DNA of 64,000 bases from Methanoculleus bourgensis MS2 (lineage in GTDB: Archaea > Halobacteriota > Methanomicrobia > Methanomicrobiales > Methanoculleaceae), in contig NC_018227.2 of NCBI RefSeq assembly GCF_000304355.2, positions 1,612,001 through 1,676,000 on the forward strand, written 5' to 3'. The first letter of the stretch is position 1, and the number at the start of each line of letters is the position of its first letter. The notes under the pieces are model-generated. The model saw only the letters and a list, made by a program, of their open reading frames with translations. It was not told the DNA's origin and searched no databases. The translations under genes were made by a program, and so were the position numbers. Shown one piece after another: positions 1-64,000 of this stretch.

Positions 1-98
1 ACCTGCAGGTCTCCCGGTCCGCCGCCATCGCCGGCGGGGTGATGTTCAAACCCCAGAACCCGGTCTACGTCATCGTCGGGGGTGCCGGATGCTCGTAG
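1..98 (+). CDS. cbiT: Cobalt-precorrin-6B/7 C15-methyltransferase (decarboxylating), C-terminal end
   Basis: Only the last 31 codons are present, read from base 3 to the TAG at 96-98. The tail contains QVSRSAAIAGG followed by MFKPQNPVYVIVGG, which resembles the CbiT C-terminus (a VSR stretch, then NPV and a hydrophobic strand). CbiT methylates C15 and decarboxylates the ring C acetate in anaerobic cobalamin synthesis. The stop overlaps the start of cbiL by 10 bases, so it belongs to the corrinoid operon. The identity rests on a short tail plus position. Confidence 0.7.
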   Translation, partial: LQVSRSAAIAGGVMFKPQNPVYVIVGGAGCS

Positions 99-706
99 GG
101 GTGGGACTCGGGCCCGGCGACCCGGAACTCCTGACCCTGCGGGCGGTCAGGCTCCTCAAGGAGGCTGCGGCAGTCTTTGTCCCCGGGAACCTCGCCTACG
201 ATCTGGTGCGGCCCTACCGCCCAGACGCCGTCATCCTCGAGTTCCCGATGACGAGCGACGAGGACTACATCAGGGAGTGCCTTGAGGAGAACGCCGATGC
301 GATAGCCCCGAAGGCGAAGGACGGGCTCGTGGTCTTCGGGATCATCGGGGACCCGAACTTCTACTCGACCTTCTCCCGGCTCTGCGAGGTCATCGGCAAG
401 CACTACCCGGAGGTCGCGTTTGCGACCGAGCCCGGGATCAGCTCCATCACCGCGTTTGCCTCGGTGGCGAACGTCCCGGTGGCGGGTGGGTTCTTTGTCT
501 CTGACGGAAGCGGGCTTGAGTCGCGGATCTTCATGAAGGTCAGGAAACCGGCGGCGCTTGCGGCCAGCCTGAAGGCGGAGGGCTACTCTGAGTTTGTCCT
601 CGTGGAACGGATGTACATGCCTGAGCAGCAGGTCTACCGGGGGGACGACCTCCCGGAGGAGAGCAACTACTTCTCGATCCTCTTTGCGAGGCGGTCCGGT
701 GCATAA
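89..706 (+). CDS. cbiL: Cobalt-precorrin-2 C20-methyltransferase
   Basis: A 205-residue tetrapyrrole (corrin/porphyrin) methylase that transfers a methyl group from SAM to C20 of cobalt-precorrin-2. The N-terminal glycine loop VGVGLGPGDPELLTLRA (about residues 3-19) and the GIIGDPNFYSTF segment (about 94-105) are typical of the CbiL branch, as is EPGISSITAFA further on. ATG 89 overlaps the preceding gene by 10 bases and the end overlaps cbiF by 8, which implies translational coupling. Length is slightly short for the family but complete. Confidence 0.9.
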   Translation: MLVGVGLGPGDPELLTLRAVRLLKEAAAVFVPGNLAYDLVRPYRPDAVILEFPMTSDEDYIRECLEENADAIAPKAKDGLVVFGIIGDPNFYSTFSRLCEVIGKHYPEVAFATEPGISSITAFASVANVPVAGGFFVSDGSGLESRIFMKVRKPAALAASLKAEGYSEFVLVERMYMPEQQVYRGDDLPEESNYFSILFARRSGA

Positions 707-1415
707 GGTCTACATCGTGGGCGCGGGGCCGGGGGCGCCCGACCTCATCACGGTCAGGGGGATGGACCTCCTCCGGCGGGCAGACGTCCTCATCTACGCG
801 GGCTCGCTCGTGAACCCGGCGCTCGTGGAGGAGTCTCCCGCGGGGCTGAAACTCGACAGTTGGGGGATGCGGCTTGACCAGATCGTCGACGCCATCGAGG
901 AGCACGTCAGGGCCGGGGAACTTGTCGTCAGGCTTCACTCCGGCGACCCGGCACTTTACGGGGCGATCGTCGAGCAGATGGCGGAACTTGAGCGGCGCGG
1001 GATCGGGGCCGAGATCGTCCCCGGCGTCTCGTCGCTCTTCGCGGCCGCGGCTGCCCTCAAGACCCAGTTCACCCTCCGCGACGTCTCTGAGAGCCTGATC
1101 GTCACCCGCCCGGCGGGGGCGACGCTTGAAGCGGACCTGATCCCTGAGTTCTCCCGGCTCGGGCAGACGATGGTGGTCTTCCTCGGGACCGAGCATATGG
1201 AGGAGATCCTCGCCCGGGTGGAGTGTCCCCCCGATACACCGGCGGCGGTCGTCTACCACGCCTCCTGGCCTGACCAGAAGGTCGTCCGGGGGACGGTGGC
1301 CGATATCGCGGCGAAGGCCCGGGCGGCAGGGATCGAGCGGACGGCGCTGATCGTCATCGGGAAGGTGGTCGATCCGGCGACGTCCGGGTTCGGGAGGTCG
1401 GTCCTCTACTCATGA
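699..1415 (+). CDS. cbiF: Cobalt-precorrin-4 C11-methyltransferase
   Basis: A SAM-dependent corrin methylase for C11. From the GTG at 699 the protein begins HKVYIVGAGPGAPDLITVRG, the canonical glycine loop. It has LHSGDPALYGAIVEQM and EIVPGVSSLFAAAA, both characteristic of CbiF/CobM. The GTG start is chosen because it places the first strand at the N-terminus and overlaps the cbiL stop. An in-frame ATG further upstream would add 35 non-homologous residues. It ends in an ATGA overlap with cbiG. Confidence 0.92.
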   Translation: MHKVYIVGAGPGAPDLITVRGMDLLRRADVLIYAGSLVNPALVEESPAGLKLDSWGMRLDQIVDAIEEHVRAGELVVRLHSGDPALYGAIVEQMAELERRGIGAEIVPGVSSLFAAAAALKTQFTLRDVSESLIVTRPAGATLEADLIPEFSRLGQTMVVFLGTEHMEEILARVECPPDTPAAVVYHASWPDQKVVRGTVADIAAKARAAGIERTALIVIGKVVDPATSGFGRSVLYS

Positions 1416-2284
1416 CCGGGACTGTCGTGATAGCCCTCGAGCGGTTCCTCCCCGATGCACGCCGGATAGCAGGCGCGCTCGGCGCTGAGGTCATCCCCTA
1501 CGGCCCTGACGTGTTCCGGGAAGCCTTTGCCGGCTACCGCCGGATCGTCGCCCTGATGTCGGCCGGGATCGCAGTCCGGGGGATCGCTCCCCTCCTCGTC
1601 GACAAGTGGCGGGACCCGGCAGTCGTGGTGGTCAGCCCGGATCTCCGCTACGCCGTCCCGGTCGTCGGCGGGCATCACGGCGGAAACGATCTCGCGCGGG
1701 AACTCGCCGCCCTCGGGATCGAGCCCGTGATCACGACCGCGACCGAGACCCGGGGCCGGGAGTCGGTGGAGGGAATCGCCGCCCGCAGAGGGTGCGATAT
1801 CGTGAACCGCGACTCCACCAGGGCGGTGAACGCCGCGATCCTGGACGCAGACGTGCCCCTCTACGCCGTCACCGGCCCGGGGATCGTCGTCGCGGGACCG
1901 GGGATCTCCTTCCTTGCGAGGAAGGGCGACTACGCCGTCGGCGTTGGGTGCCGGAAGGGTGTTTCGGCGGCAGATGTGACCGCGGCAGTCGGGCAGGCGC
2001 TCCATGAGGCAGGAGTCGCCCCGGACGAGGTCCTCGTCTACGCAACGACCGCAAAGAAGCGCGGGGAGGCGGGGCTCCTCCAGGGGATCTTCGACCTCGG
2101 CGGCAACCTCGTCTTCCTGGACGACGATATGATTAACGCTTGGGAGGTCAAAACACCCTCAAGGGCCTCCCTGATCGGACTTGTCGGGGTCGCGGAACCA
2201 GCGGCCCTGGCGGTCTCGAAGCGCAAAGAACTGGTGCTTGCCAAGCAGGCCTATGGGAGTGTTACTGTTGCAATCGCGCGATAA
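1412..2284 (+). CDS. cbiG: Cobalt-precorrin-5A hydrolase
   Basis: A 290-residue CbiG, which opens the ring A lactone and releases the two-carbon fragment in the anaerobic pathway. The N-terminal half carries RIVALMSAGIAVRGIAPLL and VVVSPDLRYAVPVVGGHHGG (about residues 44-95), the strongly conserved CbiG core. The C-terminal half has AVGVGCRKGVSAADV, the conserved VGIGCRKG-type motif of the cbiG C-domain. It starts on the ATGA overlap with cbiF and runs 32 bases into cbiH. Confidence 0.92.
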   Translation: MTGTVVIALERFLPDARRIAGALGAEVIPYGPDVFREAFAGYRRIVALMSAGIAVRGIAPLLVDKWRDPAVVVVSPDLRYAVPVVGGHHGGNDLARELAALGIEPVITTATETRGRESVEGIAARRGCDIVNRDSTRAVNAAILDADVPLYAVTGPGIVVAGPGISFLARKGDYAVGVGCRKGVSAADVTAAVGQALHEAGVAPDEVLVYATTAKKRGEAGLLQGIFDLGGNLVFLDDDMINAWEVKTPSRASLIGLVGVAEPAALAVSKRKELVLAKQAYGSVTVAIAR

Positions 2285-3047
2285 TAGAGGAAGGCTGTAT
2301 ATTGTCAGCACCGGCCCCGGCAACCTGCTGCACATGACGCCCCGGGCACTAAAAGCCCTCGGCGAGGCCGAATGCGTCATCGGCAACGGGTTCTACCTGG
2401 ACCTGGTTATGCCGATGCTGGCCGGAAAAGAAGTCATCAGGAGCAGCATGGGCCGGGAGGTCGACCGGGCGAAGAAGGCGCTCGCCCTCAGCGAGGACCG
2501 GGTCGTCGCGATGGTGAGCGGCGGCGATGCCGGGATCTACGGGATGGCGAGCATCGTGCTCGAGGTGGCGGAACGATCGGGGACTGCGGTCCCGGTCGAG
2601 GTCGTCCCCGGTATCACGGCCGCGGTCTCTGCGGCCTCACGGCTGGGCTCGCCGCTCTCGGGGGACTACGTCACGATGAGTCTCTCTGACCTCCTGACGC
2701 CCTGGGAGGAGATCGAGCGGAGGCTCGATCTCGCGTTTCAGATGCGGGTGCCGGTCGTTCTCTACAACCCCCGGAGCCGGGGGAGACCGCACAACCTGGG
2801 CGCGGCGATCGGGATCGCCCGCCGCCACCTCCCGGCCGAAACGCCGGTCGGGGTGGTCAGGAACGCCTACCGTGAGGGGGAGGAGCGGCTGATCACGACG
2901 CTTGGTGAGTTTGAAGACCACTTCGCCTTTGTGGATATGCACTCGATCGTTTTTGTCGGCGGAGAAGAGACAAGGATCTGGAGGGATGAGGGAGATGAGA
3001 GAGGAATCATCACGCCCCGGGGATACCACCGGAAATACGTATACTGA
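2253..3047 (+). CDS. cbiH: Cobalt-precorrin-3B C17-methyltransferase
   Basis: A corrin methylase that acts at C17 with ring contraction. After a short leader the glycine loop reads LYIVSTGPGNLLHMTPRALK, followed by VAMVSGGDAGIYGMAS and VEVVPGITAAVSAAS, all typical of CbiH/CobJ. I start at ATG 2253, which gives 264 residues. GTG 2259 and TTG 2268 are possible alternatives because no strong ribosome-binding site is visible. The 5' end lies inside cbiG and the 3' end overlaps cbiC by about 50 bases. Confidence 0.9.
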   Translation: MGVLLLQSRDNRGRLYIVSTGPGNLLHMTPRALKALGEAECVIGNGFYLDLVMPMLAGKEVIRSSMGREVDRAKKALALSEDRVVAMVSGGDAGIYGMASIVLEVAERSGTAVPVEVVPGITAAVSAASRLGSPLSGDYVTMSLSDLLTPWEEIERRLDLAFQMRVPVVLYNPRSRGRPHNLGAAIGIARRHLPAETPVGVVRNAYREGEERLITTLGEFEDHFAFVDMHSIVFVGGEETRIWRDEGDERGIITPRGYHRKYVY

Positions 3048-3675
3048 CCTTGCGGCGGTCACCCCTGAGGCATACGCGATAGCGAGCACGAGCCGGAACC
3101 TTGCCCGTGAGCGGGTGGGGAACGCCACCCCCGAGGATCGGATCAGGCAGCGGTGCTCGATAGCGGTCGGCGACTTTGCGATGGCGGACCTGATGCGCTT
3201 CGCCGGTGACCCGGTTGCGGCCGGGCTTGCCGCGCTCGCCCGGGAGGCGCCGATCATCACCGATATCAGGATGGTGCAGGCCGGCATCCTGAAACGCGGG
3301 CATGGAAGCGAGATCCTCTGCGCCCTCGACTATGGGGAGGATATCGCCCGGGAGCGCGGGATCACCCGGACGTCTGCCGGGTTTGTTGCCCTGCGGGACC
3401 GGATCGAGGGTTCGATCGTGGTCATCGGGAACGCCCCCTCGGCGCTCCTTGTTATCTGTGATATGGTCAGGGAAGGGGTGCATCCGGCGCTGGTTGTCGG
3501 GACCCCGGTCGGGTTTGTGAACGCGGCGGAGTCGAAGGAGGCGCTCCGTGCCCTCGATGTGCCGTCGGTCTCCAACGCCGGCACCCGGGGCGGCACGCCG
3601 GTGGCGGTGGCGGCGATAAACGAGATCATCACGATTCTTGCCGAGCGTGCAGGTTATGAAGGACCCGGTTACTGA
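2995..3675 (+). CDS. cbiC: Cobalt-precorrin-8 methylmutase
   Basis: CbiC moves the C11 methyl group to C12, giving cobyrinate. The family signatures are visible: PEAYAIASTSRNLARE near the N-terminus, ITDIRMVQAGI in the middle and VIGNAPSALLVICDM with VGTPVGFVNAAESKEAL towards the end. GGAGG at 2980-2984 lies 10 bases before ATG 2995, which I prefer over ATG 2986. The gene starts inside cbiH and its last 20 bases overlap cbiD. Confidence 0.9.
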   Translation: MREESSRPGDTTGNTYTDLAAVTPEAYAIASTSRNLARERVGNATPEDRIRQRCSIAVGDFAMADLMRFAGDPVAAGLAALAREAPIITDIRMVQAGILKRGHGSEILCALDYGEDIARERGITRTSAGFVALRDRIEGSIVVIGNAPSALLVICDMVREGVHPALVVGTPVGFVNAAESKEALRALDVPSVSNAGTRGGTPVAVAAINEIITILAERAGYEGPGY

Positions 3676-4672
3676 TTTTGAGTATCCCGCCGAGTGGGTG
3701 GCGGCGTGCCGGTCGCCTGCCCTCCTCCCCGATGTCAGGCGGGGTCTTGCGGTCCTGACTTCGTCGGGAACGGTCCTCCGCCGGGGGTTTACGACCGGGA
3801 CGACGGCGGCTGCGGCCTGTAAGGCGGCGGTCCTCTCGCTTGCAGAGGACGAGGAGATCACGGGGGTGGGGATCACCCTCCCCTGCGGTATCGCGGTCAG
3901 GATCCCTGTGGACGCCTACCGCGGGACAGCGTCGTGCTGGAAGGACGCGGGGGATTACCCCTCTGACGTGACAGCAGGGCTTGAGTTCGTCGCGACCGCC
4001 GCGCCCTCGATCTCGGGGTCAGTCCAGTTCGTCCCCGGCGAGGGTATCGGGAGTTTTGCCAGGAACACCCACCGCCACCGCCAGGGGACGCCGGCGATCA
4101 GTGAACCGGCGCTCGACTGTATCAGGCGGTCGATCGCGGAGGGGGTGGAGGAGGCCGACCTCCCGGGTGTAACGGTCATCCTGACAGTCCCCCGGGGCGC
4201 TGAGGTCGCACAGAAGACGCTGAACCCGAAGATCGGGGTGCACGGTGGGATATCGGTCCTCGGGACAACCGGGCTCGTGGAGCCCTGGGACGACCACCTG
4301 ATGGAGGGGGTGCTCGACCGGATCGCCCGGGCTCCCGGGGGGGTTGTGCTGACGACCGGGCGGCTCGGGCTCCGCTACTCCCGGCTCCTCTTCCCGGAGC
4401 GGGAGGCGGTCCTCGTGGGGAGCAAGCTTGCCGAGGCACTCCGGGTGGTGGACGGGGATGCTGTGATCTGCGGGCTCCCCGGCCTGATCCTGAAGTTCAT
4501 GAACCCGGATGTGCTCGACGGGACCGGGTGCGCGACGGTCGAGGAGCTCTCGGCGACCCCGGAGTGGGATGATGTGGCCAGCCGGGAGATTGCGGCGTTC
4601 CAGGAGCGCTACCCGCGCGTTCGGGTCGTGCTCGTCAGCCGCGACGGGAAGGTCATCGGGGAGTCGCCGTGA
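3656..4672 (+). CDS. cbiD: Cobalt-precorrin-5B C1-methyltransferase
   Basis: CbiD methylates C1 and belongs to its own fold family. The signature LRRGFTTGTTAAAACKAA (about residues 38-55) is diagnostic, as are VTVILTVPRGAEVAQKTLNP and GVHGGISVLGTTG. At 338 residues the length is normal. ATG 3656 is preferred over the upstream TTG 3638 because homologous sequence begins after it. It ends in a GTGA overlap with cbiE. Confidence 0.92.
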   Translation: MKDPVTDFEYPAEWVAACRSPALLPDVRRGLAVLTSSGTVLRRGFTTGTTAAAACKAAVLSLAEDEEITGVGITLPCGIAVRIPVDAYRGTASCWKDAGDYPSDVTAGLEFVATAAPSISGSVQFVPGEGIGSFARNTHRHRQGTPAISEPALDCIRRSIAEGVEEADLPGVTVILTVPRGAEVAQKTLNPKIGVHGGISVLGTTGLVEPWDDHLMEGVLDRIARAPGGVVLTTGRLGLRYSRLLFPEREAVLVGSKLAEALRVVDGDAVICGLPGLILKFMNPDVLDGTGCATVEELSATPEWDDVASREIAAFQERYPRVRVVLVSRDGKVIGESP

Positions 4673-5241
4673 AGGTCGTGGGCGTTGGCTGCGGTCCGGG
4701 TATGCTGACAGCAGAGGCGGCCGCGGTCATCGCGGGGGCGACGCTCATTTACGGCTCACCCCGGGCGATCGCGCTTGCCCGGGCTGCCATCCGGCCGGGG
4801 TGCGAGGTGCACGAGATCGAGGATTACGGGGGCTTACGGTCCCTCCCGGCAGGCGCGGTCGTCCTCTCGACGGGGGACCCGATGCTTGCGGGGCTCGGCT
4901 ACCTCCCGGGTGAGGTGGTTCCCGGGATATCCTCCCTCCAGGTCGCCTTCGCCAGGCTGAAGGTCCCGCTCGTGCGGGCTGCGGTCGTCTCGGCCCACGG
5001 GAAGGACCATGCCCGGGCAGTCGCCGATGCCAGGGAGGAGGTCCTGCGGGGCCGGGTGGTCTTCCTCATCGCCGACCCGGCCTTCGATGTCGGGGCGCTC
5101 GCGGCCGCCCTTCCGCCGGAGACCAGGGTCGCCGTTTGCGAGGATCTCGGCTACCCGGAGGAGCGGGTCGCGGTCGGGACGGGGGCAGAGCCCCCGGCGG
5201 TCCGGGGGGACCTCTTTGTGGTGGTGGCGGGGGAGTTTTAG
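4669..5241 (+). CDS. cbiE: Cobalt-precorrin-7 C5-methyltransferase
   Basis: The 190-residue protein starts at GTG 4669 with VVGVGCGPGMLTAEAAAVI, the methylase glycine loop, then VVLSTGDPMLAGLGY and VVPGISSLQVAFARL, as in CbiE. It acts with CbiT, which here is encoded at the other end of the same operon rather than next to it or fused to it. The last gene of the operon; a strong hairpin follows about 75 bases later. Confidence 0.9.
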   Translation: MKVVGVGCGPGMLTAEAAAVIAGATLIYGSPRAIALARAAIRPGCEVHEIEDYGGLRSLPAGAVVLSTGDPMLAGLGYLPGEVVPGISSLQVAFARLKVPLVRAAVVSAHGKDHARAVADAREEVLRGRVVFLIADPAFDVGALAAALPPETRVAVCEDLGYPEERVAVGTGAEPPAVRGDLFVVVAGEF

Positions 5242-5317
5242 GGGCGATAGCAAAATAGTCCGCTATTCGTTCATGCGTTTTCAAAAATGCCCTTAAGACC
5301 CGTAACCCGGGAGACAA

Positions 5318-5340
5318 CACGCCCCCGGACAGGGGGCGTG
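5318..5340. terminator. Perfect 9-bp stem-loop between convergent genes
   Basis: CACGCCCCC, a five-base loop GGACA, then GGGGGCGTG form a perfect 9-bp GC-rich hairpin. It lies between the end of cbiE and the end of the convergent small ORF at 5391-5537. Position suggests 3'-end formation or transcript stabilisation for either gene. There is no long T tract on either side, so a terminator role is an inference. Confidence 0.4.
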
Positions 5341-5390
5341 CGGGCCTTCGCCGGGTTGCAAAAACGGTATCGTCCGGCTCATGAGGGGGG

Positions 5391-5537
5391 TTACCGGTCA
5401 AACACTTTCTCGATCCGCACGCGCCGGCCGAGCATCGTCTCGTACCACTCCTGCTGCTTCAGGGCCTGCTTCATGCTCCTGATGCGGTGCCGGATCCGTG
5501 TCCCGGTCACCGTATCGATCAGTACCAGCCTGGACAC
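5391..5537 (-). CDS. Hypothetical 48-residue basic protein
   Basis: A short ORF with a GTG start at 5537 and TAA at 5391-5393. The product begins with a hydrophobic strand, SRLVLIDTVTGTRIR, and continues as a strongly charged helix containing MKQALKQQEWYETML and ending RRVRIEKVFDR. Almost every third codon position is G or C, as in the neighbouring real genes, and AGGAA lies upstream of the start. No family is recognised. The shape (strand plus basic helix) could suit a small nucleic-acid-binding or regulatory protein, but this is a guess. Confidence 0.5.
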   Translation of the reverse strand: MSRLVLIDTVTGTRIRHRIRSMKQALKQQEWYETMLGRRVRIEKVFDR

Positions 5538-6233
5538 TCATATCATTCCTGTTGATGAATGAAGGTATAACCCTGTAGTTTAACGAAGGTTTCCCTTCGG
5601 CATTGCTCTCAACCTTGCCCCCCCGGAGACTCCCCGGCGGCATTTTGGGGTCATGGTTCTGCGCGAGATACCCTTCTATCCGGGATCGCTCACCAGGGCC
5701 TAGCAAAGAGCCGGACCATGAGATGCAATCAGCCTGTTTGAGATCCTGAACTCCCGGAAAATTCAGGCGCGTTGCGACTCAACAATCTGAGACTAAATGG
5801 GTGAAATGAAACAAATAGTGGTGAAAGGAACCATTATCGTGAGAATCGATAACCCCATGCGCCTAACCTCTGCGAGAACTTAGTGCTGGGTCAACGACAA
5901 ATTGTCGCAATAGTGCATCGTATCACTTTGTTTTGAAGATTTCGATGCGTGAAATGCAACGCCGATGACCACACGTGAAGATGAGGATGTGACCTCACGC
6001 GAAGGTCGTGAAGGCGACATTGGATTTTTGGGTTTAAGATGACAAAGAGCACTAGCACGCCTCTATCTGACGCTTAATGATTGACCCGGCACTGGGGCAC
6101 TAACAAAAAAACAAACACTGTGAAGTACCCAACGACCGAGACTGTGGAGATTGGTGGACCTACATGGCTATCCGGAGCGCTACAGGGTTAATGATCGCGC
6201 AGCACGCCGGCAGGAACGGAGTTCGCCCCGTAG
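5538..6233. other. Gene-free stretch
   Basis: About 700 bases with lower GC than the surroundings and no convincing ORF on either strand. At about 5993-6016 there is one arm resembling the palindromic GCGAAG repeat (CCTCACGCGAAGGTCGTGAAG), without a clear partner arm. Together with the cysteine desulfurase remnant that follows, this looks like a decaying region. Confidence 0.5.
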
Positions 6234-6463
6234 GAGATCCGCAAGGACTTCCCGATCCTCAGCGACATCATCTACCTAGACAACGCAGCGGCGAGTCTCT
6301 CGCCGGAGCCGGAAATCCTGGTAGCGGTCAGGCCACCACTGCTGCCAGTCGCTCATGGAGAACCTGAACCTCCCGGAGGGGACGGTGCGGGCGAGCCTTG
6401 CAGCCTACACGACGGAGCAGGAGATCGACCTCCTCATCGCGGCTGTCGGTGAGATCAACCGGG
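6234..6463 (+). pseudogene. Cysteine desulfurase (class V aminotransferase) remnant
   Basis: Two pieces of a SufS/CsdA-like cysteine desulfurase are joined with the middle missing. From 6234 one frame reads EIRKDFPILSDIIYLDNAAA SLSPEPE, the usual N-terminus of the family. From about 6355 a different frame reads ENLNLPEGTVRASLAAYTTE followed by QEIDLLIAAVGEIN, the usual C-terminus. The PLP-lysine and the active-site cysteine regions, roughly 300 codons, are absent and the two parts are out of frame. It cannot encode a working enzyme. Confidence 0.8.
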
Positions 6464-6512
6464 GCAGGCAGGGCTCCCCTCACCATACCATTTTCATACG
6501 AAAGAAAGGAGA

Positions 6513-8048
6513 TTATTGGTCGGCAGCCGTAAGACTGATCCCGAAACACCCCATGCAGAAGAGATCCAGGTCGTAATCTGCCGTATCGGAGACGACCGCC
6601 GGGACCTGCCGGACAACCCTGAAGAAGACAGCATCGTCGGGTAGGGCCGGGTCCATCGGGGCGTCGACGTTCTTCTGGATGACAAGGCGTGCCGGGTCGA
6701 GGTTCGCGGCGTAGTAGTCCTTGAACGCCGTCCGTTTCTCCCCTGGGAGGACGACCCAGTCTGCCGCCTCGGCAACCGTCACGTCATTCGGGACCCAGCC
6801 GTAGCCGGGCAGGTAATACTCCGACCAGAAGTGGCCGCCGGGCGTCTCAGCTATGATCATCTGGTAGCCACCGAGGGCACGGGCGGGGATCCCGAGCGAC
6901 CGGCAGAATGCAGAGAAGAGCAAGCTCTGGGTGCCGCAGTCGCCGTGGCCGGTCTTGAACATATAGGTCGACTCGGCGACCTTGGGCTCGCGGGCATCGA
7001 GTGAAGCGTGCGGAACGTGGCTGTAGGGGTAGGTCTCGATGATGTGGTAGTAGATCATCTGCGCCTGGAGGTGCGGGTTCGTCTCATTTCCGACGATCTC
7101 CCGCGCCTTCTCCCGGACCGCGTCCGTGATCTCGATGTTGCGCTCGGATCTCGTGTAGAGCAGGTACTCGGGGTCGCTCGTGTTGTACTCCCCGACCAGT
7201 GCCGGGTCGATATCCTCGAATATCTGCTCGTAGGAGGTGAACGCGATATCCGCCGTGATGACGAGGTCCCCGTTGACCGCCTCGGCCGGGACCTCGTAGT
7301 AGACGTAACCGATATCTCCCGTGGTGAACGGGCCGGCGACGATGAAGTCGGGAGCCGAGAGGTTCGTGACGGTGACGTTCCTCTGCGCGTCCGTCTCGAC
7401 CGGGAGCGGGAACCAGATCTTCAGGATCCCGGATGAGGGAAACGCCTCGTGCGGGATCTCCAGCCGTTCGACGCCCGCGTAGCGGACCGGGTTCACGTAC
7501 GGCCCGGACCCCCCGGACCGGTTCTCCGACCAGGCGTACCGGGCGATGTAGTCGAAGTCGAGATTCCTCTCGTTCTGCTTCTGCATCTCGTCGGGGTGCG
7601 CGTAGAGGTAGTTCCCGGTGACGTCGTAGAAGTAGAGCGTCTCGTTCTCCGAAACGATCGTCTGGGCGCGAGCATCCAGCCATTCGGCTATCGCCGCATC
7701 GGTGATGCCGGGGATCCTCTCCCACAGCGCCGCCTCTGCGGCCGCACGGTCGAACGGGTACTCCATATACGTCCGGTTCGCCCGGAAGATAGCATTTCTC
7801 GCCGTCAACGCCTTAGCCGCATCACCTACGCCGGTGTAGAGGGCGTAGGCCTCCGCGAAGCGTTCTTCGGCGATACGATAGTTGGCGGCTCCGTATTCGG
7901 CGAGCCCCCGGGCGTAGGCCTCGTCGGCAGGCGAGGGACCCGATGCATCGAGCGTTTTCGTATCCTGTGGTGTGGCGGTGCATCCAGCCGCAAGGAGGAG
8001 CAGGAGTGCAGAGATGACCAGAAGAGCAGCAGTTGAACGGTGATTCAT
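6513..8048 (-). CDS. Transglutaminase-like domain lipoprotein
   Basis: A 511-residue exported protein. The N-terminus has a signal with lipobox LLLLLAAGC (Cys about residue 23), so it is probably lipid-anchored outside the cell. The C-terminal part is a transglutaminase-like (papain-fold) domain: TGHGDCGTQSLLFSAFCRSL carries the nucleophile Cys, and GGHFWSEYYLPGYGWVPNDV carries the His and Asp. The N-terminal half has a helical stretch rich in Ala and Tyr, perhaps TPR-like, then beta-rich sequence. Substrate unknown; it may cleave or cross-link surface peptides. It stands alone, transcribed away from its neighbours. Confidence 0.8.
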   Translation of the reverse strand: MNHRSTAALLVISALLLLLAAGCTATPQDTKTLDASGPSPADEAYARGLAEYGAANYRIAEERFAEAYALYTGVGDAAKALTARNAIFRANRTYMEYPFDRAAAEAALWERIPGITDAAIAEWLDARAQTIVSENETLYFYDVTGNYLYAHPDEMQKQNERNLDFDYIARYAWSENRSGGSGPYVNPVRYAGVERLEIPHEAFPSSGILKIWFPLPVETDAQRNVTVTNLSAPDFIVAGPFTTGDIGYVYYEVPAEAVNGDLVITADIAFTSYEQIFEDIDPALVGEYNTSDPEYLLYTRSERNIEITDAVREKAREIVGNETNPHLQAQMIYYHIIETYPYSHVPHASLDAREPKVAESTYMFKTGHGDCGTQSLLFSAFCRSLGIPARALGGYQMIIAETPGGHFWSEYYLPGYGWVPNDVTVAEAADWVVLPGEKRTAFKDYYAANLDPARLVIQKNVDAPMDPALPDDAVFFRVVRQVPAVVSDTADYDLDLFCMGCFGISLTAADQ

Positions 8049-8399
8049 AGAAGGGAGAAGATGTGAATTGATGATAAACGTTTCTGTTTTACTCGACTAT
8101 TATCCGGGGAGATTGAGGGATTTTCGGCTTTTGGCCAGGCAACCCTCCTGGGGCACGACGATATGGCAATGCTCAAAGAGCGGATGGAGGCATCCGCACG
8201 ATCGAAAGGTCGCGGCCCTTGCTGCTCTTTGAACTCATCACATCTGGAACCGAACGGGTTTTATCCGGTCGGATAGGCCCTATTGAACAGGGAGGGCATG
8301 ATTTTTTTTTAAAATCGTGTTTAGTCCCCTATTCTTCCGATAAAAGAGAGAAAGCTATATCTATTCGAAGATTATTTACTAATGAAAGCGGAGGCTTTT
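8049..8399. other. Divergent intergenic region
   Basis: About 350 bases between a minus-strand and a plus-strand gene. The right half is AT-rich, with a run of ten T at about 8301-8310 and TATATCTATT near 8356, and probably carries the promoter of the PEGA gene. No ORF with coding character is seen. Confidence 0.4.
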
Positions 8400-9089
8400 A
8401 TGCAGAGTGTTATACGCAATCTCCTGGTCTTTTCTCTCATCGCCTGCGTCCTTATTGTTCTTCCCTCGAGTGCTCAGCCTTCCATAGGCGGGGACAACGG
8501 ATGGTATGCGGTCAACTGTAACGTGAACGGAGCACAGGTCTACTTCGACGACGAGTATAAGGGAACAATCGAGGCGGGCGTTCTCAACGTCCCGGTCTAC
8601 ACCACCGGAACCCCCTACAAGTCGTTCCGCGTCGAGAAAGACGGGTACGCCACCTACTACGGAGACGTCACCACGGTTCCCGGCAAAGGTGAGGTCTTCG
8701 ACCTCTACGCGACGCTGAACCCCGTCGAGCCCACTTCGGCGCCGCTGATCGGGGGAGATGTCGGCTGGTACACCGTCCACGCTAACGTTGACGGCGCGAC
8801 GGTCATGTTCGACAACGAGGCCAAAGGCGTCATCAGCCAGGGCGTCCTCTCCGTGCAGGTCTACACGACCGCAACACCGTACAAGACCTACACCGTCTCG
8901 ATGGATGGGTATCAGCCCTACACGGGCTCTATTGACCGGTATCCCGGCAAGGGAGAGACCGTCGACCTCTACGCGACGCTGAACCCCGTGGCGACTCCCA
9001 CACAGAAGTCGCCCCTCGCCCCGGTTCTCGCCGGCTGCGCCCTGCTGATCGCCGGGCTGCTGCTGGTTGCGGGAAGAAAGCAGGACTAA
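8400..9089 (+). CDS. Membrane-anchored protein with two PEGA domains
   Basis: A 229-residue surface protein: signal peptide (about 1-26), two PEGA-type beta domains, then a C-terminal membrane helix with RK(Q)D tail. The repeats are easily aligned: VNGAQVYFDDEYKGTIEAGV with VDGATVMFDNEAKGVISQGV, each followed by a VYTT.TPYK strand and ending KGE.(F/V)DLYATLNPV. PEGA domains are common in archaeal surface proteins and usually mediate attachment or structure. ATG 8400 is chosen over ATG 8382 because GGAGG ends 5-6 bases before it. Confidence 0.85.
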   Translation: MQSVIRNLLVFSLIACVLIVLPSSAQPSIGGDNGWYAVNCNVNGAQVYFDDEYKGTIEAGVLNVPVYTTGTPYKSFRVEKDGYATYYGDVTTVPGKGEVFDLYATLNPVEPTSAPLIGGDVGWYTVHANVDGATVMFDNEAKGVISQGVLSVQVYTTATPYKTYTVSMDGYQPYTGSIDRYPGKGETVDLYATLNPVATPTQKSPLAPVLAGCALLIAGLLLVAGRKQD

Positions 9090-9154
9090 TCTCTCACTTT
9101 TTTTATGCGTTTACCGCGCCCGCATGCCACGGGCGGAACGGGGTATTCCCGATA

Positions 9155-9994
9155 TCAGAAATACATTCCACCCTTTTCGTATGCCGCCCTGCGGTCACGC
9201 GCCATCTGCAGCAATAGCTCTTCCACCTCCGGGTCGCCGCAGACGTATCCTCTCCAGGCTTCGGTGTTGGGCTCCTCGGGGACGATGATGATCCCCTTAT
9301 GCTCTGCGACCCGGTCCAGGATGAGGGCTGCTGCTTTATCGACGGGATACGCATCATCAGGGATTCTCAGCTCACCGTAGGCTTTACCATCGATTGCTTT
9401 GTTGAAGATGGGGGTCGCGATATTCGCGGGACAGACGACCGAGAAATGGAGCCCTTTGTCCGCGAACTCGTACTTCAGGCATTCGGTAAGACCGGTGACG
9501 CCGTATTTTGTAAGGGAATAGAGCGCCTGGAACGGGAACGGAATAAGGCCCGCGACCGATCCGGTATTTACGATGTGGCCGGACCCCTGCTTGAGCATGA
9601 TCGGTACGGCGGCGTGGACCCCGTAAATGACGCTCCAGAGGTTGACGTCGATGATGGTCTTCCAGTCCTCGAGGGTGGCCGTCTCGAACTGGAGGGTGCC
9701 CCCGACCCCGGCGTTGTTGAAGAGCATGTCCAGCCGGCCTGCCTCTGCCGCCGCACCCGCGATACCCTTCTCGACCTCCTCCTGCTTCGTCACGTCCATA
9801 ATAAGCGTGCGGACCCGGTCGCCGTATGCAGAGAGCTGATCGGCGGCCCGGGCAATCTTCTCCGGACTGCGTCCCGCCATGTAGACGATTGCCCCCCGCC
9901 TCAGGAGTTCTTCGCTCACTGCATACCCGATCCCGGAGTTTGCACCGGTTACGATACAGATGTTACCCTTGTAATACCCGGAATCACTCATCAA
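9155..9994 (-). CDS. Short-chain dehydrogenase/reductase (SDR)
   Basis: A classical SDR of 279 residues. The cofactor loop TGANSGIG (about residues 16-23), NNAG in the middle and the catalytic S...YSLTK are all present. An Arg in AGRSPEK after the second strand hints at NADP(H). It lies 27 bases downstream of the acetoacetate decarboxylase-like gene on the same strand and is probably co-transcribed, so both may act on one small keto or hydroxy acid. The substrate cannot be read from sequence. Confidence 0.88.
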   Translation of the reverse strand: MMSDSGYYKGNICIVTGANSGIGYAVSEELLRRGAIVYMAGRSPEKIARAADQLSAYGDRVRTLIMDVTKQEEVEKGIAGAAAEAGRLDMLFNNAGVGGTLQFETATLEDWKTIIDVNLWSVIYGVHAAVPIMLKQGSGHIVNTGSVAGLIPFPFQALYSLTKYGVTGLTECLKYEFADKGLHFSVVCPANIATPIFNKAIDGKAYGELRIPDDAYPVDKAAALILDRVAEHKGIIIVPEEPNTEAWRGYVCGDPEVEELLLQMARDRRAAYEKGGMYF

Positions 9995-10021
9995 TCATCT
10001 CCTCCCATTGATCAATCACGC

Positions 10022-10816
10022 TCATTCGATGACCCTGGCACCCATAGCACGAAGGACAGCCCTTCCCTCCGCAAGTATCGCCCCGGTCACCCTTTTCACG
10101 GGGAGAGCGGCGAGGCTGTTGATGATGTGATACTGCATCGGGTTCTGCATCGGGGTCAGTTCGGTCCATCGAAGGCTGCCCTTCCCGGCCTGTGCCGTCT
10201 CCACCTCCATGCTCTGGGGGTAGAGGACGAACTGACTCAACTCCGCTCCGGGAGCGCCTACTTTTGGGATGTACCGCCATCCCAGGGTGTTTATGGAGAC
10301 GAACTGAGACCTGACGGCATCCAGTTCCTTCCCGGTTATCGCCCCGGTGGCCGTAAACTCCATGGTGAGGAAGGTGTTTCCTTCATAACTGATAGTAGTG
10401 GCGTAGTGGGGCGTTACGATGTGCAGATCCTCAATATCCGCGTAAACCTTCGGGATGCCGGTCTGTTCCCGCCCCCCGAGGATGGGTGCGGTTTTGTTCT
10501 CCCAGACCACCAGCGTGTATGCACCGTCGAGCTCGTCCTTCTTTCCGTGGAACCGGACCGGCGCCGCCACATTGATCAGGTTGTACTGGCCGCCGTGCAT
10601 CCAGTTGATCTCGGAGAACTTGTTGAAACTGACCTCCACTTCAGGGGCCAACAACTCAAATCCTTCCGGAATGTACTGTTCAAGAAGTTCTTTGTCGGTC
10701 TCATAACTGATAGCAAGGGCCGTCGATCGCTGCGTGATCAGCGTCCCGGAATCGAATTTGCATCCCCCAAAGTGGGGAGGCATCAGATACGTGAAGTCGT
10801 CCTGCGGTCGGAACAC
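10022..10816 (-). CDS. Acetoacetate decarboxylase family protein
   Basis: A 264-residue member of the acetoacetate decarboxylase fold. [14 protein letters not shown] (about residues 116-129) matches the region holding the Schiff-base lysine of the family, and the N-terminal YIPEGFELL and C-terminal beta segments agree. The family includes true decarboxylases and enzymes acting as dehydratases or aldolases, so the reaction is open. First gene of an operon with the SDR gene. Such pairs are unusual in methanogens and may be acquired. Confidence 0.75.
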
Positions 10817-11037
10817 GGATATCCTCAGTTATCCCAAAATGATACTGCTGGATATACCTTCCGATGTGATCGTGCAGCGGAGATACGGGGTCCTGCCGCC
10901 GGCGCGATTCGGCGGAGACCGCACCGGAACCCAAAATAGGCAACTATAAATAAATCCTGCATGCTAAACGGATTATTTATCCCTGAGGGGCTCATTTGAA
11001 TGCCCGTTGCCGAATATACCAAAGGAGGATTAGGGAT

Positions 11038-11688
11038 TTGGTAGTTGACAGTCAGCGGGACCAAACAATCTCTTCAAACGTCAGGGGTGAGTCCGACCTT
11101 ACCCTTGAGGTTGTCATCCTGCTCATCTTCGGAGTGTTCATGCTCCTCTTCGGGTTGCTGCTGTTCAGGATTCATGCGGGAGAACTGCCGTATACCCCGG
11201 ACAGCACCTACGGACTTTTCCTGGCACTCGTCTCTTTCCAGATCGTCACGATGGGAAAGACCCCATTCGGCGATCTCCGGCGTTCCTGGGCGGTTATCAT
11301 ACTTGGCATATGCACGGCGGTCCTCGGGATGATCGCCTGCTTCGTTCCCGAACCGCTGACCGAACTGGCTCGTATCCTTGTTGGCGTTATGCTTTTTGCC
11401 GGAGGGGCCGTTCTCCTCCTGCAACTGCTCTTCTCCGAAGAGAGGGGAAGAGCATGGATGAAGATCTCCGGGCTACTCCGGCAACTGACGATTGCCTGCG
11501 CCCTTGTGTACGTCATGTCGATCGTGTTAGGCCTTGTTACCCTCCTCCCCGGCATCACGACTGACCCGCAGACCGCGGTACTGCTCATCATCTACGGCAT
11601 CAGCATCTTCTACCTCTCGTGGTGTATTCAGAACGTGACCAGACGGTACCCTCCCGAAGAAACAACAAAGCCTGCTCGAGTGACATGA
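11038..11688 (+). CDS. Multipass membrane protein, paralogue of the next gene
   Basis: A 216-residue membrane protein with five or six hydrophobic helices and the internal motif LARILVGVMLFAGGAVLLLQ. I start at TTG 11038 because AAAGGAGG (11021-11028) lies 9 bases before it. No family is recognised with certainty; the arrangement recalls HdeD/DUF308-like proteins. It aligns along its length with the product of 11685-12320: IVTMGKTPFGDLRRSW against MMTLGETPIGQYNRSW. The stop overlaps the next start by ATGA. Confidence 0.65.
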   Translation: MVVDSQRDQTISSNVRGESDLTLEVVILLIFGVFMLLFGLLLFRIHAGELPYTPDSTYGLFLALVSFQIVTMGKTPFGDLRRSWAVIILGICTAVLGMIACFVPEPLTELARILVGVMLFAGGAVLLLQLLFSEERGRAWMKISGLLRQLTIACALVYVMSIVLGLVTLLPGITTDPQTAVLLIIYGISIFYLSWCIQNVTRRYPPEETTKPARVT

Positions 11689-12320
11689 CCCCGGACGAAC
11701 TTCATGCAAAAGACGGTTTCAGATTCTTCAGGGATGCCTCCCTCTCCCTCCCGGTTGCACTGCTCATCCTGGTTGGGGTCTTCTTAACACTCCTTGGAGT
11801 GCTGCTCTTTCCGGTAAACATCGGGGTAATCCCGTTTTCCCCGGACGGTCAGCTCGGCCTGCTGCTCGTTATCATCGCCATTCAGATGATGACCCTGGGC
11901 GAGACCCCGATAGGCCAGTACAACCGTTCATGGTTCCTGATAGCACTGGGGATCGTATTCGCCGCCATGGGGATCGTCTCATGCATCGTTCCGGGAATCC
12001 TGACCGGCGTGATCCGGGTGCTCATCGGGCTCCTGAACATCATCGGGGGAGCTGTGCTCCTGACAAAGCGGGTTCTCCCGGTACTGCACACCGCCAGAGA
12101 CCCCGGGGCTGAGCCCGTCGTCTTCCCTCCCGTCATCAAACACCTGCTGGTCACCCAGACCGTACTCAATATCGTAGCAATCGCTTTCGGTATAACCATG
12201 CTCATACCGGGCCTCGTCCCCGGTATCGTCATTGCAGGAATCCTCGTGATCAACGGCCTGCTTCTCTTTGCACTGGCATACATCCTTCAGCAGGTAGAGG
12301 CGACGGCATCCTGGTTATGA
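11685..12320 (+). CDS. Multipass membrane protein, paralogue of the preceding gene
   Basis: A 211-residue protein with about six membrane helices. It shares order of helices and the motif TLGETPIGQYNRSW (about residues 69-82) with its upstream neighbour, so the pair arose by tandem duplication. The soluble N-terminus is short (TPDELHAKDGFRFFRDAS). The ATG at 11685 overlaps the upstream stop, which suggests coupled translation and perhaps a heteromeric complex. Function unknown. Confidence 0.65.
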   Translation: MTPDELHAKDGFRFFRDASLSLPVALLILVGVFLTLLGVLLFPVNIGVIPFSPDGQLGLLLVIIAIQMMTLGETPIGQYNRSWFLIALGIVFAAMGIVSCIVPGILTGVIRVLIGLLNIIGGAVLLTKRVLPVLHTARDPGAEPVVFPPVIKHLLVTQTVLNIVAIAFGITMLIPGLVPGIVIAGILVINGLLLFALAYILQQVEATASWL

Positions 12321-13164
12321 CGATGCACGCCGGAGGATGGGACAGCCGGTACCTCACTGTTGCAGCCGCACCTATCTGAGACGGTGCTCGCCCAGGGCCG
12401 TGGAGAGGCTCGCGGGTTCAACGATCGCGCTCCCTGGCCGGGCCTTCGTGGTTGCAACAACTTCAGGACCACATGGCAGACTCCGACCCTGCACGCGATA
12501 CATAGGCTCTTCCAATGGGGCCGGCTCGAACAGACTGTGAGGTTGTCCCAGAACACCATGACGGGGAGGGGGACACCCCTTCCCGGACCCTCCCCCGTGT
12601 CGCGATACCCAATGGAAAGCCGTTTCACCCTCCTGGCCCAGGATATGGTGCAGATGGGAGATCTCCAGGAAGTACGTGCTCCGACCAGGGTAGATCGGAG
12701 GTTCGGAGATCTTTTTGGGGCTACTTCCGTGTGCTCCGGAATGTGTTGCAAACCATCCCTGGTCGCCGGGACTTAATCTCCCTTAAATCCTTCTATTCCA
12801 AAAATAAAGCCCAATATTGGGGTAATAATCACTCCTGATCTCTTTGCAACACCCTTTGCAACAGTAATTTCAACGGCGGTTGCAACTATCATCCGGAGGC
12901 GACGGGGAGGGATCGTGGGGGCGAACCGGCAGCAGTAGGGGCACGGTTTGCGACCCCGGCCCCCGGGTATCCCTCTTGCGGTCAACCATCTTCTCTCCGG
13001 CGCCCCATCGTTCTCCAGGATGAGATTATGGAACACAGGCAGAGCGAAGAGCGTTACGAGCGAAGGAGGAGATGAGTGCACGTTCACGCTCTCAGATGAG
13101 GCACACGAATTTTTGCGCGAATATGCAACAGGTGCTTCCTGATTCGTTGACTCCCGGTATTGAG
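12321..13164. other. Gene-free stretch of about 850 bases
   Basis: Open frames of up to 154 codons occur on both strands, but none has a plausible start signal, domain or consistent codon use. Several short GTTGCAAC/TTGCAAC words cluster at about 12842-12890. A plus-strand frame ending in DECTFTLSDEAHEFLREYA (about 13069-13130) reads like the tail of a real protein and may be a gene fragment. The block ends at the damaged tRNA-Asn copy, so it may be the scar of an element once inserted there. Confidence 0.4.
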
Positions 13165-13169
13165 CGCTC

Positions 13170-13215
13170 GAACCGCTGACATGCTGGTTAACAACCAGCC
13201 ACTCTACGACTAAGG
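13170..13215 (-). pseudogene. Partial degenerate copy of tRNA-Asn
   Basis: On the minus strand this stretch repeats the D-stem, anticodon arm and variable region of the intact tRNA-Asn that lies 22 bases away. The anticodon arm GCTGG-TTGTTAA-CCAGC still pairs and carries GTT. The T arm is altered and no acceptor stem can be formed. It is either a tandem duplicate that decayed or the leftover attachment site of an integrated element. Confidence 0.7.
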
Positions 13216-13236
13216 AATCGAAGGAAAATAACAGAA

Positions 13237-13309
13237 CGCCGCCAACAGGACTCGAACCTGTGACATGCTGGTTAACAGCCAGCCACTCTACCAACTGAGT
13301 TATGGCGGC
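13237..13309 (-). tRNA. tRNA-Asn (GTT)
   Basis: A 73-nt cloverleaf on the minus strand: acceptor GCCGCCA/TGGCGGC, T8-A9, D arm with GTTGGTA, anticodon arm GCTGG-CTGTTAA-CCAGC with anticodon GTT (plus-strand 13274-13276), and T arm ACAGG-TTCGAGT-CCTGT. The discriminator base is G. CCA is not encoded. Confidence 0.97.
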
Positions 13310-13348
13310 ACAAGGATAAGTGCTCTATAATGTCTTTCCTGAATCGTA

Positions 13349-13672
13349 TTAAAGATTTTGGGAATTCTCCTTCTTGATGGCCTCAAGGAGAGCGATCAGC
13401 TCATCGACCCGCGCCTCCAGGCCCCCGAGAAGATCGGCTGCACGCGCCGTAGCCACCGCACCCGCCGGGGAGGCGCGGATGTAGCCCTCCTGCTCGAGGA
13501 TCCGCAGCGAGTAGCGGACCCGGTGGTAGGGAAGATCCAGGATGTCGGAGAGCTTCATGATACCGATGGGCTGGTACTCCACGACCGCCCGGATCACCTC
13601 AAGATGCCTTGATGCAAGTTCGATCTCGGACTTCAGTTTTGTCAGCATAATATACGCGCTACGGTTGTTCAT
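13349..13672 (-). CDS. Winged helix-turn-helix regulator
   Basis: A 107-residue protein with a helix-turn-helix and wing over about residues 28-75 (LSDILDLPYHRVRYSLRILE, then QEGYIRAS) and a C-terminal leucine-rich helix that could dimerise. I start at ATG 13672, which overlaps the upstream gene by 14 bases and has AAGGT before it. ATG 13648 (MLTKLKSE) is an alternative. It forms an operon with the small membrane protein gene 13659-13892, which it might regulate or sense. Confidence 0.7.
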   Translation of the reverse strand: MNNRSAYIMLTKLKSEIELASRHLEVIRAVVEYQPIGIMKLSDILDLPYHRVRYSLRILEQEGYIRASPAGAVATARAADLLGGLEARVDELIALLEAIKKENSQNL

Positions 13673-13892
13673 GCAGCCAGACCTTTGTCTGGTAATACCA
13701 CTTCCGGAACGAGACCGAGAAGACTGCCCCGACGGCAAGGAGGAAGATGCCGATCCCGAGGCCGAGGGTGCTTGAGGGCGCGAACCGGAAGAGGATGAAG
13801 ACACCCATGGCGAAACAGAGGATGATGATGTTTAACATGACCGTCAGCATGACGAACCTGCCCTTGAAGGCCTTTTTGGCTGCCTCATCCAT
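13659..13892 (-). CDS. Small two-helix membrane protein
   Basis: 77 residues with a positively charged N-terminus (DEAAKKAFKGRF) and two membrane helices (about 14-36 and 43-62), ending in a basic tail WYYQTKVWLHEQP. No known family. It overlaps the regulator gene downstream, and lies divergently from the Xaa-Pro dipeptidase gene. Confidence 0.65.
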   Translation of the reverse strand: MDEAAKKAFKGRFVMLTVMLNIIILCFAMGVFILFRFAPSSTLGLGIGIFLLAVGAVFSVSFRKWYYQTKVWLHEQP

Positions 13893-13951
13893 TATTCATA
13901 CTTGATCGTGGTGGTAAAAGTACTTGTGGTTTCAACAGAAGAGTTGATAAA

Positions 13952-15082
13952 ATGAATGGACTGGATTCTGCTATCCGGGATGCCGGAGCAGCAGCATACG
14001 CGGCCTACGGCTCATCCGCGGATGCCGGGGTGCGCTACCTGACCCGGTTCCGCACCACCGACCCCGTAGTCTACGTAAAGAAACAGGGCGAGCGCGGAAT
14101 ACTGGTCATCCCGCAGATGGAACACGAACGGGCGGTCCGTGAATCGTCTGCCGCGGTCGTCACCCGTGCCGACGCCGGCTACCTCGAGTACATCAAAGCC
14201 GGGGAACCGCGCTGGCGGGCGACCGCACACATGATCGCGGACCTCGCCGCCGGTCCCGTCCTCGTTCCCGCGACCTTCCCGCTCGCCCTCGCCCGGGAAC
14301 TCGAGTCGTTCCACCCGGTCGTCCTTGACGCTGCAGGAACAGTCGAGGGGATGCGGGCGGTCAAGACGCAGGATGAGATCGAGCAGATACGCTCGGTGCA
14401 GCGCGCCACCGAGGCGGCGATGGAGCGGGGGATCGCGCTCATCAGGGCGTCCCGCTCAAAGGGCGGCATCCTCCACCTGGACGATCGCCCCCTCACCGCT
14501 GAAGCCGTCCGGGCAGAGATGCACACCTTCCTCCTCGCCCGGGGCTGCCGGGGGATTGACACCATCGTCTCCTGCGGCCCCGACACCGCCCTCCCGCACA
14601 ACCTCGGCACCGGGCCGCTCCTTGAGAACGAACCGATCGTCATCGACATCTTCCCGCAGGACGAACTCTCCGGCTACCACGCCGACATGACCCGGACGGT
14701 AGTGAAGGGCGAGCCCTCCCCCGCGATCCGGGAGATGTATGAGGCGGTCAGGGACGCAAAGGCCCTCGGCGCGTCGGAGGTCCGAGCAGGCGCCGTCGGC
14801 GCCGATCTCCACTACGCGGTGGTGGAGTTCTTCCGCGACCGCGGCTACGAGAGCAACACCCAGGGGTTCGTCCACAGCCTCGGCCACGGCGTCGGCCTCG
14901 AGGTGCACGAAGAACCGTCGCTCGGCCCCCGGGGAGGTGCGCTCGTCGCCGGGAACGTCATCACCATCGAGCCCGGGCTCTACTACCCCGGGACCGGCGG
15001 CATCCGCCTCGAAGATATGGGCGCGGTGACAGAGACCGGGTTCGACCGGTTCACCCAATACACAGAGGAACTAATCATATGA
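13952..15082 (+). CDS. pepQ: Xaa-Pro dipeptidase/aminopeptidase (M24 family)
   Basis: A 376-residue cytoplasmic metallopeptidase with a creatinase-like N-terminal domain (about 1-135) and an M24 pita-bread domain. The metal ligands are visible: two Asp in VIDIFPQDELSGYHADMTRT, His in FVHSLGHGVGLEVHEEP, Glu in ITIEPGLYYPG and Glu in IRLEDMGAV. It would cleave peptides before proline. The stop overlaps the methionine aminopeptidase gene by ATGA, so two M24 enzymes form one operon. Confidence 0.88.
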   Translation: MNGLDSAIRDAGAAAYAAYGSSADAGVRYLTRFRTTDPVVYVKKQGERGILVIPQMEHERAVRESSAAVVTRADAGYLEYIKAGEPRWRATAHMIADLAAGPVLVPATFPLALARELESFHPVVLDAAGTVEGMRAVKTQDEIEQIRSVQRATEAAMERGIALIRASRSKGGILHLDDRPLTAEAVRAEMHTFLLARGCRGIDTIVSCGPDTALPHNLGTGPLLENEPIVIDIFPQDELSGYHADMTRTVVKGEPSPAIREMYEAVRDAKALGASEVRAGAVGADLHYAVVEFFRDRGYESNTQGFVHSLGHGVGLEVHEEPSLGPRGGALVAGNVITIEPGLYYPGTGGIRLEDMGAVTETGFDRFTQYTEELII

Positions 15083-15960
15083 TCATGAACGATGAAGTCT
15101 ACGACGCCTACCGGGAGGCAGGAGCACTTGCACGGAAGGTGCTCCACCGGGGTGCAGGGCTCGTGAAGGAGGGGGCAGGCATCCTTGAGATGGTCGAAGA
15201 GACCGAAGCGATGGTGACAGACGAGGGCGCAATCCTCGCCTTCCCCCTCAACGTCTCCTTAAACGAGGCCGCGGCCCACGACACCGCCATGCCCGGGGAC
15301 GAGCGGATGTTTGCCGCGGGCGACCTTGTCAAGGTCGACCTCGGGGTGCAGGTCGACGGCTACATCGCCGACACCGCCCTGACCGTCGACCTCGGCGACC
15401 ACGCGAAACTTGTGGAGGCATCCCGGGCAGCCCTCGAGGCGGCGATCGCCATCGTCCGCCCGGGCATCACGACCGGGGAGATCGGGGCGGTCATCCAGGC
15501 AACCATCGAGGAGCACAACTATAAACCGGTCGCAAACCTCACCGGGCACGGCCTCGACCGCTACGACCTCCACTCAGCACCCACCATCCCGAACATCGCG
15601 ATGAGCGGCGGGGCGGTTATCGAGGAGGGCATGGTCTTTGCAATCGAGCCCTTCGCCACAACGGGGTCCGGGAGGGTCACCGAGGCGGCGCGCGTGGAGA
15701 TCTACCAGCAGATCGCGGCCCGGCCCGCCCGCCTGCCGTCGGCAAAGCGGGTGCTCGAGACGGCACGGCCGCGGCGGGGGCTCCCGTTCTCCCGCCGCTG
15801 GGTCCCGGGCGACAAGGTCGATATCGGACTTATGAACCTGGTGCGGTCCGGGATCCTCCACCCCTTCCCGGTGCTGCACGACGTGCCGGGGTCGTTCGTC
15901 TCACAGGCCGAGCATACCCTGGTCGTCACGGCCGACGGTTGCGAGGTCACCACCCGGTGA
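15079..15960 (+). CDS. map: Methionine aminopeptidase, type II
   Basis: A 293-residue archaeal/eukaryal-type enzyme that removes the initiator methionine. Ligands: Asp in VKVDLGVQVDGYIADTA (two), His in LTGHGLDRYDLH, Glu in FAIEPFATTG and Glu in QAEHTLVV. The insertion of about 60 residues between the two Glu ligands (QQIAARPARLPSAKRV and following) is the type II helical subdomain. Start at ATG 15079 by overlap with pepQ; ATG 15085 is also possible. Confidence 0.92.
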   Translation: MIMNDEVYDAYREAGALARKVLHRGAGLVKEGAGILEMVEETEAMVTDEGAILAFPLNVSLNEAAAHDTAMPGDERMFAAGDLVKVDLGVQVDGYIADTALTVDLGDHAKLVEASRAALEAAIAIVRPGITTGEIGAVIQATIEEHNYKPVANLTGHGLDRYDLHSAPTIPNIAMSGGAVIEEGMVFAIEPFATTGSGRVTEAARVEIYQQIAARPARLPSAKRVLETARPRRGLPFSRRWVPGDKVDIGLMNLVRSGILHPFPVLHDVPGSFVSQAEHTLVVTADGCEVTTR

Positions 15961-16004
15961 GGTATGCTTATTGATGTCGCGCGCCTATATGTCAGTTCAT
16001 AGAT

Positions 16005-17294
16005 ATGACCACCGATACGGGTACGCGTGACGTCCTCGCCATCATGGAGCTCCTGCTCACCGCGGAGATATTCAACCGGAACCAGGATCTCGGCATCAAC
16101 GACCTTCGCCCGCGCTGCCGGGAGTTCTTTGGTGCCGGGATCGGCGGGAACACCGAGGTGAAGCGCCCGCTGATCGTGAGCGAAGGAGCGATCAAGAAGG
16201 TGCTCGGCGTCCCCGACGCCGTCTGCCAGGCCGTCCGCCGGAACCCGTTCGTCGGCTACGATGAGTTCGGGCAGCGCCTGAGCCTGCCCTCGCTCGACGC
16301 AGCGGCGGGATGGTTCCTCAAGAAGGGCGGGGGCCCGCTGGTCGAGGAGAACCCCGCCCTGGCCTCGTATTTTGAAGGGAAGGACGGCGTCCAGGTCAGG
16401 TACCAGGACGTCCGGGCGAAGAATCCCCGGTTTGAGGATACGAAGGAGTATATGGAGGCGAAGGTCTCCCGCCTCATCGGGGAGAATGAGGAGATGCGGG
16501 AGGCTCGCGACCTGATCATCATCAGTGCGCCGAATGAGGTCGAGTCTACGCTCGATAACCTGGTCTGCACCCCCCGGCAGGAGGAGACTATCAGGAAGAT
16601 CGGCGTCGCCCTCGAGCACCGGGACTTCTTAAAGCAGCAGCGGATCTACGAGTTTGGGCGGCTCCTCTTCGTCGGTCCGCCCGGCACCGGGAAGACGTCG
16701 CTTGCGCTTGCGATGTCCCGGGAACTCCACATGCCGATCCTCGAAGTCCGCCTCGCGATGGTCACCTCCCAGTACCTGGGCGAGACCTCGAAGAACATCG
16801 ACCGGATCTTTGACCTCGCGAAGAAACTCGCCCCCTGCATCCTCTTCATCGACGAGTTTGATTTCGTTGCGAAGACCCGGGTCAGCGACGACCACGGCGC
16901 GATGAAGCGCGCTGTGAATATGCTTCTGAAAAACATCGACCAGATCAGTTTCGTGAAGAACGGCGTCCTCCTCATCGGGGCGACGAACCATCCCCGCATC
17001 CTCGACGAGGCGGCCTGGCGGCGGTTCGACGAGGTGGTGGAGTTCCCGCTCCCTGACCAGGCGATGCGGCAGGCGATCCTCGAAAAGATCGCCGCTGCAA
17101 TCGACTGCAACTGCGACTTCGCCGACCTCGCGGCACAGACGGAGGGGTTCTCGGGCTCCGACCTCCGGATGATGATGAAGGAGGCGGTGATCTCGGCGCT
17201 GATGGAGGACCGGCGCCACCTTGATGCGGCAGACATCGAGCGGGGTCTTCTCAGGGTCGAAGAGCGCAATGTCATCCGCGACACCGGATACTGA
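16005..17294 (+). CDS. AAA-family ATPase
   Basis: A 429-residue protein. The N-terminal half (1-200) has no recognised domain. The AAA domain has Walker A GPPGTGKT (about 223-230), Walker B CILFIDEFDF, sensor 1 LLIGATNHPR, an arginine-finger region DEAAWRRFDEVVEFPLP and a lid with GFSGSDLRMMMKEA. The layout resembles Cdc48/proteasome-ATPase type AAA modules with a different N-domain, suggesting remodelling of some protein client. A metallo-beta-lactamase gene begins one base after its stop. Confidence 0.85.
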   Translation: MTTDTGTRDVLAIMELLLTAEIFNRNQDLGINDLRPRCREFFGAGIGGNTEVKRPLIVSEGAIKKVLGVPDAVCQAVRRNPFVGYDEFGQRLSLPSLDAAAGWFLKKGGGPLVEENPALASYFEGKDGVQVRYQDVRAKNPRFEDTKEYMEAKVSRLIGENEEMREARDLIIISAPNEVESTLDNLVCTPRQEETIRKIGVALEHRDFLKQQRIYEFGRLLFVGPPGTGKTSLALAMSRELHMPILEVRLAMVTSQYLGETSKNIDRIFDLAKKLAPCILFIDEFDFVAKTRVSDDHGAMKRAVNMLLKNIDQISFVKNGVLLIGATNHPRILDEAAWRRFDEVVEFPLPDQAMRQAILEKIAAAIDCNCDFADLAAQTEGFSGSDLRMMMKEAVISALMEDRRHLDAADIERGLLRVEERNVIRDTGY

Positions 17295-17295
17295 C

Positions 17296-18021
17296 ATGCA
17301 GATAACGCTGCTCGGGACCGGCGACGCCATCGGGACGCCGAAGGTGGGGTGCGACTGCGAGACCTGCCGGACGATGACCGCGGCGGGGAGATCAAGGCTC
17401 CGGACCTCCCTCCTCATCGAGACCGAGGGTAAGCACATCCTTATTGAGTCGTCGCCTGACCTGCGGCAGCAGCTCCTCCGGGCCTGCTCGCCCCATATCG
17501 ATGCGGTCATCTGGTCGCACGGCCACTACGACCATTTCATCGGGTTTGGGGAGTTCTACCGGGTGCAGAAGGTCCCGCCGGCCTACGCGGCGCCGCCGGT
17601 GATGGACTACTGCTCCCGCTACCTCCACTTTTTGCCGTTTGAGAAACACCCGATCCCGGTCTACGAGCCGTTCGACCTCTTCGGCGTGACCTTCACGTTC
17701 TTTCCCGTGAACCACCCCCCGGTCTACACCTGCGGGCTTCTGATCGAGCACGACAGTGTCACGGTCGTCTATACCTCGGATACGCGGGAGGATATCCCCG
17801 AGAAGAGCCGGGACCTCCTCTGCAGCGCCGATATCGACCTCCTCTTCGTGGACGGCATTGCCCCCGAGGGCTACAATATCACCAAACACATGAACTACGC
17901 CGAGGCGGTCAGGTTCGCCCGCGACGTCGGGGCGCGGGACTACCGGTGCGTCCACATGAGTCATATGGTGCCGCCGGGGATGCCGCACGCCGGGTATGAT
18001 ATGGAGACGTTCTGCTGGTGA
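17296..18021 (+). CDS. Metallo-beta-lactamase fold protein, PhnP-like
   Basis: A 241-residue MBL hydrolase. The N-terminus ITLLGTGDAIGTPKVGCDCE followed by TC matches the PhnP subgroup, where GCxCxxC binds a structural zinc. The catalytic site has SHGHYDHF (HxHxDH type), with Asp in YTSDTRED and a C-terminal CVHMSHM His. PhnP cleaves cyclic phosphate diesters of ribose; here no phosphonate genes are near, so the substrate is open. ATG 17296 is one base after the upstream stop, indicating co-transcription with the AAA gene. Confidence 0.82.
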   Translation: MQITLLGTGDAIGTPKVGCDCETCRTMTAAGRSRLRTSLLIETEGKHILIESSPDLRQQLLRACSPHIDAVIWSHGHYDHFIGFGEFYRVQKVPPAYAAPPVMDYCSRYLHFLPFEKHPIPVYEPFDLFGVTFTFFPVNHPPVYTCGLLIEHDSVTVVYTSDTREDIPEKSRDLLCSADIDLLFVDGIAPEGYNITKHMNYAEAVRFARDVGARDYRCVHMSHMVPPGMPHAGYDMETFCW

Positions 18022-18867
18022 TTATCCGGCTCTTCCCCTGCAGCCCGGGATATACGAAGGATAGGTCTCGTAGGCGGCAGAAACCCAGCATGAATCGTTA
18101 ACCTGGACCACGATTATCGGAGCGGCCATGCAGTCGTCGGGGTCCGGGTCCTCGGGGCGGAAGACCATCTGGGTGTAGCTCATATTTTTGTCAGTATAGG
18201 TGCCTCGTGAGAACGTGATCGTCTCGATACTCTCATTCTCCAGCAACCCGATGACCTCCGGATCGTGGAGCGCCACGGTCAATGCATCCAGGGAAGTGAC
18301 TTCTGCCGGACAGTTCTCCGGCGGAGGCGTGGATGGGCTTATACGTTCAGTGGGGTTCAACCGGTCGCGATGAAGGACCAGTTCCGGAGGGGAGGTGAAT
18401 ACCGTGAACTTCACCGGGATGTTCTCAATTCCCATGCCCTTCGCCCGTTCATCAAGCATCGCAAACAGTGCCTCAGTTGAGGAGACGTTCTCCGGCGGAG
18501 GCGGGCCGTTCCAGAGACTCACCCGGAGATACCCGTCAACATCGTAGCCGAAACCGATGACGGGCCCGTTGGGATAGAGGTAGTGCTCCCGTATCAGGTC
18601 CCATGTGGCGGTTTTGAAGTTCTCAAGGTCAGAATATGATGCGTTTTGCCCGCCCTTTGAGGAGGGAAGTCCTCCGAGTGTGATGGTGACGGGCTCTCGT
18701 TTGTTCAGGCTGGCTTTCAGGAGTTGGACGGCGCTCGTTCGTTCTCCATGTTCAATACCTATGCCGCGCTCATCGGCAATCGGATTCGTGGAAGCAGACC
18801 CGGGGCAGACCGATACCGTCAGCATGAGTATAACAAACACTGCCGTGAGCTGCTGCTTTTTCTCCAT
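18022..18867 (-). CDS. Secreted hypothetical protein
   Basis: 281 residues with a signal peptide (KKQQLTAVFVILMLTVSVCP) and a soluble body. Pro-rich PPPPEN and STPPPEN segments separate apparent subdomains, and two NxS/T sequons (NASYS, NVSS) lie in the exported part. No family recognised. It is convergent with the MBL gene and their stop codons abut. Confidence 0.6.
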   Translation of the reverse strand: MEKKQQLTAVFVILMLTVSVCPGSASTNPIADERGIGIEHGERTSAVQLLKASLNKREPVTITLGGLPSSKGGQNASYSDLENFKTATWDLIREHYLYPNGPVIGFGYDVDGYLRVSLWNGPPPPENVSSTEALFAMLDERAKGMGIENIPVKFTVFTSPPELVLHRDRLNPTERISPSTPPPENCPAEVTSLDALTVALHDPEVIGLLENESIETITFSRGTYTDKNMSYTQMVFRPEDPDPDDCMAAPIIVVQVNDSCWVSAAYETYPSYIPGCRGRAG

Positions 18868-19320
18868 TTCTTCACCTCAATCATGATTGAAATCCATAGC
18901 CCTTTGCTGGCATGACGCCCGCCTTCACCGGGATAAGCACCTGGAACATGAAGAGTGCCCGCATTCTCGTGTTTCCGTTCAGTTACTCTCTTCAAGAGGT
19001 ACCTGGAAGATAGGAGAGGCACATCAGTGTATAAAGCGTGTGCGCCCCCTCTTGCCTCCGCACTGGTGCAGGCGCCGCCTGTGGCATCCACGGTTGAGAA
19101 TTCAACATTCTTTTATATCCCTTTTCCGGCCCGATCAGCTACACGTCGAGGGGCCTCGATCCATTTTTATCCTCAAAGCATGCCGCAACTGACCGGGGCC
19201 GATGCTGAGACGGCCGATACGAGGTAGGTCTCGTTCCGGTGCCAAAGGGCCATACCTGCGGATCTGGACGAATTCCGGGGAACGTGGCCGTTACCAGCCG
19301 CGAACCCTATCGTCTGGGGC
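18868..19320. other. Gene-free stretch
   Basis: About 450 bases between two minus-strand genes. ORFs up to about 100 codons exist in several frames, none with a plausible start or protein-like composition. It should hold the promoter for the secreted protein at 18022-18867. Nothing else is seen. Confidence 0.35.
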
Positions 19321-20136
19321 CTAACCTGACGGGACCTCGTGGCCCCGTGCGCCGGGATAACCCTCCGTGCTGGAGCGCCCGACGGGGCGGGGGTGGTCCC
19401 GGTGCTCGTTGAGGAAACCCCGGGCACCGGCGGAGAGCCTGTAGCGGAAGGGTCTCTCCTCCCGATCGGCGGTGACGATTCCTTCGGCCTCGAACTGCTG
19501 CATGTGCTGAGAAACCGTCGGGCCGGAGAGCCCGAGGTCTTCTGCGATCTCGTTTCGGGTTGCGCCCGGCGACCTGAGAAGGTGTGCAAGTATCGCCCCC
19601 GGGGTCTCGTCCCGGAGGTTGGCGATGATGCGCTTCTCGAGGGCGGTATACCGCTGGTTTCGTGCAAAGTGCCTGGCGCGGTTCCGGTAGTCCACGGCGG
19701 CCACCTTGCCTTCCCGGATGAGCACGTCAAGGTGGTAGCGGAGCCGCCCTCGCGATGCACCTGTCAGATCCCGGAGTTCTGTGGTCCCGGCGCCCGGATT
19801 GGTGGTGATCTGCCGGTAAAGGTCGCGCCTGAAGTCGTCGTCGAGGACGTTGTGGCGCATCACCCGCCGGAACCCGAGCGGCAGGAGGAGGCTGAGCGCG
19901 TAGAAGAGTTCCCCCATATAGGGGAGCCCGGGCAGGACCGTGAGCAGGAAGTAGAGGGTCATCACCCGGGGCGGGAGATCCCAGAACGTGATCTCCTCGA
20001 GGTCGTGCCACTCGCCGGTGTACTCCTCCGTCACCGGCTCGACCACGTAGCGGGCCGTTGCCGTGCCCGGGAGCAGGAGGGCCGCAAGGGTCACGGCAAC
20101 GAGAAGAAAGGAGAATACCCGGCTCCACCGCGCCAT
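19321..20136 (-). CDS. Membrane-anchored double winged-helix regulator (module 1)
   Basis: 271 residues. Order: signal-like helix (about 5-28), a short external stretch beginning RYVVEPVTEEYTGEWHDLEE, a membrane helix region (about 55-85), then two winged helices in the cytoplasm. Wing 1 covers NPGAGTTELRDLTGASRGRL with RYHLDVLIREGKV, wing 2 SPGATRNEIAEDLGLSGPTV with SQHMQQFEAEGIV. It probably turns an external signal into transcription control. ATG 20136 is the likely start; in-frame upstream starts exist. It lies 47 bases after the gene for a small secreted protein; the same pair recurs at 32030-33299. Confidence 0.75.
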   Translation of the reverse strand: MARWSRVFSFLLVAVTLAALLLPGTATARYVVEPVTEEYTGEWHDLEEITFWDLPPRVMTLYFLLTVLPGLPYMGELFYALSLLLPLGFRRVMRHNVLDDDFRRDLYRQITTNPGAGTTELRDLTGASRGRLRYHLDVLIREGKVAAVDYRNRARHFARNQRYTALEKRIIANLRDETPGAILAHLLRSPGATRNEIAEDLGLSGPTVSQHMQQFEAEGIVTADREERPFRYRLSAGARGFLNEHRDHPRPVGRSSTEGYPGARGHEVPSG

Positions 20137-20183
20137 GCTGGATCGTCGCCGGAAGAGGAGTTCAACGTTTCGATCTTCCACCG

Positions 20184-20627
20184 TTAGGACGTTAGTATTG
20201 TGTAATCCGGGGTGCCGATCACCCTGTCCCCGTAGATCTCGAACCGCCATGTCCCGGGGTGCAGGCCGACAGAGTCCTTTATGCGCAGGTAGATCCTTCC
20301 GTTCACGGCGTCGTATGCGTCAGAGTATGGCCCGATCGCGGCGCCCGGCGCGTACACCGTCATCCGAAGCGAGTTAGACGCGTCGCCCCGGTTCAGGTCG
20401 ATGATGAGTTCCGTTGTGCCTGCGGCAACATTGGTCGAGTACCAGTCCGTCTCGCCCCGTGCGATGCTGCCGGCGATCATCGGAATAAATGGTGGGTTAT
20501 CTTCAGTTATCGTCTCCCGGGCCGGGGTTACGATGTAGTTGTGTTCTCCGGTCTCCTGCGCCGCTACTGTCGGGACCAGCAGCACCGCGGAGGTCATAAT
20601 ACCTGTTGCGATTCTGCAGAGTCTCAT
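20184..20627 (-). CDS. Secreted beta-sandwich protein, PPC-like (module 1)
   Basis: 147 residues with a signal peptide (CRIATGIMTSAVLLVPTVAA) and a body resembling the bacterial pre-peptidase C-terminal (PPC) beta fold: SIARGETDWYSTNVAAGTTE, LRMTVYAPGAAIGPYSDA and GTWRFEIYGDRV. It is homologous to the product of 32030-32521 (GPYSDA/GPYHDG, GTWRFEIYG/GTWKFLIFG). It is the first gene of a pair with the membrane regulator and may be its external sensing partner. That role is inferred from the repeated pairing. Confidence 0.7.
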   Translation of the reverse strand: MRLCRIATGIMTSAVLLVPTVAAQETGEHNYIVTPARETITEDNPPFIPMIAGSIARGETDWYSTNVAAGTTELIIDLNRGDASNSLRMTVYAPGAAIGPYSDAYDAVNGRIYLRIKDSVGLHPGTWRFEIYGDRVIGTPDYTILTS

Positions 20628-20766
20628 AGTGCATCGTAAAGGAGTATCTAAAACATCTATATCCCTTTTACAGCCACTGCAACTACATGCCGTGCGATAC
20701 GTAGCTGCGGTGGCCGTAAACTATATTGAACCCTGTTCCCTGACAGAAGAGCATGGATGCCTGATC

Positions 20767-20904
20767 GGTATCCCGCGGGGGCCGGGTGTCTCGATTGGCG
20801 TCGTGCCCCGGCCCCCACCGCGTGCCCGGAGGGCAATGGGGTTGTTGGCGCCCGGAAGTGATAGCCGTTGCGGCTCCATGGCCGCCGGGATACGCACAAA
20901 GGAG
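20767..20904 (+). repeat. Upstream repeat, copy A (right part)
   Basis: Nearly identical for about 80 bases to 29481-29560, starting GGTATCCCGCGGGGGCCGGG and running through CCCCCACCGCGTGCCCGGAG. Weaker similarity continues to the ribosome-binding site of the following gene. Copies or parts of the same unit lie at 25286-25350, 29405-29620 and 31960-31997, each upstream of an exported or membrane protein gene. Confidence 0.8.
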
Positions 20905-20914
20905 AATAAGAACC

Positions 20915-21745
20915 GTGAATCCTAGACATCTCTTTGGAATCAGCATCCTCGTCGCGGCGCTGTTGATCGTCGGCGCAATCTTTGCGCTGGCGGTAAGTGC
21001 AGAGGCAGTTCTTTCTGCGAGTACTGCTCAGGAAACACTGCGAATAGCCCCCAATAGTTCAGGGATGTCTGAAGATGAATTCATGGCCTATGCCGGGAGA
21101 ATGGAGCAGAGATACGGACCGGAGGCCGTGAGCGCATTAAGACTGCACATTCCTTACGAAACCCGGGGTTCGTCCCCGGAGCCTGCTATGACGCCGAATA
21201 TCCGGTATGTATCGGCATGGAACGGTAGTCTGGAGGTCAGGAACGATGACGGCGTGGTTCTGGCCAGCTCCGACAATGCACTGGTCCTCTATGCGCTCGA
21301 TCTGACCGACGAAGAGGGTAGAGAACATTACTACTGGTGGCAGTGGGGCGCTGCGCAAAACCGTGAAGATATCTGGATGGGAGATGCCTCAAACCTTCGG
21401 AACTTCTGGAGCCGGGTAGAGTTCGAGAACTCTTCATCTAACCTCTTGATCTACGCCCCCGACTCGGATATCTATGGCACTGAAGATACAGTTACATTAC
21501 GGTTTGGCCTCGAGTTTCCGGGACCGGATTGCCACAGCATCAGCAGGGACTTCGTGCTCCACCAGGGCAAGATCAGACCGAAACCTGGTGAATGCCGGGT
21601 GGGAAGCGCCGGAAAGTATGCGGTCGACTGGGTTGGAAATCATGAAGGGACGCAGTCTATCTATGGTATCTGTGAAGAGAGGCGGGAGAACAGTACGGGT
21701 TCGGCTGTTCTATGGACGTATTGCCTGACGACAAGTCAGTTTTAG
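20915..21745 (+). CDS. Membrane-anchored exported protein of unknown function
   Basis: 276 residues from GTG 20915, with AAAGGAG 10 bases before. One N-terminal membrane helix (about 8-30) is followed by a beta-rich exported part, containing NIRYVSAWNGSLEVRNDDGV and Trp/Tyr-rich EHYYWWQWG. No family recognised. It is preceded by repeat copy A, and starts the plus-strand envelope cluster that continues into the ABC-2 permeases. Confidence 0.65.
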   Translation: MNPRHLFGISILVAALLIVGAIFALAVSAEAVLSASTAQETLRIAPNSSGMSEDEFMAYAGRMEQRYGPEAVSALRLHIPYETRGSSPEPAMTPNIRYVSAWNGSLEVRNDDGVVLASSDNALVLYALDLTDEEGREHYYWWQWGAAQNREDIWMGDASNLRNFWSRVEFENSSSNLLIYAPDSDIYGTEDTVTLRFGLEFPGPDCHSISRDFVLHQGKIRPKPGECRVGSAGKYAVDWVGNHEGTQSIYGICEERRENSTGSAVLWTYCLTTSQF

Positions 21746-21850
21746 GGACGGCACGAGACTGATGGCGCGAGGATGTGCTTCCCGCTCCGGGTTTTCGGGG
21801 CTCCGAATCCGGGACCGTCTGCGTCCCCAACCTTCCCGGGAGCGTGAAGT

Positions 21851-22873
21851 ATGATCGGCGACAATCCATCCCCGACCCGGAGCAACCGGTCGACCGGCAG
21901 CGGTCTGCTGATGGTGGCACGCAAGGAGTTCACCGACCACCTGACGAGCCGGACGTTTCTTCTCTTTGCGGTCCTGCTCCTCGTGGTCTGCATCATCCCG
22001 TTCCAGCAGGGTCTTGCCGGCTACCACGCGAAGGCTCAGGCGTACGCCGAGGGTCCCATCATCACCCCGTGGGGTGTCGAGGAATTTGGCTCCGTCCCGC
22101 CTGCTGCCGCGGACGTCTACTCCGGCCTCCCGCGGGCGGCGTTCTCGACCACAGGGGCGATCCTGGCGATCGCCATGGGGTTCGACCTCGTCTCGCGGGA
22201 GTGGCAGACCGGCTCGCTCAAGTTGCTCCTCGTCCGGCCGGTCTTCCGGGACCAGATCATCACCGGCAAGGCGCTGGGGGGCCTTTTTGCCCTGACGACG
22301 CTCGTCTTTGCCGGGCTTGCCGTCTCGCTGGGGGTCCTCCTCGTTGAGGGGATCGTGCCCGACTCGGACGCCCTGATCTCGATCCTGCTCTTTGCGCTCG
22401 CAACGGTTGCGTTCCTGGCGTTCTACTTCAGCCTCGCCCTGACGATCTCGACGGTGGTGCCCCGGACCGGGAAGGCTTTCTTATACGCGTTGGTCGCGTT
22501 CTTCGTCTTTACCGCCCTTGTCCCGACAGTGGGAGTAGTTGCAAAGGACGTCGTTGTCGGGGCTCACCCACTCCCGGGTGCGAGCCCCGCCGAACGAGAA
22601 GACTACCAGGCCCGGCTCGAACTGGTAGAGAGCGTCGCGACGTTTTTTTCGCCGCAGTGGAACTACGAACTGGTTGCAACGAGCGCTCTTGAACCGCGGC
22701 TCGCCGCTTACGGGTTCATCGGGGGCTCCGCAGCATATCTTCCCTACGACGTGACGGCACACCCGGCGGATGCTTTCGCGCGGTTCTGGCAGAACGTGCT
22801 GGTCCTCTTCATGGCGCCGCTCGTGCTCTATGGTATCGCTTTCCTCGCGTTCCAGAGGATGGATGTCCGGTGA
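21851..22873 (+). CDS. ABC-2 type permease 1
   Basis: 340 residues with six predicted membrane helices and a large external loop between helices 1 and 2 and another before the last helix. Shared motifs with the two other permeases of this window: VARKEFTDHLTSRTFL near the N-terminus, GFDLVSREWQTGSLKLLL and PVFRDQIITGKALGG, and a final helix ending FQRMDVR. This is the NosY/ABC-2 group, which needs a partner ATPase; none is encoded beside it. ATG 21851 is used; an internal ATG (VARKE region) is possible. Confidence 0.82.
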   Translation: MIGDNPSPTRSNRSTGSGLLMVARKEFTDHLTSRTFLLFAVLLLVVCIIPFQQGLAGYHAKAQAYAEGPIITPWGVEEFGSVPPAAADVYSGLPRAAFSTTGAILAIAMGFDLVSREWQTGSLKLLLVRPVFRDQIITGKALGGLFALTTLVFAGLAVSLGVLLVEGIVPDSDALISILLFALATVAFLAFYFSLALTISTVVPRTGKAFLYALVAFFVFTALVPTVGVVAKDVVVGAHPLPGASPAEREDYQARLELVESVATFFSPQWNYELVATSALEPRLAAYGFIGGSAAYLPYDVTAHPADAFARFWQNVLVLFMAPLVLYGIAFLAFQRMDVR

Positions 22874-22880
22874 TGTGCCG

Positions 22881-23897
22881 ATGACGATCGACCTCTCCCG
22901 TGTGGCGATTATCGCACGTAAGGAGTTCGCCGACCACCTCACCGACCGGACGTTCCTCCTGATGCTTGTGCTCTTCGGCATCCTGACGGTCCTTGCCCTG
23001 GAGCAAGGTCTTGCCGGTTACACGAGAGCGATGGAGTGGTATGTGACCGTTCTGGAGAGAACAGCGCATTCTGTTTCATCAGAAGCATCGCTGCTCACGT
23101 CCTCCCCCAACCTCCCGTCAGTGCTGTGGATCTTCCTGAGCGTGGGGAATACACTCCTCATCTTCGGGCCGGTTCTCGCGATTGCCGTGGGGTTCGACCT
23201 CATCTCCGGCGAACGTTCGACCCGGTCGCTCCGGACGCTCCTCTCCCGACCGGTCTATCGTGATGAGGTCATCACCGGCAAGGCCGTGGGCGGCACCGCC
23301 GTGCTGGTGCTCGCATCCGTCGTGCCGTACCTCCTGGCGCTGGGTGCGGTGCTCGTCGCCGGGCTCACTATTACGCCGTACGATGCGATGATCGTAGCGC
23401 TCTGCTGGGGTGCCGGAGTCCTCTACCTGCTTGCATACTTCGGCGTCGCCGTTGCGTTCTCCGCATTCAGCGAAGACGGCGGTCGGGCGCTTGCCTGGGC
23501 GATGGCGATCTTCATCCTCTTCTCGACGATTGTGCCGGCCGTTGCAGAGGATACGGCAAGATCCGCCGCCGGCCCCATCCCCGAATGGCCGCCGGATGAC
23601 GCCCCGCCGGACGAGATACAGCGATACCTGGAGGAGCGGAGCAGTTACTACGCGACGTACAACGGTGTCAGAAACACAATCCTGACGCTCAGCCCCAACG
23701 GCAACTATGAGACGCTGATACAGATGCTGGCCGATCTCCATCACGGCGGGGACACGGCGGGGGGAGCCGTTGCGGAACTACCCGGTCTTGATGAAGTGCT
23801 GGGCCGGTTCTGGCAGAATATCGTCGGCCTCATCGCATTCCCAACGATCTTCCTCGCCGTCGCCTATGTGCGGTTTATGCGGATCGACCTGCGGTAG
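22881..23897 (+). CDS. ABC-2 type permease 2
   Basis: 338 residues, paralogue of permease 1: IARKEFADHLTDRTFLLMLV, GFDLISGERSTRSLRTLL, PVYRDEVITGKAVGG, terminal FMRIDLR. Six membrane helices, with an acidic Pro-rich external loop (EWPPDDAPPDEIQRYLEERS). ATG 22881 follows the stop of permease 1 by 7 bases with GGTGAT before it; ATG 22863 would overlap. The two could form a heterodimeric membrane part of an exporter. Confidence 0.82.
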   Translation: MTIDLSRVAIIARKEFADHLTDRTFLLMLVLFGILTVLALEQGLAGYTRAMEWYVTVLERTAHSVSSEASLLTSSPNLPSVLWIFLSVGNTLLIFGPVLAIAVGFDLISGERSTRSLRTLLSRPVYRDEVITGKAVGGTAVLVLASVVPYLLALGAVLVAGLTITPYDAMIVALCWGAGVLYLLAYFGVAVAFSAFSEDGGRALAWAMAIFILFSTIVPAVAEDTARSAAGPIPEWPPDDAPPDEIQRYLEERSSYYATYNGVRNTILTLSPNGNYETLIQMLADLHHGGDTAGGAVAELPGLDEVLGRFWQNIVGLIAFPTIFLAVAYVRFMRIDLR

Positions 23898-23919
23898 CGA
23901 TCCGATTCAGGGTGAAATA

Positions 23920-25152
23920 ATGGCAAAAAACAAGAATATTCCGATGAAACAACTCATGATACTCACAAACATCGTGCCTGCCGCGCTCCTGGCAGCCCTC
24001 GTGCTCACCGCGGGGTGTGCGTACCACTTTGGAAATGAGGATGCGCAGGATATCGCTGTCATCCGGGTGGATGCGTCCGGTGCCGAGATGTGGAAGCATA
24101 CCATCGACAGTGGCTTTGGAGGAGGCTTTGAGGCAATACTATCGGTGGCTCCGACGCCCGAAGGCGGCGTCTTTGTTTCACATTACTACCTCTATCCTCC
24201 CAGTTCTCATCCGGATAAGATCCACTGGACCACGTGCATCGGGGCCGACGGGAGCGTTGTCTGGGATAGGGACTTCTCCTCAAATTTTAAATTGATGACC
24301 CCGACGCCGGACGGCGGGTTCATCGGCATCACCGAGTTCGGCTCCAGTGTTGTGCGTGTCGGCCCGGACGGCAGCCCGGTATGGACGATCAATCAGACGA
24401 CGATTGCAGATATCCTGCCGAAATCCCGCAAAGACCGCTACAATACACCCCAGTTTAACACCGTCGTTCCGGTCGGTCCCGACAGATATGTTATTGCAGG
24501 CAATCTCTGGGTCTCGTCGTGGAGTTTCATGGCTACGATCGACGGGTCGGGGGAGATCACGGAGGCAAAAAAATTCACCGACCACCTGTCCATTGGAAAC
24601 CTTGCACCGATGCCGGACGGCGGGTGGGTTGTGGTCGGAGGTGGGCAGGTGTCGCGGTTGCGTCCGAACGATAAGGTTCGCTGGACGAAGACGTTCTGGC
24701 AGGCTCCCGACGACCTTCCGGAGAACGTCACGATAGGAGGGCCGTGGGTTCGCGGGTTCCAGGTGAAGGACGGAGAGATCCGGGTTCTCTTCGTGGTATC
24801 GGTATCCCGGGTGGATGAAGCGACCGCCATGATCTACGGTGTGGACGAAGCGACCGCTGTGACCTACGGAGACGACGGCACGGTGCTCGGGGAGGTGCAT
24901 ATGGAGGTCCCGCAAAGTTGCCCCATAACCCTTGCTGCCGACGGGGGGTATGCCTTTGCCGCGCTTGAAAGCGATGAGCCCGGAACATACGGACCTCTGT
25001 CATCGGAAGGGTCGGATGTCCATATCGTGAAGATGGACGCCGATGGGAACCCGGAGTGGGACCGCACCGTCAGGGGCCCGGTGATCCGGATCGAGACGAT
25101 CAGCGCGGTCGAGGACGGAGGATACATCCTGGGGGTGGATCTCAGGCGATAG
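23920..25152 (+). CDS. Lipoprotein with beta-propeller-like repeats
   Basis: 410 residues. The lipobox LVLTAGC (Cys about residue 33) indicates a lipid-anchored external protein. The body has repeated blades of the PQQ/outer-membrane-protein-type propeller: APTPEGGVFVSH, TPTPDGGFIGITEFG, APMPDGGWVVVGGG and AVEDGGYILGV, mostly preceded by a GxxxW strand. A 60-base tandem duplication lies at 24811-24870. It is 22 bases after permease 2 and probably co-transcribed, so it may bind the permeases' substrate or a partner. Confidence 0.75.
   Translation: MAKNKNIPMKQLMILTNIVPAALLAALVLTAGCAYHFGNEDAQDIAVIRVDASGAEMWKHTIDSGFGGGFEAILSVAPTPEGGVFVSHYYLYPPSSHPDKIHWTTCIGADGSVVWDRDFSSNFKLMTPTPDGGFIGITEFGSSVVRVGPDGSPVWTINQTTIADILPKSRKDRYNTPQFNTVVPVGPDRYVIAGNLWVSSWSFMATIDGSGEITEAKKFTDHLSIGNLAPMPDGGWVVVGGGQVSRLRPNDKVRWTKTFWQAPDDLPENVTIGGPWVRGFQVKDGEIRVLFVVSVSRVDEATAMIYGVDEATAVTYGDDGTVLGEVHMEVPQSCPITLAADGGYAFAALESDEPGTYGPLSSEGSDVHIVKMDADGNPEWDRTVRGPVIRIETISAVEDGGYILGVDLRR
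24811..24870 (+). repeat. In-frame 30-bp tandem duplication
   Basis: Two copies of a 30-base unit, 24811-24840 and 24841-24870, encode VDEATAMIYG and VDEATAVTYG inside the propeller lipoprotein. The copies differ at only a few bases, so the duplication is recent. It lengthens a loop by 10 residues without breaking the frame. Confidence 0.85.
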
Positions 25153-25285
25153 GTGTCTATCCATCTTCTCAGACGCCATGCCGACCGATGAGTTGGAGGC
25201 TGAGGTCAGCCCCCTCGGGATATCCCCCCATCTCCATACCAGGAGATACACTCCCTCTCCGGCAAGAATCGCGGTTCGAACCCCC

Positions 25286-25350
25286 GGCGACAGCTCAACG
25301 CGCCGGAGAGAAACGTTATGGGGCGCAACGCCAAAATCTCGATTGGTGAT
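25286..25350 (+). repeat. Upstream repeat, copy B (left part)
   Basis: Matches the left part of copy C: GGCGACAGCTCAACGCG, then GGAGAGAAACGTTATGGGG and CTCGATTGG. It ends about 18 bases before the ATG of the next gene. Compared with 29405-29470 only a few bases differ. Confidence 0.75.
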
Positions 25351-25367
25351 TTCCCGGACTGATAGTC

Positions 25368-26264
25368 ATGACAGAACAAATCAGCCAAAGAACCCTTACC
25401 GTCCTCCTGGGCCTGGCCGTCTTCCTTACCCTCTCGGTCCTGTGCAGTCTCCTCCTCGTTCTCGGCACCGGCGGTCCTGGTGCCTCGGCAGCAGCGTTCA
25501 CCCTCCTCCTGGGAGGAATTCTCATGCTCCTGATCCTCCTAAGATACCGGAAGTACGGGTATCGACCGGGGCCCGCTCTGCTCGCGGTCGTCATCGGATG
25601 CGCCGGTGCGCTCCTGGCAATCCTCGGCGTTCTTACCCTAGGCCTTGCCTGGGCTGATGTCAACCCTGCCACCTACACCTACCAGGTCACGGTCACCGGG
25701 CTTGAGAACTATACTGGCGGTCCTGTCACCGACATCCTGCTTCCACTCCCGCTTCGTGAGGGGGAGATGATCTTCTCCGAAGAAGACCTCGAAGGGCAGC
25801 GCGTTGGAGCCTGGAAGACCCTCTTTGCAGAGACACCGAAGGGAAGGATGCTTGCCTTCGAGACCATGGAGCGCGATCTCTCGGATATCAGCGCGACCTT
25901 TGGGAGTCCGGCGGAGAAGTACTTCCTCATCGATGATATAACCCGAGAATCCTTCAGCCCGGTCGTCGCCGAGGCACCGGCCGGGTATACCAGGTGGGCC
26001 TTCGGGACCGGGGATGTTCAGCATTTTACCACCCTGGTCAGGCTCGATGAGGGGATCAGGCCTAAGACTGCTGATGCCGGGCCGATCGTCATCCACCTCC
26101 GGATCACCGCAGGCGGCGGACGTCTCCATGGCATCACCGGGGAGAAGTACCAGGTCGAGGTCTATGAGGCGATTCCTCCCGGTGTCACCGGCTTTGTCCC
26201 GGTGAGGGCACAGGTGGCCAGGTTCGGGGATGCGGGGATCGTGCCGGTGAGAGATACGCGCTGA
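25368..26264 (+). CDS. Membrane protein with three helices and an exported domain
   Basis: 298 residues: three membrane helices in the first 95 residues (about 12-34, 42-60, 68-92), then a beta-rich soluble domain with YTYQVTVTGLENYTGG and ITGEKYQVEVYEAIPPG. An NYT sequon sits in the domain, in keeping with an external location. No family recognised. It follows repeat copy B and precedes a small membrane protein and an M28 peptidase. Confidence 0.65.
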   Translation: MTEQISQRTLTVLLGLAVFLTLSVLCSLLLVLGTGGPGASAAAFTLLLGGILMLLILLRYRKYGYRPGPALLAVVIGCAGALLAILGVLTLGLAWADVNPATYTYQVTVTGLENYTGGPVTDILLPLPLREGEMIFSEEDLEGQRVGAWKTLFAETPKGRMLAFETMERDLSDISATFGSPAEKYFLIDDITRESFSPVVAEAPAGYTRWAFGTGDVQHFTTLVRLDEGIRPKTADAGPIVIHLRITAGGGRLHGITGEKYQVEVYEAIPPGVTGFVPVRAQVARFGDAGIVPVRDTR

Positions 26265-26363
26265 AAGGAACCCTGCCCGGGCACATAATCTCATCTCCAT
26301 GGTCTTCGAGCCCACAAAAGGGAAGGAACTGCAAATGATGATTATCCAATGAGGTGATGAACA

Positions 26364-26636
26364 ATGGATCGCACACTATCTGAAAAGTTCTGGGGAGAGA
26401 ATCTCTTTGGAATCTCGTACCTAACAGCCCGCACATTCCTCTTGGCGCTGCTCTCCGCAGCGGTTGGGATGCTGTTTGTGGGCCTGGGTGCCCGGGGGAT
26501 GGCTATCCCGTCTGACTACTGGTGGATACCTCTCCTTCGTGCGCACCCGCTCCATTATATTAGCATCGGTATCGGATTCGTCTTTCTAGCATCCTCGCTT
26601 TATCTCGTCCGGTCGTGCTTCAAGGAGATCCCATGA
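26364..26636 (+). CDS. Small two-helix membrane protein
   Basis: 90 residues with two membrane helices (about 22-44 and 63-83) and a basic C-terminus RSCFKEIP. GAGGTGA lies 6 bases before ATG 26364. It overlaps the peptidase gene by 4 bases (ATGA), so the two are translationally coupled; a role as membrane partner of the peptidase is possible but unproven. Confidence 0.65.
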   Translation: MDRTLSEKFWGENLFGISYLTARTFLLALLSAAVGMLFVGLGARGMAIPSDYWWIPLLRAHPLHYISIGIGFVFLASSLYLVRSCFKEIP

Positions 26637-28129
26637 ATCCGAAACGTATCTTCGGCATCTGTGTCCTGTTCGTGGCGCTGCTACCCCTGCCCGCCTGTGC
26701 TGGTGATGCAGGTACCCTTGCCGGGACCATCGGGGTGCTCACCGACTACCAGCGGGTTCCCGGGCTGGACGACGGGGCGGCCGCAGACTACATCGCCGGC
26801 AGGCTGGAGGAGTATGGGTATACCGTGCATGAAGAGCCTTTTTTCGTCGAAACGGACGCGGGACCGGCCACGACCCGGAACGTCGTCGGTATTAAGGATG
26901 GCTCCGCTTCGGGGATTGTCATCGTATGCGCACACTACGACGCCTACGGTCCCGACTGTCCGGGAGCGGACGACAACGCCGCCGGGGTTGCCGTGATGCT
27001 TGAGGTCGCACGGGCGCTCCGGTCGGAGCCTCTGGACCGGTCGGTCTGCTTCATCGCCTTCTCCGGCGAGGAGGTCGGGCTGCAGGGGAGCGCCGACTGG
27101 CTGGACCGCCACGCGGACCTTGCCGGGGATATCATCGCGGCCGTCAACCTCGACTGCGTTGCACGCGGCGACGAACTCCGCGTTGAGACCCTCCCCCAGT
27201 ACCACTGGATACTGGACACCGTCCCTGAATCTCCGGCGATCAACCATCTGATTGGATCGAGTCTCGGGGGCGACCACTGGCGCTTCTGGGAGCACCATAT
27301 CCCCGCCGCCCTGATAACCGACAACAGCGGCTACACCCTGCGGCATACCCGGAACGATACCCCCGAGACCCTGAACCTCTCCCTGGCGGCGTCCTGCACC
27401 GAAGCGGTGACCGGCATGGTCCGGACCCTTGCCGCCGCAGACGACACGACACCCCCGGCAGTGGAAGGGTCGGTCGAGGAGGACGGGACGATCCGGTACA
27501 CCGTCTCCGAACCCGCGGTTACGCATCTCATCATCGATGGGACCGACTTTGGCGTCCTCGCATCAGGGCAGGTCATCCTCCCGCCGGGCCCGCATACCGT
27601 CCGGGTCATCGCCTACGATGCGGCCGGGAACCGGGGCGTCCTGGACCAGGAGGCCGACGTGCCCGGTACCGGCCGCGACACCCCCGGGTCCGACCATCAA
27701 CCAGGGGGCATCAGCATCCCCTGGAAGCGGACGGAAGAAGACCGCGAGAAGTATGGTATGCAGCAGTACGGCATCCCGTTTGTCTCCCTCTCCTACGACG
27801 GCCCGGGAGAGGAGGAGATCAGGACCCGAGCCGACGGTTACGTGGACGGCATCCGGATCTCCGGGCTTGAGGGGGGCCATACCATTATCCATGCCCCGGG
27901 GCTCCACCGCTACGAGGTGGCGGCGGTCGCTGGCGGGGATGTCGTAGGGCATGACGAGACGACGTATCTCGTCAGACGATTGTATGACGACCCTATGCGT
28001 TACTACATCCAGAACAGCGCTGTGCGGGAGGCACAAGCCCCCGAGGACCCGCTCCCCCTGGTCCCGGTCGCATGCACGGTCGCCGCCTCGCTCCTTGCCG
28101 TCGGGTACCTCATCTCGCGGAGGCGGTAG
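26633..28129 (+). CDS. Secreted M28 family aminopeptidase
   Basis: 498 residues: signal peptide (1-21), M28 peptidase domain, a beta domain, and a C-terminal membrane helix followed by SRRR. Zinc ligands are complete: His in CAHYDAYG, Asp in PGADDNAAG, Glu pair in SGEEVGLQG, Asp in VNLDCVARG and His in RHTRNDTPE. It should release N-terminal amino acids from peptides at the outer face of the membrane. AAGGAG lies 5 bases before ATG 26633. Confidence 0.88.
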   Translation: MNPKRIFGICVLFVALLPLPACAGDAGTLAGTIGVLTDYQRVPGLDDGAAADYIAGRLEEYGYTVHEEPFFVETDAGPATTRNVVGIKDGSASGIVIVCAHYDAYGPDCPGADDNAAGVAVMLEVARALRSEPLDRSVCFIAFSGEEVGLQGSADWLDRHADLAGDIIAAVNLDCVARGDELRVETLPQYHWILDTVPESPAINHLIGSSLGGDHWRFWEHHIPAALITDNSGYTLRHTRNDTPETLNLSLAASCTEAVTGMVRTLAAADDTTPPAVEGSVEEDGTIRYTVSEPAVTHLIIDGTDFGVLASGQVILPPGPHTVRVIAYDAAGNRGVLDQEADVPGTGRDTPGSDHQPGGISIPWKRTEEDREKYGMQQYGIPFVSLSYDGPGEEEIRTRADGYVDGIRISGLEGGHTIIHAPGLHRYEVAAVAGGDVVGHDETTYLVRRLYDDPMRYYIQNSAVREAQAPEDPLPLVPVACTVAASLLAVGYLISRRR

Positions 28130-28167
28130 CAGAATGAACGATCATATGACACACAAGAGGTAATGGT

Positions 28168-29169
28168 ATGGCAGCAGAACAAGTCTTCACCGTGGCCGGG
28201 AAGGAGTTCACCGACCACCTCACCAGCCGGAAATTCCTGGTGATCCTTGCGTTGCTCCTGATGTTTGCCCTGCTCGGCATGCACCAGGGGATCGACCAGT
28301 ACAACAAGAACCTCGAGTCGTATAACCAGCAGTTACAGGAAGCGGGAGATTCCGCAGGACCCGGCATGATGCCTGAGCGGCCGTCGATCCTCTCCGTCTT
28401 CGGGTATCTGGTCAGCTCCCTGATACCGTTCGGAGGAATGCTCGCGATCGCGACCGGGTTTGACCTGATATCAAAGGAGAAGGAGTCCCGGTCGCTCAAA
28501 ACCCTCCTCTCGCATCCGGTCTACCGGGACGAGGTCATCAACGGCAAGGCGCTCGGCGGGGTTGCGGCTCTCGGGGTTGCCCTCGTCACCGCGTTCGCTC
28601 TCACTCTTGCCGTGCTCCTCGTCTGCTCGATCGTGCCGACGGCGGGCGAGGTTGTCGCGATCGGGGTCATCGGGTTTGCCTCGCTCCTCTATCTGCTGGC
28701 GTTCTTTGCCCTTGCTCTCGCCCTCTCGGTCGTCACAAAGGAGAGCGGGCATGCGGTGATCTACGGCCTGGCGCTCTTCTTCGCTATCGCCTTCCTGCTG
28801 CCGACCTTCGGGACCGTTCTCGGGGACGTGGTCGCTGGCGACCCGCCGCAGAGACCAGAGATGCCGGTGACCGTGGACGGGCGTCCAGTTGATGAAGCGG
28901 TATGGATGGCCTACGAGGAGGAGTGCAGGCAGCATACCGGGGAAATGGAGGAATACCGGGGCAGACGACAGGTGGTCACTGATACGGTCAACCTCTTCTC
29001 CCCAATAGTGAGTTATCATGCGGTGGTCTGGCCGGTCGCCGATCCTTCGGGTATGCCGCCGGAAGATGCCGCGGGCCAGATCTGGCGGGGTGTTGCGGCG
29101 TTGGTCGTCTTTTCGTCGGTCTTCTTTGCTGTCGCCTACGGGAAGTTTATGCGGATGGATATCCGATGA
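28168..29169 (+). CDS. ABC-2 type permease 3
   Basis: 333 residues with the same signature as permeases 1 and 2: AGKEFTDHLTSRKFLVILAL, GFDLISKEKESRSLKTLL, PVYRDEVINGKALGG and a terminal FMRMDIR. Six helices with a charged external loop rich in Glu and Arg (ECRQHTGEMEEYRGRR). It follows the M28 peptidase by 38 bases and is probably in the same operon. No ATPase gene accompanies it. Confidence 0.82.
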   Translation: MAAEQVFTVAGKEFTDHLTSRKFLVILALLLMFALLGMHQGIDQYNKNLESYNQQLQEAGDSAGPGMMPERPSILSVFGYLVSSLIPFGGMLAIATGFDLISKEKESRSLKTLLSHPVYRDEVINGKALGGVAALGVALVTAFALTLAVLLVCSIVPTAGEVVAIGVIGFASLLYLLAFFALALALSVVTKESGHAVIYGLALFFAIAFLLPTFGTVLGDVVAGDPPQRPEMPVTVDGRPVDEAVWMAYEEECRQHTGEMEEYRGRRQVVTDTVNLFSPIVSYHAVVWPVADPSGMPPEDAAGQIWRGVAALVVFSSVFFAVAYGKFMRMDIR

Positions 29170-29404
29170 GGGCGGAGAGCGGCCCACCTTGCGCGCATCT
29201 CCCCTCTAACGAGGGGCCGCGCCAAAGACGGGTCAATGGTATCGCCGGATCTCGATATCAGCGGGATGTGTACAGGGTTCAGGTCGGCGTGTGTTCTCAA
29301 ACCCGTGAGATGGTGATCAGGGTCGGTTTCGACTGGAGATCGGCCGCCCCACTCATGCATCGGACTCTTCACTGCTATTTTGGGAGATCCGGCGGGCCTG
29401 AGCC

Positions 29405-29620
29405 GCGGCGACAATTCAACGCGATGGAGAGAAACGTTATGGGGAGCAACGCCGAAGTCTCGATCGGCGATACCGCACGCGGTATCCCGCGGGGGCCGGG
29501 TGTCTCGATTGGCGTCGTGCCCCGACCCCCACCGCGTGCCCGGAGGGCAATAGGGTTGTGGCTGTCATCAAGGATAGTCGTTGCGGTTCTGTGGCCTCCC
29601 GGGGCATGCAAATACGGAGG
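29405..29620 (+). repeat. Upstream repeat, copy C (complete unit)
   Basis: The most complete copy. Its left part (29405-29470) matches copies B and D, with GACAATTCAACGCGATGGAG, and its right part (29481-29620) matches copy A. It ends at the ribosome-binding site of the small secreted protein gene. The unit could be a duplicated promoter/leader block or a decayed small mobile element. Confidence 0.8.
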
Positions 29621-29628
29621 TCGAGTAG

Positions 29629-29826
29629 ATGGAGCAAAGAATCAAAATGCGGCCACTCCCCTTACTCATAGTGGTGCTGTTAATGGCTGCGGTGGTGCCT
29701 GCAAGCGCGTACTACTACTGTTGCGCAGAGTGGGGAAATAATTATAGTAATAATCCGGATTTCGAAAATTCAAATTTAGACTGCAACGAGGAAAATGCAA
29801 AGGGATTTTTTGAGGTGATCAGATGA
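29629..29826 (+). CDS. Small secreted protein
   Basis: 65 residues: signal peptide (about 1-27, ending VVPASA) and a short mature part, YYYCCAEWGNNYSNNPDFEN, that is rich in Tyr, Asn and Cys. CGGAGG lies 8 bases before ATG 29629. The stop overlaps the next gene by ATGA. Codon use at the 3' end is more AT-rich than in the neighbours. No family recognised. Confidence 0.6.
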   Translation: MEQRIKMRPLPLLIVVLLMAAVVPASAYYYCCAEWGNNYSNNPDFENSNLDCNEENAKGFFEVIR

Positions 29827-30785
29827 ATATAAAACAAATTGGGATAAGCGCCGGAATCCTTGCGCTCCTGGGAGTACTCTGTGCCATTGGCATACCCCTG
29901 CTTCTCAGCGACGGGCATGCACCCGGCGCTGACCATTCCAACCTGACAGGCAGCATGAAATCGGGGAGTACCACAAACCTCACCTACACCCTCTCTGCTG
30001 CGTTCCCATCAACGCCTGAGACGGTCGTCCTGTACCGGGTGGTGGAACCGGAGATCACGACAGAACTCGTCTCAGCGATGGCTGAGAAGATGGGCCTGGA
30101 AGGAACGATCCGCGAGTCGCATGACCAGATCCTGCTCTCCGACGACCCCTACTCACTGGAAGTCCATACGAGGTCAGGACGCGTTGCCCTGATCGATCTT
30201 CCTCGCTGGATGAACCCAAACGGCAACGATCTGCCGGAAAACCTCCCCTCAGATGATGAGGCGGTCGGAATCGCAACCCGGTATCTTGAGAAGACCGGTC
30301 TGATGCCCCCCGGTGCAGTCCTCTCTGGCATCGAGCACCCCCGGATCGTTGAGTACGACGAGAACGGTGAAGAGATCGGCATCGCCTTTGAGGATGTTCA
30401 GGTCTCCTACTCCCGCACAATCGACGGCCGGCTGGTTGTCGGCTCGAAACTGACGGTTGAGATCGGCGACGGCGGGGATATCCTGAACGTCTACAAACTC
30501 TGGAGGGACTGCACCCCGGAGAAGGAGATAGCGGTCATTCCGCCGCAGGAGGCGTTTGAAGAATTAAAGGCCGCCGGGGTAGCGGCTGACACAGAGGGCC
30601 AGACCGTGGTTATCACCGGGATCGAACCTGGCTACTATGAAGCATCGGCGATGGATGAACCTGCCTACCTCATCCCGGTCTACATCTTCACCGGTGAGGT
30701 GCGGGATGGGACCGCGAAGACTCCGTTTGTCAGGTATATCCCCGCGTGCCCTGACCTTCGGGAGGAGATCCCGGCGGTGAAGTGA
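29823..30785 (+). CDS. Membrane-anchored exported protein, unknown
   Basis: 320 residues with an N-terminal membrane helix (about 9-28) and an external domain with an early NLT sequon and SGSTTNLTYTLS. The later part (SYSRTIDGRLVVGSKLTVEI, then GDGGDILNVYKLWR) resembles two-lobed YycI/PepSY-like folds, but no firm family can be given. Coupled to the upstream small protein by ATGA. Confidence 0.6.
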   Translation: MNIKQIGISAGILALLGVLCAIGIPLLLSDGHAPGADHSNLTGSMKSGSTTNLTYTLSAAFPSTPETVVLYRVVEPEITTELVSAMAEKMGLEGTIRESHDQILLSDDPYSLEVHTRSGRVALIDLPRWMNPNGNDLPENLPSDDEAVGIATRYLEKTGLMPPGAVLSGIEHPRIVEYDENGEEIGIAFEDVQVSYSRTIDGRLVVGSKLTVEIGDGGDILNVYKLWRDCTPEKEIAVIPPQEAFEELKAAGVAADTEGQTVVITGIEPGYYEASAMDEPAYLIPVYIFTGEVRDGTAKTPFVRYIPACPDLREEIPAVK

Positions 30786-30822
30786 CCGCCCCGGTCACCT
30801 TCTATTTTCGGGGTGAGTGCGT

Positions 30823-31392
30823 ATGAAGAAGGTTTTGTATCTTGTCATCGCCTGTGTCGCCGTGGGTGCGCTGATCCTGGTTGGAGCAGATGTACTCTCG
30901 AATCCAGGCCTGCAAGGGGCCGGTAAGGAGATGCCGGGGGAAGTTCCGGAGAGCCAGACGCCTTGTTCGGCAGACGGTCCCCGGGAGGATACTCCCTACA
31001 TCGAGATCCATCGTGCAGGGGGCAGGAGCGTCTTCCTCTATCCAGATGACTCCGGGTATCCTGCCATCGAAGCAGAATGTCGAGAGCAGATCCAGAGCAT
31101 CTCTGGCCAGTATAAGATGGGGTTCTCGTCGGCGGAACTGGAGGCCATGAAACAGAACGGCACCTACGTCGCGATGAACTTCTCGGTTCCCACGACGTTT
31201 GAGACAAGTTATCTCGTTGGTGGGTTGCTGAAGGTGATCACGGTAAACGAAGCGATAATCTTTCTCGATCTCGAAGGCTATCCTGAGACCATGATCATCA
31301 CGCGGGCTGATGATAAATCCGGGGTCTGGGACACATCACGCAACCGCAGGGAACTCCGCGATCTGGTCGCGCCGGTTATGCAGGAGTCGTAG
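30823..31392 (+). CDS. Exported protein, unknown
   Basis: 189 residues with an N-terminal helix (VLYLVIACVAVGALILVGAD) that is either a signal or an anchor. The mature part has an acidic Pro-rich linker and a compact domain ending in VWDTSRNRRELRDLVAPV. GGGGTGA lies 6 bases before ATG 30823. The third gene of a small operon of exported proteins. Confidence 0.6.
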   Translation: MKKVLYLVIACVAVGALILVGADVLSNPGLQGAGKEMPGEVPESQTPCSADGPREDTPYIEIHRAGGRSVFLYPDDSGYPAIEAECREQIQSISGQYKMGFSSAELEAMKQNGTYVAMNFSVPTTFETSYLVGGLLKVITVNEAIIFLDLEGYPETMIITRADDKSGVWDTSRNRRELRDLVAPVMQES

Positions 31393-31578
31393 AACCCGAA
31401 GGATAACGGCTCGGATGCCTGCAGATAATTCTCTCGGGAAGGAGTCGCGAACGAGGGAACGCTGCTCTCACCAGCAGGCACGATCTCCGGCTCGGGTCCG
31501 ACCTCTCCATTACGGTGGATCGTCTGTTCGCCCGGCACTAGTGGAGCATTTCATCTAATATTGTCCATGCAATACCGT

Positions 31579-31657
31579 CTCACGCGAAGGGCGCGAAGCC
31601 GCGAAGTTCGGTTGCTGGGCGGCAGAGTCCCCTTCGCGTTCTTCGCGTCTTCGCGTG
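31579..31657. repeat. Palindromic GCGAAG element 1
   Basis: Left arm CTCACGCGAAGGGCGCGAAG, extended by CCGCGAAG; right arm CCTTCGCGTTCTTCGCGTCT, extended by TCGCGTG. The arms are nearly complementary over about 28 bases with a loop of about 25. Similar elements lie at 45165-45244, 45267-45351, 51671-51754, 51782-51858 and, degenerate, 59608-59670. All are intergenic. Confidence 0.85.
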
Positions 31658-31959
31658 CGGTGGCGATCGCTACTACGCATCAGGACCCGCACCATAAGGT
31701 GAAACGGTCCACTGGTCGATTTTGGTGCGGTACATGCCGAAACCCGGTGCGCCGGCGTACACGCATCACCCCCCACCGCCACCACCGGGCCCGGTAATCG
31801 CCCGGGTTCTGCAATCCCCGGCAATTCGTCCGGTTACCGGTCCCTGGTACCGTTGGCTCGAAGGGGGGCGGTGAGGGTCAATTTCCACTGGAGATGTCCC
31901 TCCCCATCCATATTACCAACATAAACCTTCAATTTGACGATATCAACGGTTCCAACCCC

Positions 31960-31997
31960 CCGATGACAATTCAACGCGATGGAGAGAAAGGTTAAGG
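31960..31997 (+). repeat. Upstream repeat, copy D (fragment)
   Basis: CGATGACAATTCAACGCGAT followed by GGAGAGAAAGGTTAAGG matches the first 38 bases of copy C. It lies 33 bases upstream of the start chosen for the secreted protein of module 2; an in-frame ATG at 31979 is part of the repeat and is therefore not taken as the start. Confidence 0.7.
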
Positions 31998-32029
31998 TCA
32001 GGGACCTGGACGTAATGCGTGGTGATCTC

Positions 32030-32521
32030 ATGAGCGTAGCGAAACGCAGTGAGTACGTTGCAGAAAGAATGCTTCTTGTCGTCCTGCTCATCGCACTCCT
32101 TCTCGTCCCCGGCGCTACGGCCCGGGCCTGCATGCCTGCCACCGGGATTGTGGTAACGCCTGTCGCCGACGTCGGCGACGGCGTGGAGGTCCAGTCGATC
32201 GTCGGCACGATACACCCGGGCGAGTACCAGACCATCGAGAAGCCGGTGCCGACAGGTGTAAGAAGCATTGTGGTCAACCTCGACTGGAGCGGGCACCAGC
32301 ATCCAGGAACCGATTTGCTTACCCTGACCATAACCCTGCCGGGGAGCGCCGCGCTCGGTCCCTACCATGACGGTGCCGACGGGAGGACGGACGAGAAGAT
32401 TGCCCTCACCCTCTCAGGGTCCGATTCCCTGCCGTCTGGCACGTGGAAGTTCCTTATCTTCGGGGAAGACGTTCCGGAGGAGGGAACGGAGTATACGCTG
32501 AATGTCATCTATTACTACTGA
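32030..32521 (+). CDS. Secreted beta-sandwich protein, PPC-like (module 2)
   Basis: 163 residues from ATG 32030 (GGTGAT just before). A signal helix (MLLVVLLIALLLVPGATARA) is followed by a PPC-like domain: GTIHPGEYQTIEKPVPTGVR, LTLTITLPGSAALGPYHDG and SGTWKFLIFGEDV. It is a clear relative of the product of 20184-20627 and is likewise followed by a membrane-anchored double winged-helix protein. Upstream ATGs at 31979 and 32015 are less likely. Confidence 0.7.
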   Translation: MSVAKRSEYVAERMLLVVLLIALLLVPGATARACMPATGIVVTPVADVGDGVEVQSIVGTIHPGEYQTIEKPVPTGVRSIVVNLDWSGHQHPGTDLLTLTITLPGSAALGPYHDGADGRTDEKIALTLSGSDSLPSGTWKFLIFGEDVPEEGTEYTLNVIYYY

Positions 32522-32552
32522 GGGGTGCCGGGCCTCCGTAGGGGGCTGGACC

Positions 32553-33299
32553 GTGCACAGGGCAGCTCTCCTGCTCATATTCCTGGCCCTGCTCGTCCTC
32601 TGGAGCCCGGCAGCGGCGAAGATCATCGTCGAACCAGGCCCCGCCGAACTCCCTACTGATGGGATAAACGTCGACGACGAACGGTTCGTGCCGGTCTGGC
32701 AGGCCTACTCGCCGTTGGAATTCCTCACCATCCTCCTCCTCATCCACTGCCCGCTCCTCGCGATGCCCTTCGAGATCATCTGTTCAGCTGGTGTCCTCGC
32801 GTTCCTCGGCTACCGGACCTCACGCTGTCCCCTGGACAACAAGAAACGGTCCCGGATCTACGCCTGCATCCGGGACCATCCCGGGATCACGCCCACAGAG
32901 ATCGCCCGTGCCACCGGGATCAACCGCGGGACGACCCGCTACCACCTCTCCCGCCTCCGGGAGGCCGGCCTCGTCAGCGCCGTAAACCGGGACGGCAGGG
33001 TGGGCTACTTTCGGCGTGGTTACGATGCAACCTCAAAGACCATCTGCTGTCACCTCAGGAACAATACCCGCCGGGAGATCCTCGCCCTGCTCCTCGACGA
33101 CCCCGGCATCACGCAGTCAGAGATAGCCGACGACACCGGGATCTCCCGCTCTGCGGCTGCCTGGCACCTGCAGAGGCTCGATGCCGACGGGCTCATCGAG
33201 TCTGACCGCGACGGCCGGGCGGTGCGCTACGCGCTCACGGATGAGGCACTCGAGATCTTTGTGGTCCTGGAGCGGGGAGATCACGGCCGGGCGTGCTGA
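32553..33299 (+). CDS. Membrane-anchored double winged-helix regulator (module 2)
   Basis: 248 residues from GTG 32553 (GGGGG 7 bases before). Order: signal-like helix, external stretch starting KIIVEPGPAELPTDGINVDD, membrane helix (about 52-75), then two winged helices: HPGITPTEIARATGINRGTT with RYHLSRLREAGLV, and DPGITQSEIADDTGISRSAA with AWHLQRLDADGLI. It has the same plan as the product of 19321-20136. It would bind DNA from the membrane and respond to an outside cue, perhaps through the secreted partner encoded 31 bases upstream. Confidence 0.75.
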   Translation: MHRAALLLIFLALLVLWSPAAAKIIVEPGPAELPTDGINVDDERFVPVWQAYSPLEFLTILLLIHCPLLAMPFEIICSAGVLAFLGYRTSRCPLDNKKRSRIYACIRDHPGITPTEIARATGINRGTTRYHLSRLREAGLVSAVNRDGRVGYFRRGYDATSKTICCHLRNNTRREILALLLDDPGITQSEIADDTGISRSAAAWHLQRLDADGLIESDRDGRAVRYALTDEALEIFVVLERGDHGRAC

Positions 33300-33532
33300 G
33301 CTCGCCCTGGTAGGGGACCGATATCGTCGACTGATGACTGAAGGCCCCCTCCAGGCTGAACCGGTGGAAGTGCGGGGCGCTGGAACGGGAATAACCCCGG
33401 TTTGCCCCCTTCGCCGGCGGGTCGTGGTGGCCCCCTCCCGGATGAGGGGTTATTGAGACGGTCCCCCTGAAAAACACGGCTTTTGAGGTATGGATGAAAG
33501 TGGAAGGAGAGGTATATTACAAAAATTATCTG

Positions 33533-33760
33533 CTATCTCAATAATTTCGTCAGAAATTCCTCACGGGTAAGACCGGCCTGCCGAATGATCGCCCTCAACA
33601 CCCCTCTACCAAGTTCTTCTCCCTGATGATCAGGGATAACAATACTCCTTCCATCAGGATGTTGCAGAATGACATGACTGCCTTTCTGCCGGGCAAAAGA
33701 AAAACCAGATCCTTCCAGTACCTTTATGACCGCTTCAGCCTTGACAGGTCTTAATTTCAA
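33533..33760 (-). CDS. hicA: HicA family toxin
   Basis: 75 residues from TTG 33760: KLRPVKAEAVIKVLEGSGFS followed by ARQKGSHVILQHPDGR, with the catalytic His at about residue 29, and GRGVLRAIIRQAGLTREEF. HicA cleaves mRNA and is held by HicB. The TTG start is chosen because the family begins exactly with M-K-L-P. It overlaps hicB by 26 bases. The order hicB-hicA is the less common one. Confidence 0.85.
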   Translation of the reverse strand: MKLRPVKAEAVIKVLEGSGFSFARQKGSHVILQHPDGRSIVIPDHQGEELGRGVLRAIIRQAGLTREEFLTKLLR

Positions 33761-33959
33761 TCCTCTGAACCCCCACAAACTCTCGTAACTCATCTGGTTC
33801 AGGAGATTCATTGACTTCAAGGTAGAGCGAAATTGCCTCATCAAGCCGCCTGATTAACTCATCATAAGTCTTTGCCTGTGTAAAGCATCCCGGCAGTGAG
33901 GGTATCGAGGCATAGTAGTACCCGTCCTCGTCTTTCTCTATAAGGCAATTGACTTTCAT
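33735..33959 (-). CDS. hicB: HicB family antitoxin
   Basis: 74 residues with the HicB fold: LIEKDEDGYYYASIPSLPGC then FTQAKTYDELIRRLDEAISL. No DNA-binding domain follows, so this is the short HicB type. AT-rich DNA with ATATTATAAAA precedes the ATG at 33959 (minus strand) and no ribosome-binding site is seen, which suggests a short or absent leader. Confidence 0.88.
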   Translation of the reverse strand: MKVNCLIEKDEDGYYYASIPSLPGCFTQAKTYDELIRRLDEAISLYLEVNESPEPDELREFVGVQRIEIKTCQG

Positions 33960-34077
33960 ACTAATTTTATAATATAGTTTTGCGGATTAAATATTTATCT
34001 CGCAGGATCCCACAGTTGCAGAACTCTCGAAAGTCCCTATTGTTTCCCCCGACACACCTGGAAAATGAGGTCCCACC

Positions 34078-35007
34078 TCACCGAAACTCCTCGATCCTCC
34101 ATCCCAGGTAGTCCCTGATGACCGTATACGCAAGTTCCGGTGGGATCGCCCCCCGCTCGGTGATGATCAGGTCGATGTACTCAGCCGGCGTCACGTCGAA
34201 GGCCGGGTTTCTGACCCGCACAAACGGCAACCGCTCAGCCTCCTCCCGGGGCAGCACCTCGGCGGGGTCCCGCTCCTCGATCTCGATCTTCTCCCCGAGG
34301 ATCGTCCGGGGCGCAAACTTGTAGGTCTCAGCCGCAACAATGACGTTCGTTCTGGCCTCGTTTGCGGCGTGAGCAATCTGGGCCGTCCCGATCTTGTTCA
34401 CGACCGCACCGTTCACCGCGATCGCGTCGGCACCGACGATGACCAGGTCGACATCGTTGATGAAGTAGCGGACCGCCGAGTCGATGATATAATTTGTGCG
34501 AATACCGGCCTCGTTTAAGGTCCTGATCGTGATGAGCCCCTGGCCCCGCGGCCGCACCTCGGTCGCGTAGACCTCGATCTCCTTCCCCTGCCGGTGTGCC
34601 TCAAGGATACATCCGAGCGCCGCCTCAGAGTTGCAGTGGGTCAGGAGGACGTCGCCGTCAGAGATATGGCGTGCCCCGATCTCCGCTATCCACTCAACCG
34701 CATGCTCCGAGTGATTGATGAACTCAGCAGCCCGCGATAAGGTCGCCTCCCGTGCGGCCTCCACAGACTCAAACGAGTCCAGGGCGCGCATCACGTACCT
34801 GACGGCGTTCGGGAGCGAGACGGCGGTCGGGCGGGTGGCGGTGAGCACTCCGGCCGCCCCCTGCATCTCGCGCTTGAAGGTCTCAGGGTCGGATACGTCA
34901 AGATTGCGGGCGAAATCAGCCAGCGCCTCCACCGCCGCCCGGGCGATCCTGCCGGCTCCCCGGATCTCCATCTTCTTTATGTTTTCTGCCGTCTCACTCA
35001 GTAACAT
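34078..35007 (-). CDS. Ribose-1,5-bisphosphate isomerase
   Basis: 309 residues of the eIF2B-alpha/MtnA-like family. HCNSEAALGCILEAHRQGKE, ATEVRPRGQGLITIRTLNEA and VIVGADAIAVNGAVVNKIGT are typical of the archaeal R15P isomerase, with catalytic Cys in HCNSE and Asp in GADAI. It converts ribose-1,5-bisphosphate to ribulose-1,5-bisphosphate in the archaeal AMP pathway, feeding form III RuBisCO. Neither AMP phosphorylase nor RuBisCO is in the window. Related initiation-factor-like subunits are the main alternative. Confidence 0.85.
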   Translation of the reverse strand: MLLSETAENIKKMEIRGAGRIARAAVEALADFARNLDVSDPETFKREMQGAAGVLTATRPTAVSLPNAVRYVMRALDSFESVEAAREATLSRAAEFINHSEHAVEWIAEIGARHISDGDVLLTHCNSEAALGCILEAHRQGKEIEVYATEVRPRGQGLITIRTLNEAGIRTNYIIDSAVRYFINDVDLVIVGADAIAVNGAVVNKIGTAQIAHAANEARTNVIVAAETYKFAPRTILGEKIEIEERDPAEVLPREEAERLPFVRVRNPAFDVTPAEYIDLIITERGAIPPELAYTVIRDYLGWRIEEFR

Positions 35008-35063
35008 AGATCTTCATTCAAGAGATGACCAGAGACTACATAGATTTATTGACGTGAAAACAA

Positions 35064-35906
35064 ATGTCGGTTGCCGTTGTATTTGATAGCGCGGGCACAC
35101 TTCTCAGGACCTACCGCGTAGCACGCGATCTCGTCCAGGGTGAGATGCTGACCGAGGTTGAGACAACAACCCTCACCTTCGCGGCAGAAGGCAGGATCCT
35201 CGTCCTCCTCCACCTCCATTCCCGGGACGTCATCGATGCGCCGCCCGGCCAGTACCTCTCTGACTACCTCCAGGAACGGTCGATTGGGTTTGGGGTCTCC
35301 TGCTCCCGGCGGATCATCCCCGCTGATGATGTCGCAGAGATCCTCTACACCGACCGGCAGGCCCGCATCTGTGATATGCAGGCCTGCATCAGGAAGGTCT
35401 GGAGTTGCTGCAAGCAAGAATCGATCGTCGCCATGAACAGCGGCGTCATCCTGAATGTGGACCTCTCCGGTGTCGAGTTCACGGTGACGACCGGGGGGAG
35501 ACCGTTTAGCGGCGCACGGGATGCCATCAGCGAGCTGCACAGGATGGGCGTCCCCGCATATATAGCATCGGGGGACCGCGTCACGAAACTCGAGCGGATG
35601 GGCGACTACCTCGGTATCCCCCGGGAACGCATCTACGGCGTCGCCACCCCCTCGATGAAGGCCCAGATCGTGGGAGAGCTCCAGGAGCACTATGATAAAG
35701 TTGTTATGATAGGGGATGCTATCAACGACCTGAAGGCCTTCCAGAAGGCGGATCTGGCAATACTCACTGAACAGCAGTCAGACTCGAAACCTGGTATCCT
35801 CTACGCAAACACCGATCTCGTGATCCGGGATGTTAGCGAGGTGCCCGGTATCGTGGCGGAACTCCTCAAGGATACCACGGAGACCGGGAAAAGTGCAACA
35901 ATATAA
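35064..35906 (+). CDS. HAD-superfamily protein next to the MCR activation operon
   Basis: 280 residues. Motif I is VVFDSAGTLL (nucleophile Asp 8, no second Asp), as in P-type ATPases and phosphonatases; motif II is ASGD; Lys lies in PSMKAQIV; the end motif is VVMIGDAINDLKAFQKAD. An insert (about 30-145) holds a Cys cluster, ICDMQACIRKVWSCC, that ordinary HAD phosphatases lack. It lies 47 bases before atwA on the same strand and may be co-transcribed. A soluble phosphatase or ATPase-like role linked to MCR activation is a guess. Confidence 0.75.
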   Translation: MSVAVVFDSAGTLLRTYRVARDLVQGEMLTEVETTTLTFAAEGRILVLLHLHSRDVIDAPPGQYLSDYLQERSIGFGVSCSRRIIPADDVAEILYTDRQARICDMQACIRKVWSCCKQESIVAMNSGVILNVDLSGVEFTVTTGGRPFSGARDAISELHRMGVPAYIASGDRVTKLERMGDYLGIPRERIYGVATPSMKAQIVGELQEHYDKVVMIGDAINDLKAFQKADLAILTEQQSDSKPGILYANTDLVIRDVSEVPGIVAELLKDTTETGKSATI

Positions 35907-35953
35907 ACTCTAATATGATACCACGAGAAGATTAGTTTAACGAGGAGCTCAAG

Positions 35954-37564
35954 ATGACCCCACTCATTACGGTTAAGAACCTCTGCATGGAGTTCAATGG
36001 AACCATTGTACTCAACGATATAAATTTCGAGATAGCAGAGGGCGAAACAGTCGGCATTATCGGGAGAAGCGGGGCCGGCAAGACCGTTCTTATGCACCTT
36101 ATGCGGGGCGTGGACCAGCCCCCGTCGAGAGGTTCGATCATCTATCATATCGCCGCCTGTGATGCCTGCGACCACGTTGGTGTCCCGAGCGAGGCCGGGA
36201 AACCGTGCCCTTCCTGCGGCGCGGAACTCAAACCGGTGGATGTCGATTTCTGGACGGAGGAGAGCGCACCGATGAAACGGCGGATCATGCGGCGGACCGC
36301 CATCATGTTCCAGCGGACGTTCGCCCTCTACGGCGACGACCGGGTGATCGAGAACGTCTTGCGGGCGCTCGACGATATCGGGTACCCGGGCGAGAAGGCA
36401 ATCGGCAGGGCCGCCGACCTCATCGACCAGGTCAGGCTCTCCCACCGGATGATGCACATCGCCCGTGACCTCTCCGGCGGCGAGAAGCAGCGGGTGGTGC
36501 TCGCCCGGCAGCTCGCCAAGGACCCGTTCATGCTCTTTGCGGACGAACCGACCGGCACCCTCGACCCCGAGACCGCAACGCTCGTCCACCGGATGCTCAC
36601 CGAGAGCGCACGGATAAACGACATGGCGATGGTGGTCACGTCGCACTTCTCAAACGTCATCGAGGACGTCGCCGACCGTGCTATCCTCCTCGAAGACGGG
36701 GAAATCCTGGCTATCGGGGCGCCGGACGAGGTTATCGGCCGGTTCATGCAGGACTACAGCGACACCGCGCAGTACGAGGCGGGGGAGGTCGGCGAGAAGA
36801 TCGTGGTCGCCCGGGACGTGGTCAAGCGTTACCTCTCGGTCGACCGGGGCGTGGTCAGGGCCGTCAACGGCGTCTCTTTCGATGTCAACGAGCAGGAGAT
36901 CTTCGGGATCATCGGCAAGAGCGGGGCCGGGAAGACGACGCTCTCCCGGATCATATCAGGGATTCTTGAGCCCACCAGCGGCGAGATGAACGTCAGGATA
37001 GGGGACAACTGGGTCGATATGACAAAGCCCGGCATCGAGCACCGGGGGCGGGCGAAGGGCTACATCGGTCTTCTCCACCAGGAGTACGACCTCTACCCGC
37101 ACAGGACGGTTCTTGATAACCTCACCGACGCCATCGGCTTAGAGTTCCCGAAGGAACTTGCGATGCGAAAGGCGATCATCACCCTCGGGATGGCCGGGTT
37201 TACGCCCGAGAAGAGCCGCGAGATCCTGGGCCGTTACCCTGACCAGCTCTCCGAGGGCGAGAAACACCGGGTGGCGCTTGCCCAGGTCCTTATCCGCGAG
37301 CCCCTGCTTGTGGTTCTTGACGAGCCGACCGGCACGATGGACCCCATCACGAAGATCGACGTGAAACACTCGATCCTCCACGCCCGCGAGGAGATGGACG
37401 AGACGTTCATCGTGGTCTCGCACGACATGGATTTTGTCAGGGATATCTGCGACCGGGTGGCCCTCATGCGGGGAGGAAAGATCATCAAGATGGGGCCGAC
37501 CGAGGAAGTGCTTGCCCACCTCACCGAGGACGAACGGAAGGTGATGGGGGCGGGTGCCCCCTGA
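35954..37564 (+). CDS. atwA: Methyl-coenzyme M reductase activation component A2
   Basis: 536 residues with two ABC ATPase domains. Walker A GRSGAGKT (37-44) and GKSGAGKT (about 318-325); signatures LSGGEKQRVVLARQLA and LSEGEKHRVALAQVL; Walker B LFADEPTGTLDP and VVLDEPTGTMDP. Domain 1 contains a zinc-ribbon-like insert with C69, C72, C85 and C88 (CDAC...CPSC). A2 supplies ATP-driven activation of the nickel cofactor of MCR. It leads the mmp operon. Confidence 0.93.
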   Translation: MTPLITVKNLCMEFNGTIVLNDINFEIAEGETVGIIGRSGAGKTVLMHLMRGVDQPPSRGSIIYHIAACDACDHVGVPSEAGKPCPSCGAELKPVDVDFWTEESAPMKRRIMRRTAIMFQRTFALYGDDRVIENVLRALDDIGYPGEKAIGRAADLIDQVRLSHRMMHIARDLSGGEKQRVVLARQLAKDPFMLFADEPTGTLDPETATLVHRMLTESARINDMAMVVTSHFSNVIEDVADRAILLEDGEILAIGAPDEVIGRFMQDYSDTAQYEAGEVGEKIVVARDVVKRYLSVDRGVVRAVNGVSFDVNEQEIFGIIGKSGAGKTTLSRIISGILEPTSGEMNVRIGDNWVDMTKPGIEHRGRAKGYIGLLHQEYDLYPHRTVLDNLTDAIGLEFPKELAMRKAIITLGMAGFTPEKSREILGRYPDQLSEGEKHRVALAQVLIREPLLVVLDEPTGTMDPITKIDVKHSILHAREEMDETFIVVSHDMDFVRDICDRVALMRGGKIIKMGPTEEVLAHLTEDERKVMGAGAP

Positions 37565-37574
37565 GGTGTGGATA

Positions 37575-39098
37575 ATGGAGGTTCTTCTGGACGGAAAACG
37601 TGTTCAGGTTCCGGAGGATTCCCGGCTTTCCGACCTCCTCCCCGACCGGGATCCCCGGTTCAGCGTCGCCGTCATCAGGCCGGTGCTCGAGGAGGAGGCT
37701 GAGTCGCAGGAGGTCAGGTTTGTCACCACGGCCGGCGATATGGTCGTCGAGGTGGCGGATCCGGCACTGGTCTCCCGGATTTTTGCGCCCGGACTTGCTG
37801 AGAAGCTCCGGCTGCACTGGCAGGACCGCTACACCGCCGCCTTCGGGCCGTTTGAGTCGGGCGTTCGGCCGGCACGGGAACCGGGCCGCTACGAGCGGGG
37901 CGACGTCATCCTTGGGTGCGGCGGCTACGACCCCGCCCGGTCCTATCTGATATTCTCGCGTATGCGGCATACCGCCGATCACGGGGCCGCGGCGGACGGC
38001 GGCGTCATCGGCAGGGTCGTCACCGGCAGAGGGCTGCTCGACCGTATCGGGACCGGCGACCGGATCACCGCGGTCGAGCGGATACTCAGGCGTGCCGACC
38101 GGTCGCACGCGGTCGTCACCCGGGACGGGGACTTCCCGCTCGAGGACGGCATGCAGGTCGTCTCCTACGTGGAGGCCGCAGTGCAGGGCTGGGAGAGCGG
38201 GAATGTCGATACCGGGGCCGCCCGGAGCGTCGAACACTTCCTCCTTTCCGTGAAAGAAGGGCGGTTCCAGGTGGGTCGGTCAACCAGCACCCATGTCGTC
38301 GATACGCACCTGGTCCCCGCGAAGGTCCCGCTGGAGTTCTCAGGTCCAAGGCTCGAGGGGGCCGTCACGGTCAGGACCGCCGGCAAGTCCTCCGGGGCGG
38401 TCTACATCTACACACAGGGCGTATCGGCAAGCGCGGCGCACACCGTCGTCGGACAGGTGATCCACGGTATCGAGCTCGTGCGGTTTGCCGGTGAAGGCGA
38501 TCTCCTTGCCATCAGGGCCGAACCAGAGAAGTTTGACCTGGTCGGCTTTGCGCTTGCAGAGGCGGAGGCGGTCGCCGCCCGGCGGGGGGTCACCCTCACC
38601 AGCGACGAGACCGGGGGAGACCGGGTGGTGGTCGGGCAGACCCCGGCGACGACGCTTGAGGTGCTCGCCGCAGGAGCGGTTAAGGTCGCAACAGAGCCGC
38701 CCGGAGCCGTCATCAGCATCACCCTCGACGAGGCGGCGGCGCCCCGGTCGGTCACGATCTTTCGTGAGGCGACCGGGCTCAAGCACCACGACGTCGGGAA
38801 GATGCCGCTCGTCTTCAGGTTCGAGGACGTCTCCCTCTTCAAACCGAAGATCGGGAAGGGTATCGGGATCATCCCTGAGAACGTTCCCACGGGAGAGGTG
38901 CCGGCGTTCACCCTTGCGATGACCAACGATTCCCGGCGGGGCGCCGGCATGGTCGGTGTCCGGGCCTCGGCGAACGCCGAGTTCGGCCCGACGTCCGAGC
39001 CGCTGACGGGCACGAACATCATCGGGAAGGTGCTGGATGCGGAGAAACTCGAGCAGATGCGCGAAGGGACGACGGTATACGTGAGGGAGGTGAAGTGA
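37575..39098 (+). CDS. Methanogenesis marker protein 3
   Basis: 507 residues, beginning MEVLLDGKRVQVPEDSRLSD (an ubiquitin-like start) and containing two regions of cyclophilin-like appearance, including YIYTQGVSASAAHTVVGQVI. It belongs to the Mmp3 family, unique to methanogens and relatives and reported as part of the ATP-driven MCR activation complex. ATG 37575 with GAGGTG seven bases before is used; an upstream GTG overlaps atwA. Confidence 0.9.
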   Translation: MEVLLDGKRVQVPEDSRLSDLLPDRDPRFSVAVIRPVLEEEAESQEVRFVTTAGDMVVEVADPALVSRIFAPGLAEKLRLHWQDRYTAAFGPFESGVRPAREPGRYERGDVILGCGGYDPARSYLIFSRMRHTADHGAAADGGVIGRVVTGRGLLDRIGTGDRITAVERILRRADRSHAVVTRDGDFPLEDGMQVVSYVEAAVQGWESGNVDTGAARSVEHFLLSVKEGRFQVGRSTSTHVVDTHLVPAKVPLEFSGPRLEGAVTVRTAGKSSGAVYIYTQGVSASAAHTVVGQVIHGIELVRFAGEGDLLAIRAEPEKFDLVGFALAEAEAVAARRGVTLTSDETGGDRVVVGQTPATTLEVLAAGAVKVATEPPGAVISITLDEAAAPRSVTIFREATGLKHHDVGKMPLVFRFEDVSLFKPKIGKGIGIIPENVPTGEVPAFTLAMTNDSRRGAGMVGVRASANAEFGPTSEPLTGTNIIGKVLDAEKLEQMREGTTVYVREVK

Positions 39099-39551
39099 TT
39101 GGCTGAGTACACACCAGGCTACGTCGGCACAGTGACCAAATACGTCTTTGTCGAGTCCCCGTCCATGACCCCGGGCGAGCTTGCGCTCAGGGCATACGAG
39201 GTCTCCGAAGGCGTCCTGATCAAGGAGACGTGTTTCGGGCTGCAGGTGACGGGTGAACCTGAGGCGGTCGACCACCTCATCGCCGAGATCCGCGGCTTCG
39301 ACCCCACCCACATATTCGTCAAGGACCGCGGGTTCCCGCCCGGGGATCCCCGGCGATGCCGGGCGAACCTCGGCGGGGCGAGGCCGGGCTACCTCGGCCA
39401 CGAGCGGGAGTTCCGGATCCTCCGCTACATCACCCGCGGTCTTGAAGCCCTTGAACGGGGGGAAGAGGTGCCTGAAGCGGCACCGGCATCCGGGAAGAAA
39501 CCCGGGCTTGATATTCAACGATTACAAGAAATTATTGACGAGGAGTCCTGA
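39099..39551 (+). CDS. Methanogenesis marker protein 6
   Basis: 150 residues starting at TTG 39099, placed immediately after the mmp3 stop with GGAGGTGA before it. TPGYVGTVTKYVFVESPSMT, KETCFGLQVTGEP and RCRANLGGARPGYLGHERE are typical for Mmp6. The C-terminal 30 residues are a variable Ala/Pro and charged tail. It is found only with other MCR-activation genes. Confidence 0.9.
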   Translation: MAEYTPGYVGTVTKYVFVESPSMTPGELALRAYEVSEGVLIKETCFGLQVTGEPEAVDHLIAEIRGFDPTHIFVKDRGFPPGDPRRCRANLGGARPGYLGHEREFRILRYITRGLEALERGEEVPEAAPASGKKPGLDIQRLQEIIDEES

Positions 39552-39556
39552 ATTCA

Positions 39557-40009
39557 ATGGCAAAGGTGTTTATCTACCCTGCAACGAGCCTCATTCTCTC
39601 TGATCTTGTGGCCCGGTTCGGCCACAAACCGCTCGGTGCAGCCCTCGGTATCAGGGAGCGGATACAGACCGCCGGGATCGACTCCCCACCCCTGCAGATC
39701 ACGCCGGAAGAGCCGAAACGCGGCCTGAAGTACGCGGCCGTCGAGGTGCCGTCAGGCGTCCGGGGGCGGATGGCGATCTACGGCCCCCTCATCGAGGAGG
39801 CGGAGGCCGCGGTCATCGTGACCGACGCTGACCTGGCGTTCGGGTGCATGGGGTGCGCCCGCACCGACGAGTTGATCCTCTTCTCCCTGCGCCAGAGTGG
39901 TATACCGATCCTGGAACTGAAGTACCCCACGAGCGATGAGGAAGGCGTGCTGTTCGTCGCCGCCATCAAGAAGTTCCTCGCCGGTCTCCCGAACGGAGGT
40001 GAAGCGTGA
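39557..40009 (+). CDS. Methanogenesis marker protein 5
   Basis: 150 residues. [20 protein letters not shown] and [20 protein letters not shown] are characteristic of Mmp5; the CMGC cysteines could bind a metal or cluster. Its last four bases overlap the GTG of mmp15, in the same tight operon. Confidence 0.9.
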
Positions 40010-41244
40010 GCCGAAAGGTGAGGATCGCCCAGCTCTCCTGCGGGCCCGAGTACAGCGGCGTCCAGAAGGAGATCTACGATGCCGCCGAGGCGGTCGGTGC
40101 GGAGGTCTTCTTCCCCGATATAGCGCTCGCCGACGTCGAGCGGGCGGTCGAGGAGTTCGGTCTGGATGTCCGGAGCGCCGACCTCAAACTGATGATCGCC
40201 CGGGGCCTGGCCCTCGTGGACGGGAAGGTGGATGCGGACGGGGTCTTCATCGGCACCTGTTTCCGGTGCGCTGAGGCTGCGATCGTCAGGAATGAGCTTC
40301 GCCGCTACATCCCGGAACACTCAAAGCTCCCGGTGGTGAGTTACTCATTCACCGAGCGGACGACCTCGGGAACCCTTCTCACGCGGATGGAGGCCCTGAC
40401 CACCATCGCCCGGCGGAGAGCGCTCCTTGCCCGCGAGGAGCAGACCGGGATCACGATGGGTGTCGACTCAGGCTCGAGCACCACAAAGGCTGTCGTGATG
40501 AAGGATAACGAGATCGTCGGCACCGGCTGGCACCCGACGACCGAGGTGCTCAAGAGCGCCGAGAGCGCGGTCGCGGACGCGCTCGAGATGGCGGGCCTTA
40601 CCCGGGATGATATCCAGGCTACCGGCACCACCGGGTACGGGCGGTTCCTGATCGGCAAGCACCTCGGGGCCGACCTGGTCCAGGAGGAACTGACGGTGAA
40701 CTCGAAGGGCGCCGTCTACCTCGCCGACCACCAGCGGGGCGCCTCGACCGTCATCGATATCGGCGGTATGGACAACAAGGCGATCAGCGTCATCGACGGT
40801 ATCCCGGGAACCTTCACGATGGGCGGCATCTGCGCCGGTGCGAGCGGTCGGTTCCTGGAGATGACCGCGAAGCGTCTCGGCGTGGACATCACCGAGCTCG
40901 GTCCGCTTGCCATGAAGGGCATGGGGAAGAACGTCCCGATGAACAGTTACTGTATTGTCTTTGGGACCCAGAGCCTGGTGAACGCCCTCGCGGCAGGGAG
41001 CTCGCGGGAGGATGTGGCGGCCGCAGCCTGCCACAGCGTTGCGGAACAGGTCTTTGAACAGCAGTTGCAGGAGATCGATATCAAGGAGCCGGTGATCATG
41101 GTCGGCGGCACCTCGCTGATCGAGGGGCTGGTCTATGCGATGGGTCAGCTCCTGCAGACCAAGATCATCGTCCCGCCCTACTCGCAGTACATCGGCGCGG
41201 TCGGGTCTGCCCTGCTTGCGTCCGGATTTGTCAAGGGAGAGTAG
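40006..41244 (+). CDS. Methanogenesis marker protein 15, activase-like ATPase
   Basis: 412 residues. An N-terminal 145-residue domain precedes an actin-fold ATPase of the BcrAD/HgdC activator type: phosphate loop [27 protein letters not shown], and a cluster-ligand-like Cys in [17 protein letters not shown]. Activators of this type transfer electrons on ATP hydrolysis, which fits a reductive role in MCR activation. The extra N-domain has [15 protein letters not shown] 40006 overlaps mmp5. Confidence 0.9.
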
Positions 41245-41829
41245 ATGCCCCAGTTGAAACAACTCGTGATCGAGTCGCCCGACGAGGTCGGGAGGGAGGC
41301 TTATGAGCGGATCGCGGCCGACGTGCTCCAGGACCTCGACCTGGTCAAGGTGGTCGAGTACCTGCACATCTACGTCGACCCGAAGGTGCCGATCTTCGTC
41401 GCCGCCGGGCGCCTGCGCCATATGCCGCGCGCGATCCGGGTCAACGACTTCGTGAACGTGAACATCGGCGAGAAGATGACCGTTCTCGATATCGCCGACG
41501 AGACCTACCTTGCGCCGCTGCTCCGGAAACTCTGGGCCCGCTATGGGAAGGAGAACGTCGACCAGCCCGACCGGTTCACCGTCGTCCTCCCGGCGGGGGT
41601 GGCAGGGGAAGAGGAACTTGAGCAGATGGTGGTCGCCGACCCGAGCGAGACACTCTATAAGGATGTCATCTACGCGCTCCAGTACATCGCGCCCGAGGGG
41701 TTCAAGGTCCGCCGCCAGTATATCAAGGGCGGGAAGTTTTACTACGTGGCAAGCGAGGATACCCTGCCGGGTGATATCGTGGAGACGATGGTCGCACCGA
41801 TCTTTGAGAGGATGGGGGTGACGCTGTGA
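41245..41829 (+). CDS. Methanogenesis marker protein 17
   Basis: 194 residues directly after the mmp15 stop. LHIYVDPKVPIFVAAGRLRH and RVNDFVNVNIGEKMTVLDIA are typical of Mmp17; KVRRQYIKGGKFYYVASED lies towards the end. It has been reported as a component of the MCR activation complex. It ends in a GTGA overlap with mmp7. Confidence 0.88.
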   Translation: MPQLKQLVIESPDEVGREAYERIAADVLQDLDLVKVVEYLHIYVDPKVPIFVAAGRLRHMPRAIRVNDFVNVNIGEKMTVLDIADETYLAPLLRKLWARYGKENVDQPDRFTVVLPAGVAGEEELEQMVVADPSETLYKDVIYALQYIAPEGFKVRRQYIKGGKFYYVASEDTLPGDIVETMVAPIFERMGVTL

Positions 41830-42767
41830 CGACGCTGGTGCCGGTGACCTACAAGGGAGGTGTCTACCGGCATGACGAGATCATGGACCTGATCGACGAC
41901 CTCGGGGGGTATGTCGTGCAGAAACACGTCATGGCCCAGGACGTCGTGCTCCAGTCGTTTGTGCCGCGGGACGATATCGACCTGATACGGGAGGTTGCAA
42001 AACCGCTAGCCGGCGAGGTGGCGGAGGCGCCCCTCGTCGGGACCGAGATCGCGGTGGTCAGCCCGAGCCTGGAGATCCACCATCTCCCGCACACCGCCTG
42101 CGATATCGCCGAGTACCTCAGGCGGGCGGGAGCGAAGACCAACATGGTCGGGCTCGCGCGAGGGTTTGGGAAGCGGATCGCAAACCTCAACGATGAGGAG
42201 CGGGATATCATCAACGAGCACGACCTCGCCGTCTACGCCCTCGGGAACTTCGAGGAGTGTATCAGGGAGAAGCTCCCGGCGATCAGGCAGGGGATCCACG
42301 TGCCGATCGTGGTGACCGGGGCTCCTGACCGCGAGACGCTGGTCCGGATCATCGATCCGCCGGTCCAGGGGTACGTCGGGGGGGTCGGCAGGATCATGCA
42401 TAGGTTCAAGCGCCCCGAGGAGCTCGCGAAACTCGACGAACTGGTGGAGGAGGTCTCCCGCACCCTGGACGCCCGGCGTGACGACCTTGCGCGTGACCCG
42501 CTCTCCGTCTTCCCGCCCCGGCTTATGGCGATCCTTGAAGAGCAGATATACGAGGTCACCATGCTGACGCACCCGACGCCGGTGACCGCCCAGATGGAGG
42601 GGTTACGGGTGAAACTCCCCTACGAGTTCTACGCCGACGACCTGCGGACCCTTGAGGTCGCCGACGGCGTCACGCTTGGGGATATCGCCGACGTCCTGCC
42701 GTCACGGATGCGCAATTACATATTGATACGGATTAAACCCTTCTCTGAGACCGGGATACTGGTGTAG
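41826..42767 (+). CDS. Methanogenesis marker protein 7
   Basis: 313 residues from GTG 41826. The middle GVGRIMHRFKRPEELAKLDE and N-terminal YKGGVYRHDEIMDLIDDLGG agree with Mmp7. It is a cytosolic protein of the MCR activation complex, essential in methanogens where tested. Last marker gene of the operon; the next start follows by 2 bases. Confidence 0.88.
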   Translation: MTTLVPVTYKGGVYRHDEIMDLIDDLGGYVVQKHVMAQDVVLQSFVPRDDIDLIREVAKPLAGEVAEAPLVGTEIAVVSPSLEIHHLPHTACDIAEYLRRAGAKTNMVGLARGFGKRIANLNDEERDIINEHDLAVYALGNFEECIREKLPAIRQGIHVPIVVTGAPDRETLVRIIDPPVQGYVGGVGRIMHRFKRPEELAKLDELVEEVSRTLDARRDDLARDPLSVFPPRLMAILEEQIYEVTMLTHPTPVTAQMEGLRVKLPYEFYADDLRTLEVADGVTLGDIADVLPSRMRNYILIRIKPFSETGILV

Positions 42768-42769
42768 CG

Positions 42770-43216
42770 ATGGATTTCGAGAAGATATCCGCGAGGATTG
42801 CGGAACAGGGTTCGGAAGCGATTGCAAAGGAACTCCTCCGGGAGATTGAGAACGAGTACGGCAGGGTCCCCCTGATTTTTGAACGGATGTCGGAACGTCC
42901 CGAGATCCTCATCTCGCACCTCCTCTATAAGGGCGCCGTGGTGGAGACCAGTCAGCTCGAGCCGAAGATGATCGAGTTGATCAGCCTTGCGGTGGGTGCC
43001 GCGCTCAAGTGCAGCCACTGTGTTGAGTACCACATGCAGGCGGCGATAGCGAAGGGCGCAACCCGGGCCGAGATCCTGGAGGTGATCCTGATCGCAGGAT
43101 TGCTCGCGAACGCCGCGGTCCTCGCGGATGCTTACCGCGTGGTAAACGGTTCGACTCCCTGCCCCTCCTGTGACATCAACGGCACGGGCCTTGATAAGAC
43201 CTGTTCTGATAAGTGA
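42770..43216 (+). CDS. Carboxymuconolactone decarboxylase-like (AhpD-fold) protein
   Basis: 148 residues. The redox motif CSHCVEYHMQAAIAKGATRA (CxxC then H) is the AhpD/CMD signature. The protein also has extra cysteines at the end, CPSCDINGTGLDKTC, giving a second CxxC. Directly following mmp7 with a 2-base gap, it might keep thiols of the activation proteins reduced; that is inferred from position only. Confidence 0.85.
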   Translation: MDFEKISARIAEQGSEAIAKELLREIENEYGRVPLIFERMSERPEILISHLLYKGAVVETSQLEPKMIELISLAVGAALKCSHCVEYHMQAAIAKGATRAEILEVILIAGLLANAAVLADAYRVVNGSTPCPSCDINGTGLDKTCSDK

Positions 43217-43228
43217 TCGATCCTTAGT

Positions 43229-45031
43229 ATGTGCGGCATCGCCGGGCAGTTTGTCCTGAACGGGGGGGAGGCGGATGCGGACCTCGTCGGGGCCATGGCG
43301 GAGCGGCTCCGCCACCGCGGGCCTGACGGCGAGGGAACCTGCTTCTCCGGTCCGGTTGGGCTTGCCCATCGCCGTCTTGCGATCATCGACCTCTCCGACG
43401 AAGGCCGGCAGCCGATGGCAAACGAGGACGGGTCGCTCTGGATCGTCTTCAACGGCGAGGTCTACAACTACCTGGAACTCAGGGAAGACCTCAGGGCTCT
43501 CGGCCACCGGTTCGCCACCGCGACCGATACCGAGGTGGTCCTGCACGCCTACGAGGAGTGGGGGCGGGACTGCCTGCACCGGTTCAATGGGATGTGGGCC
43601 TTTGCTATCTGGGACAATCGCCGCCGCGAACTCTTCTGTGCCCGGGACCGCCTGGGCGTAAAACCGTTGTACTATACCCTGGCCGGGGGGTCGTTCCTCT
43701 TCGCGTCGGAGATCAAGGCGCTGCTCGCGCATCCCGCGGTCGGCCGGAAGCCCAACGACCGGATGCTTGCGACGTTTCTTGCGTGGGGGGTTGCGGACCA
43801 TACCGGGGAGACGATGTACGACGGGATCTTCCAGCTTCCGCCGGCTCACTCTATCGTCGTCTCGGTCGAGGGTGCCGGGGAGCCGGAGCGCTACTGGGAT
43901 CTTGTGATGAACGCTGCCCCCGGGGGGGCTGACGACGATGCCGCCGCGGGGAGGGTCCGCGACCTCCTGACCGATGCGGTCAGGCTCAGGCTCCGGAGCG
44001 ACGTCCCGGTCGGGACCTGTCTCTCGGGGGGGATCGACTCCTCGACGGTCACCTTCCTGATCAACGACCTCCTGCGGGCGGAGCGCCCGGAGAGCGTCGG
44101 CGACCGGCAGAAGACGTTCTCGGTCTGTTTCGACGATCCCAGGTTCGACGAGAGCAGGCATATCGACACGGTGGTTGCGGCGACGGAGGTCGCGAGCCAC
44201 CGGATAACTCCCGATACGGAGGGGCTCTGGGAGGATATCGGGCGGCTGCTCTACATGCAGGATGAGCCGTTTGCGTCGCTCTCGATATACGCCCAGTACT
44301 GCGTGATGCGGCTTGCGAGCGACGAGGTGAAGGTTGTCCTCGACGGGCAGGGGGCCGATGAGCAGCTGGCCGGGTATATCGCCTACCAGATGCCGTATGT
44401 CAGGGGGCTGTTGCGGCAGGGCCGGGTCCTTGCGGCGCTCCGGGAGGCCGTCGGGGGCGCACGGCACCACCGGTCATTCTTTTCGTGGGCAATCCGTCAG
44501 TCTCTTGTCCGGTCGGAGCGGAGGGAGCTTCTCCGGGGGGACGCGCCCGAGGTCCTCAGGTACGCGGGATCGCTTGACGAGGTGCTCGCACGGGAGATCA
44601 CGGCCTCAAACCTCCCCCTCCTGCTGCACTGGGAGGACCGCAACTCAATGGCCTTCTCGATCGAGGCCCGGGTCCCGTTCCTCGACTATAGGCTCGTGGA
44701 GTACCTCGCGGGGCTCCCGCTCGACCAGAAGATCCGGGGCGGGGTCACGAAGTACGTGCTGCGGCGGGCGATCCGGGGGCTGGTCCCGGACGCCGTCCGG
44801 TGCAGGATGGACAAGATGGGTTTTGTCACGCCCGAGGAGGTCTGGATGAAGGACGAACTCCGCCCCCATATCCTTGACCTCTTCTCAACGCCGGAGTTTT
44901 CCCGGCGGCCCTTCTGGGACGCGGAGCGGGTGCTCCAAAACTACCGGGAGTTCCTCGACGGGAAGAGCGAGTACTCCACCGAGTTCTGGCGGATCGCCTG
45001 CGCCGAGGTCTGGCTGCGGCAGTTTGATTGA
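43229..45031 (+). CDS. asnB: Asparagine synthase (glutamine-hydrolysing)
   Basis: 600 residues. Cys 2 of MCGIAGQF is the glutaminase nucleophile, and LRHRGPDGEG and FNGEVYNYLELRE complete that domain. The synthetase domain has the PP-loop CLSGGIDSSTV (about 266-276) and LDGQGADEQLAGY. It makes Asn from Asp, ATP and glutamine; some family members amidate other acids. It follows the mmp operon by 12 bases but is probably not functionally tied to it. Confidence 0.92.
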   Translation: MCGIAGQFVLNGGEADADLVGAMAERLRHRGPDGEGTCFSGPVGLAHRRLAIIDLSDEGRQPMANEDGSLWIVFNGEVYNYLELREDLRALGHRFATATDTEVVLHAYEEWGRDCLHRFNGMWAFAIWDNRRRELFCARDRLGVKPLYYTLAGGSFLFASEIKALLAHPAVGRKPNDRMLATFLAWGVADHTGETMYDGIFQLPPAHSIVVSVEGAGEPERYWDLVMNAAPGGADDDAAAGRVRDLLTDAVRLRLRSDVPVGTCLSGGIDSSTVTFLINDLLRAERPESVGDRQKTFSVCFDDPRFDESRHIDTVVAATEVASHRITPDTEGLWEDIGRLLYMQDEPFASLSIYAQYCVMRLASDEVKVVLDGQGADEQLAGYIAYQMPYVRGLLRQGRVLAALREAVGGARHHRSFFSWAIRQSLVRSERRELLRGDAPEVLRYAGSLDEVLAREITASNLPLLLHWEDRNSMAFSIEARVPFLDYRLVEYLAGLPLDQKIRGGVTKYVLRRAIRGLVPDAVRCRMDKMGFVTPEEVWMKDELRPHILDLFSTPEFSRRPFWDAERVLQNYREFLDGKSEYSTEFWRIACAEVWLRQFD

Positions 45032-45164
45032 CCCGTGATCCTCCGGGACGGCAGGGTATCCTGGTAATCCCCGCACCCCGGGCTGCAGGGGACTGCAACG
45101 CCCATCTCCTGAATTTTGTGTTCTCCCACCACATGAGAGTGCTGGTGCAGGTAGCGGTAGAGCA

Positions 45165-45244
45165 TCACGCGAAGGCCGCGAAGCCTTGATGGGGACTGTC
45201 TACACCCATGACCAAACTTCGCGCTCTTCGCGGCTTCGCGTGAG
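45165..45244. repeat. Palindromic GCGAAG element 2
   Basis: Arms CACGCGAAGGCCGCGAAGCC and CTTCGCGCTCTTCGCGGCTT, extended by CGCGTGAG, around a loop of about 35 bases. Lies with element 3 between the convergent asnB and DUF1614 genes, where paired hairpins could separate the transcripts. Confidence 0.85.
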
Positions 45245-45266
45245 GGGTAATCGAGAGTACCGACGT

Positions 45267-45351
45267 CTCACGCGAAGCCGCGAAGGCCGCGAAGGGGCGT
45301 TGCTATACACGTCTGCTATTCTTCGCGCTCTCCCGCGCACTTCCGCGTGAG
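45267..45351. repeat. Palindromic GCGAAG element 3
   Basis: Left arm CTCACGCGAAGCCGCGAAGG, right arm CTTCGCGCTCTCCCGCGCAC then TTCCGCGTGAG. The right arm has drifted from the consensus. It is 22 bases from element 2. The rest of the 45032-45380 gap holds no gene. Confidence 0.8.
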
Positions 45352-45380
45352 CTCAGACCACCGCCCCCCTCCGGCATCAC

Positions 45381-46085
45381 TCACTCCCACCGCTCCTGCG
45401 GGCAGACTCCTGCCTTCTCCCGGAGGCGTCTTCCTGCAAACCCCGCAAGCAGGACCGAGAGCACGCCGGTGATGAAGATGCCGTCGAATATCCCGGCCCC
45501 GCCTATGGAGAGGACTGTTGTTTTGCCTCCGGCGAGCGCCGTGAGCACTGCGGGATTGGCGAGGTTGAGGATGTCGGCGCCGAGCAGGGTGCCCATGGTC
45601 CCGCCCGCGTAGGCGAGTCCGGGGGCGGCGCGGCAGCCGCGGGCGAGGAGGAGCCCTGCCGTGGCTCCCGCCAGGGGCGCGATGTAGAACGGCATGGTGA
45701 TCCCGAGGCCGGGGACCGGTGTTGCGAACACGTAGGCGACGATCGATACAATGACGATGGCAGCGAGGGCCTGTGGCCGGGGGAGGCCTCTTGCGACCAT
45801 CCCGAGGGTCACGATGAGCGGGATGACGGCTCCGCCCACGTTGACCGCGATGACGGCCTCACCGACCGGGATCAGCGGTATGTTGATGAGGCTCCCGATG
45901 AGCGCCCCTGCGGTCACCAGCACCGCCTGGTAAAATCCGAACCCGATCGACTCAAAGACCTCCTCGCTGATGAGGAGGAAGTTGAATATGACCAGGGCCG
46001 GTATGAGGACGGCCAGGGCGATGATGACCTGCTCCGGGCTGAAGGGCACCGGCAGGATCGCTATCGCGGGAAGCTCGGTCGCCAT
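45381..46085 (-). CDS. DUF1614 family membrane protein, copy 1
   Basis: 234 residues with about seven membrane helices. Conserved stretches shared with the product of 61250-62002: AVNVGGAVIPLIV, TPVPGLGITMPFYIAPLAG, GTLLGADILNL and SIGGAGIFDGIFITGV. The function of the family is not known; conserved Gly, Asn and Asp in helices suggest a transporter or channel. ATG 46085 is used; ATG 46106 would add seven residues. Confidence 0.75.
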   Translation of the reverse strand: MATELPAIAILPVPFSPEQVIIALAVLIPALVIFNFLLISEEVFESIGFGFYQAVLVTAGALIGSLINIPLIPVGEAVIAVNVGGAVIPLIVTLGMVARGLPRPQALAAIVIVSIVAYVFATPVPGLGITMPFYIAPLAGATAGLLLARGCRAAPGLAYAGGTMGTLLGADILNLANPAVLTALAGGKTTVLSIGGAGIFDGIFITGVLSVLLAGFAGRRLREKAGVCPQERWE

Positions 46086-46449
46086 GATGGTACCGGGCGA
46101 GCCCATCCCATAAATAGGTTCAGCCCGGGGTTGACGATGACACCCTCCGCGTTCATCCCGCGCGCGGACAAATCTCAGTGACCTTTTGGTAAATTAGGGG
46201 TATAATATTATATAAAACTCATAATAGGCATATCTCACTTTTGTTTCAAAATCGTAATCTTCATATATCGATAATCAATATAAGATTATCCAGATAATTT
46301 CTGCCTCTAATAGGATAACGAGCACTGGAGCGCAAACATCCATGAGAATGCCGGTTTTATGAACCGGTTTTGGTTTTTATGCGCCCAGATAATAGGTGAT
46401 TGGAAACGATTTCGTTCTGTCTGACTGGTCGGGGCTGTCCGGGGGATGC
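46086..46449. promoter_or_regulatory. AT-rich divergent promoter region
   Basis: About 360 bases, much richer in A and T than the rest of the window. TTATATAAAAC at 46208-46218 looks like an archaeal TATA box for the rightward gene. ATATATCGATAATCAATATA further right is also unusual. The rightward gene would then have a long leader of about 200 bases. No ORF is seen. Confidence 0.4.
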
Positions 46450-47169
46450 ATGAACGCCTTTAGTGTTGAGGACCTGATAGAGCGCCTGGACCGACTCCAT
46501 GCACGCGGTCCTATCCCGTTCGACGCGAAGAGAGGAGAGATCCTGGGCATCCTCTGCCCCTGCGGCCAGGATCGGCGGACCCTGATCGCTATCCTTATGA
46601 CGACGCTCTTCCCGCTCCCCGGGTTTGCCGAGCACTCCCCGCTTGCGGTCCTCGGGAACCTCGGGGACGTGCGACGGAGCATGGGCATCGCCCTCCAGGA
46701 TCCGGTTCTCGACCCGGCGCTGACCGCGAGGGAGAATCTGGAGTTCCAAGCGCGGCTGCATGGCCTGGATGACAGGATCCGGAGAAGGAGGATCCCTGAG
46801 GTCATCGGGCTTTTCGGGCTCTCCGGGGTCGCGGATGCCGCGGTCGGGACCTGCTCCCCTGCGACGGCGCGGCGGCTTGAGATTGCGCGGGCGTTTATCG
46901 CTCACCCGGCGGTCCTCTTCCTTGCCGAACCGACCCGGGAACTGGACGATTCCGGCCGCCGGGAGATCCGGGATCTGCTCAGGCGGCTGAACCGCGAACG
47001 AAGGGTGACGATCATCTTTACAACCCATGATATGGTAGATACAGTGGCGATCTGCGACCGGGTTGCGGTCGTGGACTGTGGCGAGGTTGTAGCCCTGGAT
47101 ACCCCGGAGATGTTCCAGGCGGTGATGGGGATCGATGATGCGCCGCTGGAACTTGATGATATCTCGTGA
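46450..47169 (+). CDS. ABC ATPase-like protein with broken catalytic motifs
   Basis: 239 residues related to DrrA-type ATPases. Intact: Q-loop MGIALQDPVLDPALTARENL, H-loop FTTHDM, and the C-terminal CDRVAVVDCGEVVALDTPE. Altered: the P-loop GPNGAGKTT is replaced by CPCGQDRRT (R42 in place of the Lys), the signature LSGG by CSPA (135-138), and the Walker B Asp by Ala 159 (LFLAEPT). ATP hydrolysis is therefore doubtful. GGGGG precedes ATG 46450. No permease gene is beside it. Confidence 0.8.
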   Translation: MNAFSVEDLIERLDRLHARGPIPFDAKRGEILGILCPCGQDRRTLIAILMTTLFPLPGFAEHSPLAVLGNLGDVRRSMGIALQDPVLDPALTARENLEFQARLHGLDDRIRRRRIPEVIGLFGLSGVADAAVGTCSPATARRLEIARAFIAHPAVLFLAEPTRELDDSGRREIRDLLRRLNRERRVTIIFTTHDMVDTVAICDRVAVVDCGEVVALDTPEMFQAVMGIDDAPLELDDIS

Positions 47170-47211
47170 GGTTCCGGACCTTTTTTACCGCCGCGGTACT
47201 ACCATGCATGT

Positions 47212-47631
47212 ATGGTTGACCCGTACCTTTCCCTCGCGCTTGGGTGCATCGTCATGGCCGTTCTGATCGGCGGGTGCTCCAGCGCCGGTCCCGCGCCCGA
47301 CCAGATCATCCGGACCGTGCCGCCCGCTGAAGCGTCAGCCCTGATCGAAGAGATGGGGCAGCGTCCGGAGTTTGTCATCATCGACGCGAGAAGGCCGGAC
47401 GAGTTCGCAGGCGGGCATATTCCGGGCGCAATCAACATCGACTCTGCAACCTTTTCAGAGCATATTGCCGAACTTGACCCGGACGGAATCTACGTCATCT
47501 ACTGCCGGACGGGCGTGCGGAGCGCCGGCGTCCGCGAAGCGATGCGGGAAGCCGAGTTTGGCGAGGTCTATGAGATTGAGGGCGGCATTGGCGCCTGGAA
47601 GGCGGCCGGCCTCCCGGTGGCCGGGGGTTAA
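47212..47631 (+). CDS. Rhodanese-domain lipoprotein
   Basis: 139 residues. A lipobox VLIGGC (Cys about 22) anchors it outside the membrane. The single rhodanese domain has IDARRPDEFAGGHIPGAINI and the active-site loop VIYCRTGVRSAG with the catalytic Cys. It may transfer sulfane sulfur or bind sulfide/cyanide outside the cell. Convergent with groEL. Confidence 0.85.
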   Translation: MVDPYLSLALGCIVMAVLIGGCSSAGPAPDQIIRTVPPAEASALIEEMGQRPEFVIIDARRPDEFAGGHIPGAINIDSATFSEHIAELDPDGIYVIYCRTGVRSAGVREAMREAEFGEVYEIEGGIGAWKAAGLPVAGG

Positions 47632-47696
47632 TCCCCCGCCGGTCCCTGGAAAATCGGATGTGAGTGGAGGAAAAGAGGAGAGGGGCCGGGTCCCGC

Positions 47697-49316
<1,620 letters not shown>

Positions 49317-49321
49317 TCACC

Positions 49322-49594
49322 TCATTCAATCTTTGCTAAGACGTCCTTGAACGGGACGAAGATGTAGGTCTCTCCGTCTATCTCGAATTTGTCAGAACTG
49401 TAGCCCCCGTATAATACCCGGTCTCCCGGCTTCAGGGGGAGGTCGGCGCCGTCATCACGTTTCCCCACAGCGACGACGGATCCTTCTTTCTTCTGTTCCT
49501 GAGCGGATTCCGGAATGTAGATCCCGCTCTTCGTTACTTCTTCTTTCTTTATGGGTTTTATCAGGACTCGTTCTCCAATTGGAATAATCTCCAT
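49322..49594 (-). CDS. groES: Group I co-chaperonin GroES
   Basis: 90 residues. IIPIGERVLIKPIKKEEVTK at the start, a mobile loop SGIYIPESAQEQKKE, and GDRVLYGGYSSDKFEIDGET are typical. The archaeal-style leader has AGGAGGGA about 9 bases before ATG 49594 and TTTAAATATT (minus strand) further upstream. First gene of the operon with groEL. Confidence 0.95.
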   Translation of the reverse strand: MEIIPIGERVLIKPIKKEEVTKSGIYIPESAQEQKKEGSVVAVGKRDDGADLPLKPGDRVLYGGYSSDKFEIDGETYIFVPFKDVLAKIE

Positions 49595-49645
49595 GAGCTT
49601 ATCCCTCCTGGGATGTAGGAGTACAGTTTGAATGGAAAATATTTA

Positions 49646-49663
49646 AACGTTATCGATAAAGTT
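49646..49663. promoter_or_regulatory. Near-perfect palindrome upstream of groES
   Basis: AACGTTATCGATAAAGTT is an 18-base inverted repeat centred on ATCGAT, with one mismatched pair. It lies 52-69 bases upstream of the groES start and 61-78 upstream of the divergent winged-helix gene, directly next to the TATA-like TTTAAATATT. It is a good candidate operator for that regulator. It does not resemble the bacterial CIRCE element. Confidence 0.55.
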
Positions 49664-49723
49664 GAGATCATTCCAACTATATCAGCATGTTTATTACAAA
49701 CCGGGGACATACTCGATCAGCCA

Positions 49724-50137
49724 ATGGCATCAATGGCACGGCAGATCATAGTCAAACGAATCGAGAGGCCACGGGGCAAGGGAGAGCATGAAGACCTCCA
49801 ATGGTTCTTCACCAGCCTTGGTATCGGGGAGGGGAGGGATGTTGATCAGGTTGCAAAAAGGATCCTGGTTACGCTCCTTGAGCACCAGCCCCCTGAGGAC
49901 GGCTTATCCGTGGAGAGTATTGCCCGCGACCTGGATGTCTCCAATGCCCGCGTCAACCATCATATCCGGAACCTTGTCGATGCCGGTGTTGTGTATCGCC
50001 ACAGGAGATTGATCTATATCCGGGGAAACAGTCTCGTTTCTATGGTACAGGAGCTGCGGAAAGATGCCCTCCGGGTGCTTGATGACCTTGAGGCGGCGGC
50101 CGCGGAGATCGATGCCCTGTTCGGGATCACGGAGTGA
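49724..50137 (+). CDS. Winged helix-turn-helix regulator divergent from groES-groEL
   Basis: 137 residues. The helix-turn-helix and wing cover DGLSVESIARDLDVSNARVN, HHIRNLVDAGVVYRHRRL. A C-terminal helix with leucine and alanine repeats (ALRVLDDLEAAAAEIDALFG) may dimerise. Candidate starts are ATG 49724 and ATG 49733; neither has a ribosome-binding site. Position suggests it controls the chaperonin operon, perhaps in the heat response, but this is inferred. Confidence 0.75.
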   Translation: MASMARQIIVKRIERPRGKGEHEDLQWFFTSLGIGEGRDVDQVAKRILVTLLEHQPPEDGLSVESIARDLDVSNARVNHHIRNLVDAGVVYRHRRLIYIRGNSLVSMVQELRKDALRVLDDLEAAAAEIDALFGITE

Positions 50138-50184
50138 TTGATGCGGTCGGGGGCCTGTCCCCGCCTATTGTCTGCGGGATGGCC

Positions 50185-50637
50185 TCACTCTTCGTCTTTC
50201 ACGTAGGTGACGCCTTCCGGCTCCTCCTGCTCCTGGGTTTTAATCACGATCGTGCCTGATATCCGGTTGAAGAGCCTCTGTTTTGAACCCGGCATGGCGA
50301 GCCACCCGATCAGGCAGTCGGGGATCAGGAGAAACGCCTTCCCGAAACTCTCGACCGCGGCAGCGCCAAACCCAATATCTTCCCCGGAACGGCCGGCGAC
50401 CCTGACATTCAGCGCCATCTTGCCGATGGACCGGCCCCCGTAGCCCTCAAGGAGTGTCCAGTAGAGAAAGAGGACGACCGAGGAGAGGCTGATCGAGAGG
50501 AGCCCGGGGGCTACCGTGACCTGCCAGGCGGGCGGCAGCCGGTCCGAGACCGCCGATACCGGGAGCCCGACCAGGATGATATCGATGAGCCAGGCCCAGA
50601 ACCGGGTGCCCCACCCGGCGAGGTAGAGGGTGACCAT
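50185..50637 (-). CDS. RDD family membrane protein
   Basis: 150 residues with three membrane helices. The N-terminal GWGTRFWAWLIDIILVGLPV carries the R-D pair, and LLEGYGGRSIGKMALNVRVA the second conserved block. RDD proteins are small membrane proteins, some linked to ion transport. The tail is hydrophilic and acidic. It lies back to back with the aldo/keto reductase gene. Confidence 0.82.
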   Translation of the reverse strand: MVTLYLAGWGTRFWAWLIDIILVGLPVSAVSDRLPPAWQVTVAPGLLSISLSSVVLFLYWTLLEGYGGRSIGKMALNVRVAGRSGEDIGFGAAAVESFGKAFLLIPDCLIGWLAMPGSKQRLFNRISGTIVIKTQEQEEPEGVTYVKDEE

Positions 50638-50743
50638 ACTCTAATCCTGTCTTCTGTGGTTCTTATGGGTTTGCACCCCGGAGCCTGCCCCCCGTCTCCC
50701 CGGTCTGAAGATATTTATAACCGGGCGGGGATAGGGGTGGTCT

Positions 50744-51592
50744 ATGGCGGCAGTGGGGAGACATGTGTTCGGGAAGACCGGCCGGGAGGTCACCGTGGTG
50801 GGGCTCGGGGGAGAGGGTGTTCTCAGGACGCACGGGCGGCACGCGGAGGCGAAGGCTGTTATCCTGGAGGCGGTCGAGCAGGGGATCACCTACTTTGACT
50901 CGGCAAAGGTCTACGCGGGGAGTGAGGACTACCACGGCGAGGTCTGGCGGAACCGCCCCGACCTCAGGGAGGGGGTCTTTTTAGCCAGCAAGTCGGCGAG
51001 CCGGCTCCACGCGGACGCCGAGATGGACCTCCAGGAGACCCTCCAGCGGATGGGGGTCGAGACCCTTGACCTCTGGCAGATTCACGATGTCAGGACTTTC
51101 TTCGACCTCCGGGATATCGAGGGGCCGGACGGCGCTCTCTCGGCATTCGTCGAGGCGAAGGAGACGGGTGTCGTCCGGCATATCGGGGTGACGGGACACC
51201 ACGACCCTGACGTTCTCTCGCACGCGGTGGAGAACTGGCCGGTCGATGCCGTGATGATGCCCGTAAACCCGGTGGAGGGGGCGCTGGGCGGGTTTCTGGA
51301 TGCGACGCTTCCGCTCGCGAGGGAGCAGGAGATTGCGGTCATCGGGATGAAGGTGCTTGGGGCGACGAACTACATCGTCTCCGACGCAGGGGTGACGCCG
51401 GAGGTCCTCGTCAGGTATGCCCTCGCCCGGGGGGTCTCCGTCGCGATCGTCGGCTGTTCGACGCCTGCGGAGGTGCAGGCCCTTGCGGCCGCCGGGCGGA
51501 GCGGGCCGCTCCCCGACGATGAAGCGGAGACGCTCGTCGAGGCGTTTCGCCCCTACGCCCGGGAGCTGGCATACTACCGGGGATTTTTCTGA
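50744..51592 (+). CDS. Aldo/keto reductase
   Basis: 282 residues of the AKR fold. ITYFDSAKVYAGSEDYHGEV holds the Asp and Tyr, FLASKSASR the Lys, and WQIHDVRT the His of the catalytic tetrad. VIGMKVLGA and VSVAIVGCSTPAEVQAL complete the barrel. ATATTTATAAC at 50707-50717 is a good TATA box about 30 bases before the ATG, suggesting a very short or absent leader. Substrate unknown. Confidence 0.88.
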   Translation: MAAVGRHVFGKTGREVTVVGLGGEGVLRTHGRHAEAKAVILEAVEQGITYFDSAKVYAGSEDYHGEVWRNRPDLREGVFLASKSASRLHADAEMDLQETLQRMGVETLDLWQIHDVRTFFDLRDIEGPDGALSAFVEAKETGVVRHIGVTGHHDPDVLSHAVENWPVDAVMMPVNPVEGALGGFLDATLPLAREQEIAVIGMKVLGATNYIVSDAGVTPEVLVRYALARGVSVAIVGCSTPAEVQALAAAGRSGPLPDDEAETLVEAFRPYARELAYYRGFF

Positions 51593-51670
51593 GGGGTTTC
51601 CCGGTTGGTATCGAGCGGGCGCTGGGTGAGGTGGGTTTCCGCGTGATTATTTGGTATAAGGGGATAAAGT

Positions 51671-51754
51671 CTCACGCGAAGAGCGCGAAGCCGCGAAGGA
51701 CGTGTCGTTCCTCTCCCCCCATCACCCTTCGCGTTCTTCGCGTCTTCGCGTGAG
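51671..51754. repeat. Palindromic GCGAAG element 4
   Basis: The best-preserved copy: CTCACGCGAAGAGCGCGAAG plus CCGCGAAGG against CCTTCGCGTTCTTCGCGTCT plus TCGCGTGAG, with a loop of about 27 bases. It shares the 501-base gap 51593-52093 with element 5; no gene lies in the gap. Confidence 0.88.
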
Positions 51755-51781
51755 TTTTTCAGTACCGGGAGGGGATAATGT

Positions 51782-51858
51782 CTCACGCGAAGGGCGCGAA
51801 GCCTTGTCGCCCGTGTATTTCCCCCCCAACCTGAACCCTTCACTCTCTTCCGCGTGAG
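51782..51858. repeat. Palindromic GCGAAG element 5
   Basis: Left arm CTCACGCGAAGGGCGCGAAG, followed by CCTTG; right arm reduced to CTCTTCCGCGTGAG. The inner part has decayed but both ends remain complementary. It is 27 bases from element 4 in the same orientation. Confidence 0.75.
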
Positions 51859-52093
51859 ACCGGCGGTCACTCCCACGCACCCTCAAGTCAAGGTGAAATG
51901 GTCTACTCCACCTCATGGCGGTTTCGTGTGAGGCGGCCCCGGGATAATTGACTGCCCGGGAGCATGAGCAGGCCGGGGCCTGCACATTCGCGGTTATTCC
52001 GGCCCCTCCTCTAACGCTATATGCCGACGCCGCCAATGTACAGGGACACGGCGGCACCGGAACCGACGGCCTGCCGCAGGGAGAGGAACCACC

Positions 52094-53305
52094 ATGACTA
52101 CCAGGGAATCGCAACGATTCCACACCCTCCGGGAACGCATTGCCGCCTCACCTGACGCAATTCTTGTACTGGTCGTGCTCGTCATCTTCATGGACATGAT
52201 GATCTACGGCCTCCTCATCCCGGTCTTCCCTGAGTACGCCCCCCGGCTCGGGGTCGACGAGTCGGTCCTCGGGGTTGTCTTCGGGGTCTATGCAGCCATG
52301 CTCTTCCTCTTCTCCATCCCGATGGGCCTCCTCTCTGACCGGGTGGGCCGCCGCCCTCTCATCGTCGTCGGGATGTTCCTCCTTGCCGGGGCGACGGCGC
52401 TCTTCGGGTTCTCGACCTCGGTTACGCACCTCTTCATAGCCCGGATGGTCCAGGGAGTATCGGCCGCGGCCACCTGGTCGGCCGGGCTTGCGCTCCTCGC
52501 CGATATCACCGACCCCTCCAGGCTCGGGGAGAGGATGGGCATCGCGCTCTCCGCGGTCGGGCTCGGAACGGTCCTCGGTCCGGTCGTTGGAGGGCTGCTC
52601 TTCGAGTACCTGGGCTATGTCGCGACCTTCCTCATCCCGGCGGCGGTGGTGGCCACTGTCGGGCTGCTCGTCCTCGCCGTCCCGGTGCGCTCCTGCAAGC
52701 GGGAGGGGGACCGGGAGCGGGCGGGGATGCTCCCCCGGGGCGCCCTCCTCCCGCTCGCTGCCTGTGCGGCCACGACGGTCGCGGTCTCGGGGACCTACGG
52801 CGTCCTGGACCCCTACCTCCCGGTCTACCTGCACGCCGCGTTCTCTGCGTCCCCGGCGACGATCGGCCTCGTCTTTGCGGTGCTGGCGATCGCCGCCGCC
52901 ATCGCCCAGCCGACGGCCGGGCGCATCTACGACCGCTACGGGGGGAGCCGCTACCTCATCGGCGGCGGGCTTCTCCTCTCCGGGACCGCGATCTTCGCCG
53001 CCATGCAGGCCCCGACGCTGCCGCTGGTCGCCGCCGCCATCCTCGTGCTGGGGGTCACGCTGAGCTCTGCCCTGGTGCCGATGATGCCGATCATGGCCGG
53101 CATCTACCGTGACCAGGACTCACAGGGGGTCGCCTACGGTATCTACAACACCTTCTTCTCCATCGGGCTCGCTCTCGGGCCGTTTGCGGGGGCGGCCCTC
53201 CTGGGGCACTACCCGCTGCCGGCGATATTCCTGCTGCAGGCGGGAGTGCTCGGGGTTATGGGGGTACTTGGGTGTCTTCTCATCGGGAGGCTTGGGTGGC
53301 GGTAG
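52094..53305 (+). CDS. MFS transporter
   Basis: 403 residues with twelve membrane helices. GLLSDRVGRRPLIVVGMF after helix 2 is the MFS loop 2-3 motif, and GRIYDRYGGSRYLIGGG is its counterpart in the second half. Gly/Ala-rich helix 5 (LGTVLGPVVGGLLFEYLG) matches drug:proton antiporters. GGAGAGG lies 8 bases before the ATG. Probably an exporter of a small molecule. Confidence 0.88.
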   Translation: MTTRESQRFHTLRERIAASPDAILVLVVLVIFMDMMIYGLLIPVFPEYAPRLGVDESVLGVVFGVYAAMLFLFSIPMGLLSDRVGRRPLIVVGMFLLAGATALFGFSTSVTHLFIARMVQGVSAAATWSAGLALLADITDPSRLGERMGIALSAVGLGTVLGPVVGGLLFEYLGYVATFLIPAAVVATVGLLVLAVPVRSCKREGDRERAGMLPRGALLPLAACAATTVAVSGTYGVLDPYLPVYLHAAFSASPATIGLVFAVLAIAAAIAQPTAGRIYDRYGGSRYLIGGGLLLSGTAIFAAMQAPTLPLVAAAILVLGVTLSSALVPMMPIMAGIYRDQDSQGVAYGIYNTFFSIGLALGPFAGAALLGHYPLPAIFLLQAGVLGVMGVLGCLLIGRLGWR

Positions 53306-53370
53306 TTTTTTTGTGCAGCCTGACCTACAGAATACCGCGATTCTTCTCGAATTGTTGAAATGATGATATC

Positions 53371-54516
53371 ATGCCGCTAGAATTCTTTCGCCGCCACGCC
53401 CCCGAACTAATGCTCGTCTTCTTCGGGCTCATCTTCGCGCTTGTGGTCTTTGCACCCCTCGAGGGGGAGGTGGAGTCGTTCCTCACCGCCGCACTCGACG
53501 TGGCGCTCTTTGTCATCCTCGCGATGCTCGCCTACCTGGCAGAAGACCGGCACCGGGCGTTCCGGTGGGCCGCCGTCGTATGGCTCCTCGTCCTCATCGG
53601 CGGGCTTGCGGCCGTCACGGCTGGCTTCGGGGTTATGTCGATCCTGCCAGCGGAGGCCATCGAGGACGAGTTCGACCCTGACTCAATCGACCTTGCCATG
53701 GCTGCAGAGGTGGCGCTGCTCCTCCTAGGCATCCTCGGGGCAGCAGTCGCAAGCCTCGTCGGGTTCTCCCGCCGGTTTCGGGTCTGGCTCGCTCAATACC
53801 TCCCGTTCGACCCTGACTCGTTCGTCCATAGGGTTGCGCTCGTGACCATCCTCGCCCTGACCCTGATCCCGCCGGTGCCGCTCCTGGTGACAGGGGTCCC
53901 GCCCTACCTCTCGCCGCAGTTCATCGACCTCCTGACCGACTCCGGGGACCTCTTCGCCGATACGGTCCGGTTGAATGCGTACGGTCTCTTCTGGACGCTC
54001 ATCGCATCGTTCCTCATCGCAGGGGCATGCGTGCGGCGGACGCTCCCGGAGGCCCTGGAACGTCTCGGGCTCGTCAGGCCGACAGGACGGGAGGTCGTTC
54101 TCGCCGTTGCCGCGGCCGTCGCGCTTGTCGTGGCGTTCCACTTCATCGACCCGGCACTCGCGGCGCTGGTGGGCTACCTCGGCCTGCCGGTCACCGATAC
54201 CGAGGCCGTCAACCTGCTCTTCGCAGGATCGCTCACGCTCCCCGGGATCATTGTGGCGTCCATAGCGGCGGGGTTCGGCGAGGAGGTGAGCATCCGCGGG
54301 CTGCTCCAGCCCCGGTTTGGCATCCTCCTCCCGGCGCTCCTCTTTGCCTCGCTCCACGCGTACCAGTACAGCTGGGACGGCCTCATTTCGGTCTTCCTTG
54401 CCGGGATCGTCTTCGCCTACATCCGCAGGTACTCGAATACCACGACATCAGCGATCACGCATACCGTCTACGACCTGGTGCTCTTCGCCCTGCTCATGGT
54501 TGGGGTGTCGTTCTGA
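53371..54516 (+). CDS. CPBP family intramembrane metalloprotease
   Basis: 381 residues with about ten membrane helices. The CPBP (Abi) motifs are in the C-terminal part: GEEVSIRGLLQPRF (EExxxR), FASLHAYQYSW (FxxxH) and ITHTVYDLVLF (HxxxD). The N-terminal 190 residues form extra membrane helices not needed for the protease core. It may cleave membrane-bound substrates. It follows the MFS gene by 65 bases on the same strand. Confidence 0.85.
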   Translation: MPLEFFRRHAPELMLVFFGLIFALVVFAPLEGEVESFLTAALDVALFVILAMLAYLAEDRHRAFRWAAVVWLLVLIGGLAAVTAGFGVMSILPAEAIEDEFDPDSIDLAMAAEVALLLLGILGAAVASLVGFSRRFRVWLAQYLPFDPDSFVHRVALVTILALTLIPPVPLLVTGVPPYLSPQFIDLLTDSGDLFADTVRLNAYGLFWTLIASFLIAGACVRRTLPEALERLGLVRPTGREVVLAVAAAVALVVAFHFIDPALAALVGYLGLPVTDTEAVNLLFAGSLTLPGIIVASIAAGFGEEVSIRGLLQPRFGILLPALLFASLHAYQYSWDGLISVFLAGIVFAYIRRYSNTTTSAITHTVYDLVLFALLMVGVSF

Positions 54517-54534
54517 GGGGGGCTCTGCCGCTCT

Positions 54535-55170
54535 CTACTCTTGGACATCCCCAAGGAATCGCAGATCATAGAGCCCGGTCAGATCCAGCACCTGTTCCCG
54601 GTTTCGCATGATGTGGGCGCCGTCGCCTGTCCAGAGCACCAGCCCGGGCAGCAGGAGCGCCAGATCGTGGGCGTCGAGCACCACCTCGATGTCGTCCGGA
54701 TCCTCGATCGTGTTCAGCCCCTGGTAGATATCAGGGTAGTCGGTCCGCCGCCGGTGCAGACCGAGCACCTCGCGATCTTCAAGGCGGGCGAGGCGCCGGC
54801 TGCACTCCTGCTCATAGCGGGTCTTCACAACCCCAAGTGCCTTCATCGTCGCTGTCGGGTCCCTGCCTGCACTGGCGACTGCCTGCACCACAATATCCCG
54901 GATCCTCCATGTCGCCGCCTCCACCACCAGGGTCTCGACCGAAGGACCCCGTTCCAGGGCGGCGGTCGCCCTGCGGAACTCTCGCACAATATATTTCTTG
55001 ATCGTGGTGCACCTGCCGCTGTTCTCGATCCCGAAGCATTCTCCCCAGACAAAGGTGCTTGTATAGTTTGGTTCAGGGTCGTCAAAAAGACGGGTCGCCG
55101 CCCTCCCCCAACCGTCGGCGGCGTGAAAATAGTAACCAATCAGGACGTTGCTGTCATGGAAATAGGGCAG
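54535..55170 (-). CDS. PIN-domain protein, probable toxin, with a likely CTG start
   Basis: The frame is open from 55250 to the stop at 54535, but has no ATG, GTG or TTG before the PIN core. CTG 55170 with GGGAGGAG seven bases before gives 211 residues beginning PYFHDSNVLIGYYFHAADGW. Acidic residues D6 and E44 (FVWGECFG), and Asp in VVLDAHDLALLLPGLVLWTG, fit a PIN ribonuclease. A later GTG at 54987 would remove the first two and leave a fragment. It lies 100 bases downstream of a Panacea-like gene. Confidence 0.7.
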   Translation of the reverse strand: MPYFHDSNVLIGYYFHAADGWGRAATRLFDDPEPNYTSTFVWGECFGIENSGRCTTIKKYIVREFRRATAALERGPSVETLVVEAATWRIRDIVVQAVASAGRDPTATMKALGVVKTRYEQECSRRLARLEDREVLGLHRRRTDYPDIYQGLNTIEDPDDIEVVLDAHDLALLLPGLVLWTGDGAHIMRNREQVLDLTGLYDLRFLGDVQE

Positions 55171-55270
55171 GCTATCTCCTCCCTGATGACGGCATCTCTC
55201 TTGCCAGGGATCGTGAGAGACGCATCGTGCGATCGAGAAGATCTCCGGCTGTCATCTTGACCGCAGAGGG

Positions 55271-56161
55271 TTATTCTCGGGCCAGATCGACCGCCACGGC
55301 GTTAAACTCGTCCTCGATCTCTTCGCAGTAGGCCCGCACCCCGGCACTCTGCCCCTCCCCGGCATACGCCGCAGAGGAGATGTAGCAGACGGCGTCGCAG
55401 CAGGTGGCCGTCAGACGTGGTGCGCGCCCCGGGTCGATTCTGAGGGCAGACCTGAACGCATCGTCCCATGCGAGGTATGCATCATAGAACATCTCGAGGG
55501 CGGGAAGAGGGTATCTTCGGATCAGGTCATCGAGCACCTGTTCGACCGCTGCCACCCGTGCGGCATTCAGGGGGTGAATGGCGTCGGCATTCTCCTGCGC
55601 GATCCCCATCATCGTCCTGCAGAATGTCCGCTGGAACCCATCTACATGGAGGCCGTTTCTCTCCAGCAGCGCGATCTCGTTGTCGGTGAGGTTGAAGTAG
55701 TCGAGCGGGATCGTATCACCATCTGAGAACTCTTTCCAGAGTCGCAGTTCATGGGTAAGGTTGCTGACAGTCCGCGCCTGGCGTCCTTTCAAGGATGCCA
55801 GCACCATTGCCATCAGCCCCTGCTCGTAGGGCGAGAACAACGAGAGATCGCAGGGGACCTTTGCCCGGAAGGAGTGCGGCGTATAGGTCTTTGAGCGTGA
55901 GGTGTAATTTTTTCTCTCCTGTCTCACGCTAAAGTATCGGTTTGTCTCACTCGCGAGGGTCAGCGCCTCCCCGTCCACCGGCCCGTTCGGCATCCTGATG
56001 TAGGTGCTGTCGAAGAGCAGGCCGCCCCGTTGGTTATGGTGGATGAGGTCGATGAAGAAGATATACTTCATCAGGATAGTCTTGACGATAGCGGGGTCCT
56101 GCTCTATTGCGTAGAGCATCGCATGGATTTTCTTGAGTTTTTTCACACCATCACCCCACAT
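55271..56161 (-). CDS. Panacea (SocA/DUF4065)-like protein, probable antitoxin
   Basis: 296 residues from ATG 56161; other in-frame starts lie upstream. KIHAMLYAIEQDPAIVKTIL, then YIFFIDLIHHNQRGG, LLFDSTYIRMPNGPVDGEAL resembles the Panacea domain (a helical start, aromatic FIDL, then Y.R.P.GPV). The C-terminal 150 residues form helices of unknown type. Panacea proteins neutralise unrelated toxins in known systems; here the partner would be the PIN protein. No close ribosome-binding site is seen. Confidence 0.65.
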   Translation of the reverse strand: MWGDGVKKLKKIHAMLYAIEQDPAIVKTILMKYIFFIDLIHHNQRGGLLFDSTYIRMPNGPVDGEALTLASETNRYFSVRQERKNYTSRSKTYTPHSFRAKVPCDLSLFSPYEQGLMAMVLASLKGRQARTVSNLTHELRLWKEFSDGDTIPLDYFNLTDNEIALLERNGLHVDGFQRTFCRTMMGIAQENADAIHPLNAARVAAVEQVLDDLIRRYPLPALEMFYDAYLAWDDAFRSALRIDPGRAPRLTATCCDAVCYISSAAYAGEGQSAGVRAYCEEIEDEFNAVAVDLARE

Positions 56162-56560
56162 CGCCGGAGATGGAAGCTCCGCTCCCGGTCGCCGCGTATC
56201 TATCTGCACTCTATGCTGCACACAAACGATAACCCTTTCGGAATAATCTGCCCGGTTTTTCTTCATCTCCTGGTGTGCGCAGGGTTCACCATCCCTGTAT
56301 CCGAGGGCTGCCTTTCTCCCGAAGGCGGTCGCCACGGGAATTCTCCTCCTTGTCCTCCTCCATGGCGATGCCCACCCATGATCCAGAGCACCCAGGCGAG
56401 CCGGGGGAGAAAATCAGGTCGCAGCCGACATCCCAATGTTTACCAGTTGAACCGGTGGCGGATACAGCAGCCACATGGGCGTTCCGGGATGCCATCAATG
56501 ATTATTGCCTCCCAAGGTGGGGTTTTCAAAGAAAGCAGAAGAGCAGAACTTGTTTCAAAA
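56162..56560. other. Gap between the Panacea-like gene and tRNA-Ser
   Basis: About 400 bases. A plus-strand frame from about 56361 (MAMPTHDPEHPGEPGEKIRS ... WAFRDAINDYCLPRWGFQRK) looks protein-like but has no visible start signal and runs into the antisense of the tRNA. It may be a gene remnant left by an insertion at the tRNA 3' end. The promoter of the toxin-antitoxin pair should be on the left side. Confidence 0.4.
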
Positions 56561-56647
56561 CGCTGAGGGGGAGATTTGAACTCCCGAGGGGCTCAACGCC
56601 CCACGGGCTTTCCAGGCCCGCGCCCTACCGGTCTAGACTACCTCAGC
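56561..56647 (-). tRNA. tRNA-Ser (GGA)
   Basis: An 87-nt class II tRNA on the minus strand: acceptor GCTGAGG/CCTCAGC, anticodon arm CGGGC-CTGGAAA-GCCCG with anticodon GGA (plus-strand 56611-56613), long variable arm GGGGCGTTGAGCCCC and T arm GGGAG-TTCAAAT-CTCCC. Discriminator G. CCA is not encoded. Confidence 0.97.
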
Positions 56648-56694
56648 ACAGAATGTGCATTATTAGTTGGCGGCTGAGTCTATTAATAATATCT

Positions 56695-57615
56695 CTACCT
56701 CCGCGGCTCTCCGGCGTGCGTCTTCCAGCCCCGGGGGTAGGTGCCGGGCTGCATCAGGACGGTGGTGGGGGCAACGACCAGCCCGGGTTCCCCGGGTTTC
56801 AGTGCCGACGAACTGACGAGGGCCTTCCCGAGCCCCACGAGTTCGCCGCGCCCGGTCATGATCGCGACGACCTCGCCCTTTCCAAACCCGCCTTCCCTGC
56901 CGGTGACCCCCACCCCGGCGAGCACAGCGCCGTGGCAGACCGCATCGACCGCGGTGTCGCGGATGACGACCTTCGGGAGGTCGGCGACGGCGGCTCCGGG
57001 GGAGAGGATCATCTGCTGAAGTGGGACGAGATTTCCCTCCCGTGCCGCTGCAGCGGCATCGGCGAGTTCGTGGAGCGAGACCGCCGCGGTCTCGTCAAAC
57101 GGCCCTGAGCGTATCCTCCGCAGTTCCTGCATGTGCGCGCAGACCCCGAGGGTGTAGCCCATGTGGACGCAGAGTGTCCTGATGTAGGTCCCGGCATCGC
57201 ACCTGACCCTGAAGAGGACGAGTCTGCCTTCCATGTCCAGGACCTCGATCTCCTGGATCTTCCTGATCCGGAGGTTCCGCTTCACCGCGCTCTTCCGGGG
57301 CGGCCGCTGGTAGACCCGGCCGACAAACTCCTCAGCCACCCGGTCCACGGCCTCCCTCGATACATCGCCGTGGAGCCTCATTAGGCAGACATACTCCTTG
57401 TTGTGCGAGAGGAGCACGGGGGCGAGCCGAACAGCGCCGCCGAACATGACGACGAGCACCCCCGAGACCTGGGGGTCGAGGGTTCCAGCGTGGCCCACCC
57501 GCCGCCCCAGGATATCCCCAACCCACGCGGTCACCTGGTGGCTGCTCGGGCCCCGGGGTTTGTCGATGACGACGATCCCCGATCCGGGGACGGGGATCTC
57601 TTCCTGACCGGTCAT
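56695..57615 (-). CDS. tRNA/rRNA pseudouridine synthase Cbf5
   Basis: 306 residues. Catalytic Asp in GHAGTLDPQVSGVL; KEYVCLMRLHG and CDAGTYIRTLCVHMG are typical of TruB/Cbf5. The C-terminal PUA domain (PKVVIRDTAVDAVCHGAVLA onward, with GKGEVVAIMTGRGELVGLG) marks the archaeal/eukaryal Cbf5 type, which works with box H/ACA RNAs. Its start overlaps the end of hemD by 4 bases. Confidence 0.93.
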   Translation of the reverse strand: MTGQEEIPVPGSGIVVIDKPRGPSSHQVTAWVGDILGRRVGHAGTLDPQVSGVLVVMFGGAVRLAPVLLSHNKEYVCLMRLHGDVSREAVDRVAEEFVGRVYQRPPRKSAVKRNLRIRKIQEIEVLDMEGRLVLFRVRCDAGTYIRTLCVHMGYTLGVCAHMQELRRIRSGPFDETAAVSLHELADAAAAAREGNLVPLQQMILSPGAAVADLPKVVIRDTAVDAVCHGAVLAGVGVTGREGGFGKGEVVAIMTGRGELVGLGKALVSSSALKPGEPGLVVAPTTVLMQPGTYPRGWKTHAGEPRR

Positions 57616-58292
57616 GCTCCTTCCCGGTAGCGGTTCAGCGCATCAAGGGTTCCTGCAAGCGAGCCGTCCCCGACGACCGCCGGGGGGTGTCCGCCGGCCT
57701 GCATCGCGTCGGCGGTGACATCCCCGATCGCGACAAGGAGGAGGTCGTCGCGGGGCTGCCACCTGGCCTTCCGGTAGGACATGGCGCTTGTGAAGAGGAC
57801 GGCGTCGGCGTCGTCGAGGGCGAGTTCCTCATCCGTCGGGACGAGGGCGTAGATCCTCTCCTCGTGGAACTTGCCCCCCGCTGCGGTGATCCCGTCGAGG
57901 AGCCCCGGGTTCGGGACATCGGCCCGCGGGATCCCGACCGTCCGCCCCCGGAGCCAGTCCCCGAGGTAGGGGACAAAGTCCCGGGAGTAGAACGCGGGGA
58001 GGACCTCGGCCTCGATCCCCGACTCCCGGAGGATCTCGGCGGTCTTCGGCCCGATGGCGATCACCCGGGGCCACCGGGTGAGTCTCGGTGCGATGATCCC
58101 GGCAGGGAGGGCGCTTGTGAAGAAGAGGCAGTCGAACTCGTTGCGATGGACGGCGTCGACGAACAGAGCGACCCTCTCCATCCGGATATCAGCCCGGAGC
58201 GGCGAGACCGTGTAGCAGTCATGGCCGTAGGAGGCGCAGAGGGCACGGTCTCCCGCGGCCTTGTTCTCGAGGCGGGTGATGGCGATCTTCAT
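57612..58292 (-). CDS. hemD: Uroporphyrinogen-III synthase
   Basis: 226 residues. IAITRLENKAAGDRALCASY at the start, CLFFTSALPAGIIAP, VIAIGPKTAEILRESGIEAE, and VLFTSAMSYRKA with LLLVAIGDVTADAMQAGG show the two-domain HemD fold. It makes the macrocycle common to F430, cobalamin and sirohaem, so it feeds the cbi operon at the left end of the window. ATG 58292 is used; GTG 58307 is possible. Confidence 0.85.
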   Translation of the reverse strand: MKIAITRLENKAAGDRALCASYGHDCYTVSPLRADIRMERVALFVDAVHRNEFDCLFFTSALPAGIIAPRLTRWPRVIAIGPKTAEILRESGIEAEVLPAFYSRDFVPYLGDWLRGRTVGIPRADVPNPGLLDGITAAGGKFHEERIYALVPTDEELALDDADAVLFTSAMSYRKARWQPRDDLLLVAIGDVTADAMQAGGHPPAVVGDGSLAGTLDALNRYREGA

Positions 58293-58382
58293 CGGTATAA
58301 CGTTCACCCCGCGGGATATGACTGTATCCCCCGGTGCGATTCGGTTGATTTATCCCCGCAGGCTCAAGACCAATGATCAAGC

Positions 58383-59594
58383 GTGCTCTTCAGTATCTGC
58401 TGCGGCGCCGTCATCGGTATCGGATGCGGCGTCATAAGCGGTCTTGTTCCCGGCATCCACGCCAACACCATGGCAGGCGTCCTCCTCTCGCTCCAGGCGC
58501 TCCTGCTTGCCTGGTTCGACCCGGTGGTGATCGCGTCGGCCATGTTCGCCGCGCTTGTTACGCACACGTTCATCGATTGCGTCCCCGGGACCTTCCTCGG
58601 TATCCCTGACGCCGACACCTCGCTTGCGGTCCTCCCGGCCCACTCCCTCTGCCTCGAAGGCCGGGGGGAGGAGGCTGTCCGGATATCGGCGCTCGGGAGC
58701 GCTGCCGGTGTCGCTCTCTCCCTGCCGCTCGCGCTCGCCTTTGTCCTCGTGCTCCCTGCGCTCCAGCCCGGGATCGACTGGGGTATCGGGCTCATCATCC
58801 TCGCGGTGGCCGGCTACCTCATCGTCGTCTCCGAGTCGCCTGAGTGGGCGCTCGCGGTCTTTGGGGTCTCGGGGGCGCTCGGGCTCTTCTCCCTCCGCTA
58901 CTCGTTCCTCGCCTGGCAGGTGGGGGGCGAGTCAGGGGTGCTGATGCCGCTCCTCTCCGGGCTCTTCGGGATCGCGGTTCTCCTCCGGGCGTCGCACGGG
59001 GTTATGCCCGCCCAGCACTTCGCGGGGATCGACCTCCTGCCCGGTGCGGTCAGGCGGGGATCCGTCCTCGGCTCCATCGCGGGGGCTCTCGTCGGCTGGC
59101 TCCCGGGCCTCTCAAACGCCACGGCAAACGCCCTCCTGACATCGGTCATCGGCTACGACACAAACCCCCGGGAGTACATCCTCGCGACCAGCGCCGCAAA
59201 CACCGTCAACGCCTTCCTCGGGCTTGCGGCGCTCTACGCCATATCCAGGACCAGGAACGGGGTGATGGTGGCGCTCGCGGCGGCCGAGGAGGTCCCGCCC
59301 GCAACCGCCATCCTGCTTGCCGGGGCGCTGGCCGCGGTCGGGGCCTACCTCCTGACCATCCTCCTCTCGTCGATGGCAGGGTGGTTCGGCGGCGTGAATG
59401 TCACGGCGCTCAACCGGGGGGTCATTGTCTTCGTGGTCCTGCTCTCCCTCTTCCTCTGCGGGCCGTTCGGGGGACTGGTCCTCCTCCTCGCGACAGCGGT
59501 CGGCTACGTCCCGTCGCTGGTCAACATCCGCCGGGTCTACTGCATGGGCGCGATCATGGTCCCGGTGATGTTCTACTCATTCGGGTTTGCCTGA
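58383..59594 (+). CDS. TctA/DUF112-like membrane permease
   Basis: 403 residues starting at GTG 58383, with about ten to twelve membrane helices. GVISGLVPGIHANTMAGVLL and the mirrored GALVGWLPGLSNATANALL are the paired GxxPG loops of the tripartite tricarboxylate transporter large subunit family; FIDCVPGTFLGIPDADTSLA is also characteristic. The small subunit and binding protein genes are absent, as in archaeal members. Substrate unknown. Confidence 0.8.
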   Translation: MLFSICCGAVIGIGCGVISGLVPGIHANTMAGVLLSLQALLLAWFDPVVIASAMFAALVTHTFIDCVPGTFLGIPDADTSLAVLPAHSLCLEGRGEEAVRISALGSAAGVALSLPLALAFVLVLPALQPGIDWGIGLIILAVAGYLIVVSESPEWALAVFGVSGALGLFSLRYSFLAWQVGGESGVLMPLLSGLFGIAVLLRASHGVMPAQHFAGIDLLPGAVRRGSVLGSIAGALVGWLPGLSNATANALLTSVIGYDTNPREYILATSAANTVNAFLGLAALYAISRTRNGVMVALAAAEEVPPATAILLAGALAAVGAYLLTILLSSMAGWFGGVNVTALNRGVIVFVVLLSLFLCGPFGGLVLLLATAVGYVPSLVNIRRVYCMGAIMVPVMFYSFGFA

Positions 59595-59607
59595 TCCCGG
59601 GGTTTAT

Positions 59608-59670
59608 CTCACGCGGAAGCACGCGAAGAACAGGAGAGGAGGTAATCATATCCCGTGGCGTCGCGTGTGA
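59608..59670. repeat. Palindromic GCGAAG element 6, degenerate
   Basis: CTCACGCGGAAGCACGCGAAGAA on the left and GTGGCGTCGCGTGTGA on the right keep the ends of the element, but the inner arms no longer pair well. It sits between the TctA-like gene and nop5. Confidence 0.55.
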
Positions 59671-59779
59671 CCGCATCAATCGTCTCCACCCCATTCCCCC
59701 ACGCGCCGCACAAGGATGCACCCGCGAGAGAAGATGGCTTAATGCATTCTTATATCAGCCGGGCTCCAATACCGTACCC

Positions 59780-60640
59780 ATGCTACAACGCTACTGGTTC
59801 GGAGATGTCGATGAGCAGGGGTGCCGGGGTGTCGGCACCGACCCGGCAGCGCTCGCGAAACGGGCGGCCACGCTCCGCACCGGTATGGAGTCATATCGCC
59901 CCATTGACTGGGAGATTGCCCGGGACTGTGGGGTTGTCCGGGACCGGGCGGAGTATATCGACCTGCTCCGGGCGGTCTGCACCACGCTTGCCCGGGAAAA
60001 GATCGCGGTCTCCTACCAGGCCCGGGATGTCGAGCTCCTCCAGATGGTCAGGATGCTTGATGAGCTCGACAACGTCATCAACCTCCTCCAGGAGCGTGCC
60101 GCGGAGTGGTACCAGGTCATGACGCCGTCGTTCTCCCGGAAGTACCGCTACCTCCCGGCGCGGAAGATGCTTGGTATCATCAGGAAGGGGGCCCGGGGCG
60201 GTCTTTCTGACGTGGCCGGCGAGATCGACCGGCTCGCCGGGGTGAGGAGCCGCCTGATGCGGGAGGTCTCGGCCCGGGCCGATGAGGTGATGCCGAACGT
60301 GAGTGCTCTCATCGGTGGGCTGGTCGCGGCCCGGCTCCTCTCCCGGGCGGGGGGGCTTTCAGAACTTGCCCGGATGCCGGGAAGCACCATCCAGGTCCTC
60401 GGGTCTGAGCAGGCGCTTTTTTCGCACCTGCGGGCCGGGACGCCGCCGCCGAAGCATGGGATCATCTTCCAGCACCGGCGGGTTCATAACGCACCAAAAG
60501 AGGTCAGGGGCCGGGTAGCAAGGGTGCTTGCGGCGAAACTTGCGATCGCGGCCCGGCTCGACTACTACCGCGGGGTTCTGGTGCCGGAGTTCATCGAGGA
60601 GGCCCAGGCCCGGATCGACGCGGCCGGGGTGGTGGCATGA
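59780..60640 (+). CDS. Nop5 (NOP56/58) box C/D RNP core protein
   Basis: 286 residues, shorter at the N-terminus than many Nop5. The coiled-coil part is followed by the Nop domain: VSALIGGLVAARLLSRAGGL, SELARMPGSTIQVLGSEQAL and PKHGIIFQHRRV. With fibrillarin and L7Ae it directs 2'-O-methylation of rRNA. ATG 59780 is used. The stop overlaps fibrillarin by 4 bases, the usual archaeal arrangement. Confidence 0.93.
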   Translation: MLQRYWFGDVDEQGCRGVGTDPAALAKRAATLRTGMESYRPIDWEIARDCGVVRDRAEYIDLLRAVCTTLAREKIAVSYQARDVELLQMVRMLDELDNVINLLQERAAEWYQVMTPSFSRKYRYLPARKMLGIIRKGARGGLSDVAGEIDRLAGVRSRLMREVSARADEVMPNVSALIGGLVAARLLSRAGGLSELARMPGSTIQVLGSEQALFSHLRAGTPPPKHGIIFQHRRVHNAPKEVRGRVARVLAAKLAIAARLDYYRGVLVPEFIEEAQARIDAAGVVA

Positions 60641-61239
60641 TCCGGCTCGGGAACGTCCTGGTCTCCCCCGGTGAGGGCGGGGTCTACGGGGAGCGGATGC
60701 TTGAGGGCTACCGGGTCTGGGACCCCTACCGGAGCAAGTTCGCCGCGTACTACCTGCTCGGCGGCGGGCTGGACCTCACCCCCGGGATGCGGGTGCTCTA
60801 CCTTGGTGCGGCGAACGGAACGACGGTCTCACATGTCGCCGATTATGTCGAGACCGTCTACGCGGTTGAGTTTGCGCCCCGGCCGATGCAGGACCTCCTC
60901 GAGGTGGCCCGCCGGAGGAAGAATATTGTCCCGATCATGGCTGACGCGAACCGGCCCGATGCGTATGCGCCGTTCATGGAGGCGGTCGACCTGGTCTACC
61001 AGGACGTGGCACAGCCAAACCAGGTCGAGATCGCGGAGAAGAACCTCGTCTTCCTCAAGCCGGGGGGGCATCTGGTCCTGATGCTCAAGACGCGGAGCGT
61101 AGATGTCAGACGCGACCCGGCCGATGTGGTGGCTGAGGCCCGGGCCGGGCTTGAGCAGCACCTCGATGTGGTGGAGGTCAGGTGGCTTGAGCCCTACCAT
61201 CACGACCACGCCGCGATCGTCTGCTCCCGCCGGGGATAA
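60637..61239 (+). CDS. flpA: Fibrillarin, rRNA 2'-O-methyltransferase
   Basis: 200 residues. RVWDPYRSKFAAYYLLGGG then VLYLGAANGTTVSHVADYVE forms the SAM site; MADANRPDAYAPFMEAVDLV and DVAQPNQVEIAEKNLVFLKP match archaeal fibrillarin. It uses box C/D guide RNAs to methylate ribose in rRNA and tRNA, and is partnered by Nop5 encoded immediately upstream. Confidence 0.95.
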   Translation: MIRLGNVLVSPGEGGVYGERMLEGYRVWDPYRSKFAAYYLLGGGLDLTPGMRVLYLGAANGTTVSHVADYVETVYAVEFAPRPMQDLLEVARRRKNIVPIMADANRPDAYAPFMEAVDLVYQDVAQPNQVEIAEKNLVFLKPGGHLVLMLKTRSVDVRRDPADVVAEARAGLEQHLDVVEVRWLEPYHHDHAAIVCSRRG

Positions 61240-61249
61240 TATATATTAG

Positions 61250-62002
61250 ATGCGGGGCGAACTCTTCCGTATGGACCGGGTAGTCTTCAACCCCTTCTCC
61301 CCCTTGATGCTCCTCTTCCTCTTCGGGCTGCTCATACTCTTTGGGCTTGCTATCATCCTCTTTCCGATCCTCTTCCTGACTGCGATCGGGGCGACGTTCA
61401 CGAAACTCGGGTTCTCCTGGCGGGAGGCGCTCCTGATCCTCGTCCTGACGCTTGCCGGGAGTTTCATCAATATCCCGGTCAGGACGCTCGAGAGCCGGGC
61501 TGCACCGGCGTATGACCGCTACGTCGCGATGTACGGGCGGCTCTACCGGATCCCGCAGCCGGTGCGCCGGACGGTCCTTGCGGTCAACGTCGGCGGGGCT
61601 CTCATTCCGCTTGCGATATCGCTCTACCTGCTCTATGACTCGGTCGTGCTCACCGGAGGCTACCTGCTGCTCGAACTTGCGCTTGCCGGGGTGGCGGTCG
61701 TGACGGTCGTGACGAAGTTAGTCGCCCAGCCGGTGCCCGGCCTCGGGATCGCGACGCCGTTCTTCATACCGCCGCTTGCGGCGCTCTTTGCGGCGCTGAT
61801 TCTCTCGCTCTTTGCGGGCGGGGTTCCTGAGGCGGCGGTGATCATCGCCTACGTGAGCGGGACGCTCGGGACCCTGATCGGGGCCGACCTCCTCAACCTC
61901 AACCATATCGCGGAACTGGGAGCGCCGATGGCGAGTATCGGCGGGGCGGGGACGTTTGATGGGATATTTCTCTCCGGGGTCATCGCGGCGCTTCTGGCGT
62001 AG
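61250..62002 (+). CDS. DUF1614 family membrane protein, copy 2
   Basis: 250 residues with seven or so membrane helices. It repeats the family blocks of copy 1 at 45381-46085: LAVNVGGALIPLAI, AQPVPGLGIATPFFIPPLAA, GTLIGADLLNL and SIGGAGTFDGIFLSGV. It has an additional N-terminal helix pair. It follows fibrillarin by 10 bases and may share its transcript. Function unknown. Confidence 0.75.
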   Translation: MRGELFRMDRVVFNPFSPLMLLFLFGLLILFGLAIILFPILFLTAIGATFTKLGFSWREALLILVLTLAGSFINIPVRTLESRAAPAYDRYVAMYGRLYRIPQPVRRTVLAVNVGGALIPLAISLYLLYDSVVLTGGYLLLELALAGVAVVTVVTKLVAQPVPGLGIATPFFIPPLAALFAALILSLFAGGVPEAAVIIAYVSGTLGTLIGADLLNLNHIAELGAPMASIGGAGTFDGIFLSGVIAALLA

Positions 62003-62082
62003 AGGGCGGGGCTAAAAAAGGGTAGTTATTCCCTGTAGATCCTTGAGGAGATAGAGGTTTTCTGGTCCTCTCTTTTGCAGGG

Positions 62083-62355
62083 TCAGTACTTCCGGTAGAT
62101 TTTGCTTCGATTTCCGACCTCTATTACGGTGATAACCATCGTATTACCCTCGATTACGAGAATTACCCGATACTGTCCCACACGAAGAGAGTACACCGGA
62201 GTGCTCTGGTGTCCTTTCAGTTTCTTAACGTGAGATTGAGGATGCGGCTCGTCTGCCAGAGCATAGAGCTCATCTTTAATCCGTTGGGCGTCAGGATCCG
62301 GGATCTTGTTGAAATCTCGCTCGGCACCCGGTAGAATGATCAGTCGCCAGATCAT
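62083..62355 (-). CDS. RelE/ParE superfamily toxin
   Basis: 90 residues. IWRLIILPGAERDFNKIPDP, then QRIKDELYALADEPH, and the C-terminal YSLRVGQYRVILVIEGNTMV with KIYRKY are the RelE pattern (R-x-G-x-YR). It probably cleaves mRNA on the ribosome. The start overlaps the antitoxin stop by 4 bases. Confidence 0.88.
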   Translation of the reverse strand: MIWRLIILPGAERDFNKIPDPDAQRIKDELYALADEPHPQSHVKKLKGHQSTPVYSLRVGQYRVILVIEGNTMVITVIEVGNRSKIYRKY

Positions 62356-62582
62356 TCAAGGCCCCGTTCCCGAACAACCTCCTCGAAGGGGCGACCCCGA
62401 CCAGCTCGTATGTCTGCAATCCCCTCCTCGATCTTTTTCAAGGTCTCTTCGCTTAATGGTTCTGGGTCATATGCCATGTCCAGAAGGCGGTTCAGTGCCT
62501 CGTCATAACTCTCCCGGGGGTGGATTTTCATGTCATCCAGGCGGGACTTTGTCTCTGGCCGAAGTTGGATTGTCGTAACCAT
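62352..62582 (-). CDS. Antitoxin of the RelE-type pair
   Basis: 76 residues. A ribbon-like N-terminus TTIQLRPETKSRLDDMK followed by ESYDEALNRLLDMAYDPEPL suggests a ribbon-helix-helix DNA-binding part; the acidic helical tail EETLKKIEEGIADIRAGRG would bind the toxin. The ATG at 62582 lies inside a palindrome and has TATA-like sequence only about 25-30 bases upstream, so the mRNA is likely leaderless. Confidence 0.82.
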   Translation of the reverse strand: MVTTIQLRPETKSRLDDMKIHPRESYDEALNRLLDMAYDPEPLSEETLKKIEEGIADIRAGRGRPFEEVVRERGLE

Positions 62583-62603
62583 AGTTACCCATAGGTGACT
62601 ATG
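62580..62603 (-). promoter_or_regulatory. Palindromic operator over the antitoxin start codon
   Basis: CATAGTTACC-CATA-GGTGACTATG is an inverted repeat with one mismatched pair, whose left end is the antitoxin start codon (minus strand). A further GTAAC word overlaps it at 62575-62579. The TATA-like CCTTATACT (minus strand) lies at 62606-62614. Binding here would block transcription initiation, the usual autoregulation of such pairs. Confidence 0.6.
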
Positions 62604-62791
62604 GAGTATAAGGATTTCCGTGGATGAAATGTACCTTCTCGAATCCCTGAACGGTCCTCATTCGCTCAAGTGCATGCCGGACAAAATGATTCACCTACTC
62701 ATCACCCCGGGGCGTGCCCGGTTTTAGATGGGATCGCTCCCGCATCAACATATTCCCGCGGCGGGGGCGGGACCGGGCTTCCCGGAGAATC

Positions 62792-63616
62792 CTATCTCCG
62801 GTAGATCGCATCAAAGACCGCGACCTGCGAAGCGTAGAACCCGGCGGGTTTGCGGTACTCGAGGCTCACCGGGACTTCGGGGCGAGCCCGGATGCACCGC
62901 ACGACCTCGTGGAACGGGAGCCCGCCGCCGGGGTGGTCGAGCGGGAGGTGGCGGTCGGCAATGGAGCCATCTTCAGTGTTTGAGAGGTGGAAGTGGCGGA
63001 TGTTGAGCGCCCGGAAGGGTTCGAGGGCCTCGGGGTAGGGGATTTTGAGGTAGTTTGCAGCACAGTAGAGGTGCGCAAAGTCGAGGCAGAACCGCGTTAT
63101 CTTCCCGCCGGCGAGGGTTGTGAGTTCCTCGGCCGTGGTCCCAAGCATTGGGCGGCCCCGGAAGACCGCCGGGAGGTTTTCGAGGGTGAAGCGGGGGTCG
63201 AAGTGGCGGTCGAGGAACCGGGAGAACTCATCCAGAGCAGCGGAGCGTCCTCCCGGTTCGTACCACCCCGCGTGGATGATGATCGTCTCTGCACCGAGGG
63301 CGTCTGCGGCCTCGAGGGTCTGGTTCATGGCCTGCTCGATATGCTTCTTGATCTCGGTGAGCGGCCGGTCGTTATAGGCCGCCGGGGCGCAGGGGTTCAC
63401 CCCGTGGCCGTGGTGGGGTGCGTGGACGGTCGCCGGGATGCCGGACGCAGCGATTGCCGCGAGGTCCCGGCTGAAGGTCTTTCCCGGGATGACCCTGACC
63501 TGGATGTGGTCGATACACCCGCGGGCATAGAGGGCTGCAAACCCCCTGAGGAGTGCGGTGTCTGTCGTCCTCAGGGTGGCCCCGATGCGATACGGCCGGG
63601 GTTTACTCTCCGGCAT
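62792..63616 (-). CDS. TIM-barrel sugar phosphate isomerase/epimerase-like protein, copy 1
   Basis: 274 residues of the AP endonuclease 2/xylose isomerase-like barrel. Possible metal ligands: HAGWYEPGG (His), RFTLENLPAVF (Glu), FCLDFAHLYCAA (Asp, His), RHFHLSNTED (His) and VSLEYRKP (Glu). ATG 63616 overlaps the end of the upstream paralogue by 14 bases. Such proteins act as isomerases or as endonuclease IV relatives; here sugar chemistry is more likely than DNA repair because the DNA-binding loops are not evident. Confidence 0.78.
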   Translation of the reverse strand: MPESKPRPYRIGATLRTTDTALLRGFAALYARGCIDHIQVRVIPGKTFSRDLAAIAASGIPATVHAPHHGHGVNPCAPAAYNDRPLTEIKKHIEQAMNQTLEAADALGAETIIIHAGWYEPGGRSAALDEFSRFLDRHFDPRFTLENLPAVFRGRPMLGTTAEELTTLAGGKITRFCLDFAHLYCAANYLKIPYPEALEPFRALNIRHFHLSNTEDGSIADRHLPLDHPGGGLPFHEVVRCIRARPEVPVSLEYRKPAGFYASQVAVFDAIYRR

Positions 63617-64000
63617 GGTCCTCCCAGAGCCCGGCAAAGACCCGCACCTGCCGGGCGTAGACCGCTGGCGAGTCCTGCTTGTACTCGAGCGTCGTCGGAA
63701 TAGTCTTGTGCTGCCGGAGCCGGGCAAAGACCGCCACAAGATCGAGCCCGCCGTTGGGGTGGTCGAGTTCGAGGTGCTCGTCGGTGATGGAGCCGCGTCG
63801 TATGTTTGAGAGGTGGTGGAGGGTCACGTCGAGGGACTCGAACCGTTCCAGTTCCTCAGCGAACGAGAGGCCGCGGTGGTTTGTGGTGCAGGCGAGGTGG
63901 GGGAAGTCGAGGCAGAATCGGGTGATCCTCCCGCCGGCGACTGCCGCGAGTTCGCGGGCGTCGTTGCCGAGCAGGGGGTAGCCGGCGTAGACTGCCGGGA
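63603..64000 (-). CDS. TIM-barrel isomerase-like protein, copy 2, N-terminus outside the window
   Basis: The last 131 codons of a paralogue of the preceding entry: GGRITRFCLDFPHLACTTNH, LDVTLHHLSNIRRGSITDEH and PTTLEYKQDSPAVYARQVRV align with the same stretches there. The metal ligands Asp, His, His and Glu are retained. The start lies beyond base 64000. The pair is a tandem duplication read as one operon. Confidence 0.78.
   Translation of the reverse strand, partial: PAVYAGYPLLGNDARELAAVAGGRITRFCLDFPHLACTTNHRGLSFAEELERFESLDVTLHHLSNIRRGSITDEHLELDHPNGGLDLVAVFARLRQHKTIPTTLEYKQDSPAVYARQVRVFAGLWEDHAGE

Follow-up and report, generated by a model that had tools for sequence, protein, structure and literature searches.

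Little is known of how archaea relay signals across the membrane when no histidine kinase is involved: their transmembrane regulators have been counted, yet we found no described partner for them in the open literature. The locus studied here raises the question of what such a partner could look like. Within a 64,000-nucleotide stretch of the Methanoculleus bourgensis MS2 genome (hereafter the window; positions 1,612,001-1,676,000 of a single contig of 2,789,774 bases), a small secreted protein (S) and a membrane-bound regulator (R) are encoded side by side twice, once at either end of a cluster of envelope genes. Is the secreted protein the outer half of the regulator, is it merely one of its products, and do the genes in between belong to the same circuit?

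Results

Two paralogous gene pairs bracket an envelope cluster

A first-pass annotation had placed the same pair at both ends of the cluster, and genuine open reading frames are indeed present at these sites (Table 1). In each pair, the gene for a signal-peptide-bearing PPC-like β-sandwich protein comes first, followed by that of the membrane regulator. The second pair stood, but its frame had been taken to start at 32030, a position that had to be replaced by the two start codons given in Table 1; the R2 frame overlaps S2 by 20 nt, with an alternative GTG start at 32553. S1 and S2 are 33% identical over 92 residues (E 4e-9), and their alignment contains the common motifs GPYxD(A/G) and GTW(R/K)FxI(Y/F)G that had been read from the sequence. 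R1 and R2 are 34% identical over 216 residues (E 1e-31), and each matches winged-HTH families in two stretches, bearing out the shared layout and HTH pattern: a signal helix, a short outer stretch of about 30 residues (ARYVVEP... in R1, KIIVEP... in R2), a further hydrophobic helix and a pair of winged helices. The regulators had also been described as devoid of kinase and phosphate-acceptor domains; in agreement with this, the family matches listed for R1 and R2 include neither a kinase nor a receiver, the hallmark of two-component systems.

Table 1. Features of the window, numbered from its first nucleotide; the two pairs span 20627-19321 (- strand) and 31979-33299 (+ strand).
Feature	Position	Strand	Basis
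R1, membrane regulator, 271 aa	19321..20136	-	ORF, family matches, fold model, hydropathy
S1, secreted PPC-like β-sandwich protein, 147 aa	20184..20627	-	ORF, Pfam PPC, AlphaFold2, Foldseek
ABC-2 permease, possible target	21851..22873	+	PF12679, 122 bits
ABC-2 permease, possible target	22881..23897	+	PF12679, 140 bits
PQQ-repeat protein with lipobox LTAGC, possible target	23920..25152	+	sequence
Copy of the S2 upstream element, 5' of the gene at 25368	25271..25350	+	
Membrane protein, three N-terminal hydrophobic helices and an outer domain	25368..26264	+	sequence
Secreted, membrane-anchored M28 peptidase, possible target	26633..28129	+	PF04389, 107 bits
ABC-2 permease, possible target	28168..29169	+	PF12679, 171 bits
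Copy of the S2 upstream element, 5' of 29629/29823	29392..29471	+	
Secreted or membrane-anchored protein, no family assigned	29823..30785	+	sequence
Conserved region upstream of S2, core TCAACGCGATGGAGAGAAAGGTTA, candidate promoter/operator	31947..32026	+	
S2, secreted S1 paralogue, 162-180 aa according to the start chosen	31979 or 32033..32521	+	ORF, alignment
R2, membrane regulator paralogous to R1, 248-265 aa	32502..33299	+	ORF, family matches, alignment

The secreted protein resembles a PPC domain

S1 is similar to the pre-peptidase C-terminal (PPC) domain by predicted fold, with a marginal likeness by score. It matches the Pfam family PF04151 with 26.9 bits at a cut-off of 25.9, S2 yielded no significant Pfam match, and 9 of 21 diverse S proteins match PPC at E 0.01. 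The AlphaFold2 model of S1 (mean pLDDT 76) has an all-β core of good confidence, and a Foldseek search with this model against the PDB returned, at a TM-score of about 0.5 and a best E of 1.4e-4, the PPC domains of the subtilases KP-43 and Tk-SP, a domain of ColG collagenase and GOLD domains, indicating a PPC-like β-sandwich. The mature N-terminal segment HNYIVTP (residues 29-35) is predicted with moderate confidence to form a strand. Unlike the usual PPC domain, the one found here makes up a secreted protein by itself and is tied to a regulator instead of a peptidase.

The two genes are conserved as neighbours

A search of the M. bourgensis genome revealed two more full-length regulators. The one at 415 kb has an intact secreted partner 12 nt upstream, constituting a third intact pair, which is divergent from an ABC ATPase gene. 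The one at 55.7 kb follows the remains of a partner gene, of which the final ~45 codons can still be recognised as GDDGRNPDGQIHFGIPNPVPGLWKFKVCGEDV. Thus, all four regulators of this genome have, or once had, an upstream partner.

Adjacency of the two families in archaeal genomes had been set beforehand as the refuting test of the module idea, and it proved to be conserved. We searched 40 genomes of the family with a profile for each of the two proteins: of 66 matches to the secreted protein, 61 are immediately followed, after 14-189 nt, by a regulator match in the same orientation. The secreted-protein profile matches 106 of 199 genomes (21 of 38 genera) in the order and 126 of 394 genomes (44 of 136 genera) in the phylum; genome G503, for example, has matches at C1:1810662-1810958 and C1:1834853-1835329. 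Loci fetched across the phylum, spanning Methanomicrobiales, Methanosarcinales-like families, others and Archaeoglobaceae, with Methanoregula and Methanoculleus among the named members, comprise 123 distinct pairs versus 6 unpaired loci (7 entries). Three of these six lie at contig ends, one is a truncated copy with an intact copy on the same contig, one belongs to a multidomain protein of 545 residues that ends in a PPC domain, and one is separated from its regulator by a 1.1-kb gap. Outside the family, too, nearly all secreted-protein genes are followed by a regulator of the same layout, and in the Archaeoglobaceae loci L192 and L239 the end of the first gene shares a few bases with the start of the second. 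In every counted pair, the partner is located upstream of the regulator. We regard the pairing itself, as read from these gene neighbourhoods, as well established. The out-of-family and out-of-order loci rule out that it is an artefact of one operon inherited within a single genus. Since a scan with degenerate patterns, for which the first broad alignment was too divergent, used a single pattern from a narrower alignment, the 12 loci it returned set no bound on the distribution. Open frames of 770-885 residues had suggested fusions of the two proteins, but the called genes are of ordinary length, and the long frames look like stop-free stretches of GC-rich DNA.

Not every regulator has a partner. 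Forty-one distinct regulators were at first counted as unpaired; about 17 of them have a strong secreted-family match upstream, either intact or decayed. Remnants of the secreted gene precede several regulators that lack an intact one, and the regulators beside decayed partners retain open frames. A single Methanoculleaceae clade of 12 regulators, making up half of the remaining partnerless set, has no detectable upstream partner, indicating that the partner is not always needed. As counter-evidence to the pairing, the partnerless regulators were set aside: some have partners missed by gene calling, and most others fall into one clade. In a quick, midpoint-rooted tree of the regulators, many forks of which are weak, both deep branches include paired members; this distribution would fit an old association with losses.

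Predicted topology of the regulators

That the N-terminal helices of the regulators span the membrane is supported by predictions from hydropathy and charge for one regulator from each of 57 clusters. All 57 were predicted to have two hydrophobic segments, one at the N-terminus and another ahead of the winged helices (56 at a stricter threshold), an AxA-like site follows the first segment in 52, and in 55 the inner flank of the second segment carries more Lys and Arg than the outer one, as the positive-inside rule demands. The second segment of R1 is less clear: hydrophobic but kinked where prolines split it (VMTLYFLLTVLPGLPYMGELFYALSLLLPLGF), it was rendered in the model, with low confidence, as a pair of short helices. 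In the single-chain model of R1, the winged helices are well predicted (pLDDT 80-92) and returned only generic double winged-helix matches from the PDB, while the outer and membrane part scored 32-60 and the outer stretch alone is unstructured, as would be expected, we infer from this model, of a peptide that becomes ordered on binding.

A shared outer peptide co-varies within pairs

Alignment of the mature N-termini revealed that both proteins tend to open with a GYxVxP-like strand, located directly after the signal peptide; the mature part of S2, for instance, starts ...TGIVVTP. A strand of this type, common to both proteins and more alike within pairs than between them, is to our reading the new element here. 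The likeness is pair-specific, as in locus L156 (KIIETKSGYVVRSGYDVENS in the secreted protein, KIIQVRNGYVVTSAYGENLS in the regulator) and in L134 (AGYTVRPSVSDAP and SGYTVRPSQNIGK, respectively). Between cluster representatives, local alignments of the outer peptides scored 25.2 on average in cognate and 20.8 in non-cognate combinations, a difference whose observed value was reached in none of 20,000 permutations and which stayed significant after row and column normalisation; a smaller peptide set gave the same outcome. The motif is present in both proteins in 40 of the 57 clusters, in neither in 6 and in only one in 11 (Fisher p 0.006); the clusters, which the permutation test treats as independent, are related, so that the peptide probabilities are indicative. 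Where the secreted protein lacks the motif, as in Archaeoglobaceae, the regulator often lacks it, too. Distances among the secreted proteins correlate with those among the regulators (r 0.41, permutation maximum 0.21); gene pairs that travel together would likewise yield correlated trees. The pair-specific peptides suggest a co-evolving contact or a homotypic strand.

Genes between the pairs

The permeases, the lipoprotein and the peptidase that had been proposed as targets are all present between the modules, together with small secreted or membrane proteins; no ABC ATPase gene lies between the two. Their possible role as targets has only indirect support, from an enrichment of ABC-2 genes and from a repeated upstream element. 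In three of eight genomes examined, ABC-2 genes are over-represented near the pairs (3 of 9 versus 0.17 expected in G000, 6 of 10 versus 0.25 in G007, 4 of 26 versus 0.18 in G206), the others having no link or a single case. A universal link to ABC-2 exporters is not supported: the modules listed for G065, G092 and G228 have no such gene nearby. Relatives of the membrane protein with three N-terminal helices were found near other modules.

A look for shared operators upstream of the genes at 20.9-31.4 kb had been suggested, and a candidate exists in the ~80-nt element upstream of S2, which is repeated at 25271 and 29392 and whose operator role is putative. Its core has five matches in the genome at up to three mismatches, the three exact ones all within the window. 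It is also conserved 5' of S2 orthologues, and two related loci contain it twice. The repeats may reflect a promoter or operator used in common, or else duplication of a segment.

Discussion

Mainly because of the conserved adjacency and the co-variation of the outer peptides, we consider it probable that each pair forms a two-protein transmembrane regulator, with the secreted protein as its outer sensing half. The small protein would be exported and fold as a PPC-type β-sandwich outside the membrane, while the regulator would expose a short N-terminal peptide at the cell surface, cross the membrane through one hydrophobic, possibly kinked segment, and keep its two winged helices inside. The exported protein could then dock onto this peptide, most likely via the GYxVxP-type strand, and its state, be it a ligand, an envelope polymer or simply its amount, may alter how the winged helices pair or are exposed and thereby the transcription of nearby export and envelope genes, in either direction. 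The signal path would involve no phosphotransfer, which fits the regulators since no kinase or receiver match appears. Of the one-component signalling with a separate extracellular sensor that the first-pass annotation had envisaged, the adjacency, order and predicted topology of the module have held up, and binding, ligand sensing and DNA targets are its conjectural part. Conserved order and orientation, and partner decay beside some regulators, accompany this picture. A more speculative version, to which we give rather little credence, is that the regulator's peptide completes the β-sandwich of its partner in trans, rivalling the partner's own N-terminal strand, and that ligand-dependent exchange of the two switches the winged helices.

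Could the regulator instead be autonomous, and the secreted protein, perhaps associated with the surface or the S-layer, be its main regulated product, adjacent because it is the target? Regulators often remain linked to adjacent targets, PPC domains elsewhere bind polymers or assist secreted enzymes, and the 12-member clade does without a secreted partner; this account, however, leaves unexplained both why the outer strands of the two proteins co-vary within pairs and why the secreted gene is nearly always immediately upstream across Halobacteriota, so that we deem it improbable. Even less credible to us is that a third protein, such as a peptidase, chaperone or anchoring enzyme, recognises the GYxVxP-type start as a signal for processing or sorting, making a contact between the two proteins unnecessary. 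The position of the motif directly after both signal peptides would suit such a signal, but from a general signal one would not expect closer likeness within pairs than between them, and in the model of the secreted protein the strand belongs to the predicted β-structure.

A separate doubt bears solely on the targets and would leave the two-protein regulator standing: the pairs might bracket the cluster by chance and regulate only themselves, the genes between being unrelated. Modules elsewhere have different neighbours, and ABC-2 permeases accompany them in some lineages only. Yet the same two outward-facing modules surround ABC-2 permeases in G007, another Methanoculleus genome, and the number of ABC-2 genes near modules is far above expectation in G000, G007 and G206; we therefore hold chance bracketing to be possible, though on the unlikely side.

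Among known systems, the two-protein regulator is best read, by analogy, as an archaeal counterpart, with another fold and reversed topology, of the bacterial co-component systems VtrA/VtrC, ToxR/ToxS, TcpP/TcpH, PsaE/PsaF and GrvA/FidL (PMC9214523). In both, the gene of a membrane-tethered winged-helix regulator (predicted here) adjoins that of a separate extracytoplasmic partner, phosphotransfer is absent and the outer parts evolve fast. Regulators of the VtrA/VtrC type, however, have an N-terminal HTH, a transmembrane segment and a C-terminal periplasmic domain, whereas those described here follow a type I order of signal helix, very short N-terminal outer peptide, transmembrane segment and two C-terminal winged helices. 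The bacterial partner is a membrane-tethered lipocalin-like barrel encoded downstream, the archaeal one an apparently soluble PPC-like β-sandwich encoded upstream; and where the former forms an obligate heterodimer with the outer part of its regulator, the latter is linked to it by co-varying peptide sequences. Our comparisons revealed no sequence relation between the two, and the reversed topology, the upstream partner and the different fold place the archaeal pair outside the co-component class.

By combining a DNA-binding domain with at least one predicted transmembrane segment, the regulators qualify as transmembrane transcription regulators, in which Methanomicrobia are enriched according to a survey (PMC10269533) whose sections considered here name partner proteins for bacterial members only and mention neither PPC domains nor signal peptides. 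ArnR, ArnR1 and further archaeal regulators that are bound to the membrane and control surface structures are alike in having an HTH, and a secreted PPC partner is not described in the parts of these reports drawn upon (PMC6396743, PMC4858521); in ArnR and ArnR1 the HTH is N-terminal, as given in the part of a further source used here (PMC13286277), unlike the C-terminal winged helices of our regulators. CsmR and HVO_0163 belong to a different system, as judged from their papers. We found no published description of the pair in the open literature, subscription journals being outside our coverage.

The pair thus provides a sequence-defined partner family in about a third of the sampled Halobacteriota genomes, including Methanosarcina-like ones, where genetics is possible. 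The shared strand constitutes a concrete contact hypothesis, open to testing by mutation; and if the tentative strand exchange were true, it would represent an ancestral class of archaeal signalling across Halobacteriota.

Surroundings of the S-R modules

Genome G206 carries two near-identical S-R modules (secreted PPC-like protein S, two-winged-helix membrane regulator R) about 9.4 kb apart, each close to ABC-2 permeases, which suggests a recent duplication. In Methanoculleaceae (loci L068-L073 and L080-L089), 12 regulators with no detectable secreted partner form one clade; several of their genes diverge from the gene of a further membrane protein that has either one helix or several. The PPC domain of a 545-aa repeat protein has no regulator paired with it.

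Features in and around the modules (L, fetched loci with local coordinates)
Feature	Location	Strand	Remark
S-R modules	L235 3179-4483; 12593-13897		G206
ORFs sharing a segment	L012 6133-6780; 9624-10100		next to 415-kb module
PPC domain, S type	L091 4603-6240	-	C-terminal end of repeat protein
~80-nt element	window 25271-25350; 29392-29471; 31947-32026		each 5' of a different gene
80-nt repeat	window 20766-20845; 29480-29559		within envelope cluster
HicA/HicB-like ORFs	window 33533-33959	-	small, overlapping
HicB-like ORF	L111 9998-10222		next to module 2

In the window, the three copies of the ~80-nt element are 63-81% alike, and a search of the genome found its core almost restricted to this region; the two copies of the 80-nt repeat are 98% identical over 80 nt. 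By eye, a putative HicA/HicB toxin-antitoxin pair adjoins module 2, and L111 likewise has a HicB-like ORF there.

Beside the third intact pair of M. bourgensis, the 415-kb module, lies a small multidrug export-like ORF (L012 6133-6780). A second ORF (L012 9624-10100) joins an ABC-2 permease-like start (MARKEFSDHLRSRNF) to a repeated segment of the former, which suggests recombination or gene decay next to this module.
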